Of a stretch of 64,000 bases of DNA, positions 1 through 64,000 are shown in pieces. This stretch comes from Fistulifera solaris. Its lineage: Eukaryota > Bacillariophyta > Bacillariophyceae > Naviculales > Stauroneidaceae. The position numbers were made by a program, and so were the translations under genes. The stretch covers positions 62,001 through 126,000 of the forward strand of contig AP026138.1 of the NCBI GenBank assembly GCA_030295235.1. The letters are read 5' to 3'. How positions within the stretch are numbered: the stretch's first letter is position 1; each line of letters opens with the position of its first letter. The notes beneath the pieces were generated by a model that saw only the letters and a list, made by a program, of their open reading frames with translations, was not told where the DNA came from and did not search any database.

Positions 1-1127
1 CGTCTCCTCGAGCTCATCAGCGCAGTAGCAGTTTTACACGTCATACTCCATCGGTCGGTTCCGACTCGTCCATTTCGGAACTCTTGGCACAAGCGAAAAG
101 CCACACCAGTCGCCACCAGCGCTCGGGCAATTCGGTCAACTCGGCTCCGGCCATGACGGCCGCTCAGATTCGCGCTCATCACGGTATCCAGCCCCGTACG
201 AACGATGGTACGTCGGTTTCCGACATCATCAAAAGTTTGGAAGCCGACAATGCAAGTCGTATGCGACAATCGGGTAGCAAACGTCATTCGGACGCGTACT
301 CGACGCTGAGTCGTGATGCATCGGTGCGTTCTGCCAAGGAGCGGTTGCGTCGACGACGGGAAAATGAACGTCGGCGCACTAGTCATCCGGATGATGCTTC
401 GACCGAATCGGACGAAGATGCCGAGTCGTGGTTGATGGATGAAGTGACGGGCGCCTTGGGACCGAGAGGCATCGCTGCCGATTTGGAATCGTTAAGCGGT
501 CGATCGCACAAATCTCACCGGAGTCATCATTCCCGAAAATCACGACCCTCCACCCGACGCCGCAACCCCAACAGTGGAGAATCGGTGGACAGTCACGGCA
601 GTAAACGCAGTTCGGGTAGTCGTCGCAGTCGTTATTCGCATCGTTCGACGAAATCGTACATGTCCCAAATGTCCGAACAAAGCCGCAGCGTTGCCAACGA
701 CTTGTTGCGTCTTGAAATGCAACTGGCCATGGTGAATCCCAGCAGTGTCTTGAATCCTGATTCGACCCGCTCTGCTCGCAGCCGCCGTAGCAGTAGTGGC
801 AGCACCGCACCCCGCCGCACTCGTATCAGTGTGGTGGCTCCCCCCGGTAAATTGGGTATCATATTGGCCAACAAAGCCGATTCTCGGGGTACTGTCGTGT
901 CCGGCGTCCGCACCAGCAGTGTATTGGCTGATCGTATCAGTCCCGGTGACCGTATTGTCGCCATCGATGGGGAAGACGTGAGTCTCATGACCGTCTCGGA
1001 AATAACGACAATTATGGCCCGCAAGAGTGAGTATGATCGGACCTTGACGGTGCTCACGACACCGAAACCGACGTCGCCCGAATCATCATCGGCCGCTTCG
1101 CCACGGGACAATCGTTCACGTGGATGA
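1..1127 (+). CDS. PDZ-domain protein, 5' partial
   Basis: The frame is open from base 3 at the left edge, so the N-terminus lies outside the window; the stop is TGA at 1125-1127. Most of the visible protein is low-complexity Ser/Arg/His-rich sequence (many RSRRS, SHRS and SKRSS runs). A single PDZ domain occupies about nt 825-1065 near the C-terminus: a KLGIILAN carboxylate-binding loop, then SPGDRIVAIDGEDV, the usual core of the fold. PDZ domains bind C-terminal peptides, so a scaffold role is likely. The Ser/Arg-rich stretch looks disordered and phosphorylatable. No catalytic domain or membrane segment is visible. The partner and pathway cannot be told from this sequence. Confidence 0.8.
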   Translation, partial: SPRAHQRSSSFTRHTPSVGSDSSISELLAQAKSHTSRHQRSGNSVNSAPAMTAAQIRAHHGIQPRTNDGTSVSDIIKSLEADNASRMRQSGSKRHSDAYSTLSRDASVRSAKERLRRRRENERRRTSHPDDASTESDEDAESWLMDEVTGALGPRGIAADLESLSGRSHKSHRSHHSRKSRPSTRRRNPNSGESVDSHGSKRSSGSRRSRYSHRSTKSYMSQMSEQSRSVANDLLRLEMQLAMVNPSSVLNPDSTRSARSRRSSSGSTAPRRTRISVVAPPGKLGIILANKADSRGTVVSGVRTSSVLADRISPGDRIVAIDGEDVSLMTVSEITTIMARKSEYDRTLTVLTTPKPTSPESSSAASPRDNRSRG

Positions 1128-2171
1128 AATGTTATCGAGAACAATCAAAGTAAAAAGAAAGAAATAAAGCAAGCAAGTTATGATAATAACGAATAAGCAA
1201 AGAATTTGTCCTATCTTCGTGACTTTGTGACATATCAGTTCAGGAATTCCGTCTGACTCAAAATACAGTAAGAAAAGCCGAATTTTACTATAGTCCACAG
1301 TGTTGGCCGTATGTCGCCACGACTGCAAGTCAGTCATGAGTCTAATTTCTCTCGAGCAAAACTTCTGCCTACAGTTCGTTCATTCGTCAAAACGTCTTGA
1401 GCCACACTTATCGTTGTTGCGAGGAGATAGTCGTTAGCAGCATTTGCATTACATTCTTTTTATTTAACGTCGAAAAGCCAGCGGAACGCTGTCTTCCGTA
1501 TTTACTATGGACCAAAGTGTTGGTTTTACGAGACCACGATTGCATTTCAGTCATGAGTCAAATTTCTCTCGAGCAAAACTTCTGCCTACAGTTCGTTCAT
1601 TCGTCAAAACGTCTTGAGCCTCGATCGTAGTTACTGCAATGAAATAGTCGTTAGCAGCATTTGCATTACATTCTTTTTATTTTACGTCGAAAAGCCAGCG
1701 GAACGCTGTCTTCCGTATTTACTATCGACCAAAGTGTTGGTTTTACGAGACCACGATTGCGTTTCTGTCATGAGTCATGAATCGATACTATGGTGTTTAT
1801 CCCTTGACCGAGCCAGATAGTCATTTCATCAACATTTTTCTTCTTTTAGCAATATTTACTATTAAGATGATTGACCTGTTCTACAACATTCAATGTTACA
1901 GCCAACACTTTTTCCGCCTCCTGAAAGGCGCTCTAGCTTAACAACCCATCGCAGACAACACATTATGCTATAGTCCGTCCCTCCGTCGACCCGGTTCTCG
2001 TCTGTCAGTGATCCGATTAACCGCCATCATCACCGTCAAACAACAAAACGCAAAGAAAAAACCCATCAACGCAAAATAACGAAAGAAACACATCAGAAAA
2101 AAGCCCAACAACTGCATTCCTTCCTATTATCATTCGTTCCTTGTCATCTAAGTATCAGCATTCGTTTTTAT
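1128..2171. other. intergenic region, PDZ gene to plastid-protein gene
   Basis: No gene is supported. The stretch holds three copies of the dispersed CACGACTG...CAGTCATG motif (about 1283-1340, 1500-1557 and 1717-1774), two of them inside a 217-bp tandem duplication, followed by an A-rich leader just before the start codon at 2172. All three copies point toward the downstream gene. Confidence 0.6.
1331..1764 (+). repeat. 217-bp tandem duplication, two copies
   Basis: Bases 1331-1547 and 1548-1764 are near-identical tandem copies with a period of 217 bp. Each begins with the last part of the dispersed motif (CAGTCATGAG) and ends with a full new copy of it, so the duplication breakpoints fall in the motif itself. 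Few substitutions separate the copies, which suggests a recent event, probably unequal exchange between motif copies. No coding potential is evident. Confidence 0.9.
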
Positions 2172-4151
2172 ATGAGGATATTTCAGGTTTCGCCCCTGTG
2201 CTGGTGGATCATGTGCTGTTTCAGCGCAGTCAGGATATCGGCCTTTACGATGACGAAGCCTTCCTTTGTTCCTTCTCCACTAAAACAGCATACTATACAA
2301 TCGCCGCGTCTGGCCTTTTTTCCTGCTATACAGTTACAAATGGCGGCGGATCCTTTGGAAGATGAAGAAGAACAAGATGTTCCGGATGATTGGAATGGTG
2401 AAGACGATATCTTGTTGTCGTTGGACGGTCTGGAAGATATCAGTGATATTGTGCTCGAAGAAGACGATGATGTCGTAGTCGAGGAAGAGGAGGATGAAAC
2501 CGTGAAACGATCGGACGACGAAGAAGACGAAGACGAGGATGAATTGGAATTAGTATTGGAAGAAGAAGATGAGGACGAGGAAGAAAAGGAAATTGTCGAA
2601 GAATACGCGGTCGATGAATGGGAGGAAGACGAGGAAGAATATGTTGAAATTTCGGCAGGATCGGCCGATTGGGACGACGATGACGATGATGATAGCAGTA
2701 TGGAATGGGATGAAGATCCGGAGGATCCCCAATTTGCGGCACAAAAAGCGTTGGTGGACCAAGCCATTGCCGCTTCCATCCAACGGGCACAAGATGAATC
2801 CTTTGAACCCATCGAATTCATCGTAGACGAGAATCAATTGACACCGGAACAGGAAGCAGTGTTGGAACAGTCGCCTCTACAAAAGCAAATTGAAGCCATG
2901 ATGAAAAATATGGAATTAACCGAACAAGATGTACAAGAGATTGGCGATTTGGAGGAAGCCATGGCGGCAACGCCCGATCTCATGCGCGATGATCCGTATC
3001 CGACCGAAGCGTCTCCCGACTATGTCCGCCCACCCGGTGTCACGGACGACTTATTGAGAGAGTACGATGCCACGTACAAACGAATGGAACAAGTAGTTGA
3101 CGAAGAACCATGGGATAAGGTAGTATTACGGGAATGGCAAGGCTACGAAGGTCTATCGAATGAAACCCTGTCGGAAATGGAGGATTGTTTGGAAGAAATG
3201 GGTGGGAGTGCGTACAATGTCACTCGCTGGTTGCTGTACGACCTCCAATTCAACGTCTCCAACTTGATTTTGGCGGCCGTCAAACACAATCGCGAAGCCC
3301 CGGTATTGTTTCAACACTGGTACCCGCAGTTGGTCACCTACAAACGGTATCAACACGCCCGCGACCGCAATTTCGATTTCAATTGGGACGATGTGGAACA
3401 AGCGGATTTGGGTGAATTAGAGCGCTATTACCAGGGATTCGGATATGACGAAATTCCGACCAAGGCGCCCGCTGAGACGGGAATTATCAGTTTGGAAGAC
3501 TTGGACGAAGAAGAAATCAAAATGGCCGCCTTTGAAAGTTGGATGACGGATGTTTACAATCCCGAACACGATCGCAAAGACTTTGATGATGATGACTTTC
3601 AAGACGAGGACAATGTGTTTTCCGAGTTTTATGAAGCACCCCAGCATCCCGATTTACCCACGATGGAGGAAGCCATGGAAGATTTGGAAGTGTGGAAAGA
3701 GCAATTGGGTGAAGACGCCGACGATCCGGCCATGGCGGCGTACCGCGACCGTATGGGTCAAAGTTTCAAGTACAAGGTCGTCCGCGATGAAGAATTCGAA
3801 CGCGAATTCCGTGGACACCTGATCATTGCCTGTACTGCTGCGGAAGCCGACCTCGATGTGGCCGAACAAATTACGCTCCGCTTTGAGAAAGAGTTCGGCA
3901 AACAAGTTTTTGTGGAGACACGCGTGTTGGCCTTGGCTCGTGAAGAAGACAATGTGTACGAGATTTGGCTGGAGAGTTACGACATTGAATTATTACACTC
4001 GAAAAAGCGGGCTCTTTCCAATTTCAAAGACTGGACCGGTCCCGCCGATGTGGATGCCGCCCAAATTGACTTTTTGGTAGACCGAGTCCGTTATCTGATC
4101 AGTGACGATTCACGGTATAGTTACCGGATGGAAATGGAATATGCGGAATAA
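2172..4151 (+). CDS. acidic plastid-targeted protein of unknown function
   Basis: The protein has 659 aa and no introns. The N-terminus is hydrophobic (about residues 5-22) and runs into RISAF, an ASAF-type signal-peptide/transit-peptide junction typical of diatom plastid proteins; a transit-like stretch follows to about residue 55. Residues 60-190 are extremely acidic (long Glu/Asp runs). The remaining part is folded-looking and rich in aromatic residues, with conserved-looking segments such as VTRWLLYDLQFN and FEKEFGKQVFVETRVLAL, but I recognise no family. Targeting is well supported and function is unknown. A role in plastid protein or nucleic-acid handling would be a guess from its charge alone. 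Confidence 0.85.
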   Translation: MRIFQVSPLCWWIMCCFSAVRISAFTMTKPSFVPSPLKQHTIQSPRLAFFPAIQLQMAADPLEDEEEQDVPDDWNGEDDILLSLDGLEDISDIVLEEDDDVVVEEEEDETVKRSDDEEDEDEDELELVLEEEDEDEEEKEIVEEYAVDEWEEDEEEYVEISAGSADWDDDDDDDSSMEWDEDPEDPQFAAQKALVDQAIAASIQRAQDESFEPIEFIVDENQLTPEQEAVLEQSPLQKQIEAMMKNMELTEQDVQEIGDLEEAMAATPDLMRDDPYPTEASPDYVRPPGVTDDLLREYDATYKRMEQVVDEEPWDKVVLREWQGYEGLSNETLSEMEDCLEEMGGSAYNVTRWLLYDLQFNVSNLILAAVKHNREAPVLFQHWYPQLVTYKRYQHARDRNFDFNWDDVEQADLGELERYYQGFGYDEIPTKAPAETGIISLEDLDEEEIKMAAFESWMTDVYNPEHDRKDFDDDDFQDEDNVFSEFYEAPQHPDLPTMEEAMEDLEVWKEQLGEDADDPAMAAYRDRMGQSFKYKVVRDEEFEREFRGHLIIACTAAEADLDVAEQITLRFEKEFGKQVFVETRVLALAREEDNVYEIWLESYDIELLHSKKRALSNFKDWTGPADVDAAQIDFLVDRVRYLISDDSRYSYRMEMEYAE

Positions 4152-4662
4152 AATGATTATAATCAATTTGAATGGAAGAAATATGCTTATTCTTAGACTT
4201 TACAAACTGCACTTCGTAAGGCGTAACCTTAGCGAAGGCCTTATTTTCTCTGTACCGGTCCGACTTTATTTACTTAGACAATTTGAGGTGCACGTGTTTC
4301 GTCATTGGCCTATGGCCTTTCGCGGGTGAGGAGTGTGGCAACAAAAGTACAAGCGCAACACCCGACCCCCTGCAAACGCCGCGTGTTCCTTCGTCTTTTT
4401 GTTCGAAAAAGGAACAAAAGGTAGCGCGTTCGTCTTGCTGTCACAATGGCGGAAGCGTAATGTTGCAGAGAAGAAAGGAACATAATAAAACGACGGAGAA
4501 TTGATTTCACTTGCAATTTCGTAGTAATTGAAAGTAATCGATTGATAGCCAGAAAAAGAAGTCAAGTCAGCGAAAAGGAGCAAGTGATTCCTGTAAAGAA
4601 AAAGAGAGACTATTTTCGGGAGAGCGCACTACATACATTCCCCGAAAACTCGTTCTTCTGTC
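4152..4662. other. intergenic region
   Basis: This lies between two plus-strand genes. Short open frames here have no coding character. The last 150 bp are A/G-rich and presumably hold the promoter and leader of the OTU gene. No clear TATA box or repeat is seen. Confidence 0.4.
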
Positions 4663-6065
4663 ATGCGTGTCCTTCTTCGTCAGCCAAGAAATAATAATAG
4701 TGACGAAGAAGAAGTATACGATAGTGTTTCAGTCAGCGAAGCCGAGCAACCACAGCAGCAAGAAGAAGTCAAGTCGACACGGCCCTCCAGTCCTTTCTTA
4801 AAAGAGCCTTCTTCACCGAAAGACTTCGCAGAGTCACCAACGTCCAAGAAACGCCCACGATCGCCTCTTGATTCGAAACCTGCAGCAATCATGGTCGATG
4901 GCGGTCGTCGTCGACGATGGGACGACGAAGAACTCGTTGAAAATCAACCTCCTCTTTTCGTACGCATAATTCAAGAAGAACCCACCGCTCATCGTCGGGA
5001 GACAAAACCTTCCGAACGAGCCTTTCAAGAACAACTTAAGAAGGAACGCGGCTTGGAAATTGTCGAACAAGCGGGAGACGGGAATTGTTTGTTTCGTGCG
5101 GTCAGTTGGCAAGTCTACGGGGATGCTTCCATGCACGCCGAAATTCGAGAACGCTGTATGGATTTCATGGCCCGGGATCCCGAACATTTTGCGCCCTTTG
5201 TGGACGGAGATTTTGCTGCCTATGTAAAACGCAAACGGCGTTTGGGGGTGCACGGTAACAATCCCGAAATACAAGCCATGAGTGAATTGTTCAATCGACC
5301 CTTTGAAGTGTTTACGCCCGATCGCGGTATCGAGCCTCTCAATATCTTCCAATCCAATTACAAGACAAAGGATGTACCCATTCGTTTGTCGTATCATGAT
5401 GGGAATCATTACAATGCGGTGATAGATCCCCTAATGCCGACGGCCGGTTTGGGATTGGGGTTGCCCGGTTTACAACCCGGTTTGGCGGATCAATTGCAGC
5501 TGGCCAAGGCGGTGGTCGAATCGGATCAGTTGGCGGATGAAATTGATTTACAAAAAGTCCTGGAAGTCTCTCGAGACGATGAGTTACAGCGTGCTCTCAA
5601 AGAAAGCAGTGCATTGGCGGTGGAGAAGGTTCGTCATTTTGATACATTTTTTTCGTCCGAAAGTCGCTCACATACAAACGCTATTCCTCTTTTTTTCCTT
5701 AGATGTACGATCCGGCGGATTATATAACAGAGGGAACGGGCGACGACGACTTTGATCTAGAGCAAAAGGTTTTATTGCAGTCACTCGAAGAATATCGTCG
5801 TCAAGAGGAAGGTCAAAAACAACGAGCGAAATCGTCGAGCCCCGTGGCTGCAGCGCGGTTGCCGGAGGTCGCCGGCACGGCTTCGTTGGCAGCCTCTGCC
5901 GTAGGAGTGGCGTCTCTTCCCACGACACGGCCCATGGATGAATATCCTGCGATAGTACAAGAGCTCGTCATGAATGGATTTGAATTACGGAAAGTGGTGC
6001 ATGCCTACGAACTGATCGGTGATGATTTTAATGACTTGTTGGCCTTTTTGATGTCAAATTGTTAG
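4663..6065 (+). CDS. OTU-family deubiquitinase (OTUD5-like), two exons
   Basis: This is a cysteine protease that should cleave ubiquitin chains. Exon 1 is 4663-5628, the intron 5629-5702 (74 nt, GT...TTTTTTTCCTTAG) and exon 2 5703-6065, phase 0, giving about 442 aa. The OTU domain spans about residues 125-255: the catalytic motif DGNCLF carries Asp139 and Cys142, and the closing motif YHDGNHYNAV carries His249, both intact. After it come acidic helices resembling ubiquitin-interacting motifs (around LQRALKES and LEQKVLLQSLEEYR), and a C-terminal UBA-like segment (VQELVMNGFELRKVVHAYE...). The N-terminal 110 residues are Ser/Pro/Glu-rich and probably disordered. The layout fits ubiquitin-chain recognition; OTUD5-like is the nearest subtype I can propose. 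Confidence 0.88.
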
Positions 6066-6089
6066 CTACGAACTAAGTGATGACTTAGC

Positions 6090-7569
6090 TTAATAATGTT
6101 TAGAAGAGTTGCATAAAGGTAGTTTAGGTAGTCTATAGTTTTCCTGTTTTCTTTTCCGGGCGCAATTGGCATGCGGTTCGGGCAAGCCTTTCACTTTTTC
6201 AATGTGATCTGTTTTGGTGTAACGATAATTGTGATCGCCCTTGCCCATATAATAGCGTGATGTGAGGACATCAGTCGAATAGGAGCTACTTCGGACACCA
6301 ATAAACACATCGGCATTCAATGCTAAATCAAAATTGACCACCGAATGGAGCAACGATCCGTGGTCGACTATGTCCGGATGAGCTTCGTAATACTCTTGCA
6401 CCAGACGCTCTCCGCATTCCAAGACTTGTACCTGCCGCGAACCGACCCTCCATCCCTCACGAACAAGACGATTCAATGTTTTTAAATTGTGTTGCGCATG
6501 CGCTTGGCGTTCGGAAGACTGCTTGGGTGCCATCATTCCCGCCCGTGACACGGCAATGACCAAACCAGTCACCTGTGAATAGTTGGTTTCCAACACCGTC
6601 GCGACTTGCTGCAAGATTTGGGTCAAATTGCGTTCCATATCAATCCCACAGACGTGCGCCATCATGTCCATTTCCAAGCGGGCATGCAAGACAGCATAAT
6701 GGGGTGTAGGAACACATTGCTGTGCGACCGCACGCCATTGCGGTGCCGGACGGAGGGCTCGATACACCCATTCATCGATCTGCGACAATTCCTTTCTAAG
6801 CGTGCTTTTTCTTTTCGTATACTCCAAGTAATCATTCCACAATCGTCCTGCTTGAATGCCACCGCCGTACACGACAGGATGCTGACAATGCTGAACCAGT
6901 GGTAAGAAGTCTTGTTTGCGTGGATTGAATTCTTTGAGTTGTTGTGTGGCAATATTTTTGAGGGGGATGCAAATACCCCCGTTCGAGTGCGGCTTGTTGC
7001 AACGGGTTCAAGGTTATGTTAACGATCGTTCGCGGCATTTCCCAACAATCGGAATTGTGCAAAGGTTCCGATATCAAAAGAGGCAACTGCGGATGAAATT
7101 GATTCCAAAATTCAACATCAAAGACCCATTCCATCGGTATCGGATACCATTTGGATACATTATTTGTTGAAGTGACAATTTGCGTCGACCAGAGAATCGA
7201 AGGTAAAAAGATTTGTTCCAGTTCATGCTGTTTCGCATACAAAACAAAAGCCATCCACCGTAACACTTGATTGCGATAGCCACCCAACAAGCCCGGTGGA
7301 GACAAGAGAGCTAATGTGGAATTGGGAGATTGCTGAATCGGGTGTTTCGCCTCACGAAGGAAATAAGAAAGCACATGATTGCTGCTGGAAGATAAAGTGA
7401 CGTCGAGACGATGCATCGCGAGCAGAAGACATAGTAGATAACCCGCAAAAAGGAGCAAAACGACAACATATTTTCTCCGAAAACGACAGCTCGAGAAGCG
7501 TCTTTGCGGCAACCAGCGACCGTGCTCAAGTTGTATTTGCTGCTCGTGTCGCTTCCGTACAGGACTCAT
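6090..7569 (-). CDS. O-fucosyltransferase-like Golgi protein (one frameshift)
   Basis: This is a type II membrane protein: a short cytoplasmic Arg-rich tail, one hydrophobic anchor (KYVVVLLLFAGYLLCLLLA), then a lumenal domain. The start of that domain has a GGYRNQVLRWMAFVLYAKQ motif, like the GDP-fucose-binding N-terminal motif of O-FucT-type enzymes. The C-terminal half has the family-like segment FDLALNADVFIGVRSSS. Family assignment is by motif and moderately certain. The frame changes once, at a C5 run (6976-6980); removing one base joins both halves without loss, so I read one gene of about 490 aa. It lies next to, and is co-oriented with, the sulfotransferase array, which fits a shared role in building a decorated glycan. 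Confidence 0.65.
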
Positions 7570-8022
7570 GCGTACATAGATTGGAGTATGACCATGAACG
7601 GATAAGTCGAAAAGGATCTATCTATTTGTTGACCGATTCTAGAGCAAGGTAGTCTATCATCAATATTGTCATTCATTTTTCATGTCAAAACTTCCATTGC
7701 AATTTGGTACTATACATCAAAGTGTATATTACCTTTCGTCAAGACTGGATTTCAGTCATGAACTAATCTTCTATTATTTGCCGTTTATTACTTCGCAAAA
7801 GCCATTATGCTTTGTTTGCTATAGATATTTGCGTTGTAATTCGTAAACAAACAATGATTATATACAATACATTTAGCGGTGTATTTTATAAGTACATGAA
7901 GGAAACGTATGACTCGCGCGTCGGCGATGATTCATAAGAAAAGGAAGACGAGTGAAAAATTTTGATGAGAATGTATAATAGCACTATCTCATGGATTCTG
8001 GCCGCTCGCACACAGCCAATCT
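7570..8022. other. intergenic region with one dispersed motif copy
   Basis: AT-rich sequence upstream of the fucosyltransferase-like gene and downstream of the sulfotransferase array. A copy of the dispersed motif lies at 7707-7763 (TACTATACATCAAAGTG, then CAAGACTG and CAGTCATG), oriented plus, so it points away from the gene whose 5' end it flanks. Nothing else is seen. Confidence 0.5.
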
Positions 8023-11000
8023 TTACGCGAACACGTCCGGCCATTCCTCAGAAAACTCGCTGTAGCCCCAAGACTCGACATCATCCCAATTGACGATTTG
8101 CATGGACAAAGGCACGACAGCTTGCTTCGCCAGGCCGGGAGGACTCAAGACACTGCGAAGTAACTGCTTATTGTACGGTTGGTGAAGCAGATTGGTTTGA
8201 ATCCTTTGCACGACATCGAAATGGTTCTGCTCATCGCTCAAATCTCGGTCGTACTCAAACTCTTCGTACGGAATGGAATGCAGGGCAAAATAGTTTCGAG
8301 CTTGTTTGTAGTAGCGGGTCGTCTTTTCAATGAACTCCTCTAGTTCCGACCGATCAATCTCGATGGCATCCTCTTCTGTGGTTCCAACGTTCGTCCACTT
8401 CTTCCTTGCCTTGGCAATCTGGAATGAAACGAAGATTTCTAGCATGTTCCGCCTCCAAAGAACCACATACTCTGTCTCCATGTCGGAAAACAAAGACATG
8501 AACCGCTGTATAGTGGTATTCATCAGCCGTGTAATCTGATCGGGGAAAACCTTCAGGACGAAGTACGCCTGTGGAAGATGCGACGGAATGCGATGAATGA
8601 AATCGAGCACTGCCGCCGGATTTTCAAGTCGCTCCGAAATCACTTTTGAAGCTCTTCGATCACCTTGCGTTGAGAAGAGTTTTGGCCTAACTCTGCAAAT
8701 GCTGTCACAAAGATCTCATCAGGCGACGCGAATTTCCGTGCAGAGAGAGGGCGGTCCGCATCCCAACCACAGCCACGCTGGATCTGGTCGATAATGCGAC
8801 AGAGGACTCGTGCAATGAGCGACATGTCGTCTCCGAAAAACTCGTACATGTTTAACACATCGACCTTTGACTCTTGTCTTGTTGCAAGGTTCTTGATGAA
8901 AGCAAAGAACAGGTTTGATCCTGTGCGGGCATTGGCAACCATTAGGATCGGTTGATGACGTCGTGCACCAGTGCTCGAGGGTTCGCAAATGAAATTGGAT
9001 CGGTCTTGTTTTTGACGAAAGAACGTATCGTTTTTGAAGTGTGTTCGGCAACGTTTTTTCCAATACAAGTTCTTGTTGCAATTGGTCGTTTGATGCATTA
9101 CTGATAACTAGCGACTCACCGCCTGTTGGCACCGCCAAAATATCTGGCCATTCCTCGGAAACTTCGCTGTAGCCCCAAGATTCGACATCGTTCCAGTTGA
9201 CAATCTGTTTTGAAAGCGGCACAGCAGCTTGCTTGACTAGACCTGGTGGATCAAGTACGCCACGAAGTAGCTCCTCATTGTAAGGCTGACCCAGAAGGCT
9301 CGTTTGGATTCGCTGCACGACGTCGAAATGGTGAGCACTGTCGCTCAGATCTCGGTCGTACTCAAACTCTTCGAAAGCCATCGACTTCGAAGCGAAATAG
9401 TTACGAGCTCGCACGTAGAATAGCGCCGTCTTTTGGATGAACTTCTCCAGCTCCGAGCGATCCACTTCAATGGCATCATCTTCTGTCGTTCCTACGTTAG
9501 TCCACTTTTTCATCTGTTTGGCGATCTGGAACGACACGAAAATCTCCAGCATGTTGCGACGCCACAGAATGACGTACTTGGTCTTCATCTCGGAGAATAA
9601 TGCAATGAATTGTTCGATGGTAGTGTTCATGAGCCGGTTGACTTGATCGGGGAATACCTTCAACACAAAGTACGCTTGTGGAAGATTTGACGGAATGCGA
9701 TGAATGAAATCTAGCACACCAGCCGGATTCTCAAGTCGCTGCGATACCACGTCTTGAAGCTTCTTAATTACTCGAAGATGCGAAGGATTACCACCAAACT
9801 CAGAGAGTGCCGTTGCAAAGACTTCTTCGGGCGAAGAGAATTTGCGGTCTGCATAAGGTTTTTGTATACTCCAACCGCAACCACGTTGTAACTGGTCGAT
9901 AATGCGACAAAGAACACGCGATACCAGAGCCAAATCGTCGCCAAAGAACTCATAAAGGTTGAGGACGTTGACCGAATCTTCCTGTTTGGATGATAGATTC
10001 TTGATGAAGGCAAAGAAAAGGTTCGATCCTGTGCGAGCGTTCGCGACAATCAAAATTGGCTGGTGAGGCTTTGCGTTTTCGAGAGAAGTCCCGCAAACGA
10101 AATCAAAACTGTTGTCACGGAAGTCTGCCTTGCCGATGGGGCGAATTTCGTTCACAGCAGCAGTATCAGTCTTGCTCGTCGATACGGTAGACACCGCCAC
10201 CGCGCTATTTTCTGTGCCTGGAAGCTCTTGATGAGCAGGAAGTGCTAGAATGTTTGGCCAGTCATCCGAAACGTCGCTGTAGCCCCAGGACTTGACATCC
10301 TTCCAATTGACGATCTGTCGCGATAGTGGTACAACAGCCTGCTTAGCAAGTCCGGGTGCGTCTAAAACGCTTCGTGATAACTCTTCATCGTACGGCTGGT
10401 GGAGTAGTTCTGTTTGGATCCGTTGCACGACATCGAGATGGCGAGAGCTGTCGCTCAAGTCACGATCATACTCGAATTCCACATACGTGATCGAAGTACA
10501 ATCAAAAAAGTCTCGCGCTTCAAGGTAGAACTGAGTGGTCCTTCGAACGAACTGCTCGAGCGTCGAGCGATCCACTTCAATCGCATCGTTTTCGGTTGTT
10601 CCAACATGCGTCCACTTGTTCCTTTGCTTGGCAATCTGGAACGACACGAAAATCTCCAGCATGTTGCGGCGCCACAGAATGACGTACTGGGTCTTCATGT
10701 CGGAAAATAGAGCAGCGAACTTTTGGATGGTAGTGTTCATGAGCCGGTTGACTTGATCGGGGAATACCTTCAACACAAAGTACGCTTGCGGTAGATGGGA
10801 AGGAATACGATGAATGAAATCGAGAACGGCCGCCGGATTTTTCAATCGCTGTGATATTGCGCGCTGCAATTCGTCGATCACTTGTCGTCGGGAAGGATTG
10901 GCACCAAACTCCGAGAGTGCGGCTTGGAACACTTCATCGGGTGATGCAAACTTTCGATCATAGTAAACGTTTTGCATTTCCCAACCGCATCCTTTTGAAT

Positions 11001-13400
11001 CTGGTCAATGATGCGAGAAAGAACACGTGCAATGAGACTCATATCGTCCCCGAAAAACTCGTACAGGTCGAGGACGTCCACTGCGGAATCTTGTTTGGAA
11101 GCGAGACCCTTGATGAAGCCGAAGAATAAATTGGATCCTGTTCTAGCGTTGGCAACGATCAAGATCGGTTCATGGGGAATCAGGTCGTTTCGAGTTGCTT
11201 GGCAGATAAAATCCACGCCGTCGTCGTTATTGTGGAGGTCCACCTTGCGGATAGGACGCAGCTGATTCAAAGTATCTTGCGAGGCTTGTTTCGCAACAAC
11301 AAGATCCGTCATGATCTCGGTCGTTCCAAACGATTCTTCTTGGGAAGGCAGCGCCAATACATCGGGCCATTCTTCCGCGAATTCACTGTAGCCCCAAGAT
11401 TCCACATCGTACCAATTGACAACTTGCATCGAGAGGGGCACCAGCGCTTGTTTGGTCGTTCGGGGACCATCCAGTACGGCACGAAGCAATTGCTCATTGT
11501 AGGGTTGATGGAGAAGGTTATTTTGTATTCGCCGCACGACCTCCAAATGCTGCTGTTCTTCCCTCAAATCGCGATTGTATTCGAATTCTTCAAACGGAAT
11601 CGAGTTGGACACCAGGTAGTCTCGGGCTTGCCAATAATAACGCGTCGTCTTTTGGATGAACTGCACCAGTTCCGGACGTCGAACCGCAATGGCGTCTTCT
11701 TGCGTTGTACCAATATTCGTCCACTTCTTTCGTTGTTTCGCGATTTGGAAAGAAACGAACGATTCCAGCATGTTGCGGCGCCACAAAAGGACGTATTGGG
11801 TTTCCATGTGAGCGAACAGTGATACGAAATCGTCAATGGTCGTTTTCATGAGACGGTCCACTTGATCGGGGAATACCTTCAAGACAAAGTACGCTTGCGG
11901 TAGATGAGACGGAATGCGATGTATGAAATCGAGCACACCGGCGGGATGTTCCAGACGATGGACGATGACCCGTTGCAGTTCCTCAATGACGTGTCGTCGG
12001 GACGCGTGTGTACCGAGTTCTTCGAGTGCCGTCTCTAACACGGTGGCCGGCGAAGAGAATTTCCGCGTGGCATACCGTTGGTGGGTCGTCTCCCATCCAC
12101 ACCCGAGTTGAATGCGATCCACAATTTGACAAAGGACGCGTGCTAGGAGCGCCATGTCATCGCCAAAGAATTCGTACAAATTGAGGACATCGACTGCAGA
12201 TTCTTGTTGAAAGGCCAAATTTTTGATAAAGGCAAAGAGCAGATTCGATCCCGTCCGCGTATTGGCAACAATCAATATGGGTTGATGCGGTTTGGCTCCC
12301 TGGCGCGTAGTTGGACAAATGGAATCGAAAAAATCATCGTAGTCTTGAATTTCCACCGCGGGCGTAACATCTTGTAGTATCGGTTCCTTTTTGGTACTCA
12401 TTATTGTTTCCGTCGTATAGGACGGCGAAAACAGATCGGGCCATTGTTCGGTCGATTCGGCATATCCCCACGATGCGACATCCGCCCAATTGACAATTTG
12501 TTGCGAGACCGGCACGAGTGCTTGTTTTGTCGTCCCCGGTTGTTCCAACACCTTTTGGATGACGGTTGCGTCGTGCGTTTGCTGCAAGATTTGGGTATGA
12601 ATGCGTTCCAGGACCGCCGCATGCTGTTGCGGGTCGCGCAAATCCCGATCGTATTCAAATTCTTCGAAAGAAATGGCGTGTTGCGTCCAATAGTTTCGCG
12701 CCTGTAGGTAAAAAATCGGCCGTGTGTTGAACAAACCAATCGAGTTCGGATTTTGTCACGGCAATAGCATCATCTTCTTTGGTACCGACATTCGTCCACT
12801 GTTTTCGTTGTTTCGCAATCTGAAAGGAAACAAAGGTTTCGAGCATGTTGCGTCGCCACAAGAGGACGTATTGGGTATCCAAATCGGTCCATAACTGCAA
12901 GAAATCCGCCACGGACAGTTGCAATTTGTCGCTCAAATGGTAAGGAAACACTTTGAGGACAAAAAACGGTTGTAACGAGCGTGACGGGATACGATGCAAG
13001 AATTGCAATAGTGCGGAAGGATGCAAGAACCGTTCCTCAAACACAGTTTCGAGTTCGTGCAAGACGTGTTGTTGGGCGGGCGTCGCATTGAATTCCGTCC
13101 GCGCCGTTTGCAAGACTTCGTCGGGTGTCGCAAATGGTCGTAACGTATATTTCTTGCGGGTATTCCATCCACAACCTTGACGCAATTGATCAATAATGCG
13201 ACAGAGGACTTGCACTAACAACGTTGCATCGTCCCCAAAGACTTCGTACAATTGCAACACTTCGACTTCCGACGAAGAGGCCGCCAAATTCTTGAGGAAA
13301 CTAAAGAAAAGGTTCGAACCCGTCCGGGCATTCGCGAGAATGACCATCGGACGATGCGGTTTCGTTCCCGCTGCCGCCGTGTGACACACAAATGGGTTCT
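8023..13400 (-). repeat. tandem coding repeat: five sulfotransferase modules
   Basis: The PAPS-loop codons (ARTGSN or TRTGSN) lie at 13312-13329, 12243-12260, 11130-11147, 10021-10038 and 8913-8930, giving module spacings of 1069, 1113, 1109 and 1108 bp. Modules 3 and 4 are the closest pair: 10726-10788 and 9616-9678 are identical over 63 bp. Modules 1 and 2 are more diverged. This points to stepwise internal duplication with later homogenisation between neighbours. Confidence 0.85.
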
Positions 13401-13608
13401 TGTCCAACAAAGACAACGTCAAGGGCGGCGCTTGCTGTAACAGCGGATCAAACAGACTCGTGGGAACTTTGTGTCGGACAGTTTGTTGATTGGCAAGCAA
13501 ATGCTCCATGGCTTCTTGATAACTCCATTCGGTCGCAACGGAAATGAGCCACAAGACGATCACGAGCGAAATGAAACGACACGAAATCGATTTGCGGCGT
13601 TGTGCCAT
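8023..13608 (-). CDS. five-module Stf0-like sulfotransferase, type II membrane protein
   Basis: Predicted to transfer sulfate from PAPS to a glycan in the Golgi lumen. The start at 13608 (MAQRRKS) is chosen because the paralogue at 17414-19833 begins equivalently (MRRPKTY) just before the same anchor (LWLISVATEW versus VWCVSIATEW). Five modules of about 360-370 aa follow. Each has a PAPS 5'-phosphosulfate loop (ARTGSNLFF type), a 3'-phosphate motif (LWRRNMLEIFVSFQIAK), EFEYDRDL and a closing TKQAxVPLSxQIVNW...SWGYSE segment. Total length is about 1,850 aa. Four single-base frame changes interrupt it (A6 at 12710-12715; CCTTTT at 10991-10996; T5 at 9009-9013; CTTTT at 8643-8647). Each is repaired by one base and falls at a homopolymer, so sequencing error is likelier than decay. 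Five fused modules in one chain is unusual. Confidence 0.8.
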
Positions 13609-14784
13609 TATTATATGGATTGATTGCGTGTAAATGAATGAAAGAAGAAGAAACCAATGCTCTCGAATGGCTGGGAGAAGGATTGCAACAACAACAACAA
13701 CAAACAAATAAATAATCAATGTCAAAGAGTGTCAACACACGGTAACAACAACCACCCGACAAATGCCGAGGTGCTTTGGGTGGATCAGTGTTTGGCACCA
13801 AGCTTCGGCTGTTCCCTATTTCCACAGTTCCGTACTGACGCGAATTATGCCCTCACTCCGGGCTATTGTCAAGGGCATAGTTCTTGTAGGAATTTCCGTT
13901 GCATTTCACAGTTCGAATTCTCAATCATTTACAGAGATAGGGACTGCCAGTACCGATTTAGAATTTTAAATAGTAAACTGCTCTACAGTTTACTAGAAAC
14001 ACAGTTGGGACATTTTTCACAATGAACGCCAACAGGATTTTCAAATTTCGAATATCGTTCGACGAACTGTTGCTCAATAAGTAAATCGGTCCGTGAATGA
14101 AGGGGGCAAGATTCCAACTGGAACATTCGACATTCCCGCATTGCACTGTTATGAAGCATACTCCTGCGCAGGGCCTAAATCGAAAAGAGTGGCCATCTGA
14201 CAAGCATTTTCGGAAACTGTGTAGTCAATTATCGAACGGGGCACGGCTAAGGCTCAATAATTAGCTTTTTAAAACCGTACTTATGTTACTTATTAGAAAA
14301 AGAAGAGCTTCGTTTGGCTTCCGTTTCTCTAACGCGAAACGCGCACCGTTCATCGAAAAAAGGGATTGGCTAAGGTATAGTGTTTATTGGCTATAAACTA
14401 CTCGAGTATAAGGTTATTAACAGGCTGCCAGATGCCAGCAATAGGGAAGGGAGATCGATTAATAATCGACTTGAGAATTATAGTCGCAAGTCGCAACTGT
14501 TATGGTTCAGACTCCGAGCTTGAATTTTGAACAAGCAACAGATAACCAAAGGCAACAACGCCACAATTTACAACAGCTCGAAAACTAGGGAGAATCCTCA
14601 AATGCCAAATATCCTAAATAATACTCTTTGCCTACAGTTGCAGTCTCGGGCCAGGGAGTCTCCAACTAGGTATGGTGGTCACGTGCTTGGCTTCGCATCG
14701 AGCTAGGTACGGCTCGCAAGTTCGATTCTAATTTTAGGTCAGTGATGGATCAAAACATATATCATTCCTAGTCTACATACAGCA
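13609..14784. other. intergenic region, 5' of the five-module gene
   Basis: No gene is supported. The first 130 bp include a CAA-rich stretch (CAACAACAACAACAA at about 13686-13700) that is probably leader sequence. Further on the DNA is AT-rich with local short direct repeats. A tRNA-like segment lies near 14660-14740. Confidence 0.4.
14660..14745 (+). other. tRNA-like segment with B-box, possible SINE remnant
   Basis: The segment contains GGTATGGTGGTCACGTGCTT, resembling a pol III A box, and about 45 bp later AAGTTCGATTCTAATTT, a good B-box match (GTTCGATTC). GCTTG and CGAGC could pair as an anticodon stem, but the loop is 9 nt and the acceptor and T stems do not close properly, so this is not a working tRNA. 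A tRNA-derived short repeat is the simplest reading. Confidence 0.3.
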
Positions 14785-15977
14785 TTATAATTCTTGTTGT
14801 TCGATGCGATAATACAGCATTTGACTCCACAATTGATGCGGTCCGGGCAAACAAAAGTGCGTCCCATCAAAACTCGCATCCGCCCGCGCCAACATGAGCG
14901 GCGCCGTATCCAAAATTTGAAACGGACGTCGCCGTTTTTCACTGGCGAGAATCCGCAACAACAATTTATTTTGCATGGGTTGTTCCGGGGAATTGCCGCC
15001 ATAGAGACTCCATTTGGCGTGCATGTTGGTTGGGAACCGCCGGCTTGCGAAGAATTCGTATTCCAATCGCCAGCGCCGCGGAGAAAATGCCGTGGTTCGG
15101 TCGTTCGAACAAAAATGTGGGAATCGGGCAAATGACCGTAACGGAGATCCTGCAAATGCGACAGGAGTTTCGTGTAATTGGTGCTCCATTCCGGTCCTTT
15201 CACGCCGCGTCCACAATGATGTCCGTAATTCATGACCAAATAATCGTGCGGTTGCGCGTTTTGTAAGAAGGTCGGTACTTGCGGCAATGCTTCACCACAA
15301 AAATCCGCCAAGCGTTGAATGGTGCGTTCCGCTTCTTCCTGCGAATAATCCAAAATGTGCATTAGTTCACACCGCAAGACTTGCGCCCATTGTCGTGTGA
15401 CACTATCGCCGATCAAATAAATGGTCCGATTGTGCAACAATTTTCGCACACGCTCTTTGTATATCGCAGCATCATACGGTAACACTTGATACGGACCATA
15501 ATCGGATTCCCAAACCCAGGGATCACTCGCATTCAATATACCGGGACTGTTGGCGACGGCTTGTTTCAAAATCGCGCGATGACGGGATTGTTTCGCCTTG
15601 TCGTTACTGTATTTCCACGCATCGGGATCGTGACAATTCCCTTGTCGTTCTTGATCCAGACATTGCAAATGTGCGGTCGAATATTGCAAAGCTTGATGCG
15701 GTCGATGCACCCATCGTCCGGCGGCGGAAGCGGCTTCCGGTGTGCTGTGCACCCGCCACAACAAATCATATTCGGGAAGAGCTGTTGTTGTTGCTGCAAG
15801 ATCCGAAGAGTCTTTTGATATAGGAGATTGAGAAACGGGCGGAAGGATGGTTTGAAGAAAGGAAACCAGACAGGAATAGTAGACGGTCAACACTGTCACG
15901 GCGGCAAAGACACGAACGATCCACGTCATGGTGTTGTTGCGTAATAAAAGAGAGCGCCAGAAAAGAAAAGTTGTCAT
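14785..15977 (-). CDS. TBL/PMR5-like PC-esterase (polysaccharide O-acetyltransferase-like), one frameshift
   Basis: A Golgi-type type II protein with an anchor at about residues 17-42 (start 15977, or the in-frame ATG at 15929). The lumenal domain carries the GDS motif of PC-esterases (IYLIGDSVTRQW) and, near the C-terminus, the DxxH block (DGTHFCLPGPHQLW). These are the two hallmarks of the TBL/PMR5 family, whose plant members O-acetylate cell-wall polysaccharides. The frame changes once near a G3 run at about 15032-15034; joining there gives a continuous protein of about 396 aa (GDWNTNSSQAGG... into NMHAKWSLYGGN). It sits between two sulfotransferase genes on the same strand, which supports a shared glycan-modifying role. 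The donor and acceptor are not predictable. Confidence 0.75.
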
Positions 15978-17413
15978 GAGCGATGAATAAGATGAAAAGG
16001 AAAAGGACGATAAGTTATATTAGAAGGATCAAGAAGGAATGGACGCACGAGCGAGGCAATGCAAAAGACAAAGTGTTGATGTTTGATTTTGTTGTTCGTC
16101 TCCGTTTTTCCATGCGGTTCTCGAAGAAAGAAGCACTGTCCACTGTCGCTCTGGGTGTAATAAGTGTTATAGGCCAATCACGAATTCTTATGTCACACAG
16201 TATCAGTGGTACTTTTGCTGTAAAATCAAAAAGGGGGCTTATGGTTTCCAACAACTGGGATGAAAAAAAAGAAGGAAATAACACGGGATGAGGGATGAGT
16301 GCCTTTGTAAATCGTCCAGCAAAAGTCCAAACACAAAAAATAATCCACAATGCAAACATCTACTTTATATCAGAGTGTAGTAGAGGGAACTGCATCAAGA
16401 CTGGATTTCGCGAGGAGTCACGCGCTGAATCTCTAAACCTAAAGATGATTTTCTTTTTGTTATATATCGTGATTTTCGCATGGATAATCACTCACTTGTA
16501 ACTTGTAACTGTCATCGAGCACATACCGAAAATGGGGAACTGGATTGCCGACGAGCCGTCATCTCTAGCTAGAGAACGATGGTTGCCGTTTGCTACCGTA
16601 AAGAACGTCATCGAATGGCAGCATGAATTAAGTTTCAGCAACAGTAGATGTCGAAATCACAATGCATCCGCCATCGGATACCTAAAGGCGAATTGTTGCC
16701 CCGAACAGGCCAAGCTTTGCGGCACTGGCGTCCGCGGCTATACAGCGTGACTGCACTTCCGTCATGAGTTACGACTTTTCGAGGCTCTCTGCTACCTATT
16801 GACGTTCCTCCTGCTTGATACAACTTTGTCATTTACGTAAAGCTTCATTGCAACTCAAATTTTTAAATGCATCTCCCTGTTTGTATCGCGATCAGCGTAA
16901 CAAATCGATGTTCCCCAACTTTACTACTCCGGAGTATATACATTCGGAGTGTAAACGACCTTTGTCCACGACTGCATTCAGTCATGAATTCATTCAGCTA
17001 GAGACTAGAGACACCCAAATTTTATACCTAAGCACCGATCGCTCTGCAAGCTTGCTGAGCTCACGAAAGTTGCGAAGCTCATAGCAACCCAGCATTGCTT
17101 GCTTTTTGTTTCTTGCGTGGAATTCGACTAATTCTTTCGAAAAATAGCACCTGCACCTCACTTAAAATATACTATAGAAAGAAGGTGTAGTAGAGTTTCA
17201 CGACAAAATCCATCCGCACTTTTTTTTGCTGCGACCTTATTATTTGCTGCGACGACGCGATACCTCGTTTGACGATGATCACTTTCATGAAACGAGATCA
17301 AGTTAAAATTACCATCACAATCGTACAATAACAAAAAGAATGGACTTAAATAACACACATACTAGAGAACCTACTGAAATTTGAGCGAAAACGACGCTGA
17401 AAATGAAGAGAAT
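15978..17413. other. intergenic region with dispersed motif copies
   Basis: No gene is supported. Two copies of the dispersed motif lie at about 16735-16768 and 16931-16990, both plus strand, so antisense to the flanking minus-strand genes. A weaker relic lies near 16390-16430. The rest is AT-rich unique-looking sequence. Confidence 0.45.
16931..16990 (+). repeat. dispersed motif copy
   Basis: GGAGTATATACATTCGGAGTG is followed 15 bp later by CACGACTG (16967-16974) and CAGTCATGA (16979-16987), the inverted-repeat end of the motif found across the window. A second copy about 200 bp upstream has GTGACTG...CGTCATGAG at 16747-16768. Confidence 0.6.
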
Positions 17414-19833
17414 TCAAAGCCTTGACACCGCCGTTGTGTTGGTCGACTCGGCAAACAAATCCGGCCATTCTTCCGCTACCGCACTGTATCCCCACGACTT
17501 TACTTCATCCCAATTTTGAATCTGCGCAAAAACAGGCACAGTGGCCTGTTTGGCTAAGTGGGGATACGCAAAGACATCTTGAATGACTTGCTCATCGGAA
17601 GGAAGATGCAACAGTACGCTTTGAATCTTCCGGGCAATATTCGGATGACCTTTCTCGTCGACCAAATCTCGATTGTATTCAAATACGTGGTACGGAATGG
17701 ATTTGCTATCAAAATAATCTCGCGCCTGTGTGAAATAGCTGACGAAGTTTTGAATGTACCAATCGAGTTCGGGACGCTGAATGGTGATAGCGTGTTCTTG
17801 GCTGGTTCCCTGGAGCGTCCACCCATTCGTTCGCTGAGCGATGTTTGCGGAAACGAAGATTTCCAGTACGTTGCGTCGCCACAGGACGACGTATTCGGGG
17901 CTCATGTCGGCGAAAATGGAAGCATATTCTGCGACTGTCGTTTTCATCTGATGAAAGATGTAATAAGGGAATACCTTCAAAGCAAAGAAGGGCTTCGGTA
18001 ACAACGAAGGAATTCGGTGAATGAAGTTCATGAAACCCGCTGGCTTGCTGTAGCGCTCCGTGAACGCCTTTTGCAGTTCTTTTAAAACGGTTTGTTGCGA
18101 AGACATGTTGAATTCTGCGAATGCCGCCGTAAAAAGTTCTTTCGGAGACGCAAATGTGCGGTCAACATACGATTCAGTATCAGTATTCCACCCGCAACCA
18201 CGTCGGATATGATCGATGATTTGAGAGAGGCCATTGACATGAATGTTGAGCTGTTCCGCGTAAACTTCGTAGAGCAGTATGCCGTCGACTTGGTCCACGT
18301 GTCTCTCAGCCAAGCGACCGATGAAGCTAAAGAAAAGATTCGATCCAGTTCGTGCATGAGAGATCAACACGATGGGCTGATGGCGCTTTGCCGTGGCAGG
18401 CGCGGTCTCGCAAACGAAATATTGCTCTTCTTTGTTGCGTGGCTGGCTTTCCTGGACAACAATTCGCTTTTCCGATCTTAATTCATCGTCAACGGCGGAG
18501 GCCTTATTGTTTGCTGTGATCGTCAAGATCTTTTTGGGAAACAGATTTGGCCATTCTTCCGCTACCGCGCTGTACCCCCACGACTTTACTTCATTCCAAT
18601 TCTGGATCTGCTCCGAAATAGGCACAGTGGCCTGTTTGGCTAAATGGGGATACGCAAAGACATCTCGAATGACTTGTTCGTCGGAAGGAAGATGCAACAG
18701 TTCGCTTTGTATCTTCCGGGCAATATTCGGATGGCCTTTCTCGTCGACCATATCTCGATTGTACTCGTATTCATGATAGGGAATGGATTTGCCATCGAAA
18801 TAGTCTCGCGCTTGTTTGTAGAAACCGACAATATTCTGAATATACCATTCTAGCTCAGGGCGTTGAATGGCGATGGCGTCATCTTTGGTGGTTCCCTGGA
18901 GCGTCCATCCGCCACTCTTCTGCTTAGCGATCTTCAGCGAAACGAAGATTTCCAGTATGTTGCGTCGCCACAGGACGACATATTCCGGGTTCATGTCGGC
19001 AAAATGGCAGCGTACTCCGCTACTGTCATATTCATTTGATCAAAAATATGATAGGGGAATACTTTTAATGCAAAGAAGGGCTTCGGTAGCAAGGAAGGAA
19101 TACGGTGAATGAACTGCATAAACCCAGCTGGCTTGCTGTAGCGTTCAGCGAACACCTGTTGCAATTCTCGTAAAACGGTTTGCTGCGAAGACATGTCGTT
19201 GAAATCTGCAAATGCCGCCGTAAAAAGTTTTTTCGGTGACGCAAATTTGCGATCAACGTACATCTCGGCGTTTGTATTCCACCCACAACCACGTTGGATA
19301 TGATCGATAATCTGAGAAAGGCTTTGGACTTGAATATCGAGCTCGTCCGCGTACACTTCATACAGCATTATGCCGTCGACTTGTTTTTCGTCTTTCTCGG
19401 CCAATCGCCCGATGAAACTAAAGAATAAGTTTGATCCGGTTCGCGAGTTAGATACCATGACGATGGGCTGATGACGCTTTGCCATATCGGGTGCTGTCTC
19501 GCAGACGAAGAAATGCTTCTCTTCGTTTTTCAGTTTTCGGCCGTCTTCAGTCTGAGCCAGCTGCTCTGCTTCGATGTTAGACTTCACGCCTTGTTCCTTT
19601 CGCAGATTGTTTTGTCGGACGACGACCTGCGTTTCCTGTGAATGCTCCTGAACAATCATTTTTACGGGAACCATGGGAAGTGAAGCATCCTTTTCCCTCT
19701 GAAACATGTTCTGCTGTTCCGAGAGAATGATTTCGAAAAATGCTCGGGAGCTCCATTCGGTGGCTATCGAGACGCACCAAACCGAGCAGAGGAGTGCCAA
19801 CAGGCTGTGTGGATACGTTTTTGGACGACGCAT
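17414..19833 (-). CDS. two-module Stf0-like sulfotransferase, type II membrane protein
   Basis: The start at 19833 (MRRPKTY) precedes a membrane anchor (LLALLCSVWCVSIATEW) and a Gln/Lys-rich stem. Two sulfotransferase modules follow: PAPS loops SRTGSN (19429-19446) and ARTGSN (18338-18355), 1,091 bp apart, each with a YVVLWRRN...EIFVS 3'-phosphate motif and the closing TKQA-like (AKQATVPxxxQIQNW) segment. One frame change at an A4 run (19001-19004) is repaired by one base (AEYAAIFADMNPEYVVLW), so I count one gene of about 805 aa. The modules differ from those of the five-module gene in their middle part (LLYEVYAEQL instead of LNLYEFFGDD), which suggests different acceptor preference. Confidence 0.8.
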
Positions 19834-21171
19834 ATGTTTAGTACGGATGAAGCGTGTAACGATCAGCAATGTTTGGGTCAATTGCAGTGATGAGATGAAC
19901 GGCATGAGATGGTGAATGCGACGTCTCGATGATCAGTGGATGTGGATACGAATCGACTGACTTTTGTTTTTGTGGCACGCTGCTCCCTCTTCGAGCAATA
20001 TTTCTGAATGTTTGGGTTTATCGTTGATCGTTGCTCGTCTAGCAGGGGCTGTTTACTTTAGCTCTGTGACCTTTGTTTGTGACAGACGAAAAAAATGTCG
20101 GGATCACGCAGTAGAGACTATGAATTATGTATTCAGCATTCAGCCAGTGAGTGTGGTGCACCGTATTGCCGATCTGTTCACTGTTCACCGAAAGACACAC
20201 AGCTTATTCGCAATTATCTACTTTTTACGGTCTTCTTTTGGCACGCTTATAAGAAGCAAGAAGACGGGGATAGAGATGAGAAATTGAACATGAAGAATGA
20301 AGGTTGAAGGTGCTGATGACTGATGATACATGAAACGGGGTAACTTGAAATAATAGGAAATTACAAGCATCTAGTAATTTTACGGAGTATAACAATGCCA
20401 GGTGCCAGGTAAGATACCAGGTAAGGGGTAAGGGTTTGCAATTTGCATCTCTAGTAGGTAAGTTAGTAAGCATTAGTTGCTGGTTGACGCCTCTCCGCTT
20501 CCGCTCACCTTTCTCCGTTTGTCGTACTTTTGTGCCATGGGCCATGGGTGCCATTATCCATTATCCATTGGAAATTGGAACACTAGACTAGACTTATAAG
20601 TTAAAGCCAAGATTGGGAACTGGGAGCCAGAAGCCAGAAGCCAGAACCCATAAATTTGTAGGAAGTGTTTGGCATTTATTATGTAAAGCATAAAGCATGT
20701 CAAAGGTTGACGTATCATCAATCATGAAAAATGTGCTCGGAGTATCAATGATAAATGTTAAGCCATCCGAACTCGAATTCAGTCGAAAGCCGAGCTACAG
20801 GCTACGCAGTAACATTTGCTCATTGCATGCAGAATGCAGAGGAGTCGTCAGTTTTAACTTTTAACGGCTTTCAGGAAAGAAACAATGACAATATTTACAA
20901 ATAATAAAAGCTAAGCCGCAATCCGCTATCCGCAATTTTTAGCCATGGCAGTCGTGATAGTGATAGGCCTAAACTATTATTCCCGATGTAGCTGAAGCCC
21001 TTTTGCCTTACCCTCTAAGCCGATACTGGTACTTGGTACAAGCACAACAAATTGATAAATAATTTCGGGTGAGCTCCTGCATAAAATTAGCTGATTCTTG
21101 CAACACGAATTAGAACGACTTGTTGTTTTGTGGTTATCAGTAATGTTCCATGTGCCTCGTGTATCTTGAAC
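19834..21171. other. intergenic region rich in short stuttered repeats
   Basis: No gene is supported, although short frames exist. Many words are repeated in tandem with slight changes, for example GAGCCAGAAGCCAGAAGCCA near 20625 and CCAGGTGCCAGG...CCAGG near 20400. A TTACGGAGTATA word occurs near 20380. The appearance is one of replication-slippage sequence. Confidence 0.4.
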
Positions 21172-23655
21172 CTAGGCTAAGTGCCCCGGGAACAAATTCT
21201 CCCACTCATCAAGAGGACGGTTATATCCCCATTCGACTACGTTATTCCAGTTCACAACTTGTTCGTTCAGTGGTAAAGTAGCTTGCTTTGTCGTCCATAA
21301 CCCCTGCATAACATCGTTGGTGACCTTCGAATCAGGCCTATGCTGCAAAAGGTGCTGCAAATGACGAATTGTTTCTTGTTGACGCGACTCCTCGGACAAG
21401 TCTGTCTGATACTCGAACGCGGTATAGGTCACATTGTTTTTCGCGAAAGCTGTCTTGATCTGGTGATAAAAGTATGTTGTCGACGCCACATAGTTTTCAA
21501 AGGCGGTCTTGTCGACCTGAATAGCATTCTCGGCTGTAACTTCTACGTTCATCCAGTGATTTGTGGAAAGCGCAATTTGCAAAGATACATAGGCCTCCAA
21601 CAAATTTCGTCGCCACAAGACGATCACCACCGCATCTCGAGGAATTTGTGCGATGAATGGCTCTATCGAATCTCCTAGATGCTCTGGAAATACTTTGAGC
21701 GCGAAGTAGGACTGCTTGGGCGATGGAATTCCTTGCAGGAATCGTATTAACGCCATGGGATCGTCATGTCTTTTTTGAAATTGGTCCTGGAGTTTCTGAA
21801 ACAGTTCCGTTCCGCTGTGTTCGGTCATTAACGATACAAACATATCCTCGGGCGCCCGGAACTCTTGATACTTTGGAAAATATTTCATGGCTCGGTCACC
21901 CATCTGACACTTGTCCTTTAAATGATCGATAATCTGGGACAAAGCAAATAGCTTCAAAGAATCACTGGCTTGCGGACTGAGTAATTCCACTAGGTTCAGC
22001 ATATCAGCATCGGGCCAAACGATACCGAGCATTGCCAAAAAGTTAAACAGCAAGTTCGACCCAGTCCTTGGTGTCCCAAAAACGAAAATAGGCCGATGAG
22101 AATTCTCTTCCGTAGTAGGGCAGATGAACCTTTGACTCTCCATATCGTTTGTCACCGGACTTTCAGTTATGGTTGTATCGTTTACTGGTATATCGACGGG
22201 AGCGTCCGGAACGGATTCGATTCCAAACAGATCATCTGACCACGTTTCTTTGTATCCCCAATCGTCTCGTAGCTGATTCCAGTTCAATATTTGATCCGGC
22301 AGTGGAGCGTCCTTGACAAAGTCGGGCAATTGTAAATGCTGTTGTGTCGCTGGCAACTGCAACAACGATTGTAGCTTACTCCACGTCGATAATAGCTCAC
22401 TGGCACTCGCGAGATCGCGATGATATTCGAGTAGCAAGGATTGTTTCGGTGCCTTGGTTTGCAAGAAGTATCGGATTTTCCCAAAATATTCTTTCGTCTG
22501 TCCCACATAGCGTTCCATCGGTTCTTGTTCTACCACCATCTTGCTTTCGGCGGGCCAATCAGTGGAATGCTCTTCCAACAGGACACGCTGGTGCGCCGCG
22601 TACGATTGCAACAAATGCTGTCGATAGATGACCACAAAGGCACTGTCGTGTTCTTGCAATTCGAGCAAGAAGGCCTCGAGTGGCATATGAAAATGCTTCC
22701 ACTCTTCGCGTTGCAACAAAAAGACAAAATGGGAATGGACCGACGGAATTCGGCGAATAAAGGCCAACCATTGCCACGGCCGCAAAAAGCGATTTTGAAA
22801 TTTGCGCATCAATTCGAGGTACAAGTCGCGGCCGCTGGATTCGGTCATGAGTTGGGCAAAGAGGGCGTGAATGTCTTGTCCAAAGGTGTCTTGTTGCGGC
22901 GTGTACCATACGTCCGGATCGCCGATCTGACAATTTTGTTTCAATTGATCAATCAAACGAACCAGTAGTGGTACTTGCTGTCGATCGTCGGCAAACAAAT
23001 CCGACAATACCAAGAGATGCGGATCTTGGGCCATGATCTGCAACAGAGTCTCGGCCCCGGAATGGGCTTGTGTTAATAGGACAATTGGTTGATGTAGGTG
23101 AAATTCCGCGGACTCGGCCACGGGACAAAGAAAGGGATTCTTGTCGTTCGTCGTCTCGTCAGCATTGTTGCGTTGTGGAATGGAGTTCTGGGGCGGTGGT
23201 GGCATTTTCTTTGTTGTGGCGGGCGTCGTTGGTTTCTTTTCTTGACCGAGCCGTTTCGGTCGTTCTTTGACGCGTCGCTCCTCCACGGCGCGATACACGA
23301 CTTGCGGTTGATGATGATGATTGAGTTCGGGAGAAGGAACGTACGGATGTCGTAATAAAGTCGTAATACTCCAAACGCTAAAGAGCAAACTGGCCATGCC
23401 AAACAACACAAAGGCCGGATTTTTGACTATCATGATATCTTCGTGCGGTGTTTTTCGTCGATACGGAGTACTACTGTGATTTGAATTGTTGAGAGAAAGC
23501 TTTTGACGCAAGGAATTGGAACGAAATAGGAAATTACGAGCATTGTTGGAGGAAGGCGGTCGTTGCGATGACTCCGTGACATCTTGTTGTTGCAACGGCA
23601 GCATAAAGTAATCCGCCGATTTGCTGCGTCCGATCGTTCGTTTCCGTGTACTCAT
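21172..23655 (-). CDS. two-module Stf0-like sulfotransferase; first module degenerate
   Basis: 827 aa, uninterrupted. A Ser/Asn/Arg-rich cytoplasmic tail of about 75 residues is followed by an anchor (FVLFGMASLLFSVWSITTLL), then a Pro/Lys-rich stem. Module 2 is complete: PAPS loop TPRTGSNLLF (about 22054-22072), IVLWRRNLLEAYVSLQIAL and TKQATLPLNEQVVNW. Module 1 keeps the overall pattern (LIDQLKQNC, FIRRIPS) but the PAPS loop reads TQAHSGAETLL and the 3'-phosphate motif reads VIYRQHLLQSYAA, so RTGSN and the paired Arg are lost. By family knowledge module 1 should not bind PAPS; it may now be structural or bind acceptor. The frame is intact, so this is change under constraint, not decay of the gene. 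Confidence 0.85.
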   Translation of the reverse strand: MSTRKRTIGRSKSADYFMLPLQQQDVTESSQRPPSSNNARNFLFRSNSLRQKLSLNNSNHSSTPYRRKTPHEDIMIVKNPAFVLFGMASLLFSVWSITTLLRHPYVPSPELNHHHQPQVVYRAVEERRVKERPKRLGQEKKPTTPATTKKMPPPPQNSIPQRNNADETTNDKNPFLCPVAESAEFHLHQPIVLLTQAHSGAETLLQIMAQDPHLLVLSDLFADDRQQVPLLVRLIDQLKQNCQIGDPDVWYTPQQDTFGQDIHALFAQLMTESSGRDLYLELMRKFQNRFLRPWQWLAFIRRIPSVHSHFVFLLQREEWKHFHMPLEAFLLELQEHDSAFVVIYRQHLLQSYAAHQRVLLEEHSTDWPAESKMVVEQEPMERYVGQTKEYFGKIRYFLQTKAPKQSLLLEYHRDLASASELLSTWSKLQSLLQLPATQQHLQLPDFVKDAPLPDQILNWNQLRDDWGYKETWSDDLFGIESVPDAPVDIPVNDTTITESPVTNDMESQRFICPTTEENSHRPIFVFGTPRTGSNLLFNFLAMLGIVWPDADMLNLVELLSPQASDSLKLFALSQIIDHLKDKCQMGDRAMKYFPKYQEFRAPEDMFVSLMTEHSGTELFQKLQDQFQKRHDDPMALIRFLQGIPSPKQSYFALKVFPEHLGDSIEPFIAQIPRDAVVIVLWRRNLLEAYVSLQIALSTNHWMNVEVTAENAIQVDKTAFENYVASTTYFYHQIKTAFAKNNVTYTAFEYQTDLSEESRQQETIRHLQHLLQHRPDSKVTNDVMQGLWTTKQATLPLNEQVVNWNNVVEWGYNRPLDEWENLFPGHLA

Positions 23656-24112
23656 AGTTCGCTTCAGGTGACGTTAAGAGAAACGATGTTGTGACGATAG
23701 ACGACCTTTGGGTCGCAATCTTTCTTGGAGCAGCGAAGGAATACTCCGCCGCACCGATAATAATGAAACGAAAAAAGGGGGTCAAAAAAGCGCGCGCCGC
23801 GAGGCCAACATTGCCCCCTACAAAAAAGTGTAGAAAGAAGTCGACCCGGGACTCAGGTTCTACTAGAGTATCCAGAAAGCAGTAGGAACTTCTCCATAAT
23901 TTCTGTCTTCGATGACTGTTATTGTGACCGAAACAAGACCGAATCCAGTCCGGGACTGACGGAGTCACATGGCGCATGGCGGCGGGCGGCGGATGACGAT
24001 GATAAAAAGCGCAACACAATAAGACACAAGATCTTGTTTTTCGTCTCTCGCCCTACCAGACTAATATTATTATTCATTCTCCTCACTATTCATGTTTCCT
24101 TCACACACAATC
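23656..24112. promoter_or_regulatory. divergent promoter region between two sulfotransferase genes
   Basis: 457 bp separate the start codons of the minus-strand two-module gene and the plus-strand single-module gene. The interval is the only divergent promoter in the cluster, so it could co-regulate both genes. No TATA box is convincing. A direct GTCCGGGACTGACGG segment near 23955 weakly recalls the dispersed motif. Confidence 0.35.
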
Positions 24113-25644
24113 ATGACGCGACACAAAGCGTTTGCCTGCCTACTAGCTTCGTTGGTTGTTTCGGGTTTATTTTGGTTGAATTCGTTCAACACACAATGGG
24201 AAAAACGACTGATTTCACCGACGGTCGAGCAACTCATGATGCAGGACGACGCTGCGGCAACCAATAGTCCTACTGTATCTCCGGCTTTACTTCCGGAGTT
24301 ACAACCAGAAGAACAAGAGGAATACGGGGAGGAATACGAACTGGAAATAGTTGACGAGGAAGAGGAGGAAGACGAACAGAATATAGACGACGAGGAAGAC
24401 GAGGGAGATGAACACTACATAGACGAGGAAGAGTACGAAGAAGAAAAATACAAACACGCAGAAGAAGAGAAGGAAGAAGGACAATACGAAAAGAAGAGGA
24501 GGAACATGAAGAGGAGCCCCCAATGATTGGAAACAATTTCTGAAGAAGAGGAAGCTTTAATAGATGATTACGAAGATTCCGATGTTGAAAGTTCTTCACC
24601 GTCATCGGAGATGGAAACGAGTTCGGGGGATGAACTGATGGAAGATGACGAAAATTCGGCTCTCGAAACGACATCAACGATGGTTCCTGCGTACACGTTC
24701 CTTTGCGACACGGCCCCGCCTCACGCACAACCCTTCGAGCCGATCATCATGATGGCAAATGCACGAACGGGCTCCAATCTTTTTTTTAGTTTTCTCGGAC
24801 GCTTGGCCCTCTTCAACATGGATCTACTGCCACTCTATGAAATCTTTGGGAATGATTCACGATTGTTGGCACAATTGCTGAATAATATCGTGGAACAAAT
24901 TGAAACAGGATGTCAATGGGAGGACTTTGTCGTCGATCGAACCGCGACGGATCCCGAACAACTCTTTGCGGCAATGGCCACCAGCAGTGATTCGACTCAA
25001 CAACGGATATTGGAAGAATTGCAACATGTCTTCACCCACCGTTTAGAAGATCCGGCGCCCTTTTGGAATTCTTGCACCGCATTCCATCGACCATGCCACG
25101 GGCCTACTATGCCTTGAAAGTGTTTCCGTTTCATGTCTTGGATTTGATGAAGATGACCGTCACCGATTTCTTGGCCTTGTTCGAGAGTATGCCCGAGACG
25201 CAATACATACTACTGTGGCGACGCAACATGCTGGAAATCTTTGTTTCCTTCAAGATTGCTCTCACACGCCAAGGATGGGTCAACGTCGCTTCGACGCAAG
25301 ACAATGCCGTGCAAGTGGATCGTACCGAATTGGAATGGTTCGTGCAACGTCTTGCCGACTTTTATCAACAAGCCGGCGATTATTTGTCAACCAAGTCCTG
25401 TCATATCTTTGAATACGATCAGGATTTGAGTAATGCGACCCAACAATTGAGTACCGTTCAACGCATCCAGACGGAAGTCTTGCAATTAGCTTTAAATGAA
25501 GAACAAGTGCAGATGGTCGTGGAGAAAGCCGGAACCACGAAACAAGCGGTTGTGCCATTGTCACAACAGATTGTCAATTGGGAAGAAGTGCAAGAGTGGG
25601 GATACAGTGAATCGTCCTTGGATTGGCCGAATCTATTTCCGTGA
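24113..25644 (+). CDS. single-module Stf0-like sulfotransferase with acidic stem (frame changes)
   Basis: The start ATG at 24113 (MTRHKAF) precedes an anchor (FACLLASLVVSGLFWL). A long Glu/Asp stem follows (about residues 60-185), then one full module: ARTGSNLFF (24761-24787), YILLWRRNMLEIFVSFKIAL and TKQAVVPLSQQIVNW. As written, the frame meets TGA at 24524 and shifts at a T4 run (25061-25064). The TGA is bypassed if two compensating one-base changes occur in the purine-rich stem (about 24490 and 24530): that alternative frame stays acidic (EEEEHEEEPP). The T4 shift is repaired by one base. I therefore favour an intact gene with sequencing errors over a pseudogene, but cannot exclude decay. 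Confidence 0.65.
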
Positions 25645-26032
25645 AAAAGTGAGGACCCGTTTAATGATTCGGCAAGTCTAGTCGATGGACCGAAGCAATG
25701 GAAGTGGCTCGAACCATACTTCGTGTCCTTGAAGTAAAACTTTGAATCATCAGCGAGAAGAAACAACTTTCTTTGTGATCTTCGGTATGGAATGAAAGGT
25801 GATCTCGTTTCCGATCTGAATCGTGTTTCACCGAAAATTGGACGTGTGATTCACGGACGAAGCAAGGGAAAAAGGACGATAAGAGGGATCACGGCGAGCA
25901 TAAGATTTTCAGGAGATCCACAAATAATGCGAAGAAAACGAAATAGGTTTTGAGAACGCACTTGATGCATGATTGATTCGCATGTTCATTTCGTTTAGAA
26001 GGAACCCGATTGTGCCTACATTTGAATTGACA
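25645..26032. other. intergenic region
   Basis: 388 bp between two plus-strand genes. No repeat, RNA gene or motif is recognised. The sequence just upstream of 26033 is presumably promoter and leader. Confidence 0.35.
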
Positions 26033-26827
26033 ATGGCCAAGTTTTCCAAGGACTACGCGTCGATTCCCTCCATCGCGGCCGACATCGAACATGGTCCAGA
26101 CCAGCACCGTTCTGCAACGTCGATCTACCACAGTTCCTTCCGTACACTCATCTGGGCTACGGCAGCGGTAGTGGGTCTCACGCTTCTGATTTGTTCCATG
26201 GCTCATGATTGCGGTATTTGGCAGTCGAGCCAATCAAATATGCCCATGAATGCGACGGATCCGTACGCCATGGAAGGTCGAGCCAAGTACGATGATTCGG
26301 ACATGATGTCGAAAGATGAATCCAGCCCCGTTCCGGTTGGCCCTGGAGGACCTCCGCCGCCTCTTCCACCCAAACGATTTTCGGAAGCCAGACACGGTCA
26401 CAAGAATCACAACCATGACAAGTCGCATCACCATCACCATGACGAGCCTCATCATAATCGTCATCACCATCATCATTCCAAGCAAAGTACCAAGAGTAAA
26501 GATGAACCCAGTGAAAGCGACGATGAGAAGGGATGGATGTCTTCACTTCACGCGTGGTGGAACAATATGGCAGATAAAGTCGATGAGGAGGTGCACGAGA
26601 AAGAAGATGAGAGCAATGACAAACACGACGAAGATGATAGCGATGACAAAGATGAAGATAGCGATGAAGACAGTGACAAACAAGACGAACAAAACGAAGA
26701 TGATAGCGATGATATGAAAATGGGAAACATGACGGAGGAAGAGGAATCCGTCGTCGTCGTAAAGCATGCAGCGAACGACGCGTTGAATGAACCAGATATG
26801 ACGACCGATGAAAATGGCGACAATTGA
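26033..26827 (+). CDS. single-pass membrane protein with His-rich and acidic tail
   Basis: The start is placed at the ATG at 26033 (MAKFSKDYAS) because the upstream in-frame ATG at 25973 adds a non-conserved-looking peptide; 264 aa. A membrane segment (LIWATAAVVGLTLLICSMA, about residues 42-60) follows a short tail. The other side has a proline patch (GPGGPPPPLPPKR), a dense His cluster (about residues 115-150) with many HHH and HxH runs, and a long Asp/Glu/Lys region. His-rich stretches of this kind often bind zinc, copper or nickel, so metal handling or metal-regulated trafficking is possible. No family is recognised. Composition is the only functional clue. Confidence 0.6.
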   Translation: MAKFSKDYASIPSIAADIEHGPDQHRSATSIYHSSFRTLIWATAAVVGLTLLICSMAHDCGIWQSSQSNMPMNATDPYAMEGRAKYDDSDMMSKDESSPVPVGPGGPPPPLPPKRFSEARHGHKNHNHDKSHHHHHDEPHHNRHHHHHSKQSTKSKDEPSESDDEKGWMSSLHAWWNNMADKVDEEVHEKEDESNDKHDEDDSDDKDEDSDEDSDKQDEQNEDDSDDMKMGNMTEEEESVVVVKHAANDALNEPDMTTDENGDN

Positions 26828-27032
26828 TGCTGGAGCAAGATCAATTTTCGTTGATATTTTCCAGGTAATTCATGTAAAGATTTAGTCTCTCAAGTTTTGT
26901 CGTAACAACATCATAGTCAGGTTTTGTCAACAATATAGCTCGTTCTCTTTTCTACAACTAGCAAGACTTTCTTCGATCAAAAAATAGAGGGAGAAATCAA
27001 ACAGCTTGTTTCTTTATTTTTATTATTCTTAT

Positions 27033-27721
27033 TTATTTGGTCAACTTGGACAAAATGGCCGCTCCCGCCAACGACGCCCCCGCCAAAGGCACCGCCACAC
27101 CGACGGCCAACGTTTGCAGGGCGACATTCGTGACGGAATCATCGGGAATGAGAGCGACGGCGGCCGCCGCCGCCACTAACGCTCCGATGCCGGCCCCTTG
27201 AATGACGGCCGGTGGCGTCGCAATGGCCGTCGCCAAGAGGGGCAGCGCACCCGGTGCCAAATCCACCACGGTGGGCAAGATTTTCAACAAATCCGGGCCA
27301 CTGGCTTCCACTAGAATCAAAATATCGGGATATTCGGCGGCTAACGCGAGGAGTGGTTCGACTTTGGACAGCGAAATCCCGGCCGCTTGGGCTTTACTCA
27401 ACAAGCCACTGGCGGCGACTTTGGAAAGCAAGCGTTCTTCTTGAACTTTGGTCAAAAGCGATTTGACAGCGACATTGTTACCGACGGTATCGACTTCGTC
27501 GGCCAGTTGTGCGGCCGATAACGAAGCGTAGGATCGAGTAGGACTCGGAACGACAAACGCCGAAGAAACGGTGCACAAAAGTGCTACAAGCAAGAACGAA
27601 ACGGAAGAGAGGGCGACGAGAAACGTGGAGGTGAGAAAATTGAACAAGACGAGTGAGTAGTCGGTTGCCTCTGCTTTCGTTCGCTTCACATACCGGTAAT
27701 AAGAAACGTCAACTTGACCAT
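27033..27721 (-). CDS. RIQ/DUF1118-like thylakoid protein, two exons, plastid-targeted
   Basis: The obvious long frame lacks a good start, but splicing resolves it. Exon 1 is 27694-27721 (28 nt, MVKLTFLIT), the intron 27584-27693 (110 nt, GTATGT...GCTTGTAG), and exon 2 27033-27583. The product is 192 aa and starts with a signal peptide (MVKLTFLITALLCTVSSAF) that ends in SSAFVVPSP, an ASAF plastid motif. The mature part has the repeats LLSKVAASGLLSKAQAAGISLSKVE, then a hydrophobic C-terminal half with a Pro-Asp-Asp turn (ALIPDDS) between two putative membrane helices. This pattern fits DUF1118/RIQ proteins, which in plants affect grana stacking and antenna organisation. Assignment is by pattern, and the role in a diatom thylakoid is inferred. 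Confidence 0.7.
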
Positions 27722-28402
27722 TGTTATTGTTCAAATTAGAATACAGGGAAGAAGAACAAATAATAGAGGAACTACCAGGTACAGCAACAGCAGCAACAAC
27801 AACACCAACAACCGAAGCGCAGAATTGAAGACGTAAGGATCGGCGGAGGAGAATAAGGTAAAGCGGGGCAAACAACGCGCCACAAACGTATGCGTGCGCA
27901 TCCGGCACTCACGCCGACGTCATCATGGTAGCAACGGACGATGTACGAACGAAAGAGCGGATCGGGACTGCATTCGATTCCAGTCTCGGCTCCGCAACTT
28001 CACAATATTCGGAACCTGAACCGACATGATGCTTTTGTCATGAGATTAATAGTTTGTGACGATACCCTAATCATTTCACGGATTCCAGTCAATTCATTCG
28101 TTCATTATGGAAGACAGCCATTGATTGGATCAGCGACTGGTTGTTTCGCGCGGATCTTTCTTGCCGGCCGGTCCGTCTCACGACCGTCTGTACGCAGTCC
28201 GCAAGCAGGGACGCAATGAGAGATGAGAGAGTTTTTTGTGAAGGCGATGCGACGGAGGAGAGAAGATGATATTATGATTCCTATGTCACGGACCCTTTGT
28301 TCATCTCTTATATAGCATTCATTCGACATTCACCTTTCTCTCTACTTCTATAAATAGAATTTCCTCCCCTTTCGACACAACCAACACAATTCATTACAAA
28401 AG
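27722..28402. other. divergent intergenic region, RIQ-like and LUC7 genes
   Basis: Contains the RIQ-like gene's 5' region (a run of CAG/CAA repeats around 27783-27812) and, on the other side, the LUC7 promoter. No gene is supported in between. CATGATGCTTTTGTCATGAG near 28024-28043 recalls the inverted-repeat end of the dispersed motif. Confidence 0.4.
28349..28356 (+). promoter_or_regulatory. TATA-like box upstream of LUC7
   Basis: TATAAATA lies 46 bp upstream of the LUC7 start codon at 28403, in a C/T-rich context. Position and sequence fit a core promoter with a short leader; no experimental start site is known here. Confidence 0.4.
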
Positions 28403-29620
28403 ATGGCGAACGAAGAAGCGCGCAATTTGTTGGATCAATTAATGGGCAGCGATCGGAATGCGCCGTTGCCGCCCGGTGCGGCGGTTCCTCGGAAACGCCG
28501 CGGCGCCGAGGAGGCGTCGTCCACCGCACTATTGTTACCGGGCAAACGACAAAAAGTTGTTTCGATCGGGATATTGATCCTCTCTATACGGCATGGGGCA
28601 TCGATGTGTACGAATTGTTTAAAAATACGAAATCCGATTTGGGGATGACCAATCCGAATGTCGTCGATGAACACGCGCATCAAGAATTTTTGTCGCTGAC
28701 GAAAGAACAACAAGAAGAAACGGGATATTGGTATTTCTTGTTTCCAGAAATTACAAGAATTGGTCCGACAATGCGATCGGATTGTCAGTCGGAATCACGA
28801 AAAATTGAAACAAGAATTGTCGAAAAAATTATCCCAACGGGGTGGACAAGACTTTGTCGAAGATGTCGAAGATGCGGCCGTCGAAGCGTTGGTGGCGGAT
28901 ATGTGGCGACTCGAGGACATGACGGGGGAGTGGCAGAAACTGGTGCAACAACTGGATGAAGTGTTACTGGAAGAAGAACAGGCCAAGAAACAATTGGAAC
29001 CGATTTTGGAGGCGAAGAAATTGGCGCAAGCTGAAAAGAACAAAGAAGAAGAACAAGAAGAAAAAGATGCTGAAAACAAAGAGTCATCAGAGGAAAATGA
29101 CACTCAAAGGAATAATGAGGATGCCACGGAACTCAAAGCATTGCAAATGGAATTGGGAAAGGTGGCTTTGAAGAAGCAGCGTCTATTGTTTGAAATCAGT
29201 CACATCATGTCCTTGTTGGCACCATTGCAAGAAAGTGTACAGAGTCAACGTCGCAACTTGGACTATGTCAAATCGGATATTTCCACCGACAAGACCGTGT
29301 GCGAGATATCGGGCAATTTCATGTCGAGTCGGGATGCCGATGAACGCATTGCGGCACATTATGCCGGAAAACAATATGTGGGATGGAAGTTGGTGCGCGA
29401 CAAGTACAAGGAAATGGTGCAAACATACGGGCGGTATGGGCCTCCGCCACCGGCGCAACAACAAAACGTGCCGCCGCCGTCGTCGTCGTCGTATCAGCGA
29501 GGACGTCCTATGCCACCGCATGATGCTGGTTATGGTGGGGGTCATTGGGATCGACGTGGTGGAGGTGGATACGATCGTCGTGCACCGCCGGCTCGAGCGG
29601 GTGGGGGATGGCGTCGATAA
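28403..29620 (+). CDS. LUC7: LUC7-family U1 snRNP splicing factor (two frameshifts)
   Basis: LUC7 proteins belong to the U1 snRNP and help select 5' splice sites. The start (NLLDQLMGSDRN) matches the family N-terminus; DRDIDPLYTAWGIDVYELF and NTKSDLG follow, then a coiled coil (about 28760-29210) and the second finger region (CEISGNFMSSRDADERIAAH...). An Arg/Gly/Pro-rich tail ends the protein. Two single-base changes interrupt the frame: an A5 run at 28551-28555 (one A short) and CC at 28744-28745 (one C extra); joined, the protein is about 405 aa. Oddly, the C-terminal finger shows C-x2-S and H-x5-Y where the family has C-x2-C and H-x5-H, so zinc binding there may be lost. Confidence 0.82.
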
Positions 29621-30786
29621 AAATCGTGCTGCAACTGAGAATTAGACTTTTTGTCTTTGTCGATGTATCTTCCTAGCTATTCAATGCAATGCGCGTCCAT
29701 GTCGCTAATACGTAGTTGCTATAGTCACAACATTGTTGGAAGAACGTGACACAGCTTGAAACTCATCGTTTTAATTAGCTCTTTATCCTTTCTTTTGCAA
29801 GAAACAGCATGCAAATTACTCGTCGAAGAGTGGTTTCTACTGATTTGTAAAAGAAAGAGAAGCTTTGATACAAGTTTACCGGTATTGTATGCTAGCTTAG
29901 GATGCTATGTGCTATGTCGTTAGTCGTTATGCCGCATGCCAGCGATCACTCTAGCTTCAGCGTCTGTACGTCCATCGCCGGATCCGAATTCATGCCGAGG
30001 TCCACGCGGCGGTCGATCGGCACTCAAAGCGGTATTCAAAAGCGGAAACTCCGCCCCCGTATCTAACGCTCGCCGGGTCGCTAAATCCATCATCACTGTG
30101 CTTTTGATGTACATTGGTGGTCTAAGCAACCTCGCTTGATACTCGCCACTATCGAAGTTAAGCACGGACGAATGTGATACATGATAGTAGGAAAGGATTT
30201 CAAAACAGTGCTTATAGCTTTCTACGTGTATTGAAAAAGGGAATAGACTGCAAACGGTTGGCGGAACCCGATTTCGCCTATTTAGGAAATGCAGACCCCA
30301 CACTTAGGAAATCGAAATTGCAATTCTGCCTAAATGTGTAACCGTTGAGGACGCCTTCCTCCACGATACTCAGTCCATCACAAAATCGGTTGAACGTCTC
30401 TTTGTTGTCGTTGAACGCATCTGTTCCGCCCATTCAACGAGTCCAACGTTCGGTTGGTAGAGGTACGTTGCTACGAAGTGAATCGTAAACACGACCATGG
30501 AAGTTCCGCCCACTCTGCGGCGTCTTCACGCTGAAAAGCGGCTCTTTTAATGCGAGTCTATCATGTGATTGCTTTGATTGATCGACGTCTTTTTCCTGGG
30601 ACTCGGCGATTTCGTCTTCTCTCTTTACTCCAGTTCATCGATTTCTCACAGAACGTACTTTTGATTTTGTTGTTGATTCACGAAACGCATAGAATCTGGC
30701 AGGCATCCTCTTTTATAGACATTATCAACTGCCTCAACGTCGCCCGCCCGTTTGACAATTATTGCTTGTGTTTGAAATTTTGCATT
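29621..30786. other. intergenic region upstream of the MYB gene
   Basis: No gene is well supported. A 64-codon minus-strand frame (29920-30114) has coding-like composition but no recognisable content. A TCGAAGTTAAGCACGG segment near 30165 resembles the middle of 5S rRNA but the rest does not. The 240 bp before 30787 are probably the MYB leader. Confidence 0.35.
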
Positions 30787-33377
30787 ATGGAAGCTGTGGC
30801 TAGCAAAAGTGAAGCAAAGACCCCGCCTTCGATCATTACGGTCGATCCCAATAGCAACACTAAAGAAGATGAACGACAAAGTACGAGCAGCAGTAAAGAT
30901 GGATCGACCGCCCGGACACCCAAGCACGCCAACAAACACGCTACAGAAGGAAAGGAACCATCGCGGAAAAAGAATCTATTTCCAGGCTATGAAGATGGAA
31001 GAATGAATGATCGACATTCGTATCCACCCGTTCACGGAAACCCAGCAATTCATATTTCCCCCACCGACAACAGCCGCCGATATTACGGAGTCGCGTATCA
31101 CAACAATGGCGGACAGTATCCTCCGACGTACGATCAGCGGTTTTATAGTGATTACCCGGGTTCCAATTATCATCCGCAAGGTCACTACGGACCTCCACGC
31201 ATGCCCATGTATCCTCCTCGCAATTATCCGGTCGGTAACTCATGGGGTCCACCACCGGCATCCTTTCCTCCCGGTCGCCATCCGCCGTCACATCCGGTCA
31301 GTCGTGCGGTGTCGAGTTCCTTTGATCGCAGCATCAAAAGTCGAGAAGGTCGTGGACCAATGGAGGCTCCGGTGAGACATGAAGATCGAAATAATATTCC
31401 GGACGACGGTTCGTGGAAGCTTTTGAATCAGGTGCATTCGGTCGACGAAGACGACATTCAGAAGCGATCGCAAAGTATGGCGGCGAATGCCAATCTACAG
31501 CCGACGGGTTCGAATCATAGTAGTTTGACGAATTCGCCCACGGAAGGATTGGAAAGCGGAAAGAAGGATGGACCAGACGCCGAGAAACTCAAGGCTTCGC
31601 TGGATTCACTATCGGGGGCCATGGAGACGGAAAAGAAACCGCTCAGCCCAGGAGGATCTACGGGGTCATTGGATTTAATGAAATGCCCTAGTGGTAGCAG
31701 TCAATTGTTGCTGCCGTCACATCAACGGAGTCTTTCTCAGTTTTCGTTGCCACACTCGGATTCTCTCATGGATACGGGGAAGCGATCACGCGGCGAAGGC
31801 AAAGACCACGAATGTCGGGTCGACGTGGATACGAAAGAGGAAGACGACACGGGTAGAGAATCCGCAACGGAACCAGATGCTAAGCGAAGTCGTAGAGAGT
31901 TGACGATGAAGAAGAAAGGAAGTCCGCTGTCGATTGCTTGCAGTCCACCAGCATCCCCCTCGCGTTGAGAAGAACAAGGGTGAGACCAAGTTGTTTCAGC
32001 CGCAGCCAATATACCCAAACAACAAAGGTCGTCAGTCGCCTGGTTTCTACGATGCTCCTGGCTACACTTATTCCATGGATTTGGGTCAATCGTCGGACCG
32101 CGCGGGTCAAAACATGACACCCACTCCAATGATCGTCGATTCGGATCCGCGAGGCCCTCCTGGATTGGCTCAAGTTTCTTCGTGGGATTTGCAACAGCAA
32201 GACAGCTTTGGAGCGGGCGGAAGTGTCACGGGTGGCACTGGGGGACTCATGTCATCATTCAGTTTCCGCGATGATTATCCTATGCTATCCGCCAGCACGA
32301 GCATCGACAACGATGTTCATTATTCGCAAAGAGAACGAGAGCATCACCAACACATTGAAACGCGCAATCAGTCGTTTGACAGCCAGTACCGCGGTAACTT
32401 TGGACGATCCGACAGCATGATGAGTTACGAACGTCATGGTCCATACGATAGTGCACATCCCGCTTACCCGCCCCACCAACAGTTTCCTCCACACGCGCCG
32501 TCGTGGGGATCACAAGCCAGTTACCATTCGGGCCCGATGTATCCTCCTCAATACCGCGGGGGCTATCCAATGATGCGTAGTTTCTCCGAGGACAATAACA
32601 ACAATGGTCGATCAACTCCACCGCCTGGAGGCATGCGCATGCTACCTCCTGGCTTTCAGCCACCGCCCGAGTTCTTAGCACCGCCGAGCCGTGTGAAGCA
32701 AAACGTTCAAGAGAATACGATCCTGACATCTCCGTACAATGCCAACCCCAAGGCCGGTCCTTTCGGTTGGGGAAAGGAAGAAGATGCTCGGCTGACGGAA
32801 CTGATGAAGAAGTACAAGAACCCTCACGACTGGGAACCCATCGCCAAGGAACACAACCGGGGTCGCACCGCAAAAGAATGCCATGAGCGATGGATCCGAT
32901 ACTTGAAGCCCGGTGTTCGCAAAGGCCAATGGACTGATCAAGAAGATGCGATTGTGATGGAAGCTGTAGCAACTTGCTCCGAACAACCCTTCACGAGATG
33001 GTCCGATTTGGCGCAGCGTCTTCCGGGTCGCGTCGGCAAACAGATTCGTGACCGTTGGGTGAATCACTTGAATCCCAATATCAACCACTTGCCCTTTTCT
33101 CGTGAAGACGACTTACTGCTTTGGGAGGGACACAAGCGACTAGGGAAACGTTGGGTGGAAATTGCAACTAAATTTTTCCATTCGTCCCGTTCGGAGAATC
33201 ACATCAAGAATCGGTGGTACAGTGCATCGTTTAAGAAGTTTATAACAAATGAGTTCGGCCCGGATGCCTATTCGGGTGGGGAAAAAGAAGGACGATGCGT
33301 CTCCGTCCGCGGTCAAGAAGAAAAAGCCGACGTCCTCGTCACCTCGTCAAGCGATGGGAGCTGAACAAGAAGCATAG
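30787..33377 (+). CDS. three-repeat MYB transcription factor (frameshifts)
   Basis: Predicted DNA-binding nuclear regulator of the R1R2R3 type, a group that in plants controls G2/M genes. The start is put at 30787 (MEAVASK) since the upstream in-frame extension is hydrophobic and unlike a MYB. The first two thirds are disordered (Ser, Pro, Gly, Tyr, Gln). Three MYB repeats lie at about 32755-33230: FGWGKEEDARL..., KGQWTDQEDAIV... with KQIRDRWVNHLNP, and LPFSREDDLLL... with NHIKNRW. One frame change occurs at a C5 run (31955-31959). A second, near G4/A5 at 33278-33286, would restore a Lys-rich tail ending at 33375-33377 (KKKDDASPSAVKKKKP), plausible as a nuclear signal. Without it the protein stops at 33364. 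Confidence 0.85.
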
Positions 33378-34206
33378 ATAGTTTCAAAGACGAAAGAGAT
33401 TTGGGGGCTCTTGTTTTAAAATGATAATGATTCATACCGAGATTTTTTAATGAAATTATTATTTTGAAAAACGACGCTTTGAATTTAAACTTTTTAGCAC
33501 GCAATAGCACCATATCGGGTCCCAGTCGTGTCGATGGTTATCAAGTAGCCTTTTCGCGGCCTTTTGCCATTTTCGCGCACGATTCGAAGTCCATAGTCGT
33601 TGTCGACCAAAGTGGTTTATAGTGATAAAAAACAAAGTCGGATTAGAACTCTTAGTGCTCTAAAGCCTCGCTTCCTCTGACGAATCATCATTAGGTGAAA
33701 ACAAGTTGGGACTGGAGGCCATTGGGAGCTAGAGAAGGGAGCTAGAGAGAAGAGAGACTAGATAACAGCTACTTGTACCAGCTTGAAATCTTATTGCGCT
33801 AGATAAGATTTTGTGTTTTGTGTTTTGTGGGTTTGTGGGTTTGTGGCTTGTGCATTATGTTCACTTTTCTATGTTCCATGAATTCAAGACCAAAGACCAC
33901 ATGCTAACCGCAACAAGCGAAGTGCGAAGTCTAGAAATCATAAGGAACTTAGTGCTGCATAAAGTGGCTTCCAGTCTGAATTCTGAATCAGTTCTTAGCG
34001 GTTTGCTTGGACAAAGAGCAAATCGCAAATTCCCAATCCCGAAAACGTGGGTAGGACATAGAATAAAGATCTTATTTACTCTGCTTCTCATACTTCGTTT
34101 GAAACGAATGTCCACAACCCCGCGATCAACAATCAGCGAAAAGATATGGTACTCACCTACAACGTGGATAGGACTTAAAATATAACATTGAATTATTATT
34201 ATTACT

Positions 34207-34290
34207 AGCCGCCTTCGGCGTCTAGCCCCTGCGGGGGGCTTTTTTCGTTCTCGCCCTTCCCGCAAGCGGGGGTTCTCGATCCCCGGGGAT
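34207..34290. other. GC-rich cluster of four stem-loops
   Basis: In an AT-rich setting, four self-complementary units follow each other: CGCC-TTC-GGCG (about 34210-34220); AGCCCC-TGCGG-GGGGCT (34224-34240) followed by a T run, the form of a bacterial intrinsic terminator; CCCGC-AA-GCGGG (34259-34270); and the palindrome ATCCCCGGGGAT (34279-34290). Such clustered GC hairpins are known as mobile elements in some mitochondrial genomes; here origin is unknown. Confidence 0.6.
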
Positions 34291-34438
34291 AGCGTCACAC
34301 CCGTGATTCGGACACCCGGGACCAGCGTTACGTTACGTGACACACACACGGACACAGCGCGCTATTATAAATAGATAGATTCTTTCCATTTGCGTGGTTA
34401 TGACATGCGACATGTGACTTGGGCGCTGAGCAGGGAAC

Positions 34439-34500
34439 AGGTTGTGGGTTGTGGTTGTGGGTTGTGTGTTGTGTGGGTTGTGTGGGTTGTGTGGGTTGTG
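34439..34500 (+). repeat. GT-rich microsatellite
   Basis: An imperfect GGTTGTG array settles into tandem copies of the 10-mer GTGTGGGTTG at its 3' part. It is interstitial and not the TTAGGG type, so it is read as a simple repeat and not a telomere. Confidence 0.8.
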
Positions 34501-35236
34501 AGTTCCTTTGCATTTGCAGTACACAATTCAAACTTCCAAAATTTTCAGAGCACAATCTCGTTGGGTTGCATTTTCTTTTCCTCAACCATGACCTGATTTA
34601 TGATTCACTACTTAGTACTAACTACGTAACACTGTTAAATTCCATAAGTCGTATCGCGTATCGCGTATCGTTCTGCGGAAGGCATGATGCACGCTGCAAG
34701 CATTTTACTTCACGATCTGAAGTCTTAAGATCTTTGGAAATCGCTCATCGCTCATCGCTCATCGCTCGCAACGCGCAAGTTGCGCAATGCATTGGAAATT
34801 GGAAGAAGTCGTGCAGCTTGTAGCTTGCAGTTAGGCCCAAGTACTGGTAATGCGCAATGCATAACGTTGTACGTTACGGAGTACTTACTATGCTAGTATG
34901 ATGTGGCACGTGAAATGAGAAATATGCTTTATGCAATGCCCGATGCAAGGAATAAGAAATCCGGACATAGTCAGTTGTTGTAAATTTTTAGCTAGGAAGG
35001 CGGAGCCAAAAAATGGAGTAGAACATGAAACATGAAAGAAAGTTTAGTGGTAGGCAGGAGGCAAATACCTCCTAAAACTAGGTTTGCCATGCTCAGGTCG
35101 ATTGGGCCTTTCTCTTTTAAAAACAGAAATCATGAACGGCTGCTTCACTTTGTTCTTATGGCAGGCTTTTCACTGATTACATAAATTTTGCTCTTTGTCT
35201 TTCGATCAGGACATCCAACAAGAACAAACAACAACA

Positions 35237-35684
35237 ATGCGTAACGCGACTTTGATCGTCCTTGTCTTCGTAGGTATGTACATTCCCTCTTTGATCATGC
35301 AGGGTTCTTCAATTGAAATAATTTCAAACAGACGCTCACTTTTAACATTTTCTAGGATGGGCATCGGCCTTGTTTGACCGCCGTTTTCAGCTCTGTGGCC
35401 ACCGACGAGCCGTGGTCAGCTGCAACTGCCGAGATCCTGTCGGAAGGGGCAAGTGTGCCGACTCGGCGCTGCTCGGTTACAACCATTGCATCAAGATCGA
35501 TACGCTTCTCACGCCGGAAGTGTGCCAAGAAGTGGCCGAGGGCTCCGAGAACGTTCGCGGAGTAGAGTTTGTCGATCTTTTGGGGTTTCGTACTTGTCGC
35601 ATCCTTTTTGACTCGGGTCTCGACCTGAAAGGCTTGTGTCCTGCTGGTTTCCTCCCAACGCTCGGATTTTTTTGGAAGCGGTGA
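35237..35684 (+). CDS. small secreted cysteine-rich protein, two exons
   Basis: Exon 1 is 35237-35273 (MRNATLIVLVFV plus one base), the intron 35274-35355 (82 nt, GTATGT...TTTTCTAG) and exon 2 35356-35684. The product, about 121 aa, starts with a signal peptide (MRNATLIVLVFVGWASALF) with likely cleavage after ASA. The mature part has eight to nine cysteines (LCGH, SCNC, KC, NHC, VC, TC, LC), consistent with disulfide pairing. It looks secreted or lumenal, not plastid, because no Phe-led ASAF transit part with the usual composition follows. No family is recognised. The intron splits the signal peptide as in the RIQ-like gene. Splicing is predicted from sequence only. Confidence 0.5.
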
Positions 35685-37168
35685 AATCAACGGTGTTTTG
35701 CCTGCCCTTGGCACTACGTGCTGTCGTTGCAAGCTCAATTTGCCTGTTATTTAGTTTGATAGCCCTAACATTCATTTAATGAAATAAGTTTTCTTATTCA
35801 TTGCTCATCGCTTCTTTTTGAACGTAATCCACTTCGTGTATTGCAATGTAGTGTTTAGTGATGTCGCACTCGCTAGGATACAACCGTCACTGCAACTCAT
35901 TCTCGATGTATTCGCGTCAATTGGTTGCCCGTTCGACCTGCATCCTGCATACAGCTTCTGAACAAAAACACCGAAATCGGTAACGAATAAGCGTGGTCTG
36001 ACGGAACAAAAATGAAGGATCACACTGGAACGCAGTAGATCCAACAAGGTGCAGAAGAGGCATCGCGGTGCTGTTCGCTGGCATTGTCAGTGCTTATCAT
36101 TCATCGTCACGAGAAAGAAACGTATTTGGCTCATATTATTTGTCGTCAAGGCTTGGTCGTCAACGCCAGTTGGGTCATGTTCAATCGACGCCGCATAGAG
36201 TGCAAACGAAGCCGTAGGGAACAGCCGAGACGTCGAATCGTTGCGATTAAAAAGAACGGTTCGATCATGGTGTTCGATCATGTACGTTAATTCTCTTTGT
36301 TGAGAGAATTGTGACTGACGCCGGATTGGGTCCATATCTTCACTGGCTTCCACCGCCAACATCTTTTAGTGAGAGAAGTGTTCAAATCGATTGTCCTTCG
36401 GCTCTTTCTGCACGTATAGTTCCAGTTCATGTATTGCACTGTTTTGTTTATTGTTGTCGCAAGCGCTCGGATACAGCCGTCATGAAGGCCGGTCGTGATG
36501 TAGTCGCTGATACTTCACACACTTTAAGATAAAAACACAACACGGAAGGGGAAAAAAGTACAGTATCACAAAAGAGCGCATCGAAAAGCTTTGGATCAAA
36601 CACGCGGAAAAACCATCACATTGCTGCTTGCTTGCATAGGTAAATCACGGATCATAAGATATCGACACATTTTTAAGCAAGTCTCGATGTCTATCCTCGA
36701 GAATGGGCCAGTGCGCTATCGACGCATGCGACTGCGGTAATGTTCTAGCGATAGAGAACCGCCGAGACGCCAACCGTCCAATCGCTCTGAGCACAGATGG
36801 GACCATCAAGCGGAAATAGTGTTAGGCACTTGCTGGGGGTTTGCCCAATATCGCGGACGTGTACTCTTCGGCCATCCAAACGGTCGTCCGCCATTCTTGC
36901 AAGCGGGTATAGGCTTTACACAAATGTATTTGACGGCGCATTTCAACGTTCGTAGCTTTCTCAATAATTCCGGCTCCGACATTTCGCCTGAAGGCTTCTA
37001 GTCGGATTCGAAGTAGCAAATGCATCTTTCGTAACAAAAAACCGCTTGTTATTTTATGCGCCACTTTCCACAATCGATTCGTTTTGTACAAATAAGAAGC
37101 CGGGACCTTTCGAAAGTCACTCTTTCGTTTCCTAATTCATAATTTTTACACATTGATTCTCTTCTCTT
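35685..37168. other. intergenic region with a diverged duplication
   Basis: No gene is well supported. Segments at about 35810-36050 and 36400-36590 share a diverged block (GTATTGCA...GTTTA.TG.TGTCGCA..CGCT.GGATACA.CCGTCA). An 8-bp hairpin AATTCTCT-TTGTTG-AGAGAATT lies at 36289-36310. An 89-codon basic frame on the minus strand (36822-37091) has no recognisable content. Confidence 0.35.
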
Positions 37169-37735
37169 CTATAACAGCTTCAAATGATCCGTGACACCGG
37201 TAAAGACCGAAGTCGGCCCAAAGACACCCAATACGGTCCGTGACCCTGCCGCAATTTGCGTTCGTCCCGCATCTTCTACTAGATAATAGGGAATCCCTCG
37301 ACTGCGCACCAACGCACGAATGCGCTCTAATTCTTCTTGCGTCGGACACTGCACCGCAATTTTCGCACATCCCGTTTGTTGCCATGCCTGCAAAGCAATC
37401 GGACATTGTCATGCCATCCGTTGATAACATCCAACGGCCGCGTGTCCGCATTGTGCCGCAATCTTGCCTTTGCCCATTTTGAGTTCTGTATTGACGACCA
37501 AAACCATTTTGTACGGTGCGTGTCGTATCGTCCAGTTGGCGGCCGTCAGTGCGTTTGTTTCATCAGCTGGCGGATCGTCGTCCGAATAGTCGTCTTCACT
37601 TTCATCATCGTCTTCTTCACTGTTATTGTTGTTATTGATGACTACGACAGTCGGCTTGAAATACCACGCCAAAGTAGGTAACAACGCACCCGCAATAAAG
37701 TACATCCATGCTGGTGCTGTTTCGTTCGAATTCAT
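37169..37735 (-). CDS. PTH2: peptidyl-tRNA hydrolase 2 with in-frame TGA
   Basis: PTH2 releases tRNA from peptidyl-tRNA that drops off ribosomes. The N-terminus has a membrane segment ([16 protein letters not shown]), as in membrane-tethered Bit1/PTH2 proteins, then an Asn/Asp/Glu linker. The PTH2 domain follows: [31 protein letters not shown], then [34 protein letters not shown] and a DHLKLL end, close to the family consensus. One TGA (37409-37411 on the plus strand) interrupts the frame between CYQRMA and QCPIALQAW; both sides are in the same frame, so this is a nonsense codon and not an indel. Length with the codon read is 188 aa, normal for the family. One base change from CGA (Arg) would give it. 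Confidence 0.8.
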
Positions 37736-39158
37736 TTTGTTGAAACAGACGGTTCGCTGCTTTTAAATTAGACGCAACACAAGTCACTGCGGATTATTGC
37801 TTAATGAAGATGCGTTCGTTGGGATTTCGAGGCGAAGGAATGACAAGAAAGATGCATCTATCATCGTCTCGCATCGCCGTCGTCGTTGTCGCGTTGTTTG
37901 CGTTGTTAGGTGTTATAGCTTTGTAGCCAACATGACAAATGGCAAATGGCGGATGACAGAAGGACGAGAGGGATTTCGAACTTTTGACTATACTCCCATT
38001 ATGTAAGTGCCTAATACCACGACTAAATTTGAGTCATGATTTCTCCCTCTTCTTACTCCGTATTACTCCGTATTTTTTTTTTGCACCGTTTCTACTTTCT
38101 ACGTATCTTGTTTTTAAAGTTAGTGACTAGTGACTTGTGACCTTAAAGCTCAAAGTTCAAGAAATGTAGAGTTGAGAGTTCTGATGTTGGATTTGGATGT
38201 CTTAGGTCCCCTTTGTGACCAGAAAAGAAGGTATTTTGACTTAGACATAGCAAATACTCTGTAGCTTTACGTAGTACGTAGCACGGTTGTACCGGAGTGC
38301 TGAGTAGCCAATAGCCAACGACCAACGACCAACGACCGCTCACCGCTCACGGAAGCGACCTTTCATCACGACTGCACTTAGTCATGAATGCGCCCCTTTG
38401 GTTCTTTGGCTCGAGCGTGGGTCATCGAATAATCCCGTTTCTGGCTTTTCTTTTCTCGCGTAGACTAGAAAAGAACTTTAATTCATAAATAATAGTGCTG
38501 CCAGCAACCTAGATCCTAGATACAGAATATATGGATGACTGATGTCTGTTATCGGGCCCTGCATCGAGGATGTAATGACTCAGACTGGTTTTGACAGCTT
38601 ACCATCCATACCATTATTTGTTTGATGGAATAACGTTGACCCGTACGCGTGGTTGATTGAAAACACACACGATTGCTGAATGGACGACTCGTGATAGTCG
38701 TGAAAACACCGGACGAGTCTGCTCTTCGCAACTTCCACATTGCAGTTTTGCATGAACCTTGTTTCAAAGCCAAAACCAATGTTCTTTTTGAGTTTGTTTC
38801 CTCTCTAGATGTGGACTGCTTGGTGATCTGAATCAAAAACTATTCTCTAGAGCCATCCTAATTCTTGAAAGGCTCGGGAGTCATTGTCTCTCCAAGTTTA
38901 TTATTTGATAGTACCATACAGCATTGTGACCTAAAAAGGACGAATTACAGTACTAGGCAGAAGGCACATCGTTATTCAAAAGCTTATGTAGAATTATTCT
39001 TTGGTCACACGTGTTTGCTTGTTGGCGACGCGCAGAGCACGCAACACGCGAGATCGACCCGTTGAACGGCATTTTGTTTTTTTTTCTTCGTGACAAAAAG
39101 CAATAAGGTGTCTTTGGTATAGACTTACTTTTATTGCCGTCACTCGAGGAGATTCCCA
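37736..39158. other. intergenic region with two dispersed motif copies
   Basis: No gene is supported. Motif copies lie at about 37986-38039 (CACGACT...AGTCATGA at 38018-38039) and 38355-38387 (CACGACTG at 38367-38374, AGTCATGA at 38380-38387). TACTCCGTATTACTCCGTA occurs near 38059. Local stutter repeats (CCAACGACCAACGACCAACG near 38318) are present. Confidence 0.45.
38355..38387 (+). repeat. dispersed motif copy
   Basis: Inverted-repeat end of the dispersed motif: CACGACTG (38367-38374) and AGTCATGA (38380-38387), preceded by GCGACCTTTCAT as in the copy at 16931. It is oriented toward the aspartic protease gene. Confidence 0.55.
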
Positions 39159-41037
39159 ATGATGTTGTTTGTTCCGTTACTCTTCGGTGCAACAGCAACA
39201 ACTGCACATGTGATACCGTTAGTGCCGCATCACGTGCAACAACAACGACGACAATTATACGAAGGGCCGTCGACGAAGTTCGAACGACCGCATCGTTATC
39301 CCCGTTGGCTCGAAGAACGCGAATTAGACGATATTCCGGTCGCACAACAAATAGCGGGTCTCTTTCAAGGTTACGGTGTACGTAGTTGTCAAATCATCGA
39401 TGCTGTTGTTCTTGCTTCCTTGCAACAAACTCACTCACTGCTTTTTAGACACATTACGCCGATTTATGGTGCGGAACACCTCCGCAACGTCAAACGGTCA
39501 TTGTCGATACGGGTTCCGGCATTACCGCCTTTCCGTGTTCGCAATGTCAAAAATGCGGTGTCCCCGATTATCATATTGATGCCTTGTTTGACGAATCGGC
39601 CAGTTCCACGTTTTCTGTGTTAGAGTGTGGCAGTTGTTTGCACGGCAGTTGTGACGCCACGAAACAACAATGTCAAATGGGACAATCGTATCAAGAAGGG
39701 AGTAGTTGGCGAGCGCAAGAAGTCATGGATCTATGTTATGTCGGTGGCTTGCACACGGAACCTCTTACGGAAACGCACTCTCAAAGCAACCTCGATCCAA
39801 GGCACGCCTCCGATTTGGCATTCTTGATGAAATTTGGTTGTCAAACCTCGATCACGGGTCTCTTTGTGACACAATTGGCCGATGGCATTATGGGTATGGA
39901 CAAGGCCGAAAGCAGTTATTGGAAACAATTGGTTGATGCCGGTCGCGTCGATCGCGCCGCTTTTTCCTTGTGTTACAGTCGGAGTCCGACGGCCGCCCGG
40001 GAAGGAACGGCCGCGGGAGGAATGAGTTTGGGTGGCTCGGACGTGAGATGGCACGAAACGCCCATGGTCTTTACCGATCAAACCGGATCGTCGAGTGGAT
40101 TTTATCAAGTCTATTTGCGCAAAGCGTATTTGCGCAACAGTGCCGATCACAAAATTCACGTCATTGAAGGATTATCGGAAAAGGACATGAATCAAGGCAA
40201 TGTGATTGTGGATTCGGGGACGACGGATACGTATTTTCATCAAAATTTTGGTCGCAAATTTTATCCACTCTTTCAAGAACTGACGGGAGAAAAATTCGGT
40301 CACAAGGGTATGTCCCTGACACAAGAACAAATTGATGCCTATCCGACCATACTGTTGCAACTGTCGGGAGATGTCGTGCGCAACAAACAAGTCGCCGAAC
40401 AGCACGGCGGTACCGTTCAGGGATTGGTGGGGAGTTGGATCCGGATCATCCGTACGATGTCTTGTTGGCCATTCCACCGTCGCATTATTTTGAATATGAT
40501 GCGGACGACAAGAAATATTATGCGCGTTTCTATGCGGATGAGAAACGGGGCAGTGTGTTGGGTGCCAATGCTATGATGGGACACGATGTCTTGTTTGATA
40601 TTGACAATAAAATACTGGGATGGGCGGAAAGTCATTGCGATTACAATCAATTGGTCGAACGCTATGCGAATGGAAATTTGATTCCGGATGATCCCATCCC
40701 CAAACGCGAAGATCAGAAAAAGAATTCGGAGGAACCATCGAATAACGATGAAGAACGGTTCAAGCCGGAAGACGAAGACATGTACAGTCGAAGCGAACCG
40801 CCACCGAGCATGCAATTGTGCACCAGTAGCACGTGCCAAATCGGTGTTACGGTGTTTGTGGTCGGCGCTGTGATTGCCGTCGGTTATGTGCTGGCCCAGC
40901 GAACCACTCCTGGTTATAGTGGTGTGGGCGAAGAATTGACCGACGCGGAATTGGAAATGCAGTCTCCGCCCAGTATGCACTATCGTGACGACTATGATAA
41001 TGATGATGACGACAAGGAAATGCCTTCCATGACATAG
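39159..41037 (+). CDS. plasmepsin V-like aspartic protease, membrane-anchored, two exons
   Basis: Exon 1 (39159-39377) encodes a signal peptide (MMLFVPLLFGATATTAHV) and a pro-region; the intron is 39378-39448 (71 nt, GTACGT...CTTTTTAG); exon 2 runs to 41037, phase 0, joining as GYG-THYADLWCGTPPQ. Catalytic motifs are VDTGSG (Asp codon 39506-39508) and VDSGTT (Asp codon 40211-40213). After the first comes a Cys-rich insert (FPCSQCQKCG, CGSCLHGSC, SYQEGSSW), the arrangement seen in plasmepsin V and its oomycete relatives. A C-terminal membrane helix (IGVTVFVVGAVIAVGYVLA) precedes an acidic tail. One frame change near 40435 (one T short, GLVGSLDPDHPYDV) is taken as a sequencing error. About 605 aa. 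An ER or secretory-pathway location is likely. Confidence 0.82.
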
Positions 41038-41176
41038 CCTATAGAAACGCACGGAGTAACAATAATATAAGCAGCTCACTTTCTAAGGTATTGCTACCTG
41101 TCAGTATTACCCGTAGTCCTCTTCTGTATGCGTTACGTTGAAAATAAGTCCTCTCTTCATAAAATGCATGTCACTC

Positions 41177-42555
41177 TCACATGAACAACTCGGGTTTGCG
41201 TACTCGAATGAATTCTTCCAATCCATTCCAAAAGGTCGCGTACGCCACTTGATCCAATCCCCGCTTGTCGCGATTCAAAGTGGCGACGTGGACCGCCCAC
41301 GTCGCGACTTCGGGTGGCAATTGATCACCTTCCATCGACACAAAGAATCCATACACTTGATCAAAGAGTGTTGCCGGTGTCTGATATCCCTTCAACCAAT
41401 CCTTGAATTGCCAACTCTGTCCCAAAACAATCACGGCCACGACGCGATCCCACGCCGCTTGGCTGGTCCCCAGTTTGCGTGGATTGTCCATAATTTCGTA
41501 TTCGATATAGCGGCCGGCTTCTTGGGGACGCGTAAAAGTCGTCAAGGGATTCCGATGTTGATTCTGTTGGACAATTTTCTCGCGGGGTACGTATTTGGCA
41601 TTCGCCAAGAATTCATGCGCATTCACCAACGTCAGGGGTGCCGTCATGCCCTTGGGGACCAAAATGACGGGTTTCTGTCCCATTAAATGGGTCCGCAACG
41701 GTTTCGTCGTTGGACTCGTCATGACTTTGGACGACGATGATTTCTTATGGTGATGATGCTGCGACGATGAACCTTTCGTGGCTTCTTGAAACAATTCCAA
41801 GACGCGTGACAAGTCTTTTTGGGGATTGACGGCCCGCAAAATGGAAGCCGAATTTCCGACCGGGATTTCTTGTTGCAGAATGAGTTCGGTGCGGGGACCG
41901 TGTTCTTGTAACAACTCCGGTGTCACGGCAAAGCCGTCTGCATTGAGTGCCTTCGTAATGAGTTGCGCAAGTCGTTGTTCTTCTTCGTCGGCTTGTTGTT
42001 GTTGCTGGAAAGGCTGACGTTTGTCAACAACCACATTCAATCGATCAAACAATTGTTCATTGGTCACGAGCGGTTTGGGTTGTTTGCTGTGGGGCTGTTG
42101 TGATGATTTGGAGGAATGATGCGATTTCTCTTTGCGTGCTTTTTTTCGGAGGCGGTTCGGTCGTCGTCGTAATCGTTGTTGGAACACCCACCATCGCTAC
42201 GGGTACTTCTGCTGTGTCGGCAGAGACAGCCGCCGAAAAAGAAAGCGACGACGAACGCTTTATCGGTGGCTTTGACTGGATCAATGACATTGTATTTCTT
42301 GCATTCGTTACGATATTGAATCAACCCCGGATGCAATAGTTGCAAAAACAAGGACGCGGCCGAATAGGTACACGATTTCGATGAATCGGATATGGCTAAA
42401 GGCGTGTTGGCTGTAATCTTGTGACCCGAGTATTGCAATGTATCATTCGCAAAGACAACTTGCGGAAGAATGTTTTGTTGTGTCCATTCTTGCAAGAAGC
42501 GTATGGCTTCGCTTGCGGCGGAGGAATTGTTTGAAGTTGCGGCGGCTTCTGTCAT
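41177..42555 (-). CDS. CDC73: CDC73/parafibromin, Paf1 complex subunit (two frameshifts)
   Basis: A subunit of the Paf1 complex, which travels with RNA polymerase II and promotes H2B ubiquitination. The N-terminus (SEAIRFLQEWTQQNILPQVV, YSAASLFLQLL) fits the CDC73 N-terminal domain. The C-terminal Ras-like domain is unmistakable: PVILVPKGMTAPLTLVNAHE, YEIMDNPRKLG, WDRVVAVIVLGQSWQFK and VHVATLNRDKRGLDQ, ending at 41177. A His/Lys/Ser-rich linker lies between. The frame changes twice, at T7 (42140-42146) and A5 (42236-42240); joined through the frame carrying SADTAEVPVAMVGVPTT the protein is about 459 aa. The start is MTEAAATSNN at 42555. A mariner element sits 86 bp upstream of this start codon. 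Confidence 0.85.
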
Positions 42556-42641
42556 TCTCGAGTTATTGTAAGCGAGATAATCAATGAAGAAGAAACGAAG
42601 TGAATAATTAAACTCAAATTGTTATTGTTATGTTGACAATA

Positions 42642-44672
42642 CCATTCGGGTCAAATGAGTTTCTAAGTACTCTTTAGGTCTATACTCATTGCCGTCACGT
42701 AAAAGCACGTAGAAAACCATGAAATGCCGATCGCAGCAAGATTAAATAAAGCTCTTCAAACCATTCATTTGATTGTTACTCGTTGTCATTCTCTTCGTCG
42801 CTTGCTTCGTCATTCTCATTTTCGCTGTTGTTCTCTTGATCTTCGTCGTTTGTGTCGTTGTGGGCGTTCAGCAAATCGTCAATCGTTGGGTCTCTGAAGA
42901 GTTTGCCTCGTTCCGACTCGACCAGATTGTTGCCGCCTTTGTCGTCCACAATCAATTTCAAAACACGCCGCAATCGCTTCCACACGTTTAGAAATGCTTG
43001 AGGTGAAAGATGGTGCTCCCATGCCTCTTCAATTGATCGTGCAAGCGCATCGCAATCGGGTCGTTTTCCGTGATGAACCTTTTCGACCTTGTTTTGAATG
43101 CTCATCCAGACTCCGAGATCAAGCATGTTTGTTTCGGGCGACCGAGGAACTTGCCAGACAATCTCAACGTTGTATTCGCTCTCCAATTTTCGTCTGTATT
43201 CTTCTTTGGCTAGCTGTGTTCCGTGTCCTCCTGCGTTATCCATCACCAGATAAATTTTCTCGTTCTTGTCCACCCAGTGAAATTTTTCTCGAAGTGCTTG
43301 ACCGACTTGGTGCATAATGCTCAGCATGAAGGAAGAATCACAGGAAATGTCCACCTCGACTTTATGCCCTGCCGGGTAATAGCAACGAACTTCAAGCTCT
43401 TTGATGTCGAAGTCACACAGCTGATCATCCTCGTCTAAAGGTCTCTTTGTGACTGTGTTGCGAAATTGCAGGACTGCAGCCACTTCGTCGCGAAGCTCAT
43501 AGAAATCGGAAAGTGCATCGAAAAACTCGCCCACTGTCATATCACCGCAGATGTCTTTCAAATCATTGTAAAGGGCTCTCCAAGAGCCGTTCTTGATCTC
43601 GTTGTTGATCGAAATGCTGTCGTGAAACTTGTAACTTGGTGTTGCTCGGCTGTACTCTTTCTCTTTACTAACCCTTTTCATAAAGACTCTTCCGTCAAAA
43701 TCTTTCGACTTCTTGGGCCTTGCAACAACGCCAAGGTGATTTTGTCGTCCGATTGACGAACGTAGCGCGGAACCCTTTCGAATGCAAGCGCCAGTGCATA
43801 TGTGATGGCGTTTTCGATCTCATCTTCTCTCGATAGTGGCACAGCAAAGATTTCTTGTTCTTGTTCTTGTTCAAGAACAGCGTTAGCTAGTAAGTGCAGA
43901 TTTTCTTGTTCATTTGCTGGGCGTACATGCTCGATTTGGTGTTCGCGGAGTACGTCTGAAGCAAGGCGGCATTTTTGCGGAGCTTGTCATCGGTCATCCC
44001 GGGAGGTCCCGGAGCTAACTCAGAAGCAACCATACGGGCACATTCCTTGACCTTAGAATACAAAGGTTGCCCAACACAAAAGTAGAAAGCCTGCTTGCTG
44101 TGTGGTGGACGATAGATGGAAATATGAATTTTCTTTCGTCCCATCTTGTCCACGAGTGTATCAAGCGCTTCTTTCATCACAAAAAGTTTTTCGACTCCCA
44201 AAACCACTTTCTTCTCCAAAATTTTGACATAAATCAATAAAGGACATATGTTCTCCCAATCGACTGAAGTTGCGTAGGAAATATCATCGTTTTTATTGTT
44301 TTCTGGCAATAATCGCCACCAGATACCGGGAGTGGCATGGCGAAACAATGCCACGACAACCGACCAAATATCTTCGCACTCCGGGGCTCTGCTTGTGTTG
44401 TTTTGCACCGATCTATCACTCCTTCGTCGCTTGTTTGAATGGTGCAAAACAACACAAGCTCGCCCAGAATTGATTTCACTGCTGCGTCGTCGAGTCGCCA
44501 TGGTCGGATGCATTTTTGCGCGATAATGTCGTGAAGAAAAAATGTGTTCAGTGGGAAAGGCAAGGTGTCGCTTCAAACGGTATACGATTTCTGTCGTAGA
44601 AACACACTTATGTATATAGTAATCGTGTCCTATATATTTTATAGTACTCAGAAACTCATTTGACCCGAATGG
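42642..44672 (-). mobile_element. mariner-like DNA transposon (DD39D type), 2,031 bp
   Basis: The ends are 30-bp inverted repeats, 42642-42671 and 44643-44672, starting CCATTCGGGTCA and differing at one position. They are flanked by TA on both sides (42640-42641 and 44673-44674), the Tc1/mariner target duplication. The internal minus-strand gene encodes a transposase with DNAGGHG and PRSPETNMLDLGVW motifs. The near-perfect repeats and duplication suggest a fairly recent insertion. It separates CDC73 from its likely upstream region. Confidence 0.9.
42776..44513 (-). CDS. mariner-type transposase, frame-interrupted
   Basis: Encoded inside the transposon; 42776-43681 gives the C-terminal 301 aa in one frame. 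It has the second catalytic Asp in VMDNAGGHG and the third in PRSPETNMLDLGVW, exactly 39 residues between them (DD39D, the plant and stramenopile mariner spacing). FDGRVFMKRV just upstream recalls the mariner FDGKIGIWPF motif. N-terminal sequence continues at about 43690-44513 (ATG at 44513, MHPTMATRRRSS) in other frames, with at least two frame changes; some may be the homopolymer errors seen throughout the window. The first catalytic residue is not evident. An acidic Asn/Asp/Glu tail ends the protein. Activity of this copy is doubtful. Confidence 0.75.
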
Positions 44673-44739
44673 TAAGAAGAGCAATAAAAAAATACAAGCC
44701 GCATAGAAACGCGTCGGCAACGGAACACGACCAGACGTT

Positions 44740-44800
44740 TTTCGTGACTGGAAAGCAGTCGTGGCGAAAACGGAAAACACTTTGGGTCCATAGTCAATAC
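44740..44800 (-). repeat. dispersed motif copy
   Basis: On the minus strand: GTATTGACTATGGACCCAAA (from 44800), then CACGACTG (44763-44756) and CAGTCACG (44750-44743). Without the mariner insertion it would lie roughly 155-215 bp upstream of the CDC73 start codon, in sense orientation. Confidence 0.75.
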
Positions 44801-44956
44801 AAAAAGCAAACATCCGCAAGGCGTTTCGACAAGAAGAGTCGAAACGAACCGTATCAATGCTGCGCAAGATGCTAACTGGCTGTAAAGAGTATTGTAGCTT
44901 ATTCATTTTGCTGATTTGAATGTAAGTTCGGTATCCGTCTGGCTCGAAACAAAAAC

Positions 44957-45020
44957 GACTCATGACTGAAATGCAGTCGTGAAGAAAGCGTCGTCTTCAC
45001 TTTGGGTCTATAGTAAATTC
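44957..45020 (-). repeat. dispersed motif copy, best example
   Basis: The clearest copy: TTTACTATAGACCCAAAGTG (minus strand, 45017-44998), then CACGACTG (44981-44974) and CAGTCATG (44968-44961). The arms can pair over 8 bp with one G-U, around a 5-base loop. Confidence 0.85.
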
Positions 45021-45236
45021 GAAGAACAAAATTAATTATGAGCTTCCTTCATTCGTATGTAGCATGCTGCTCTTGCTCCGCTTCTGGGACCACTCGCTCC
45101 TTTAAAATTAATGCACATTAATCACTTCAAAGCATGAGAAAGGCAATGATTTTTGGAAATGCATACTTATTTTCAGCACTGCCAAAAAGCCACTGGAGGC
45201 AAAAGCATTTACCTATAACCCTAATAGTCTCAGGTC

Positions 45237-45279
45237 GCGCGCAAAAAAATGCGCGCTGCGCTGCTGCAAAAACGCAGCA
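45237..45279. other. two consecutive hairpins with A-rich loops
   Basis: GCGCGC-AAAAAAAT-GCGCGC (45237-45256) and TGCTGC-AAAAAC-GCAGCA (45262-45279), each a perfect 6-bp stem, separated by 5 bp, about 150 bp upstream of the HECT start codon. Confidence 0.6.
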
Positions 45280-45425
45280 AAACACTGCAAAAAATAGACC
45301 TATAATCAAGCTAGACTATATAATGAGATCTTTTGGTTTCATGCATTTCCTTGTTGCGAACAAAAGTTACTTCAAATCTATTCTATTGTTCGTTTCTTCT
45401 TTTGCATTGTTCACTGCTCTTCAAG

Positions 45426-47891
45426 ATGTACATTCCTCCCGCATTTCATCATTTCAATCCCAACGCCGACGAAGAATTTGATGCAACGGATATAGTCAAA
45501 TTGTTGGAGTTTCCCATGACACCGGAAGAGGAGCAATTGTTGTTTCCAGCCGCGGATAATCATTACTACTGGAATGATATTCCGACCCTGAAAAGCGAGA
45601 TGCTGAAGCATTTGCCTACACATCATAATACGCGAAAGATTTTTCAGGATGACGAATTGTTGCGTGAACATGTCAGTTTCATGGAGTTTCGGCAACCGAA
45701 AACGCGTTTGTGTAAGGCTTACCGAGCCGTTACAGCCTACTTGGAAGCGAAAAACTGGTCCCATTCAACCATTCACGTCAATTTCGCGCGGGGCTTGATT
45801 GACTGCGCGCCGATGCATTTGGGATTTCACACGCTGGCGATTCCGGAATGGTGTTACTGTCCGCTCGCCTTGCCCGCGTGGTGTCAGAAGTATCAGATTG
45901 GGCAACTGGAACAATCCTTTTGCAAAAAATGTCACCAGAAAGCCCCACGGGCATTTTTGGATCACGTCAAATCAATGAAGCGGCGTCCGATCGGAAATGA
46001 ACCAGACCGTCCGGTGGTGATCGAAGAGCTGCACGACCTCCTGTTTGTGTTCCTGCACGCGTACTATGAGCATTACTTAGTGCACTGGAAGCAGCACCAT
46101 GCTTTTTATCCGAAAGACTCGCCTGACTGCAAGCTCGTTGTGGGACGAAAGTGGGCGCGTATGCTGCGCTACCGTGAGCTGGGACTGCAACGCCAAGAGC
46201 AGTTGAGACGAGAGACATTGGAACACCAGAAAAAATTGGAACAAATGCAAAAAGTGCGGGAAAAGTTGCAAGAAATCTTGGTTCGAGAGGAGATTGAGTT
46301 GAGGGAGATGCGGGATGCTGTTTTTGATCGCGCACAGGAAGTTTTGGGAATTCGAACCGACAAGAAGACAGCAAAGGAACGTCAGCCCTACACTACAGTT
46401 TCGTATGCAGCAAGTAAGATGAAGTGTGGAGGCAAAATTCAAAATATCTTGGTGGATCACTATGTCGCTAGGGATTCAAAGAAAGAGTACAAGAAAGTGT
46501 GCTTTGTGGATTCTTCGTTTAAGCAGATGGAGTTGCTATGGAAGAATCGCACACACCCTGTTCTCTTTGAGGATTCCATCAATCAGCTGACGGAGTCGTT
46601 CTTTTGGGAATGGATGCTTCTCCCAGCGAAGGTAAGAAAGTCACCCTATATCATATTAAAGTGAGAATCCGTCTCATAATTGTCCATCCTGTTGCAGGGG
46701 ATGATACCATTGAAAAGGCCAAAGATGAAGGAGGGCCAACCCGACAATTCCTTTCGGAATTCTGGCGATACTTGCCGCGCATCGAAATTCAAGCAAAGAT
46801 TACCAACGGAAATGACAAGGGTTTTAAGCTATTTGAGCAGAAGGAATATTTGCAGCCCAAGATTGATTATCAAATTAATCTGCTACAGGAAAACGACAAA
46901 AGCGAGGTCAAGCGCTGTTATCGTGCAGTTGGTCGGGTTATTAGCTTCTGTATATTGCATGAATTCCATATCAGCCACGTTGTTTTATCAAAGATTCATC
47001 GAAACTATTTGCTCCGTGGTATTACGCCAAAGGATGATGAATATGACAAGACAGAGTTGTTTTACGATTTGAAAGAAATCATGGGTAAAGGAAAAGATGA
47101 CAATAATTATGTGTTTGAAGCGTTGAAGGCAATGGGAAGCGACGAGGAAACGGATTTCGTTGCACAGTTGCGACAGCATGTACATGACTACTACATTGAT
47201 CAGTATCAAATTTTCTTAGATGCCATGCAAGAAGGAATGAGACTAGGTAAGTTTCAATTGCCACTTCAACAATCAATTGACGCAAGCCCTCCTCACACAG
47301 TTTTCTTTCCTATGTTTCTAACGTTTCACAGATTTCTTAGCCAGCCATAGGATTCCAGAAATATTCAAGACAACTCGTTCGTGGCGAGTTGATGAATTGG
47401 TTTTCGGGAAAGCTAAACTCAACGTCGAAGACGTCATCGCCGCCTTGCAACCAGACTACGCAGACTTGCATGATGAGGCCACCATCACCCAGAGAATCTT
47501 AGATCGAGTTGAGGTCCAAAGAAAGGTGCTGCATAAGGACACTATGACAAAGGCAGAGGGCGTGCTTGTTGATGTGATTCGTTCAATGGCGAATGATGAT
47601 CCAGACTTTTTGGCTACTTTTGTTATGTATGTGCTAGGATATGATTACTTGCCAGTGGAAGTGCCCATTGTCGTTGAATTCACCTACAACGAATTTAGGG
47701 ATAAAAACGCGAAGGATACCATGGAAGATGACAAAAACCAAAACAATGCTCTACCAATGGCCCACACCTGTGTGCACGTTTTGAAATTGCCTGGCACAGC
47801 ATACGATGCCGATGAGCATCTTATCCGAACAAAATTGACAATGTCTTTGGATTACTTGAAAAATACGCAGTTAAGTTTTAACACGACATGA
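45426..47891 (+). CDS. HECT-type E3 ubiquitin ligase, three exons
   Basis: Exons are 45426-46631, 46698-47246 and 47332-47891; introns 46632-46697 (66 nt) and 47247-47331 (85 nt), both GTAAG...CAG. The start is MYIPPAFHHF at 45426 (an in-frame ATG at 45333 would add a hydrophobic peptide). Residues 1-270 include Cys motifs (WCYCPLALPAWC, CKKCHQKAP); a Glu/Arg/Leu coiled coil follows. The C-terminal HECT domain shows DEGGPTRQFLSEFW (family: DxGGLTREFF) and LPMAHTCVHVLKLP with the catalytic Cys codon at 47769-47771. One frame change at T4 (46602-46605) is needed to keep the exon 1-2 junction in frame (GMDASPSEG-DDTIEKA). About 771 aa. The substrate is unknown. Confidence 0.8.
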
Positions 47892-48074
47892 GTCAGTCAT
47901 AGAATTAAATAGGTCTTTTGCATGTTCGAATTGTTGCCTTATTCTTTGTGAATTTTAATTTTTAGTTCGCTTCGAAACAAAAGTTTTCAAATCTTTAGTT
48001 TGTCGTCTTGCGTTGTGCACCTGAGCCCCTTGAAAAAGCAATGCATCATCAACTTGTGCCTCTAGCTATGATTG

Positions 48075-49554
48075 TTATGAACTAGTTTCAAAACAAAGCA
48101 TTAACATGATTTCAAAGCAAATGAGCCGATCACCGGAATGATTTCGTAAACCCTTCGAGCCCCGAAAGAAGCGATTAAAAGAATCTAGCTTATTGATGGC
48201 TGATCCGTCTGTATAGTTGAATCTATTCAGACTCCTGACTTTGGTTTTTCTGTTCTTGGAGAGTAGGTGTTGAAGGTGGCAGTGATAGGGCCCAAACGCT
48301 TTGTCTTTCACTGATAGCTTCAATTCGCAAAGTTCTTTGTGGTCTACTAAACCTTTCAAGATGGTGTCCACGTGCGAATCCCATTGCAAATCACTGCCAC
48401 AAGCATACAGATCAAGAATTTGTAGATTGCAGGTCGCTTGAGCAGCACAGATCAATGCTTTTACGACAGAATTGGGTATTTCCACATCCTTGATGTTTTG
48501 GAAACGGGAAACTGACGTTGAGGCCCATCGTAGCAATGCGCCGGAAGAACGAAAGCACGGTGTTCCGCACTTTCGGGTAATTTAAAGCCGCCGTTACGCA
48601 ACTGAAACCGAATTTTAAATTCGACGAAATGACCCAAAGCCGCCAGGCGCCGGAAAAAAGGAAGAACAACGTCCGTTGGAGATTCATTCGTTCCTTTCAT
48701 GGTTGCTGATGACGATACACAATTCACGAGCTGGAATGTGCAATGCCTCCAAACGAGCGTTCCGTAAAGACGTGGCTTCCATATCACAGCGACGTCGCCG
48801 CACCTTTGCCGAAAGCCAATGGAGGGCAAGCTCGTTGTGGACGCACGGGAAACTCAATGCATCAATTTGATTTTTAAGTTGTAAGAAGCGTTCCAGATTT
48901 GCCTTCGGAATGTAATGAACCAAATGATGAGGTACGCATTTCAAGCGCTTCATCAAACGCCGTTCCTCTTTCATTTCGAGTTGACAATACTGAAACCGTA
49001 ACGTTGTCTGTTGTGATCCCTCTGCTATTGCCGTACTTTGTTGCGCACTTAGTTGGATTTTGTGAAGCTTTAAAGGGACGTGACGGTGCTACCTGCAACA
49101 TGTGCTCGAAACACGAAGCTCCACCGCCTTTAAAGTTGGAATACAACCTCTAGCTTTGAATAAGAACATAGGAGCTTTTATCGGTAGGTTTCTCCAGGCT
49201 AATGAAAAAGGCCGCCGTTTCTGTAATGGCACTCTCCGATGGCCCATAAATCCTAAATGCGGTACCCCCGCCCTCGTATTGCACAAGGAGTGAACTTTTT
49301 TGACAAGGCGAACTGCTGTTGCTGAGCCAGTGGGGAAACAGGTACGTGAGAGTACCATTCTCTCGCCATATCGCCAAACAATCCTTCTAGCGTCCCAATT
49401 CCTCGAAACTATGCGGGTTTTGAAGTAACTTGTACCTAGGAGCTGCTCCAGTATCGTACCAATGCCCCACTTGCCCGGGGTTCAAAACAGTGGGTGGCAT
49501 CACATCGAAAAGCGGCGTCGAGGAGAAGTCCTGATTCTGTTCATTCATCTCCAT
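48075..49554 (-). pseudogene. decayed RNI/LRR-like family member
   Basis: Homologous along its length to the genes at 50086-51605 and 51991-53562: SFEELGR...LAIWRENGTLTYL, EKPTDKSS, FEHMLQVAPSRP, LPFFRRLAALGHFVE, LQILDLYACGSDLQWDSHV, LLSKNRKTKV, YTDGSAINKLDSFNRFFRG. The start is recognisable (MEMNEQNQDF, 49554). It has at least two in-frame stops (TAG where the paralogue has TAC, near 49389, and TAG near 49152) plus several frame changes. The nonsense codons distinguish this true pseudogene from the neighbours, which carry only homopolymer shifts. Confidence 0.8.
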
Positions 49555-50085
49555 CGGATGAGATAGAGTGAACTATTGCGAATGTAGATTGCTTCTAAAG
49601 GGATACCGTGGGTTTGTATAATGCAGGCAAGGGTGTGAAAGAAGATATTAAGAATGTTATAGAACGCAAGCTTTTCTTTACATTGTATAGCAATCGCAGC
49701 GCCAGTATGGTGAAAACAAAGGTGAAAAACCAAAACTTTTTCGGGACTGAAAACGGCGGTCTTGGCAAAATAACGACCTATAGTCCCCTCCGTCATATTT
49801 TTCTGGGTTACAGCAAATAGGCAATCAAATGTTAGCAGAGGCTATACAGAAGCTCTTTAAATCGATGGTGCACATCGAACTAAGCAAGAATACGAAAATG
49901 ATAGAACTTGGTAAAAATCAGGATTAGAAGCTAGCATTTAAAAAAACAAGATCACTCCGATGTACTTGGACTTCTACCGACAGGCTCTGCAGGTCGCGTG
50001 GAGATGTAAAACGCTTTCTTTTCATCGTTAAGGTGAAAGCATAGAGATAAGCTGCACTTTCGTGAAAACAATGCTATCCCGAGAC
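49555..50085. other. intergenic region with degenerate motif copy
   Basis: Between the pseudogene and the next family member. A degenerate motif copy (minus strand, about 49743-49787: GGACTATAGG... then CAGTCCCG) lies about 190 bp upstream of the pseudogene start, in sense orientation. No gene is supported. Confidence 0.4.
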
Positions 50086-51605
50086 TCAAAGTCGCCTTCG
50101 TTTTCGCGTCGAAGTGGTTTCCTCAGTAGTTTCCCTAGAAGAAGTTTTACCACTCAGTCCATTCAAGCCGGCAATTTGAACCAAGTCAAACAACGCATCG
50201 GTATGATTGGATAGCAAAGAGCCGTGCGCCGAAAACTATTTGAGGCGCGTCTGACCAAGGTGGTGGCTACCAGTGGCGATCGTTTCGATAATGGCGTAAC
50301 CTCTAGATCCGCGGAGCCACGATAGAACTTATTCAGCGAATATAGCTCATCAATCGAACTTCCATCCGTATAAAAGCGTTTCAGTTCATCCATCACCACG
50401 ATCTGTCTGTTCTTGGATAACAATTTCCGAAGATGACAAAAATTGCGACCAAATGCGTCATCGCGAACCTCCAAGATTAAGTTACGAAGAGCTTTGTGGT
50501 TTTGGAGGCCCCTGCAAAGTGTCTTTACGTGTGGATCCCATTCCAGATCTTCGCCTTGAGTACATAGATCGAGAACCTGCAGCTTGTCGTTTGCATGTGC
50601 GGTGCAAATCAGCTCTTGTATTACAGAATCCGGTATAGCAAAGTCGTTGTCAACAAACAGAAACCGAACCTTGAGCTCAATAAAGTGACCCATATGAGCC
50701 AAACGGCGGAAAAACGAAAGCATGATATCCGTCGGAAAAGCGTCTCTGTCGAAATCTTCGATGCGGATAAAGAGTTGACGTGCCGGTATGTGCAATGACT
50801 CCAGATCAGCTTGTGACAGTGATGAAGCCAGAAGTTCATATTCAAGTCGACGCACGTTCGCCGAAAAGGGAAGAAGTGCAAATTCATCATCCAATAAAAG
50901 AGGCAAACTTAACTCGTCTATCACACCATTGAGTGCTAGAAGACGTTGCAAGTTTCGATAGTCTAGTGGCAGACTCTCTTCAAATTTCAATAATGCCAGA
51001 GAGGACGAGTAGCTCTCGAGTGCATCTAAAAAGGCAGTGCCAGAATCTTCCAGCTCGCAGTCGTTAAAGACAAGCCGCACCGGATGAGGTCTGGTTGCCA
51101 GTATGGTAGATTGCTGTGTACTTAGGTCAATGTTGAAGAACTCCACTGGACGTGACGGCGCTACCTGGAACATGTGCTCCAGACAGCGCGTGCCAGCTCC
51201 ACTAAAGTCGAAGGCGCGAGTGCTTTCAATACGAAGACAGTTGCTTTCGTCCGTCGGCTTCTCTAAGCACATGAAATAATCAGCGGTTTGATTGATTGCC
51301 AGATTTGATGAGCCACAAATATGCAACGTGGGTCCTCCGCCGCGATACTTCAAAGTCAAAGCATTTTCACGAGGATAATCGTCGCGACCGTGTGGCGTCA
51401 AATACGTGAGAGTGCCGTTCTCGCTCCATATCGCCATGCAGTACTTGTAGCTATTTAACTCTTCCAGACTATTCGGTTTCCGCAACAATTTGTAGGTGGG
51501 AGATTCCCCCGCGCGTTGCCAGCGAGCGACTTGCTCGGGACGGCAGAGGAAGGGCGGAATCACTTCAAAGAGAGCAACCGAGGAGGAGTCATCCTTTTCC
51601 GACAT
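50086..51605 (-). CDS. RNI/LRR-like family protein
   Basis: The start is MSEKDDSSSV at 51605. Family features in order: a PTYKLLRKP segment, MAIWSENGTLTYL, a GGGPTLHICG strand, MFQVAPSRPVEF, LRR-like strands (LQVLDLCTQGEDLEWDPHV, ALRNLILEVRDDAFG), LLSKNRQI and FYTDGSSIDELYSLNKFYRG. The leucine-rich, repeat-like C-terminal half suggests an RNI-type solenoid that binds protein partners; I know no named family. A one-base change at A3 (50216-50218) gives a premature stop at 50163; correcting it restores ALLLSNHTDALFDLVQIAG and a basic tail (STRKRRRL), which the neighbour also has (RNRKRCRS), so the end is set at 50086. About 506 aa. The basic tail may be a nuclear signal. Confidence 0.7.
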
Positions 51606-51990
51606 TTGATATGAGAAGAGTGATAGACGCCGCTATGCAGATTTCAGTTGCTAGTGATTGCAGGAAAAGAAGCTTTGATAAAAAATGGTGAATACGATAG
51701 TAGTGATGATTGATGATTCACTCGTCTTTTGTTGTCATTGTCATTGTCTCCTTTCATCGTCATAATCGTCCGCGCCGCATGCATTCTCTAAAACGTGTAC
51801 TTCTTCTGTTGAATCTTTACTATACCGCAAATAAAAGAAGGGATGCGCCGATGGCCAGTCGGGTTGGCAGCAGCGACATGCGACATACTCCGTAGTACCT
51901 AGTATAATTTGAAAAAAAGCATTTTCTATCCCATTACCTGGTATGAAGTCAAGTATGAGCTAATCGGCATAAAAGACGCCAGCGCAATCA
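51606..51990. other. intergenic region
   Basis: 385 bp between two family members. TACTCCGTAGTACC occurs near 51888. No gene or motif copy is seen. Confidence 0.35.
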
Positions 51991-53562
51991 CTAAGATCTG
52001 CAGCGTTTTCGATTTCGTTCTAAATTGGCGTCCTGAGTTCGGTGCAAGGAATCGCCACCGTCATAAAGTTCATCCTCCTGTGCAAACTGGATCAAGTCAT
52101 ACAAAACATCGGTGTGATTCGAGCACAAGAGTGCATATCGCTGAAACTTGTTTCGGGCGCACTCCACCATGGCTGCTGCTCCTACCGCCAATCGATAGGA
52201 AAAGGGTTTCGCTGCTAGACTTTCCGAGCCGCGATAAAAGCGGTTAAGCGAGTAGAGCTCATGAATCGATGATCCGTCGGAATAAATAACACCTTTTTCA
52301 TTCGTCACTTTGATCTTCCGATTGCGCGATAGCAAACGTCGAAGATAGCAGAAATCGAGACCGAAGGCGTCGTTACCAACCTCTAATTTCAACGTCAAAA
52401 GCTCAGTGTGATCTTTCAGACCGTCCAACAGTGTTTCAACGTGCTGATCCCACCACGGTTTCTCACGTAAGTTACCTAAATCAAGAACCTGTAGATTGCT
52501 ATTTGCGAGTGCAGTGCGAATCAATTCTCCAGCGACACTAATGGGAATTCTCTTATTCGCGAGTGCAGTACGAAACAGATCCTCATCATGAAGTCTCATG
52601 CGATAATCGTTGAAAGCAAAACTAAGTTTCAGCTCGACGAAATGACCCAGTTGAGCTAGGCGCTGTAATAGACAAAGCACCGGCTCAGTCGGGAACGGTT
52701 CCCGTACACCGTCGTGTAGAGTGAGACTGAGCTTTTCTGCATTTATATGCAAAGCCCCCCAATCGATATCTGAGAGCAAAGGCGTCCAAATTTCACAATG
52801 AAGCCGTATCACTTTTGCGGCAAAGGTGCAAAGCATAATGTCTTTTTCCGCTTCAGTTTCAGTTTCAGCTTCATCCGCTTCATAATGCAAATCAGGTAAA
52901 GCAAGTTCTTCGATTTTGTGTTCAAGCTTGATGAGGCGCTTCAAATTTAAGAAATCGAACGGATCACATTCTTTAAATGCAAGGGAACCGATGGGCGACT
53001 TTCGTTTCTCGAGTGCTGTCACAAATGCTGTGCCCTGGTCTTCGAAGATGCAGAGATTGAATGTCAGATGTACCGGATAAAGGCTTGTAGCCATCGCTTG
53101 TGTCTGTGCTACGCTCAGCTTCACGTCATGAAATTCAATCGGACGTGAGGGTGAGGCCACCAACATCCGAGTTAAACATCGCTCTCCCGCGGAATAGAAT
53201 TCGAAAAATTCATGACATCCTTTGATGACAAGACGAGAGCTCTGGTCTGTTGACTTCTCTAAGCTCATGAAATAGGCAGCCGTTTGTGCTACTGCTTCGG
53301 CGGTGTCACCAAAAATAGCCAGCGTGGGACCTCCATCTTGGTAGCTCAATGTAAAAGTACAATCATCCTCGTCGGGAAAGTCATCGCTGCCGTGCGCCAT
53401 CCAATACGTAAGAGTACCATTATCCCGCCATATTGCCATGAAACTCATGTAGCTGCTCAATTCTGCTAAACAATGAGGCGTGCGTAGAAGCTTGTATGTC
53501 GGTGTTTCCCCTGCTCGTTCCCATCGAGCCGTTTTTCTTGGGTTTACAACGAAGAGCGCCAT
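51991..53562 (-). CDS. RNI/LRR-like family protein, intact copy
   Basis: 523 aa, uninterrupted; the start MALFVVNPRK corresponds to the position after the variable N-terminus of its neighbour. It shares TPTYKLLRTP, MAIWRDNGTLTYW, GGPTLAIFGD, ASPSRPIEFHDVKLS, LLQRLAQLGHFVELKL, LQVLDLGNLR, LLSRNRKIKV, YSDGSSIHELYSLNRFYRG and a basic C-terminal tail (RNRKRCRS). An insertion near the middle repeats a short block (FRTALANKRIPISVAGELIRTALAN), apparently an internal duplication. It is the best reference copy of this local family. Function is unknown; the leucine-rich architecture suggests protein binding. Confidence 0.75.
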   Translation of the reverse strand: MALFVVNPRKTARWERAGETPTYKLLRTPHCLAELSSYMSFMAIWRDNGTLTYWMAHGSDDFPDEDDCTFTLSYQDGGPTLAIFGDTAEAVAQTAAYFMSLEKSTDQSSRLVIKGCHEFFEFYSAGERCLTRMLVASPSRPIEFHDVKLSVAQTQAMATSLYPVHLTFNLCIFEDQGTAFVTALEKRKSPIGSLAFKECDPFDFLNLKRLIKLEHKIEELALPDLHYEADEAETETEAEKDIMLCTFAAKVIRLHCEIWTPLLSDIDWGALHINAEKLSLTLHDGVREPFPTEPVLCLLQRLAQLGHFVELKLSFAFNDYRMRLHDEDLFRTALANKRIPISVAGELIRTALANSNLQVLDLGNLREKPWWDQHVETLLDGLKDHTELLTLKLEVGNDAFGLDFCYLRRLLSRNRKIKVTNEKGVIYSDGSSIHELYSLNRFYRGSESLAAKPFSYRLAVGAAAMVECARNKFQRYALLCSNHTDVLYDLIQFAQEDELYDGGDSLHRTQDANLERNRKRCRS

Positions 53563-54060
53563 TTTGAGGCAGGTATGTCGCTAGCCTTTGATTTTCGATT
53601 GCAATAGAAGATTTTATTTCTATGATAGATCTGGGTGCTTATTAGGACCTCTACACTGAAGAGAAATAGGGCATGATCGATGTTTCTCTAAAATTCTTTC
53701 ATGCAGGCTTGTTAGCACAACGCGCTCATCTTTTTCGGTGCGGGTATAATAAGACACATTTCGTCAGTTCCAGTACCAGTATGGTACGATACTGTATTGT
53801 GCATCATCTTGCCTTTGCTTATCACCATGTTCCTTATTGGAGTTTCGTCCTTGTTGGGGACTGACTTGTCTTGTCCCGAATGAACTTACATCACGATTTT
53901 AATTCACAAACCAGTACCGGTAGGTACCTGACCCTACTACGCGGCATGTGTAGAAATTTATTGACTACAATATTGGCCGAAAACACAAGAAACATTTTAA
54001 GAGCGACGATAGTCGGGCATTATATTCTTCCGTCACGTTTTAAATGGTCTTTATATACTT
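53563..54060. other. intergenic region
   Basis: 498 bp between a minus-strand start codon and the 3' end of the GSA gene. AT-rich, with CAGTACCAGTATGGTACG and ACCAGTACCGGTAGGTACC words near 53770 and 53910. No gene is supported. Confidence 0.35.
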
Positions 54061-55617
54061 TTACTTCAGCTGCGCGAGCACTTCATCCGCAATGGCAATA
54101 GTCTTTTCAATATCAGCATCCGTATGTGCCATGGACATGAAACCTGCTTCGTACATACTGGGAGCCAAGTAGACTCCTCGCTCCAACATCATACGGTGCC
54201 ATTTGCTGAATTTCTCGCCGTCGGCCTTGTTCTTGGCATCGGCAAAGTTCTTGACCGGGCCTTCGCAAAAGAACCAGCCAAACATACCACCGGCAACTCC
54301 GGCAGTAATGGCGTGACCGTGTTTCTCGGCGGCGGCCGTGATGCCGTCAATCAATTTCTGTGCCTTACGCTCCAATTCCTCGTACACACCCGGCTGTGAC
54401 AACTTGTTCAATGTCTCAATACCGGCACGCATAGCCAATGGGTTACCGGAAAGGGTACCGGCTTGGTACATGGGACCGGCGGGGCGACCCATTCCATAAT
54501 GTCCCGACGTCCACCGTAGGCACCGACCGGAAGACCTCCTCCAATGACCTTCCCCATGGTCGTGACATCGGGAGTGACACCGAAATATTGCTGCGCACCA
54601 CCGTAAGCGACACGGAAACCGGTCATGACTTCATCGAATACCAACAGAGCCCCGTGGGCCTTGGTGATTTCGCGCAAACCTTCCAAGAACGCCTGATCGG
54701 GCTTGATGAAACCCGAGTTACCAACAACGGGCTCGAGAATGACGGCCGCAATTTCGTCCTTGTTTTCTTCGAAAATTTGTTTGACCGACTCCAAGTTGTT
54801 GTATTCGGCGCAGTAGGTCGCTTGGGTCGCCGATTTGGGGACACCGGGAGAGTCGGGCAAGCCCAAGGTGGCGACACCGGAACCGGCCTGTACCAAAAAC
54901 GAATCGGCGTGACCGTGATAGCAACCTTCAAACTTGATGATCTTTTCGCGGCCCGTGTAAGCACGCACCAACCGAATCATTCCCATGCAAGCTTCCGTCC
55001 CCGAGTTGGTGAAACGGACCATTTCGACGGACGGTACAGCGGCAATGACTTTTTGGCCAATTCGTTTTCCAGAGGACACGGAGCACCAAAGGAAGTTCCC
55101 TTCTGCATCGTTTCCGTAATGGCCTTTAAGACATCATCGTCGGCGTGTCCCAAAATGGCCGGTCCCCACGTACCGACGTAATCAATGTATTGATTGCCAT
55201 CCACGTCGTAGGCGTACGCACCCTTGACGCGGTCAAAGACGACGGGATTTCCTCCGACGGATTTGAAGGCGCGGACGGGAGACGAGACACCGCCGGGCAT
55301 GAGCTAATGATTGTGTTTGATGAGTTATAGGAAGAAAACGACGGAACGAACAAATGAATGGGTGTAGTTGAATGTTGAAGGAAAAGAAATGAATGAAGCG
55401 GCTCGTGTCAGACCAAACAACGTTCAATACTTTGTAAGCGCATCTTACAAGAGCTTACCTCCTTGGCTTCTTGGAAGATTTCTTCACTTTTCGTGAACGA
55501 GTACGTCTTGGTGGCCGTATCGGCATGCAAGGCCGAGTTTCTTGCGTAGATTTGTTGCGGCGCAAAGGCGGCCGAACATGAGAGAGTTAACGCACAGCAA
55601 GCCGCAGCGAATTTCAT
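54061..55617 (-). CDS. hemL: glutamate-1-semialdehyde 2,1-aminomutase, plastid
   Basis: Converts glutamate-1-semialdehyde to 5-aminolevulinate, the committed precursor of chlorophyll and heme, with pyridoxal phosphate. Exon 1 (55459-55617) encodes 53 aa: signal peptide, SAAFAPQQ (ASAF-type plastid motif) and transit peptide. The intron is 55304-55458 (155 nt, GTAAGC...CATTAG). Exon 2 opens [18 protein letters not shown]. Family blocks: [50 protein letters not shown] and the PLP-lysine motif [18 protein letters not shown]; the C-terminus matches through [11 protein letters not shown] to the end. Two one-base shifts (T5 at about 55050-55054, G4 at 54481-54484) interrupt it; both are homopolymers and joining gives about 467 aa with no missing motif. 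Confidence 0.92.
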
Positions 55618-56051
55618 TTTTAAATGTTGTTGTTATTGATGAATGAAAGAGGAAGGAAGGAATGCAACGACACGACAACTACGAGATGGCATTCTTTGTC
55701 AATGAATAGCAACGAAAGTTGAACCTTGTCAAGACGCGCCAAATAAGAGTTCCACGGGGTGGTACGTATGTGCAGTGGATCTTCCCAAGTTGAAGTTTGG
55801 TGAATTCCAAATTCCCTCTCGATACACCGTGACTGCAAAAGCAGTCGTGGATGATTCGTGGACGACTCTACACTTTGCGTATAACTTGTACGAAAAACAG
55901 ACCGCGAGACGATAACGAAAGAAAAATAAAACAAAAGTGCAGCCACATTATTTTTTGAGTTTGTTGTCATCAAACTTCAATGAAAGTAATGAACAAAATC
56001 TTCGAAATCGCACACAGAATCCTCATTACCACGTAAAAGTCAGTTATCCGA
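55618..56051. promoter_or_regulatory. divergent promoter region of hemL and MYND gene
   Basis: 434 bp between divergent start codons. It contains a dispersed motif copy (minus strand, 55828-55888) about 210 bp upstream of hemL in sense orientation. No TATA box is convincing. Confidence 0.45.
55828..55888 (-). repeat. dispersed motif copy
   Basis: Minus strand: CAAGTTATACGCAAAGTG (55888-55871), then CACGACTG (55849-55842) and CAGTCACG (55835-55828). The spacing between the halves is longer than in other copies because of a short local repeat (GGATGATTCGTGGACGA). Confidence 0.65.
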
Positions 56052-57125
56052 ATGACCGACGAATATTACGAAGGAAAAGAAACGGAATTATTGGAGCAGC
56101 CGCGTTGCACGCACTGTCAGCGGACACCCTCGACCAAGTTGTTGCGATGTACGCGTTGTAAAGTCGCGTGGTACTGCAACCGCACGTGTCAAAAAGAACA
56201 CTACCGACAGATGCATCGCAGTTTGTGTTTGGGGATTGCAGAATTTCAACAATACGTCCAAGAAGAAGAAGAGCGCATTCGTGCTGTGGAAGATGTGTTT
56301 GTGACGAGTACCGGTGATTTGTGGGGCTACGCCGAAACGACAGCGTATATGGAAGCGACGTATGCATTATCGGACTTGTATTGGCAGGCGGCGTATCAAT
56401 GTGAAGTCAAAGAAGTGTGGGAAAAGGCCTTGTATCATTTGCTGGAGCATTTACGGCTCGGGGCGATTGATACGAAAGGAGCCCGAGCTCGGGTGCCGTT
56501 CGTGTTGTTGGCGTTGAATCGTGACGATGAGGCATTGACCTTTATTCAATATTGGGTACAAGTGGATCTGGCCACGGAGGATGATCCGGAAATCATTTTC
56601 CGTGCTCACGAAAATACGAAAGAAGGGGACTGGATCTATGGGCCGGTGGAGAAAGATGGCCGCTATTTGGATATTTTTCAAGTAGTATCCGATGCTGACC
56701 CAAATGAAGTAGAAGTGCCATTTCTGGTAGCACTGGCGATTATGAAACTGCGCATTGTGGCGGCGTACGACACGGCCATCCAATCACTCCGCCTCGCCAT
56801 GACAGGCACGGCGGGACGTGTACACGAGGTGCAATCGGCCATTCAAGATATGCTCATTCGTGGTGATCTACAAAGTCAATGGGAGCAGCTAATTCGGTTG
56901 CTCGATGCGATTGATCATTTGAATCCTTCCATGCTCCCGGCGATTCTCAATCCCAAACCATTATTTCAGCAGCCACCACCGACACAGATCATGCCGGGTC
57001 ACCCTTCGGAAGCCTTTCGGACTCTGATGGATTGTCGACGATGCTTTTATCGCGTACCGGGTGCAGCGGCATTGCTCCGAAATCGTTTGGGTGAGAATCC
57101 GACCTACGATTCCGACATGTCGTGA
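56052..57125 (+). CDS. MYND zinc-finger protein
   Basis: 357 aa, no introns. An N-terminal MYND finger at residues 19-59 has the full ligand set: CTHCQR, CTRCKVAWYCNRTCQ, and HYRQMHRSLC. MYND fingers bind proline-rich peptides. The remaining 300 residues are helical-looking with Leu/Ala repeats (YALSDLYWQAAYQ, EKALYHLLEHLRLGAID, FVLLALNRDDEALTFI), resembling TPR-type solenoids, without a SET domain. A protein-interaction adaptor is the best guess. Similar MYND-TPR-like proteins are numerous in diatoms by general knowledge; no specific orthologue is claimed. Confidence 0.8.
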   Translation: MTDEYYEGKETELLEQPRCTHCQRTPSTKLLRCTRCKVAWYCNRTCQKEHYRQMHRSLCLGIAEFQQYVQEEEERIRAVEDVFVTSTGDLWGYAETTAYMEATYALSDLYWQAAYQCEVKEVWEKALYHLLEHLRLGAIDTKGARARVPFVLLALNRDDEALTFIQYWVQVDLATEDDPEIIFRAHENTKEGDWIYGPVEKDGRYLDIFQVVSDADPNEVEVPFLVALAIMKLRIVAAYDTAIQSLRLAMTGTAGRVHEVQSAIQDMLIRGDLQSQWEQLIRLLDAIDHLNPSMLPAILNPKPLFQQPPPTQIMPGHPSEAFRTLMDCRRCFYRVPGAAALLRNRLGENPTYDSDMS

Positions 57126-57375
57126 TTTTCAAGGTTGTGGATTTGTACAAACGTTGCGTGGACCATCGCATCGATCTCGGGGAGGATGCACTTTATCCAA
57201 TCAGAATTGTTTGTCGTAGGGCAACAGTAGACAATTTAGTGGGATCGTTCTGCTGAGAGCGTACAGCTAGCTGCCCATTCATGCTCTTATTTTGTTACAT
57301 AATTTTGAAGTTCGATCACCATTTCAAAAAAAATCATGAAATGTTAAAATGCATTTTTACAGAAACAGGTTGATG

Positions 57376-59136
57376 TTAATTTCCCATCAAGCTCAGTAGG
57401 ACATCTAAATTGCTAGCGAGTAAGAAGGAGACAAATCGAAATTCACGTCGGTGCCAAAGCGCCCGGCCGAACAACGCGTCTCGTTTGAGGATGGATTCGA
57501 CGGATTGCAATTGTAGGACACCAAAGTACCATCGATTGAATTCCAATAAGAGACGCACTTCGGCCTCCCATTGCGATGCTGTAGTGGGGACCAGGGGCCA
57601 ATCGCCCATCGGGAAAACGACATCCATGTCACGCCGGTCTTCCAAAAGTTGTTTCAGCGATAACAGCATCGCGGCGTCGGGTGGTGAATTGCGTACATGC
57701 AATCGTAGCTTCCCAATCGTTCGACTCTTCCGTAAGACAGCCATCAACTCATCCCAATGATCTTTGAAACACAAAATATCGTGTCCGAGTTCCAGTACCT
57801 TCAATTGCTGATTGTTTTCAAGGGCAGATAACAATGCCTGGACTTGTTCCGTCGTAGGTGTTCCATAAAAATGAATGCCCAACTTGTTCAAGCCATGACT
57901 GGCGTCCAGTAGTGGATGATAATGAATCGAACTCCGTATCGGATCGAATCCCAACACAAACGCCTTGGGACGTATTATAAACACATTCTCGGTCGAATCG
58001 CCGTAGTCTTCTTCCACGATACAGTTTGTCATTTCCACATGATTCGCCCGGGCCCGAAAGGGCAGCCACGCATTGCGCAACGCCAAATTCACCAAACACA
58101 ATTTCGACAAAGGAGCACGGAGCACCAGCTGTGTGAATACTTCCTCACTAAAAGGATGTACGGATTCGAGTGTCAAGGAACCAAAGGGTGTCGTGCGTTG
58201 TTGCATACATTCGAAAAAGTGGAACCACCGCCCGCCAACCAACAATGCGCCAAAACAATGTTGACGGCATGTTCTTGAGTCGCCAGTACCGCCGAATGCT
58301 CTTGCGAGAAATCAATGCCACCGAATCGAACTTGTCGGAATGGATGGTGGGACAACAAGGCCGATAGCAAATCAGAAAAATGGAATTCGAAGGAAAATAC
58401 CGAATTGCTGTACGCTACCATCGATACAATGTGTTTTTGATGATCCGGTAACGAAAACAACCACGATGTGGTTTCTGCGACCGCCTCATGACACGTCCCC
58501 CAGACTTCGATTGGTGCTTCGTGACGATGATCATTGTCGAGCCAAATGAAGCGAAACACCAATTGGGAGGAAAATTGCGATTGCAACCATGTTCTTTGTT
58601 CCGGATCGTAGGTCGTATTGCCCTTGAGAAACAAGGATCGATCATCGATGCCAAAGACGTGCATTCCTGTTGACAACTGTGCGATGAGTGCCGTCAAAGA
58701 CGAAGGTGTTCGGAAACAGCGATACAAGTCCCAATGTTTTGTGGAAAATGAATGACATGCTACTTTTTGCAGGACGATCGAAGAAGACGACACGTCTTCT
58801 TCTGCGGCCTGCATCCATTCTGCGCTGCACTCAATACCGCAAAGATGGCTTCTTCTCCGGGACAAGCCGCGGCGGTTTGACGACATACTTGTAACAGTTG
58901 CTGTGTCCGCGAATCAGCGTCGCCCGTGAGCGTTTCCTCACACGTAATTTCCAACAATTCTCGTTCCGGATATCCCTTTGATAGCGAAATAAATAATATT
59001 CGAGTCAATTGCTGCGTTTTAATTCGAAAATGAACGCAAGGAACCTCCCCCGCGTACACCAGGCTTCTTTGGGATCGTACGCCGCTTCAACAAAGTCGAG
59101 TTCGGCGTGACGGCGTTCCTCATTCGAGTCGTCCAT
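57376..59136 (-). CDS. RWD domain fused to RNI/LRR-like family domain (frameshifts)
   Basis: Starting at 59136 (MDDSNEERRHAELDFVEAAY), the first 110 residues look like an RWD domain: an N-terminal helix leading into YDPKEAW, strand VPCVHFRIKTQQLTRILFI, the SKGYPERELLEITCEE turn characteristic of RWD, and closing helices (ACPGEEAIFAVLSAAQEWM). It continues into the family domain found at 50086 and 51991: TKHWDLYRCFRTPSSLTALI, SFEFHFSDLL, HPFRQVRFGGIDFSQEHSAVLATQ, TTPFGSLTLESVHPF, LKVLELGHDIL. Three single-base changes (about 59060, 58815-58830, A5 at 58214-58218) interrupt it; the middle one falls at the RWD junction, so two separate genes remain possible. About 585 aa if fused. Confidence 0.55.
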
Positions 59137-59921
59137 TTAGCTGCACTTTCATTCAACAAACATGATCTATAGCAGATACCTCCTCATAGGCTCTCTCTAG
59201 TAAGTTAGAAGAATAAATAATCACAATGATAACATTATGCTTTCATTCATTCCATCATTTACAAAAAGAAGTAAGTCGGGTTCATTTTTTTTGTGTTGTG
59301 CGCTGGCCGTTGCGGATTCTCGGGTCGACTACCACTCCGACACGACTCATTCATGCTTCCGCTTTCCTCAGTCCGTGATTGGATTTAACGCATTCCCATC
59401 AACATGGTGCCAAAATTACATACGCCCTACTGGCACAAACACGAAGTTCGTAGTCCATAATCCAGTACCAAACTAACTTCGTTCCTACTGGTTAGTCCTG
59501 ACTGTGTCCGATCTTACGATCACATCTTTACTGAATTACTGAATTTCACCAGTCTTTGCTTCAAGGCAGGGATAAGTCGCTTATAAATACGACGGTCTTG
59601 GTCTCAAACAATTGTACTACGGTTGAGAACCGTTTGTTCCTATGACAGTCATTACGATCACGTTTGGTCGTGACTTTGATACTCAAAAGTAGTAGGGGCC
59701 ATTTTCGTTCGGAACAAATCACAACCAGTCTATTCGTGGCTGCATGCAGGCAATGCCGCCGCTTTCCCGCCGCAAAGGATTCCCCTACGCAACGATACGC
59801 GGGCGACGAGATGGCGACAAAAACACGTCCTCTTCTCAACATCATCATCAACAACAAAGCTTCTTGTGAATAACAACAACAATCTATTCCGCTATTAATA
59901 ATAACAACAACACAACACACC
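59137..59921. other. intergenic region
   Basis: 785 bp between divergent genes. CAACAACAA-rich sequence just before 59922 is likely leader. A possible relic of the dispersed motif is near 59445-59510 (AGTCCATAATCC..., GTCCTGACTG). No gene is supported. Confidence 0.4.
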
Positions 59922-60605
59922 ATGCCACCAAGATCTTTATCCGATCGGAGTCCAGTTTGTGTCACGCACTTTGATGAAACCTTTCTGGAATCCTCTTCCC
60001 AATCGTCGTCATTCGACGTCAAAGGAAGCAATAACAAAAAGGCGTACAAGTCCCTCGCGTTTGCCCAAGAAAACGAAGTATTCGAAATTCCCCACATCAA
60101 TGACTTTACCGACGAAGATGTCGCCGCGACGTGGTACGATGCGGAAGAGTACGCCGAAATTAAAGCGGACTATCAATGTGTCATTTTCATGATGGAAAGT
60201 GGGGAACGAATAGACGATGATGAAGAACACACGACACGGGGATTGGAGTATCGGACACAACAGGGGGCGTGGAGTCGGTACGAGAACAAGCGGGATGCGT
60301 ACAATGCGGTGTTGGATGAACAGGATCGACATTGGAAGAAGGATATCGATGATCCCGAGGCGTTGCGACGTGTGTATGTGGAGCAAGTCGCCAAGTGTCA
60401 GAGAGCGGCCGAACAGCGAGCGGCACAAGATGAAGTGGATATGCGCGAAATATTGAGAGCGGATGCCTTTCGTGAAGAGCAACAGGTGCGGAGAAAAGCG
60501 TCGAAAATCAAACCCAAGTTGGTCAAGATGAAGGATGGATCCGATAGTAGTAGTGCGGTGCGCAAATCGTCACTTTCCAAAAAGTCAAAACGAGATAGCG
60601 TATGA
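59922..60605 (+). CDS. conserved diatom protein of unknown function
   Basis: 227 aa, charged and mostly helical, with no signal peptide or membrane segment. It carries VFEIPHINDFTDEDVAATWY, RGLEYRTQQGAWSRYENKRD, AYNAVLDEQDRHWKK and a helix rich in Ala, Gln and Arg (CQRAAEQRAAQDEVDMREIL). From general knowledge, proteins with the TWYD/E-EEY...RGLE...AVLDEQ pattern form a large family in diatoms with no assigned role. The Lys/Ser-rich C-terminus may direct it to the nucleus. Confidence is high that it is a gene; function is not known. Confidence 0.8.
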   Translation: MPPRSLSDRSPVCVTHFDETFLESSSQSSSFDVKGSNNKKAYKSLAFAQENEVFEIPHINDFTDEDVAATWYDAEEYAEIKADYQCVIFMMESGERIDDDEEHTTRGLEYRTQQGAWSRYENKRDAYNAVLDEQDRHWKKDIDDPEALRRVYVEQVAKCQRAAEQRAAQDEVDMREILRADAFREEQQVRRKASKIKPKLVKMKDGSDSSSAVRKSSLSKKSKRDSV

Positions 60606-61185
60606 TCACTATTTATTTTGCAAAACAAAAAAGATTCACAAAACATCCGTCAGGAACAAAACTACCATTCATAACGATACAATATTATGATTTCAATAAT
60701 ATTCTTTTGACACGCTATAGCCAAGAACTAGCTATAGTTAACTCTGCGTTGCGTTCATGATGAAGCGCCTATCATTCCCAACCATGAGGTGCATAGTCTC
60801 TTGCTGCTCGTTCTCTCTAGAGAGTCATCGCTCATCGCTACCCATGTTGTCATTGTCCTTGATCATCAACGTTGGCTAGCTAGAGAGGGAGGTCGTCAAC
60901 AGGCCTTTTCCTGGGTCCGCGATCCGGAGGAATCATAACATCGAATGCAACCGGTACTAAAAGAATTCTTCCGCCCGTTAGCGTACTAAGACAGACGGTA
61001 CTTACGTCGTACGTTGTCATTATTATGCTGAACCTTACTCTAGAAAGCAAAAATGGATGGAGCGGCTCCAAACTCCAAACGCGCGACGAACTTCCAACAC
61101 AACAAAACAGCCAGCAAGCATCCTAGCATTGCAACAAGAAAAGTGATTGAGCTATTCAAAATTCAACAAACTGAACTACTAAAAA
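60606..61185. other. intergenic region
   Basis: 580 bp between two plus-strand genes. Stuttered words (AGCTATAGTTAAC..., ATCGCTCATCGCTA near 60827). The 80 bp before 61186 are A/C-rich leader. No gene is supported. Confidence 0.35.
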
Positions 61186-63384
61186 ATGGTGAAAAAAGGA
61201 ATTGACAAACACACTGACAATTTAACGGAACGCAAGGAACCGCTGCAAGCGGTATTACTCGCCGACGACGCCTTTACCCGGAATCAATTTCGCCCGCTCA
61301 ATCTCGATCAACCCAAAGTACTTTGTCCCCTCAACAATGTTCCCCTTATTGATTATGCAATTGATTTTCTCGCCAGTGTCGGTGTCGAGCAAGTATTGGT
61401 CATGTGTGTGGCCGACGCCGTCGCCGAGTACGTGTCGCAACAATCCACGAGGAGTCGCCTCACTTTGACCGTCATTCAAGATGCATCCTTTTTGAATGCC
61501 GGCGACGCGCTCCGAGAACTCGACAAACGCTCAATTGTCAAAAGTGATCCTTTCTTACTGATGCACGCGGATGCCGTCATGAATATCGACATCTCTGCTG
61601 CCATGCTGGCGCATCAAAAACGTCACGAACAAGACAGTGCGGCCATTATGACGATACTGATGCGAGAGACCGGTGTGCCGGCCGACAATTTAGTCGTAGG
61701 AATGGATCCAAAGCAGCGGATCTATTATTACGATCAGTCTGTGACATCAATTCGCGTCCCCTGCTCCTTTATCAGTACACCCGTCGAACTCCGCTCCGAT
61801 TTGGTCGATTGCGGCATTGATATCTGTAGCCCCGATTTGTTGGCGCGATTTTCGGATAATTTTGACTACGGAGATATCCGACGCGAATTTGTCACCAACT
61901 CGGTGGCGGAAGAAGAAGAGGGATTGCAGAATATCATTTACGGACATGTCGTTCCCGAGGGATATTCCAGTCGTGTGACCGATCCGTATTCGTACGCGCA
62001 AACGTCCCGTGATTTGTTGAAACGATGGTGTTATCCCGTGGTACCGGAGAACTTGTTTGAAAAGGAGTTTTATCAAATGCAGCGACATTATTTGTACGTG
62101 GAATCGAATGCTCGAATCGCACGGAGTGCTACGATGGAGGGCCCCGGAATGATTGGTACCTGCACGATTGGTGAACATGCCAAGCTCACGCGTTGCACGG
62201 TGGGGAACTACTGCGTGATTGCGGCCGATGCTGTTTTGAAAGAGTCACATTTGTGGAGTGCCGTGGAAATTGGTCCGGGAGCAAAAGTGACACAATCGAT
62301 TTTGGCCGATGGTGCCGTCATCAAGGCGGGCGCCGTAGTCCATCCCGGATGCGTGATTGGTGCGGGATGCGTCGTGGGTGAAAATGTGGTGTTGCCGCCG
62401 TACACACGTCTGTCGCTCAAGGAAGAAAAGGAAGACGATTTTGGTGATGATTGGGATGACGATAGTAGCAACGACAATGAAGAAGCGGAAGATCGAGATC
62501 AGCCGTGTCTGGACACTCAATTGGTGGGACTCGATGGGAAGGGTCACATTTGGAAACCCAAACCAGATGACGAAGAATACAATGAAGATGATGAAGGGTA
62601 TTTATCGGTCGCGGAAAAGCTGAAGTCAGAAAGTATCGGGTACGACCGTGCCGCACTGGAGGCTCTTCGCAATTCTTATCAGCCAGAACCTTCCGACAAC
62701 TTTAGCGAAATCGGAGATGATGAAGGCATGCCGGATTACCTGGATGAATATAGCGGAGCTGTAACATTTAGCACGGACGCCGAACCTTTCGCCGCTAGCA
62801 ACAACGATGAAATCATTGGTCGTCAAAAAGGCGTGGATGTCCTTCGCGAACTGAAAAGCATCTGTATGGAATACGAAATGATAAGTCCTATTGAGAACCT
62901 GGCGATTGAACTCAATTCGTTCAAATTTAGCCAAAATGCGAGTTATAGTGACTGTGTAACAGCAGCGACGATGGCTATTTTAGAGCGAATGAATATCACC
63001 AAAGATATGAAAGACGTCAAAATGGCAACCGAATTTAAGAAGGCGTTGCAACACTGGGCTCCATTGCTGCAAAAGATGAGTATCACGATGGAGGAAGAGA
63101 AAGCGATTGTACTTGCCTTGGAGCGATGTGCGTGCGAAGAAACCGAAATGGGAACTGTTCTGTCGAGCGGCATGTCGTTTCGCTTTTTACTAACCGTCCT
63201 GGAAGACGAAGAAGTTGTCAGCGACAAAGCCATCTTTGCCTGGGCAGATGAGCGGAAAACGGAAGGAGATACTCCCCGCGGAAGACTATTTCGGTCCAAG
63301 GCAGTTCAGGAGTTTCTGGAATGGCTACGAGAAGAAGAAAGTGACGATGAAGACGAGGAAGACAGTGAAGAAGACAGCGATTAA
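61186..63384 (+). CDS. translation initiation factor eIF2B subunit epsilon
   Basis: The catalytic subunit of eIF2B, which exchanges GDP for GTP on eIF2. 732 aa, no introns, frame intact. The N-terminal nucleotidyltransferase-like domain starts QAVLLADDAFTRNQFRPL and contains KVLCPLNNVPLIDYAIDFLA. Left-handed hexapeptide repeats follow (MIGTCTIGEHAKLTRCTVGN, VEIGPGAKVTQSILADGAVI, CVIGAGCVVGENVVLPPYTR), then a very acidic linker (about residues 415-450) and the catalytic W2 domain at the C-terminus (from about residue 545), with acidic patches EEEKAIVLALE and EFLEWLREEESDDEDEE. Order and length match the family. Location is cytoplasmic. Confidence 0.93.
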   Translation: MVKKGIDKHTDNLTERKEPLQAVLLADDAFTRNQFRPLNLDQPKVLCPLNNVPLIDYAIDFLASVGVEQVLVMCVADAVAEYVSQQSTRSRLTLTVIQDASFLNAGDALRELDKRSIVKSDPFLLMHADAVMNIDISAAMLAHQKRHEQDSAAIMTILMRETGVPADNLVVGMDPKQRIYYYDQSVTSIRVPCSFISTPVELRSDLVDCGIDICSPDLLARFSDNFDYGDIRREFVTNSVAEEEEGLQNIIYGHVVPEGYSSRVTDPYSYAQTSRDLLKRWCYPVVPENLFEKEFYQMQRHYLYVESNARIARSATMEGPGMIGTCTIGEHAKLTRCTVGNYCVIAADAVLKESHLWSAVEIGPGAKVTQSILADGAVIKAGAVVHPGCVIGAGCVVGENVVLPPYTRLSLKEEKEDDFGDDWDDDSSNDNEEAEDRDQPCLDTQLVGLDGKGHIWKPKPDDEEYNEDDEGYLSVAEKLKSESIGYDRAALEALRNSYQPEPSDNFSEIGDDEGMPDYLDEYSGAVTFSTDAEPFAASNNDEIIGRQKGVDVLRELKSICMEYEMISPIENLAIELNSFKFSQNASYSDCVTAATMAILERMNITKDMKDVKMATEFKKALQHWAPLLQKMSITMEEEKAIVLALERCACEETEMGTVLSSGMSFRFLLTVLEDEEVVSDKAIFAWADERKTEGDTPRGRLFRSKAVQEFLEWLREEESDDEDEEDSEEDSD

Positions 63385-63581
63385 TGCATTAATCGAAAAT
63401 TTTTATCATCATAATTACTAGCCTTTATTCAGCCATTCAGCCATTTTCATGCATGTTCCACAAATGATGGTTCTTTGAAAAATTAGCAACGTCGTTTGCG
63501 CTAATCTTTCCTTGTACCTGGATCTGTTGCAATAACAATCCTCGAATCCGATAAAGCATACGCACGAAGAAAAATGCACGC

Positions 63582-64000
63582 TCATTTTGTCGCCGACTCG
63601 ACATCATAACCTAAATCACGACGACGACGAGCATGAGGAGTGAGTTCATCAATGTCATTTGTTGTTTCCTCCTCTTGCAATTCTTTCATCCATAAAGCTC
63701 GATCTTCTTCCGGTATTAATTCCATTCCCGATTGCAAGCAATCGACTAAAACATCCACATCGAAATCGGGATCGTTGTTTCGTAGATCTTCTAAAATATC
63801 CGCAAACGCATCGGTGATCATATTGACATAGGCCACACGAAAGTCTTCTTCATTCACTACTGCCGTAGCTTTTTCGTTTTGTTCATCCTCCGCCATTTTC
63901 GCACTCAATTCGTTCCAGGCATTCATTAATTTTGCGCGAGCCTCATTCAATGACGATAAAATCGTTTCGGGTTGTCGCCACGGACCGTTCGGATCGTTCG
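63582..64000 (-). CDS. unknown acidic protein, 5' partial
   Basis: The frame is open to the right edge (…DPNGPWRQPETILSSLNEAR), so the start lies outside; the stop is at 63582. The visible 139 residues are acidic and helical: FRVAYVNMITDAFADILEDL, NDPDFDVDVLVDCLQSGMEL and IPEEDRALWMKELQEEE. The mid-segment faintly recalls ribosome-assembly protein 3 (Rsa3), a small pre-60S factor, but the match is weak. No membrane segment is seen. Confidence 0.6.
   Translation of the reverse strand, partial: NDPNGPWRQPETILSSLNEARAKLMNAWNELSAKMAEDEQNEKATAVVNEEDFRVAYVNMITDAFADILEDLRNNDPDFDVDVLVDCLQSGMELIPEEDRALWMKELQEEETTNDIDELTPHARRRRDLGYDVESATK

Follow-up and report, generated by a model that had tools for sequence, protein, structure and literature searches.

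Clustered Stf0-like sulfotransferase genes and candidate synthase-sulfotransferase fusions in the diatom Fistulifera solaris

Among stramenopiles, a link between a sulfotransferase and sugar-pathway genes is described in brown algae, in which a sulfotransferase is clustered with GDP-fucose pyrophosphorylase/fucokinase (PMC11468063). The available part of that paper calls the brown-algal genes for sulfated glycans unknown, cites a work whose title names a diatom fucan, and reports no GT23 in diatoms. Diatoms release a C6-sulfated mannan, according to the accessible sections of PMC13063451, a text in which no biosynthesis terms were found, and the portion available of a catalogue of diatom carbohydrate sulfotransferases (PMC4659905) makes no mention of Stf0. 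The locus described here resembles the brown-algal cluster in that stramenopile sulfotransferases are again linked to sugar-pathway genes, but it differs in gene content, and no fusion of a family 2 glycosyltransferase (GT2) with a sulfotransferase is mentioned in the available part of the brown-algal paper. At the protein level, the diatom sulfotransferases share with mycobacterial Stf0 (PF09037; structure 1tex) a P-loop fold, as predicted, a 5'-PAPS loop and a second conserved arginine motif, whereas their identity to 1tex is 13%, they score under the Pfam cut-off, and they occur as tandem modules, either anchored at the N-terminus or partnered with a GT2. The GT2 proteins share with BcsA- or CslA-type synthases the GT2 core, a QxxRW-type motif, and a membrane domain; unlike those synthases, they appear to carry one to four Stf0-like copies after the last hydrophobic segment.

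Fistulifera solaris is an allodiploid with two subgenomes, as given in the available text of PMC5935921. Consistent with this, each of the two CRISPR target sequences found in the accessible part of PMC13276009 occurs exactly twice in the genome (on contigs C38/C39 and C7/C8, respectively). The genome searched comprised 51.7 Mb in 61 contigs, and the window, by which we mean the whole 64,000-nt stretch that was analyzed, is C23:62001-126000. In window coordinates, the cluster consists of the following features:

6090-7569, minus strand: O-FucT-superfamily-like protein with a type II anchor; the frame is broken once, near 6950.
8023-13608, minus strand: ST5, a five-module Stf0-like sulfotransferase with an N-terminal anchor; four frame breaks.
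Near 12429-13368, 11343-12302, 10234-11182, 9124-10077, and 8026-8969, minus strand: the five modules of ST5.
14785-15977, minus strand: PC-esterase (TBL/PMR5/Cas1-like) with an N-terminal anchor; the frame is broken once, near 15028.
17414-19905, minus strand: ST2a, a two-module Stf0-like sulfotransferase; one frame break near 19000.
21172-23655, minus strand: ST2b, a two-module Stf0-like sulfotransferase in an 833-aa frame that is open throughout.
24092-25644, plus strand: ST1, a one-module Stf0-like sulfotransferase with an N-terminal anchor and an acidic linker; breaks near 24524 and 25061.

The cluster in the window is real. The original prediction had listed six genes in this order and of these families, and both the order and the families were borne out by the reading frames and Pfam scans across positions 6090-25644. 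Four sulfotransferase genes with ten modules had been counted, which agrees with the 5 + 2 + 2 + 1 modules found, and the statement that no other gene type lies between them held in Pfam scans of 20 selected frames, which yielded no further family. Each protein had also been assigned an N-terminal membrane anchor; in a 19-residue Kyte-Doolittle scan, five of the six genes scored at least 1.5, and the gene at 17414-19905 scored below this value. By eye, the N-terminus of this gene is similar to that of the five-module gene.

An RTGSN-type 5'-PAPS loop and a WRRNxLE motif occur together in nine of the ten sulfotransferase modules in the window. The exception is module 1 of ST2b, which has TQAHSGAE and YRQHLLQ instead. 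Its copy on C24, the homoeologous contig, likewise lacks both motifs (TQAHSGAE and IYRQNLLQ, compared by eye), and on this ground the module is probably a non-catalytic domain that has nevertheless been retained. The modules scored 18.2 bits against Pfam Stf0 (PF09037), and because this is under the curated cut-off of 22, they are best named Stf0-like rather than Stf0. Against PF13469 (cut-off, 27 bits), ST2b scored 18.9 bits, under the cut-off, and a two-module sulfotransferase protein encoded on C37 scored 29.2 bits, above it. An NCBIfam scan of the sulfotransferase, O-FucT-like, and PC-esterase proteins gave no match, and a PDB search with the sulfotransferase profile found no relative. Searches of viral contigs and prokaryote genomes with short peptide patterns, which distant relatives may escape, also found no relatives. 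The AlphaFold model of ST5 module 2, built from 20 aligned sequences, had a pLDDT of 90, and a Foldseek search with this model returned mycobacterial Stf0 1tex at rank 2 (probability 1.00; TM score on the target, 0.51) and a human hydroxysteroid sulfotransferase at rank 9. The predicted fold supports assignment of the modules to the Stf0-type P-loop sulfotransferase class. Rank 1 by E-value was a GTPase; this, together with the sub-cut-off Stf0 and O-FucT scores, was counted against the explanation favored below.

The resemblance of the gene at 6090-7569 to the O-FucT superfamily is visible against PF10250, where the intact C24 copy (an open frame of over 500 aa) reaches 27.3 bits and the window piece 19.5 bits, both under the curated cut-off of 31.5. 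An hhalign comparison with the genome's own O-FucT members gave a probability of 2% with small alignments, and a PDB search with this protein found no relative. The O-FucT superfamily also includes transferases for other sugars. Of the fucose-related claims, the presence of the gene and its superfamily resemblance stand, at a sub-threshold score, and with the match to PF10250 at that level, the description of the polysaccharide as fucosylated is unsupported. The PC-esterase is more clearly assigned: its C24 copy scored 52.8 bits against PF13839 (cut-off, 27) and contains GDSVTR and DGTHFCLPG, matching the GDS and DxxHxCxPG motifs, the first of which, with DxxH, is shared with TBL/PMR5/Cas1 PC-esterases. 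The proposed acetylation is plausible on this basis.

Collinearity with C24:60001-90000 covers the initial 35.4 kb of the window; identity is 84-91% across most of the main blocks, and one block has 74%. C24 encodes the O-FucT-like protein, the five-module sulfotransferase, the PC-esterase, one two-module sulfotransferase, and the one-module sulfotransferase; in the C23/C24 comparison, no C24 counterpart was found for the two-module gene at 17414-19905. In a phylogenetic tree, each of the five ST5 modules paired with its own C24 counterpart with strong support, and the five-module array therefore predates the split of the subgenomes. Module 1 of ST2b formed a long branch, whose placement may be false, and module 2 of ST2b joined the modules from C36/C37, a grouping that may also be false.

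These relationships bear on an alternative that we regard as a serious possibility, falling somewhat short of probable: a plain tandem duplication of sulfotransferase genes beside two unrelated Golgi genes, with the three families acting on different glycans or proteins. The sulfotransferase genes and modules are indeed paralogues of one another, and other O-FucT and PC-esterase family members are present elsewhere in the genome. Because the collinearity of C23 and C24 takes in the flanking genes as well as the cluster, the kept linkage has no special weight and is no test of whether a single polymer is the target of all six genes. On the other hand, neither the O-FucT-like gene nor the PC-esterase gene of the window has another close paralogue in the genome. 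Furthermore, a crude simulation gave each subgenome 3 sulfotransferase, 3 PC-esterase, and 8 O-FucT loci, which are rough counts; 0.0165% of its trials placed both partner types within 10 kb of a sulfotransferase locus. This question was posed with the result already in view, and the indication of clustering beyond chance is suggestive only.

The reading frames of the cluster raise another alternative. Frame breaks, which the original prediction did not mention, occur in five of the six window genes, the gene at 21172-23655 being the only unbroken one. ST5 is broken near 12735, 10993, 9006-9055, and 8644, and the last three of these breaks are not present in the C24 copy. The C24 five-module gene has four breaks of its own, opposite window positions 12826, 12083, 11435, and 8698. 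The break near 12735 is common to the window and C24, with no length difference between the copies, and both would need one base fewer in a T run to continue the module; its origin may lie in an old lesion, in recoding, or in one sequencing error that arose in both copies. Spliced introns were rejected as the cause of most window breaks: C24 lacks three of the four ST5 breaks, and one-base indels underlie several. Several breaks are in fact one-base length differences within short single-base runs. Relative to C24, indels with lengths other than multiples of three numbered 19 in the five cluster genes compared (approximately 12.1 kb) and 6 in five flanking genes (approximately 7.1 kb), which also carry breaks. 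Some of these indels form complementary pairs that leave the overall frame unchanged (8 + 16 in the OTU gene and 5 + 52 in ST2b). The frame breaks and the excess of such indels were counted against the full explanation given below, decay being possible.

The dN/dS values between C23 and C24 were 0.187 for the O-FucT-like gene, 0.139 for ST5 (1789 of 1809 codons), 0.103 for the PC-esterase gene (351/351 codons), 0.131 for ST1 (315/315 codons), and 0.193 for ST2b, the last covering just 198 of 828 codons. The five flanking genes had values of 0.131, 0.125, 0.100, 0.147, and 0.051. Given these low values, selection has maintained the cluster genes through most of the period after the subgenomes separated, and the breaks may represent either assembly errors or recent decay. 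That the cluster is decaying, with several of its genes being pseudogenes in one or both subgenomes, is in our view unlikely. Such decay would account for the breaks in both the window and the C24 five-module gene, including the shared one, for the higher number of frame-shifting indels in the cluster than in the flanking genes, and for the restriction of one two-module gene to a single subgenome. Against it stand the signature of purifying selection, the open frames on C24 (the O-FucT-like gene, most of the PC-esterase gene, and the one-module sulfotransferase gene of 579 aa), the open frame of ST2b in the window, the one-base differences in single-base runs, and the occurrence of breaks in the flanking genes.

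Two whole-genome searches, which gave 35 and 25 matches and the counts of which are lower bounds, placed the sulfotransferase family, among the matches listed, only at C23/C24, C34/C35, and C36/C37. At all four places outside the cluster (C34, C35, C36, and C37), a cellulose-synthase-like GT2 gene is located immediately upstream of the sulfotransferase on the same strand; C23 and C24 yielded no such polymerase in a GT2 search. The GT2 protein scored 84 bits against PF13632, its best solved relative was BcsA (2.3e-21), and it has the QxxRW-type motif QQKQRW. The gap between the GT2 and sulfotransferase frames is 62, 62, 71, and 72 nt at the four places, starts with GTAAGT and ends with AG at each of them, and preserves the reading frame in every case when excised as an intron. 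The GT2 frames are similar as far as the donor site and dissimilar past it. As a control, these splice rules were tried on an intron within the C36/C37 GT2 gene (82 and 83 nt), and they restored the sequence that is intronless in C34. In the C34/C35 sulfotransferase exon, the first Met (residue 73 or 72) is past the PAPS loop, with no earlier ATG, so that the whole sulfotransferase domain could only be made within the GT2 protein. These arrangements look like synthase-sulfotransferase fusions, for which we infer splicing from the genomic sequence. It is very unlikely that the GT2 and sulfotransferase genes are merely separate neighbors, a reading for which the C36/C37 exon offers an in-frame ATG 14 residues in, ahead of the PAPS loop, and against which stand the short gap with conserved splice sites and preserved frame at all four places, the dissimilar GT2 tails past the donor, and the C34/C35 exon without such an ATG.

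Four sulfotransferase modules follow GT2 on C36 and two on C37. Modules 2 and 3 of C36 are identical across 927 nt, and differences between modules number 0-64 within an array and 76-104 between the two arrays, which points to recent turnover or, in part, to the assembly. The dN/dS value was 0.127 for the C34/C35 GT2 region, 0.297 for the C34/C35 sulfotransferase domain, and 0.026 for the C36/C37 GT2 region; by this measure, the C34/C35 sulfotransferase domain appears to be under weaker constraint than its own GT2. A hydropathy scan detected one hydrophobic segment before the GT domain and five after it in L006, one before and four after it in L007, and five after the GT part in both L004 and L005. 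A structure prediction from the GT2 alignment had a pLDDT of 40 and was not relied on. Upstream at C36/C37 lies a second GT2 gene, one that no sulfotransferase follows. The value of 0.297, the four rather than five segments of L007, the ATG before the PAPS loop at C36/C37, and this second GT2 were each counted against the explanation given below.

These arrangements give the original prediction of a sulfated polysaccharide better support than the cluster does by itself, since the other members of the sulfotransferase family that were found all lie behind, and are seemingly spliced to, a synthase-like GT2. The explanation that we favor on balance combines a sulfotransferase and decorating cluster with GT2-sulfotransferase fusions encoded elsewhere. 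The window would then hold a tandem-expanded set of PAPS-dependent, Stf0-like P-loop sulfotransferases of the Golgi lumen, adjoined by a transferase of the O-FucT superfamily and by what is probably an O-acetyltransferase. The most likely role of these enzymes would be to modify a polysaccharide, secreted or part of the cell wall, that is produced elsewhere. At C34/C35 and C36/C37, one to four sulfotransferase modules would be spliced to the C-terminus of GT2. The GT domain of BcsA is cytosolic, and PAPS is imported into the lumen. An odd number of segments after the GT domain would place the sulfotransferase on the opposite side of the membrane, hence in the lumen if the GT domain faces the cytosol as that of BcsA does. 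The fusion protein could thus polymerize sugar at the cytosolic face of the membrane and attach sulfate to the chain during its passage into the Golgi lumen, where the anchored sulfotransferases of the cluster would also act. In the simplest model, synthesis and initial sulfation would fall to the fusion proteins, and the cluster enzymes would contribute more sulfate as well as acetate, and possibly side sugars; that both sets of enzymes act on one shared polymer is our inference.

GT2 enzymes are inverting. With GDP-mannose, such an enzyme should produce beta linkages, and if GT2 used GDP-beta-L-fucose, inversion would yield an alpha-L-fucan. For the former reason, the C6-sulfated alpha-1,3-mannan described in the available text of PMC13063451 is a poor fit as the product of the GT2-sulfotransferase proteins. 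A bolder and somewhat doubtful version of the explanation is that diatoms possess self-sulfating synthases, consisting of GT2 with one to four luminal Stf0-like modules, for their main sulfated matrix polymer, with the cluster as a dedicated finishing set. The tandem arrangement of the modules also suggests how a chain might be sulfated densely or in a pattern.

A literature search, largely of papers outside subscription, found no text combining Stf0, sulfotransferase, and diatom, and among the matches listed, judged by titles and the beginnings of abstracts, there was no fusion of a GT2 or cellulose-synthase-like protein with a sulfotransferase and no bifunctional synthase-sulfotransferase. 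The novelty of the GT2-sulfotransferase fusion is provisional in this sense. A working biallelic knock-out method is reported for F. solaris in the accessible part of PMC13276009, and the question of function is therefore directly testable in this species. The putative GT2-sulfotransferase fusions would provide concrete candidates, in a stramenopile, for the makers of diatom sulfated polysaccharides.

A one-base frame break lies in a T run at window position 12735 in the five-module Stf0-like sulfotransferase (ST) gene, and both homoeologous copies share it, the one on contig C24 near position 72207; the remaining mapped breaks, unlike this one, are not common to the two copies. The shared break could be an old lesion, a site of recoding, or the same error made repeatedly.

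ST modules also form arrays on the homoeologous contigs C36 and C37, which bear GT2-ST genes (a cellulose-synthase-like GT2 apparently spliced to ST modules) as well as a second GT2 from that family:

C36, L004:3951-7898, ST array, four modules
C37, L005:3451-5385, ST array, two modules
C36:648683-650457 (L010), second GT2
C37:595097-596865 (L011), second GT2

Modules 2 and 3 of the C36 array are identical across 927 nt, which, together with the four-versus-two difference in module number, would reflect either recent turnover of the array or the assembly itself. Each second GT2 is located upstream of, and in tandem with, the GT2-ST gene, without an ST exon behind it. Further PC-esterase genes occur on C34 and C35, approximately 165–170 kb from the single-module GT2-ST genes of those contigs:

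C34:359772-365004 (L008), two PC-esterase genes, ~5 kb between them
C35:389912-395122 (L009), two PC-esterase genes, ~5 kb between them

Two other features were recorded in the window:

25973-26827, + strand, next gene past the cluster, single-pass membrane protein with many His and acidic residues
50163-58913, - strand, at least three adjoining paralogous proteins of unknown family (frame list, by eye)

The membrane protein gave no match in a Pfam scan, and its gene has a counterpart on C24.

Elsewhere in the F. solaris assembly, contigs C3 and C4 carry several matches to Sulfotransfer_2 (PF03567), some spaced 14–19 kb apart; this is a different sulfotransferase family, for which clustering there is possible.
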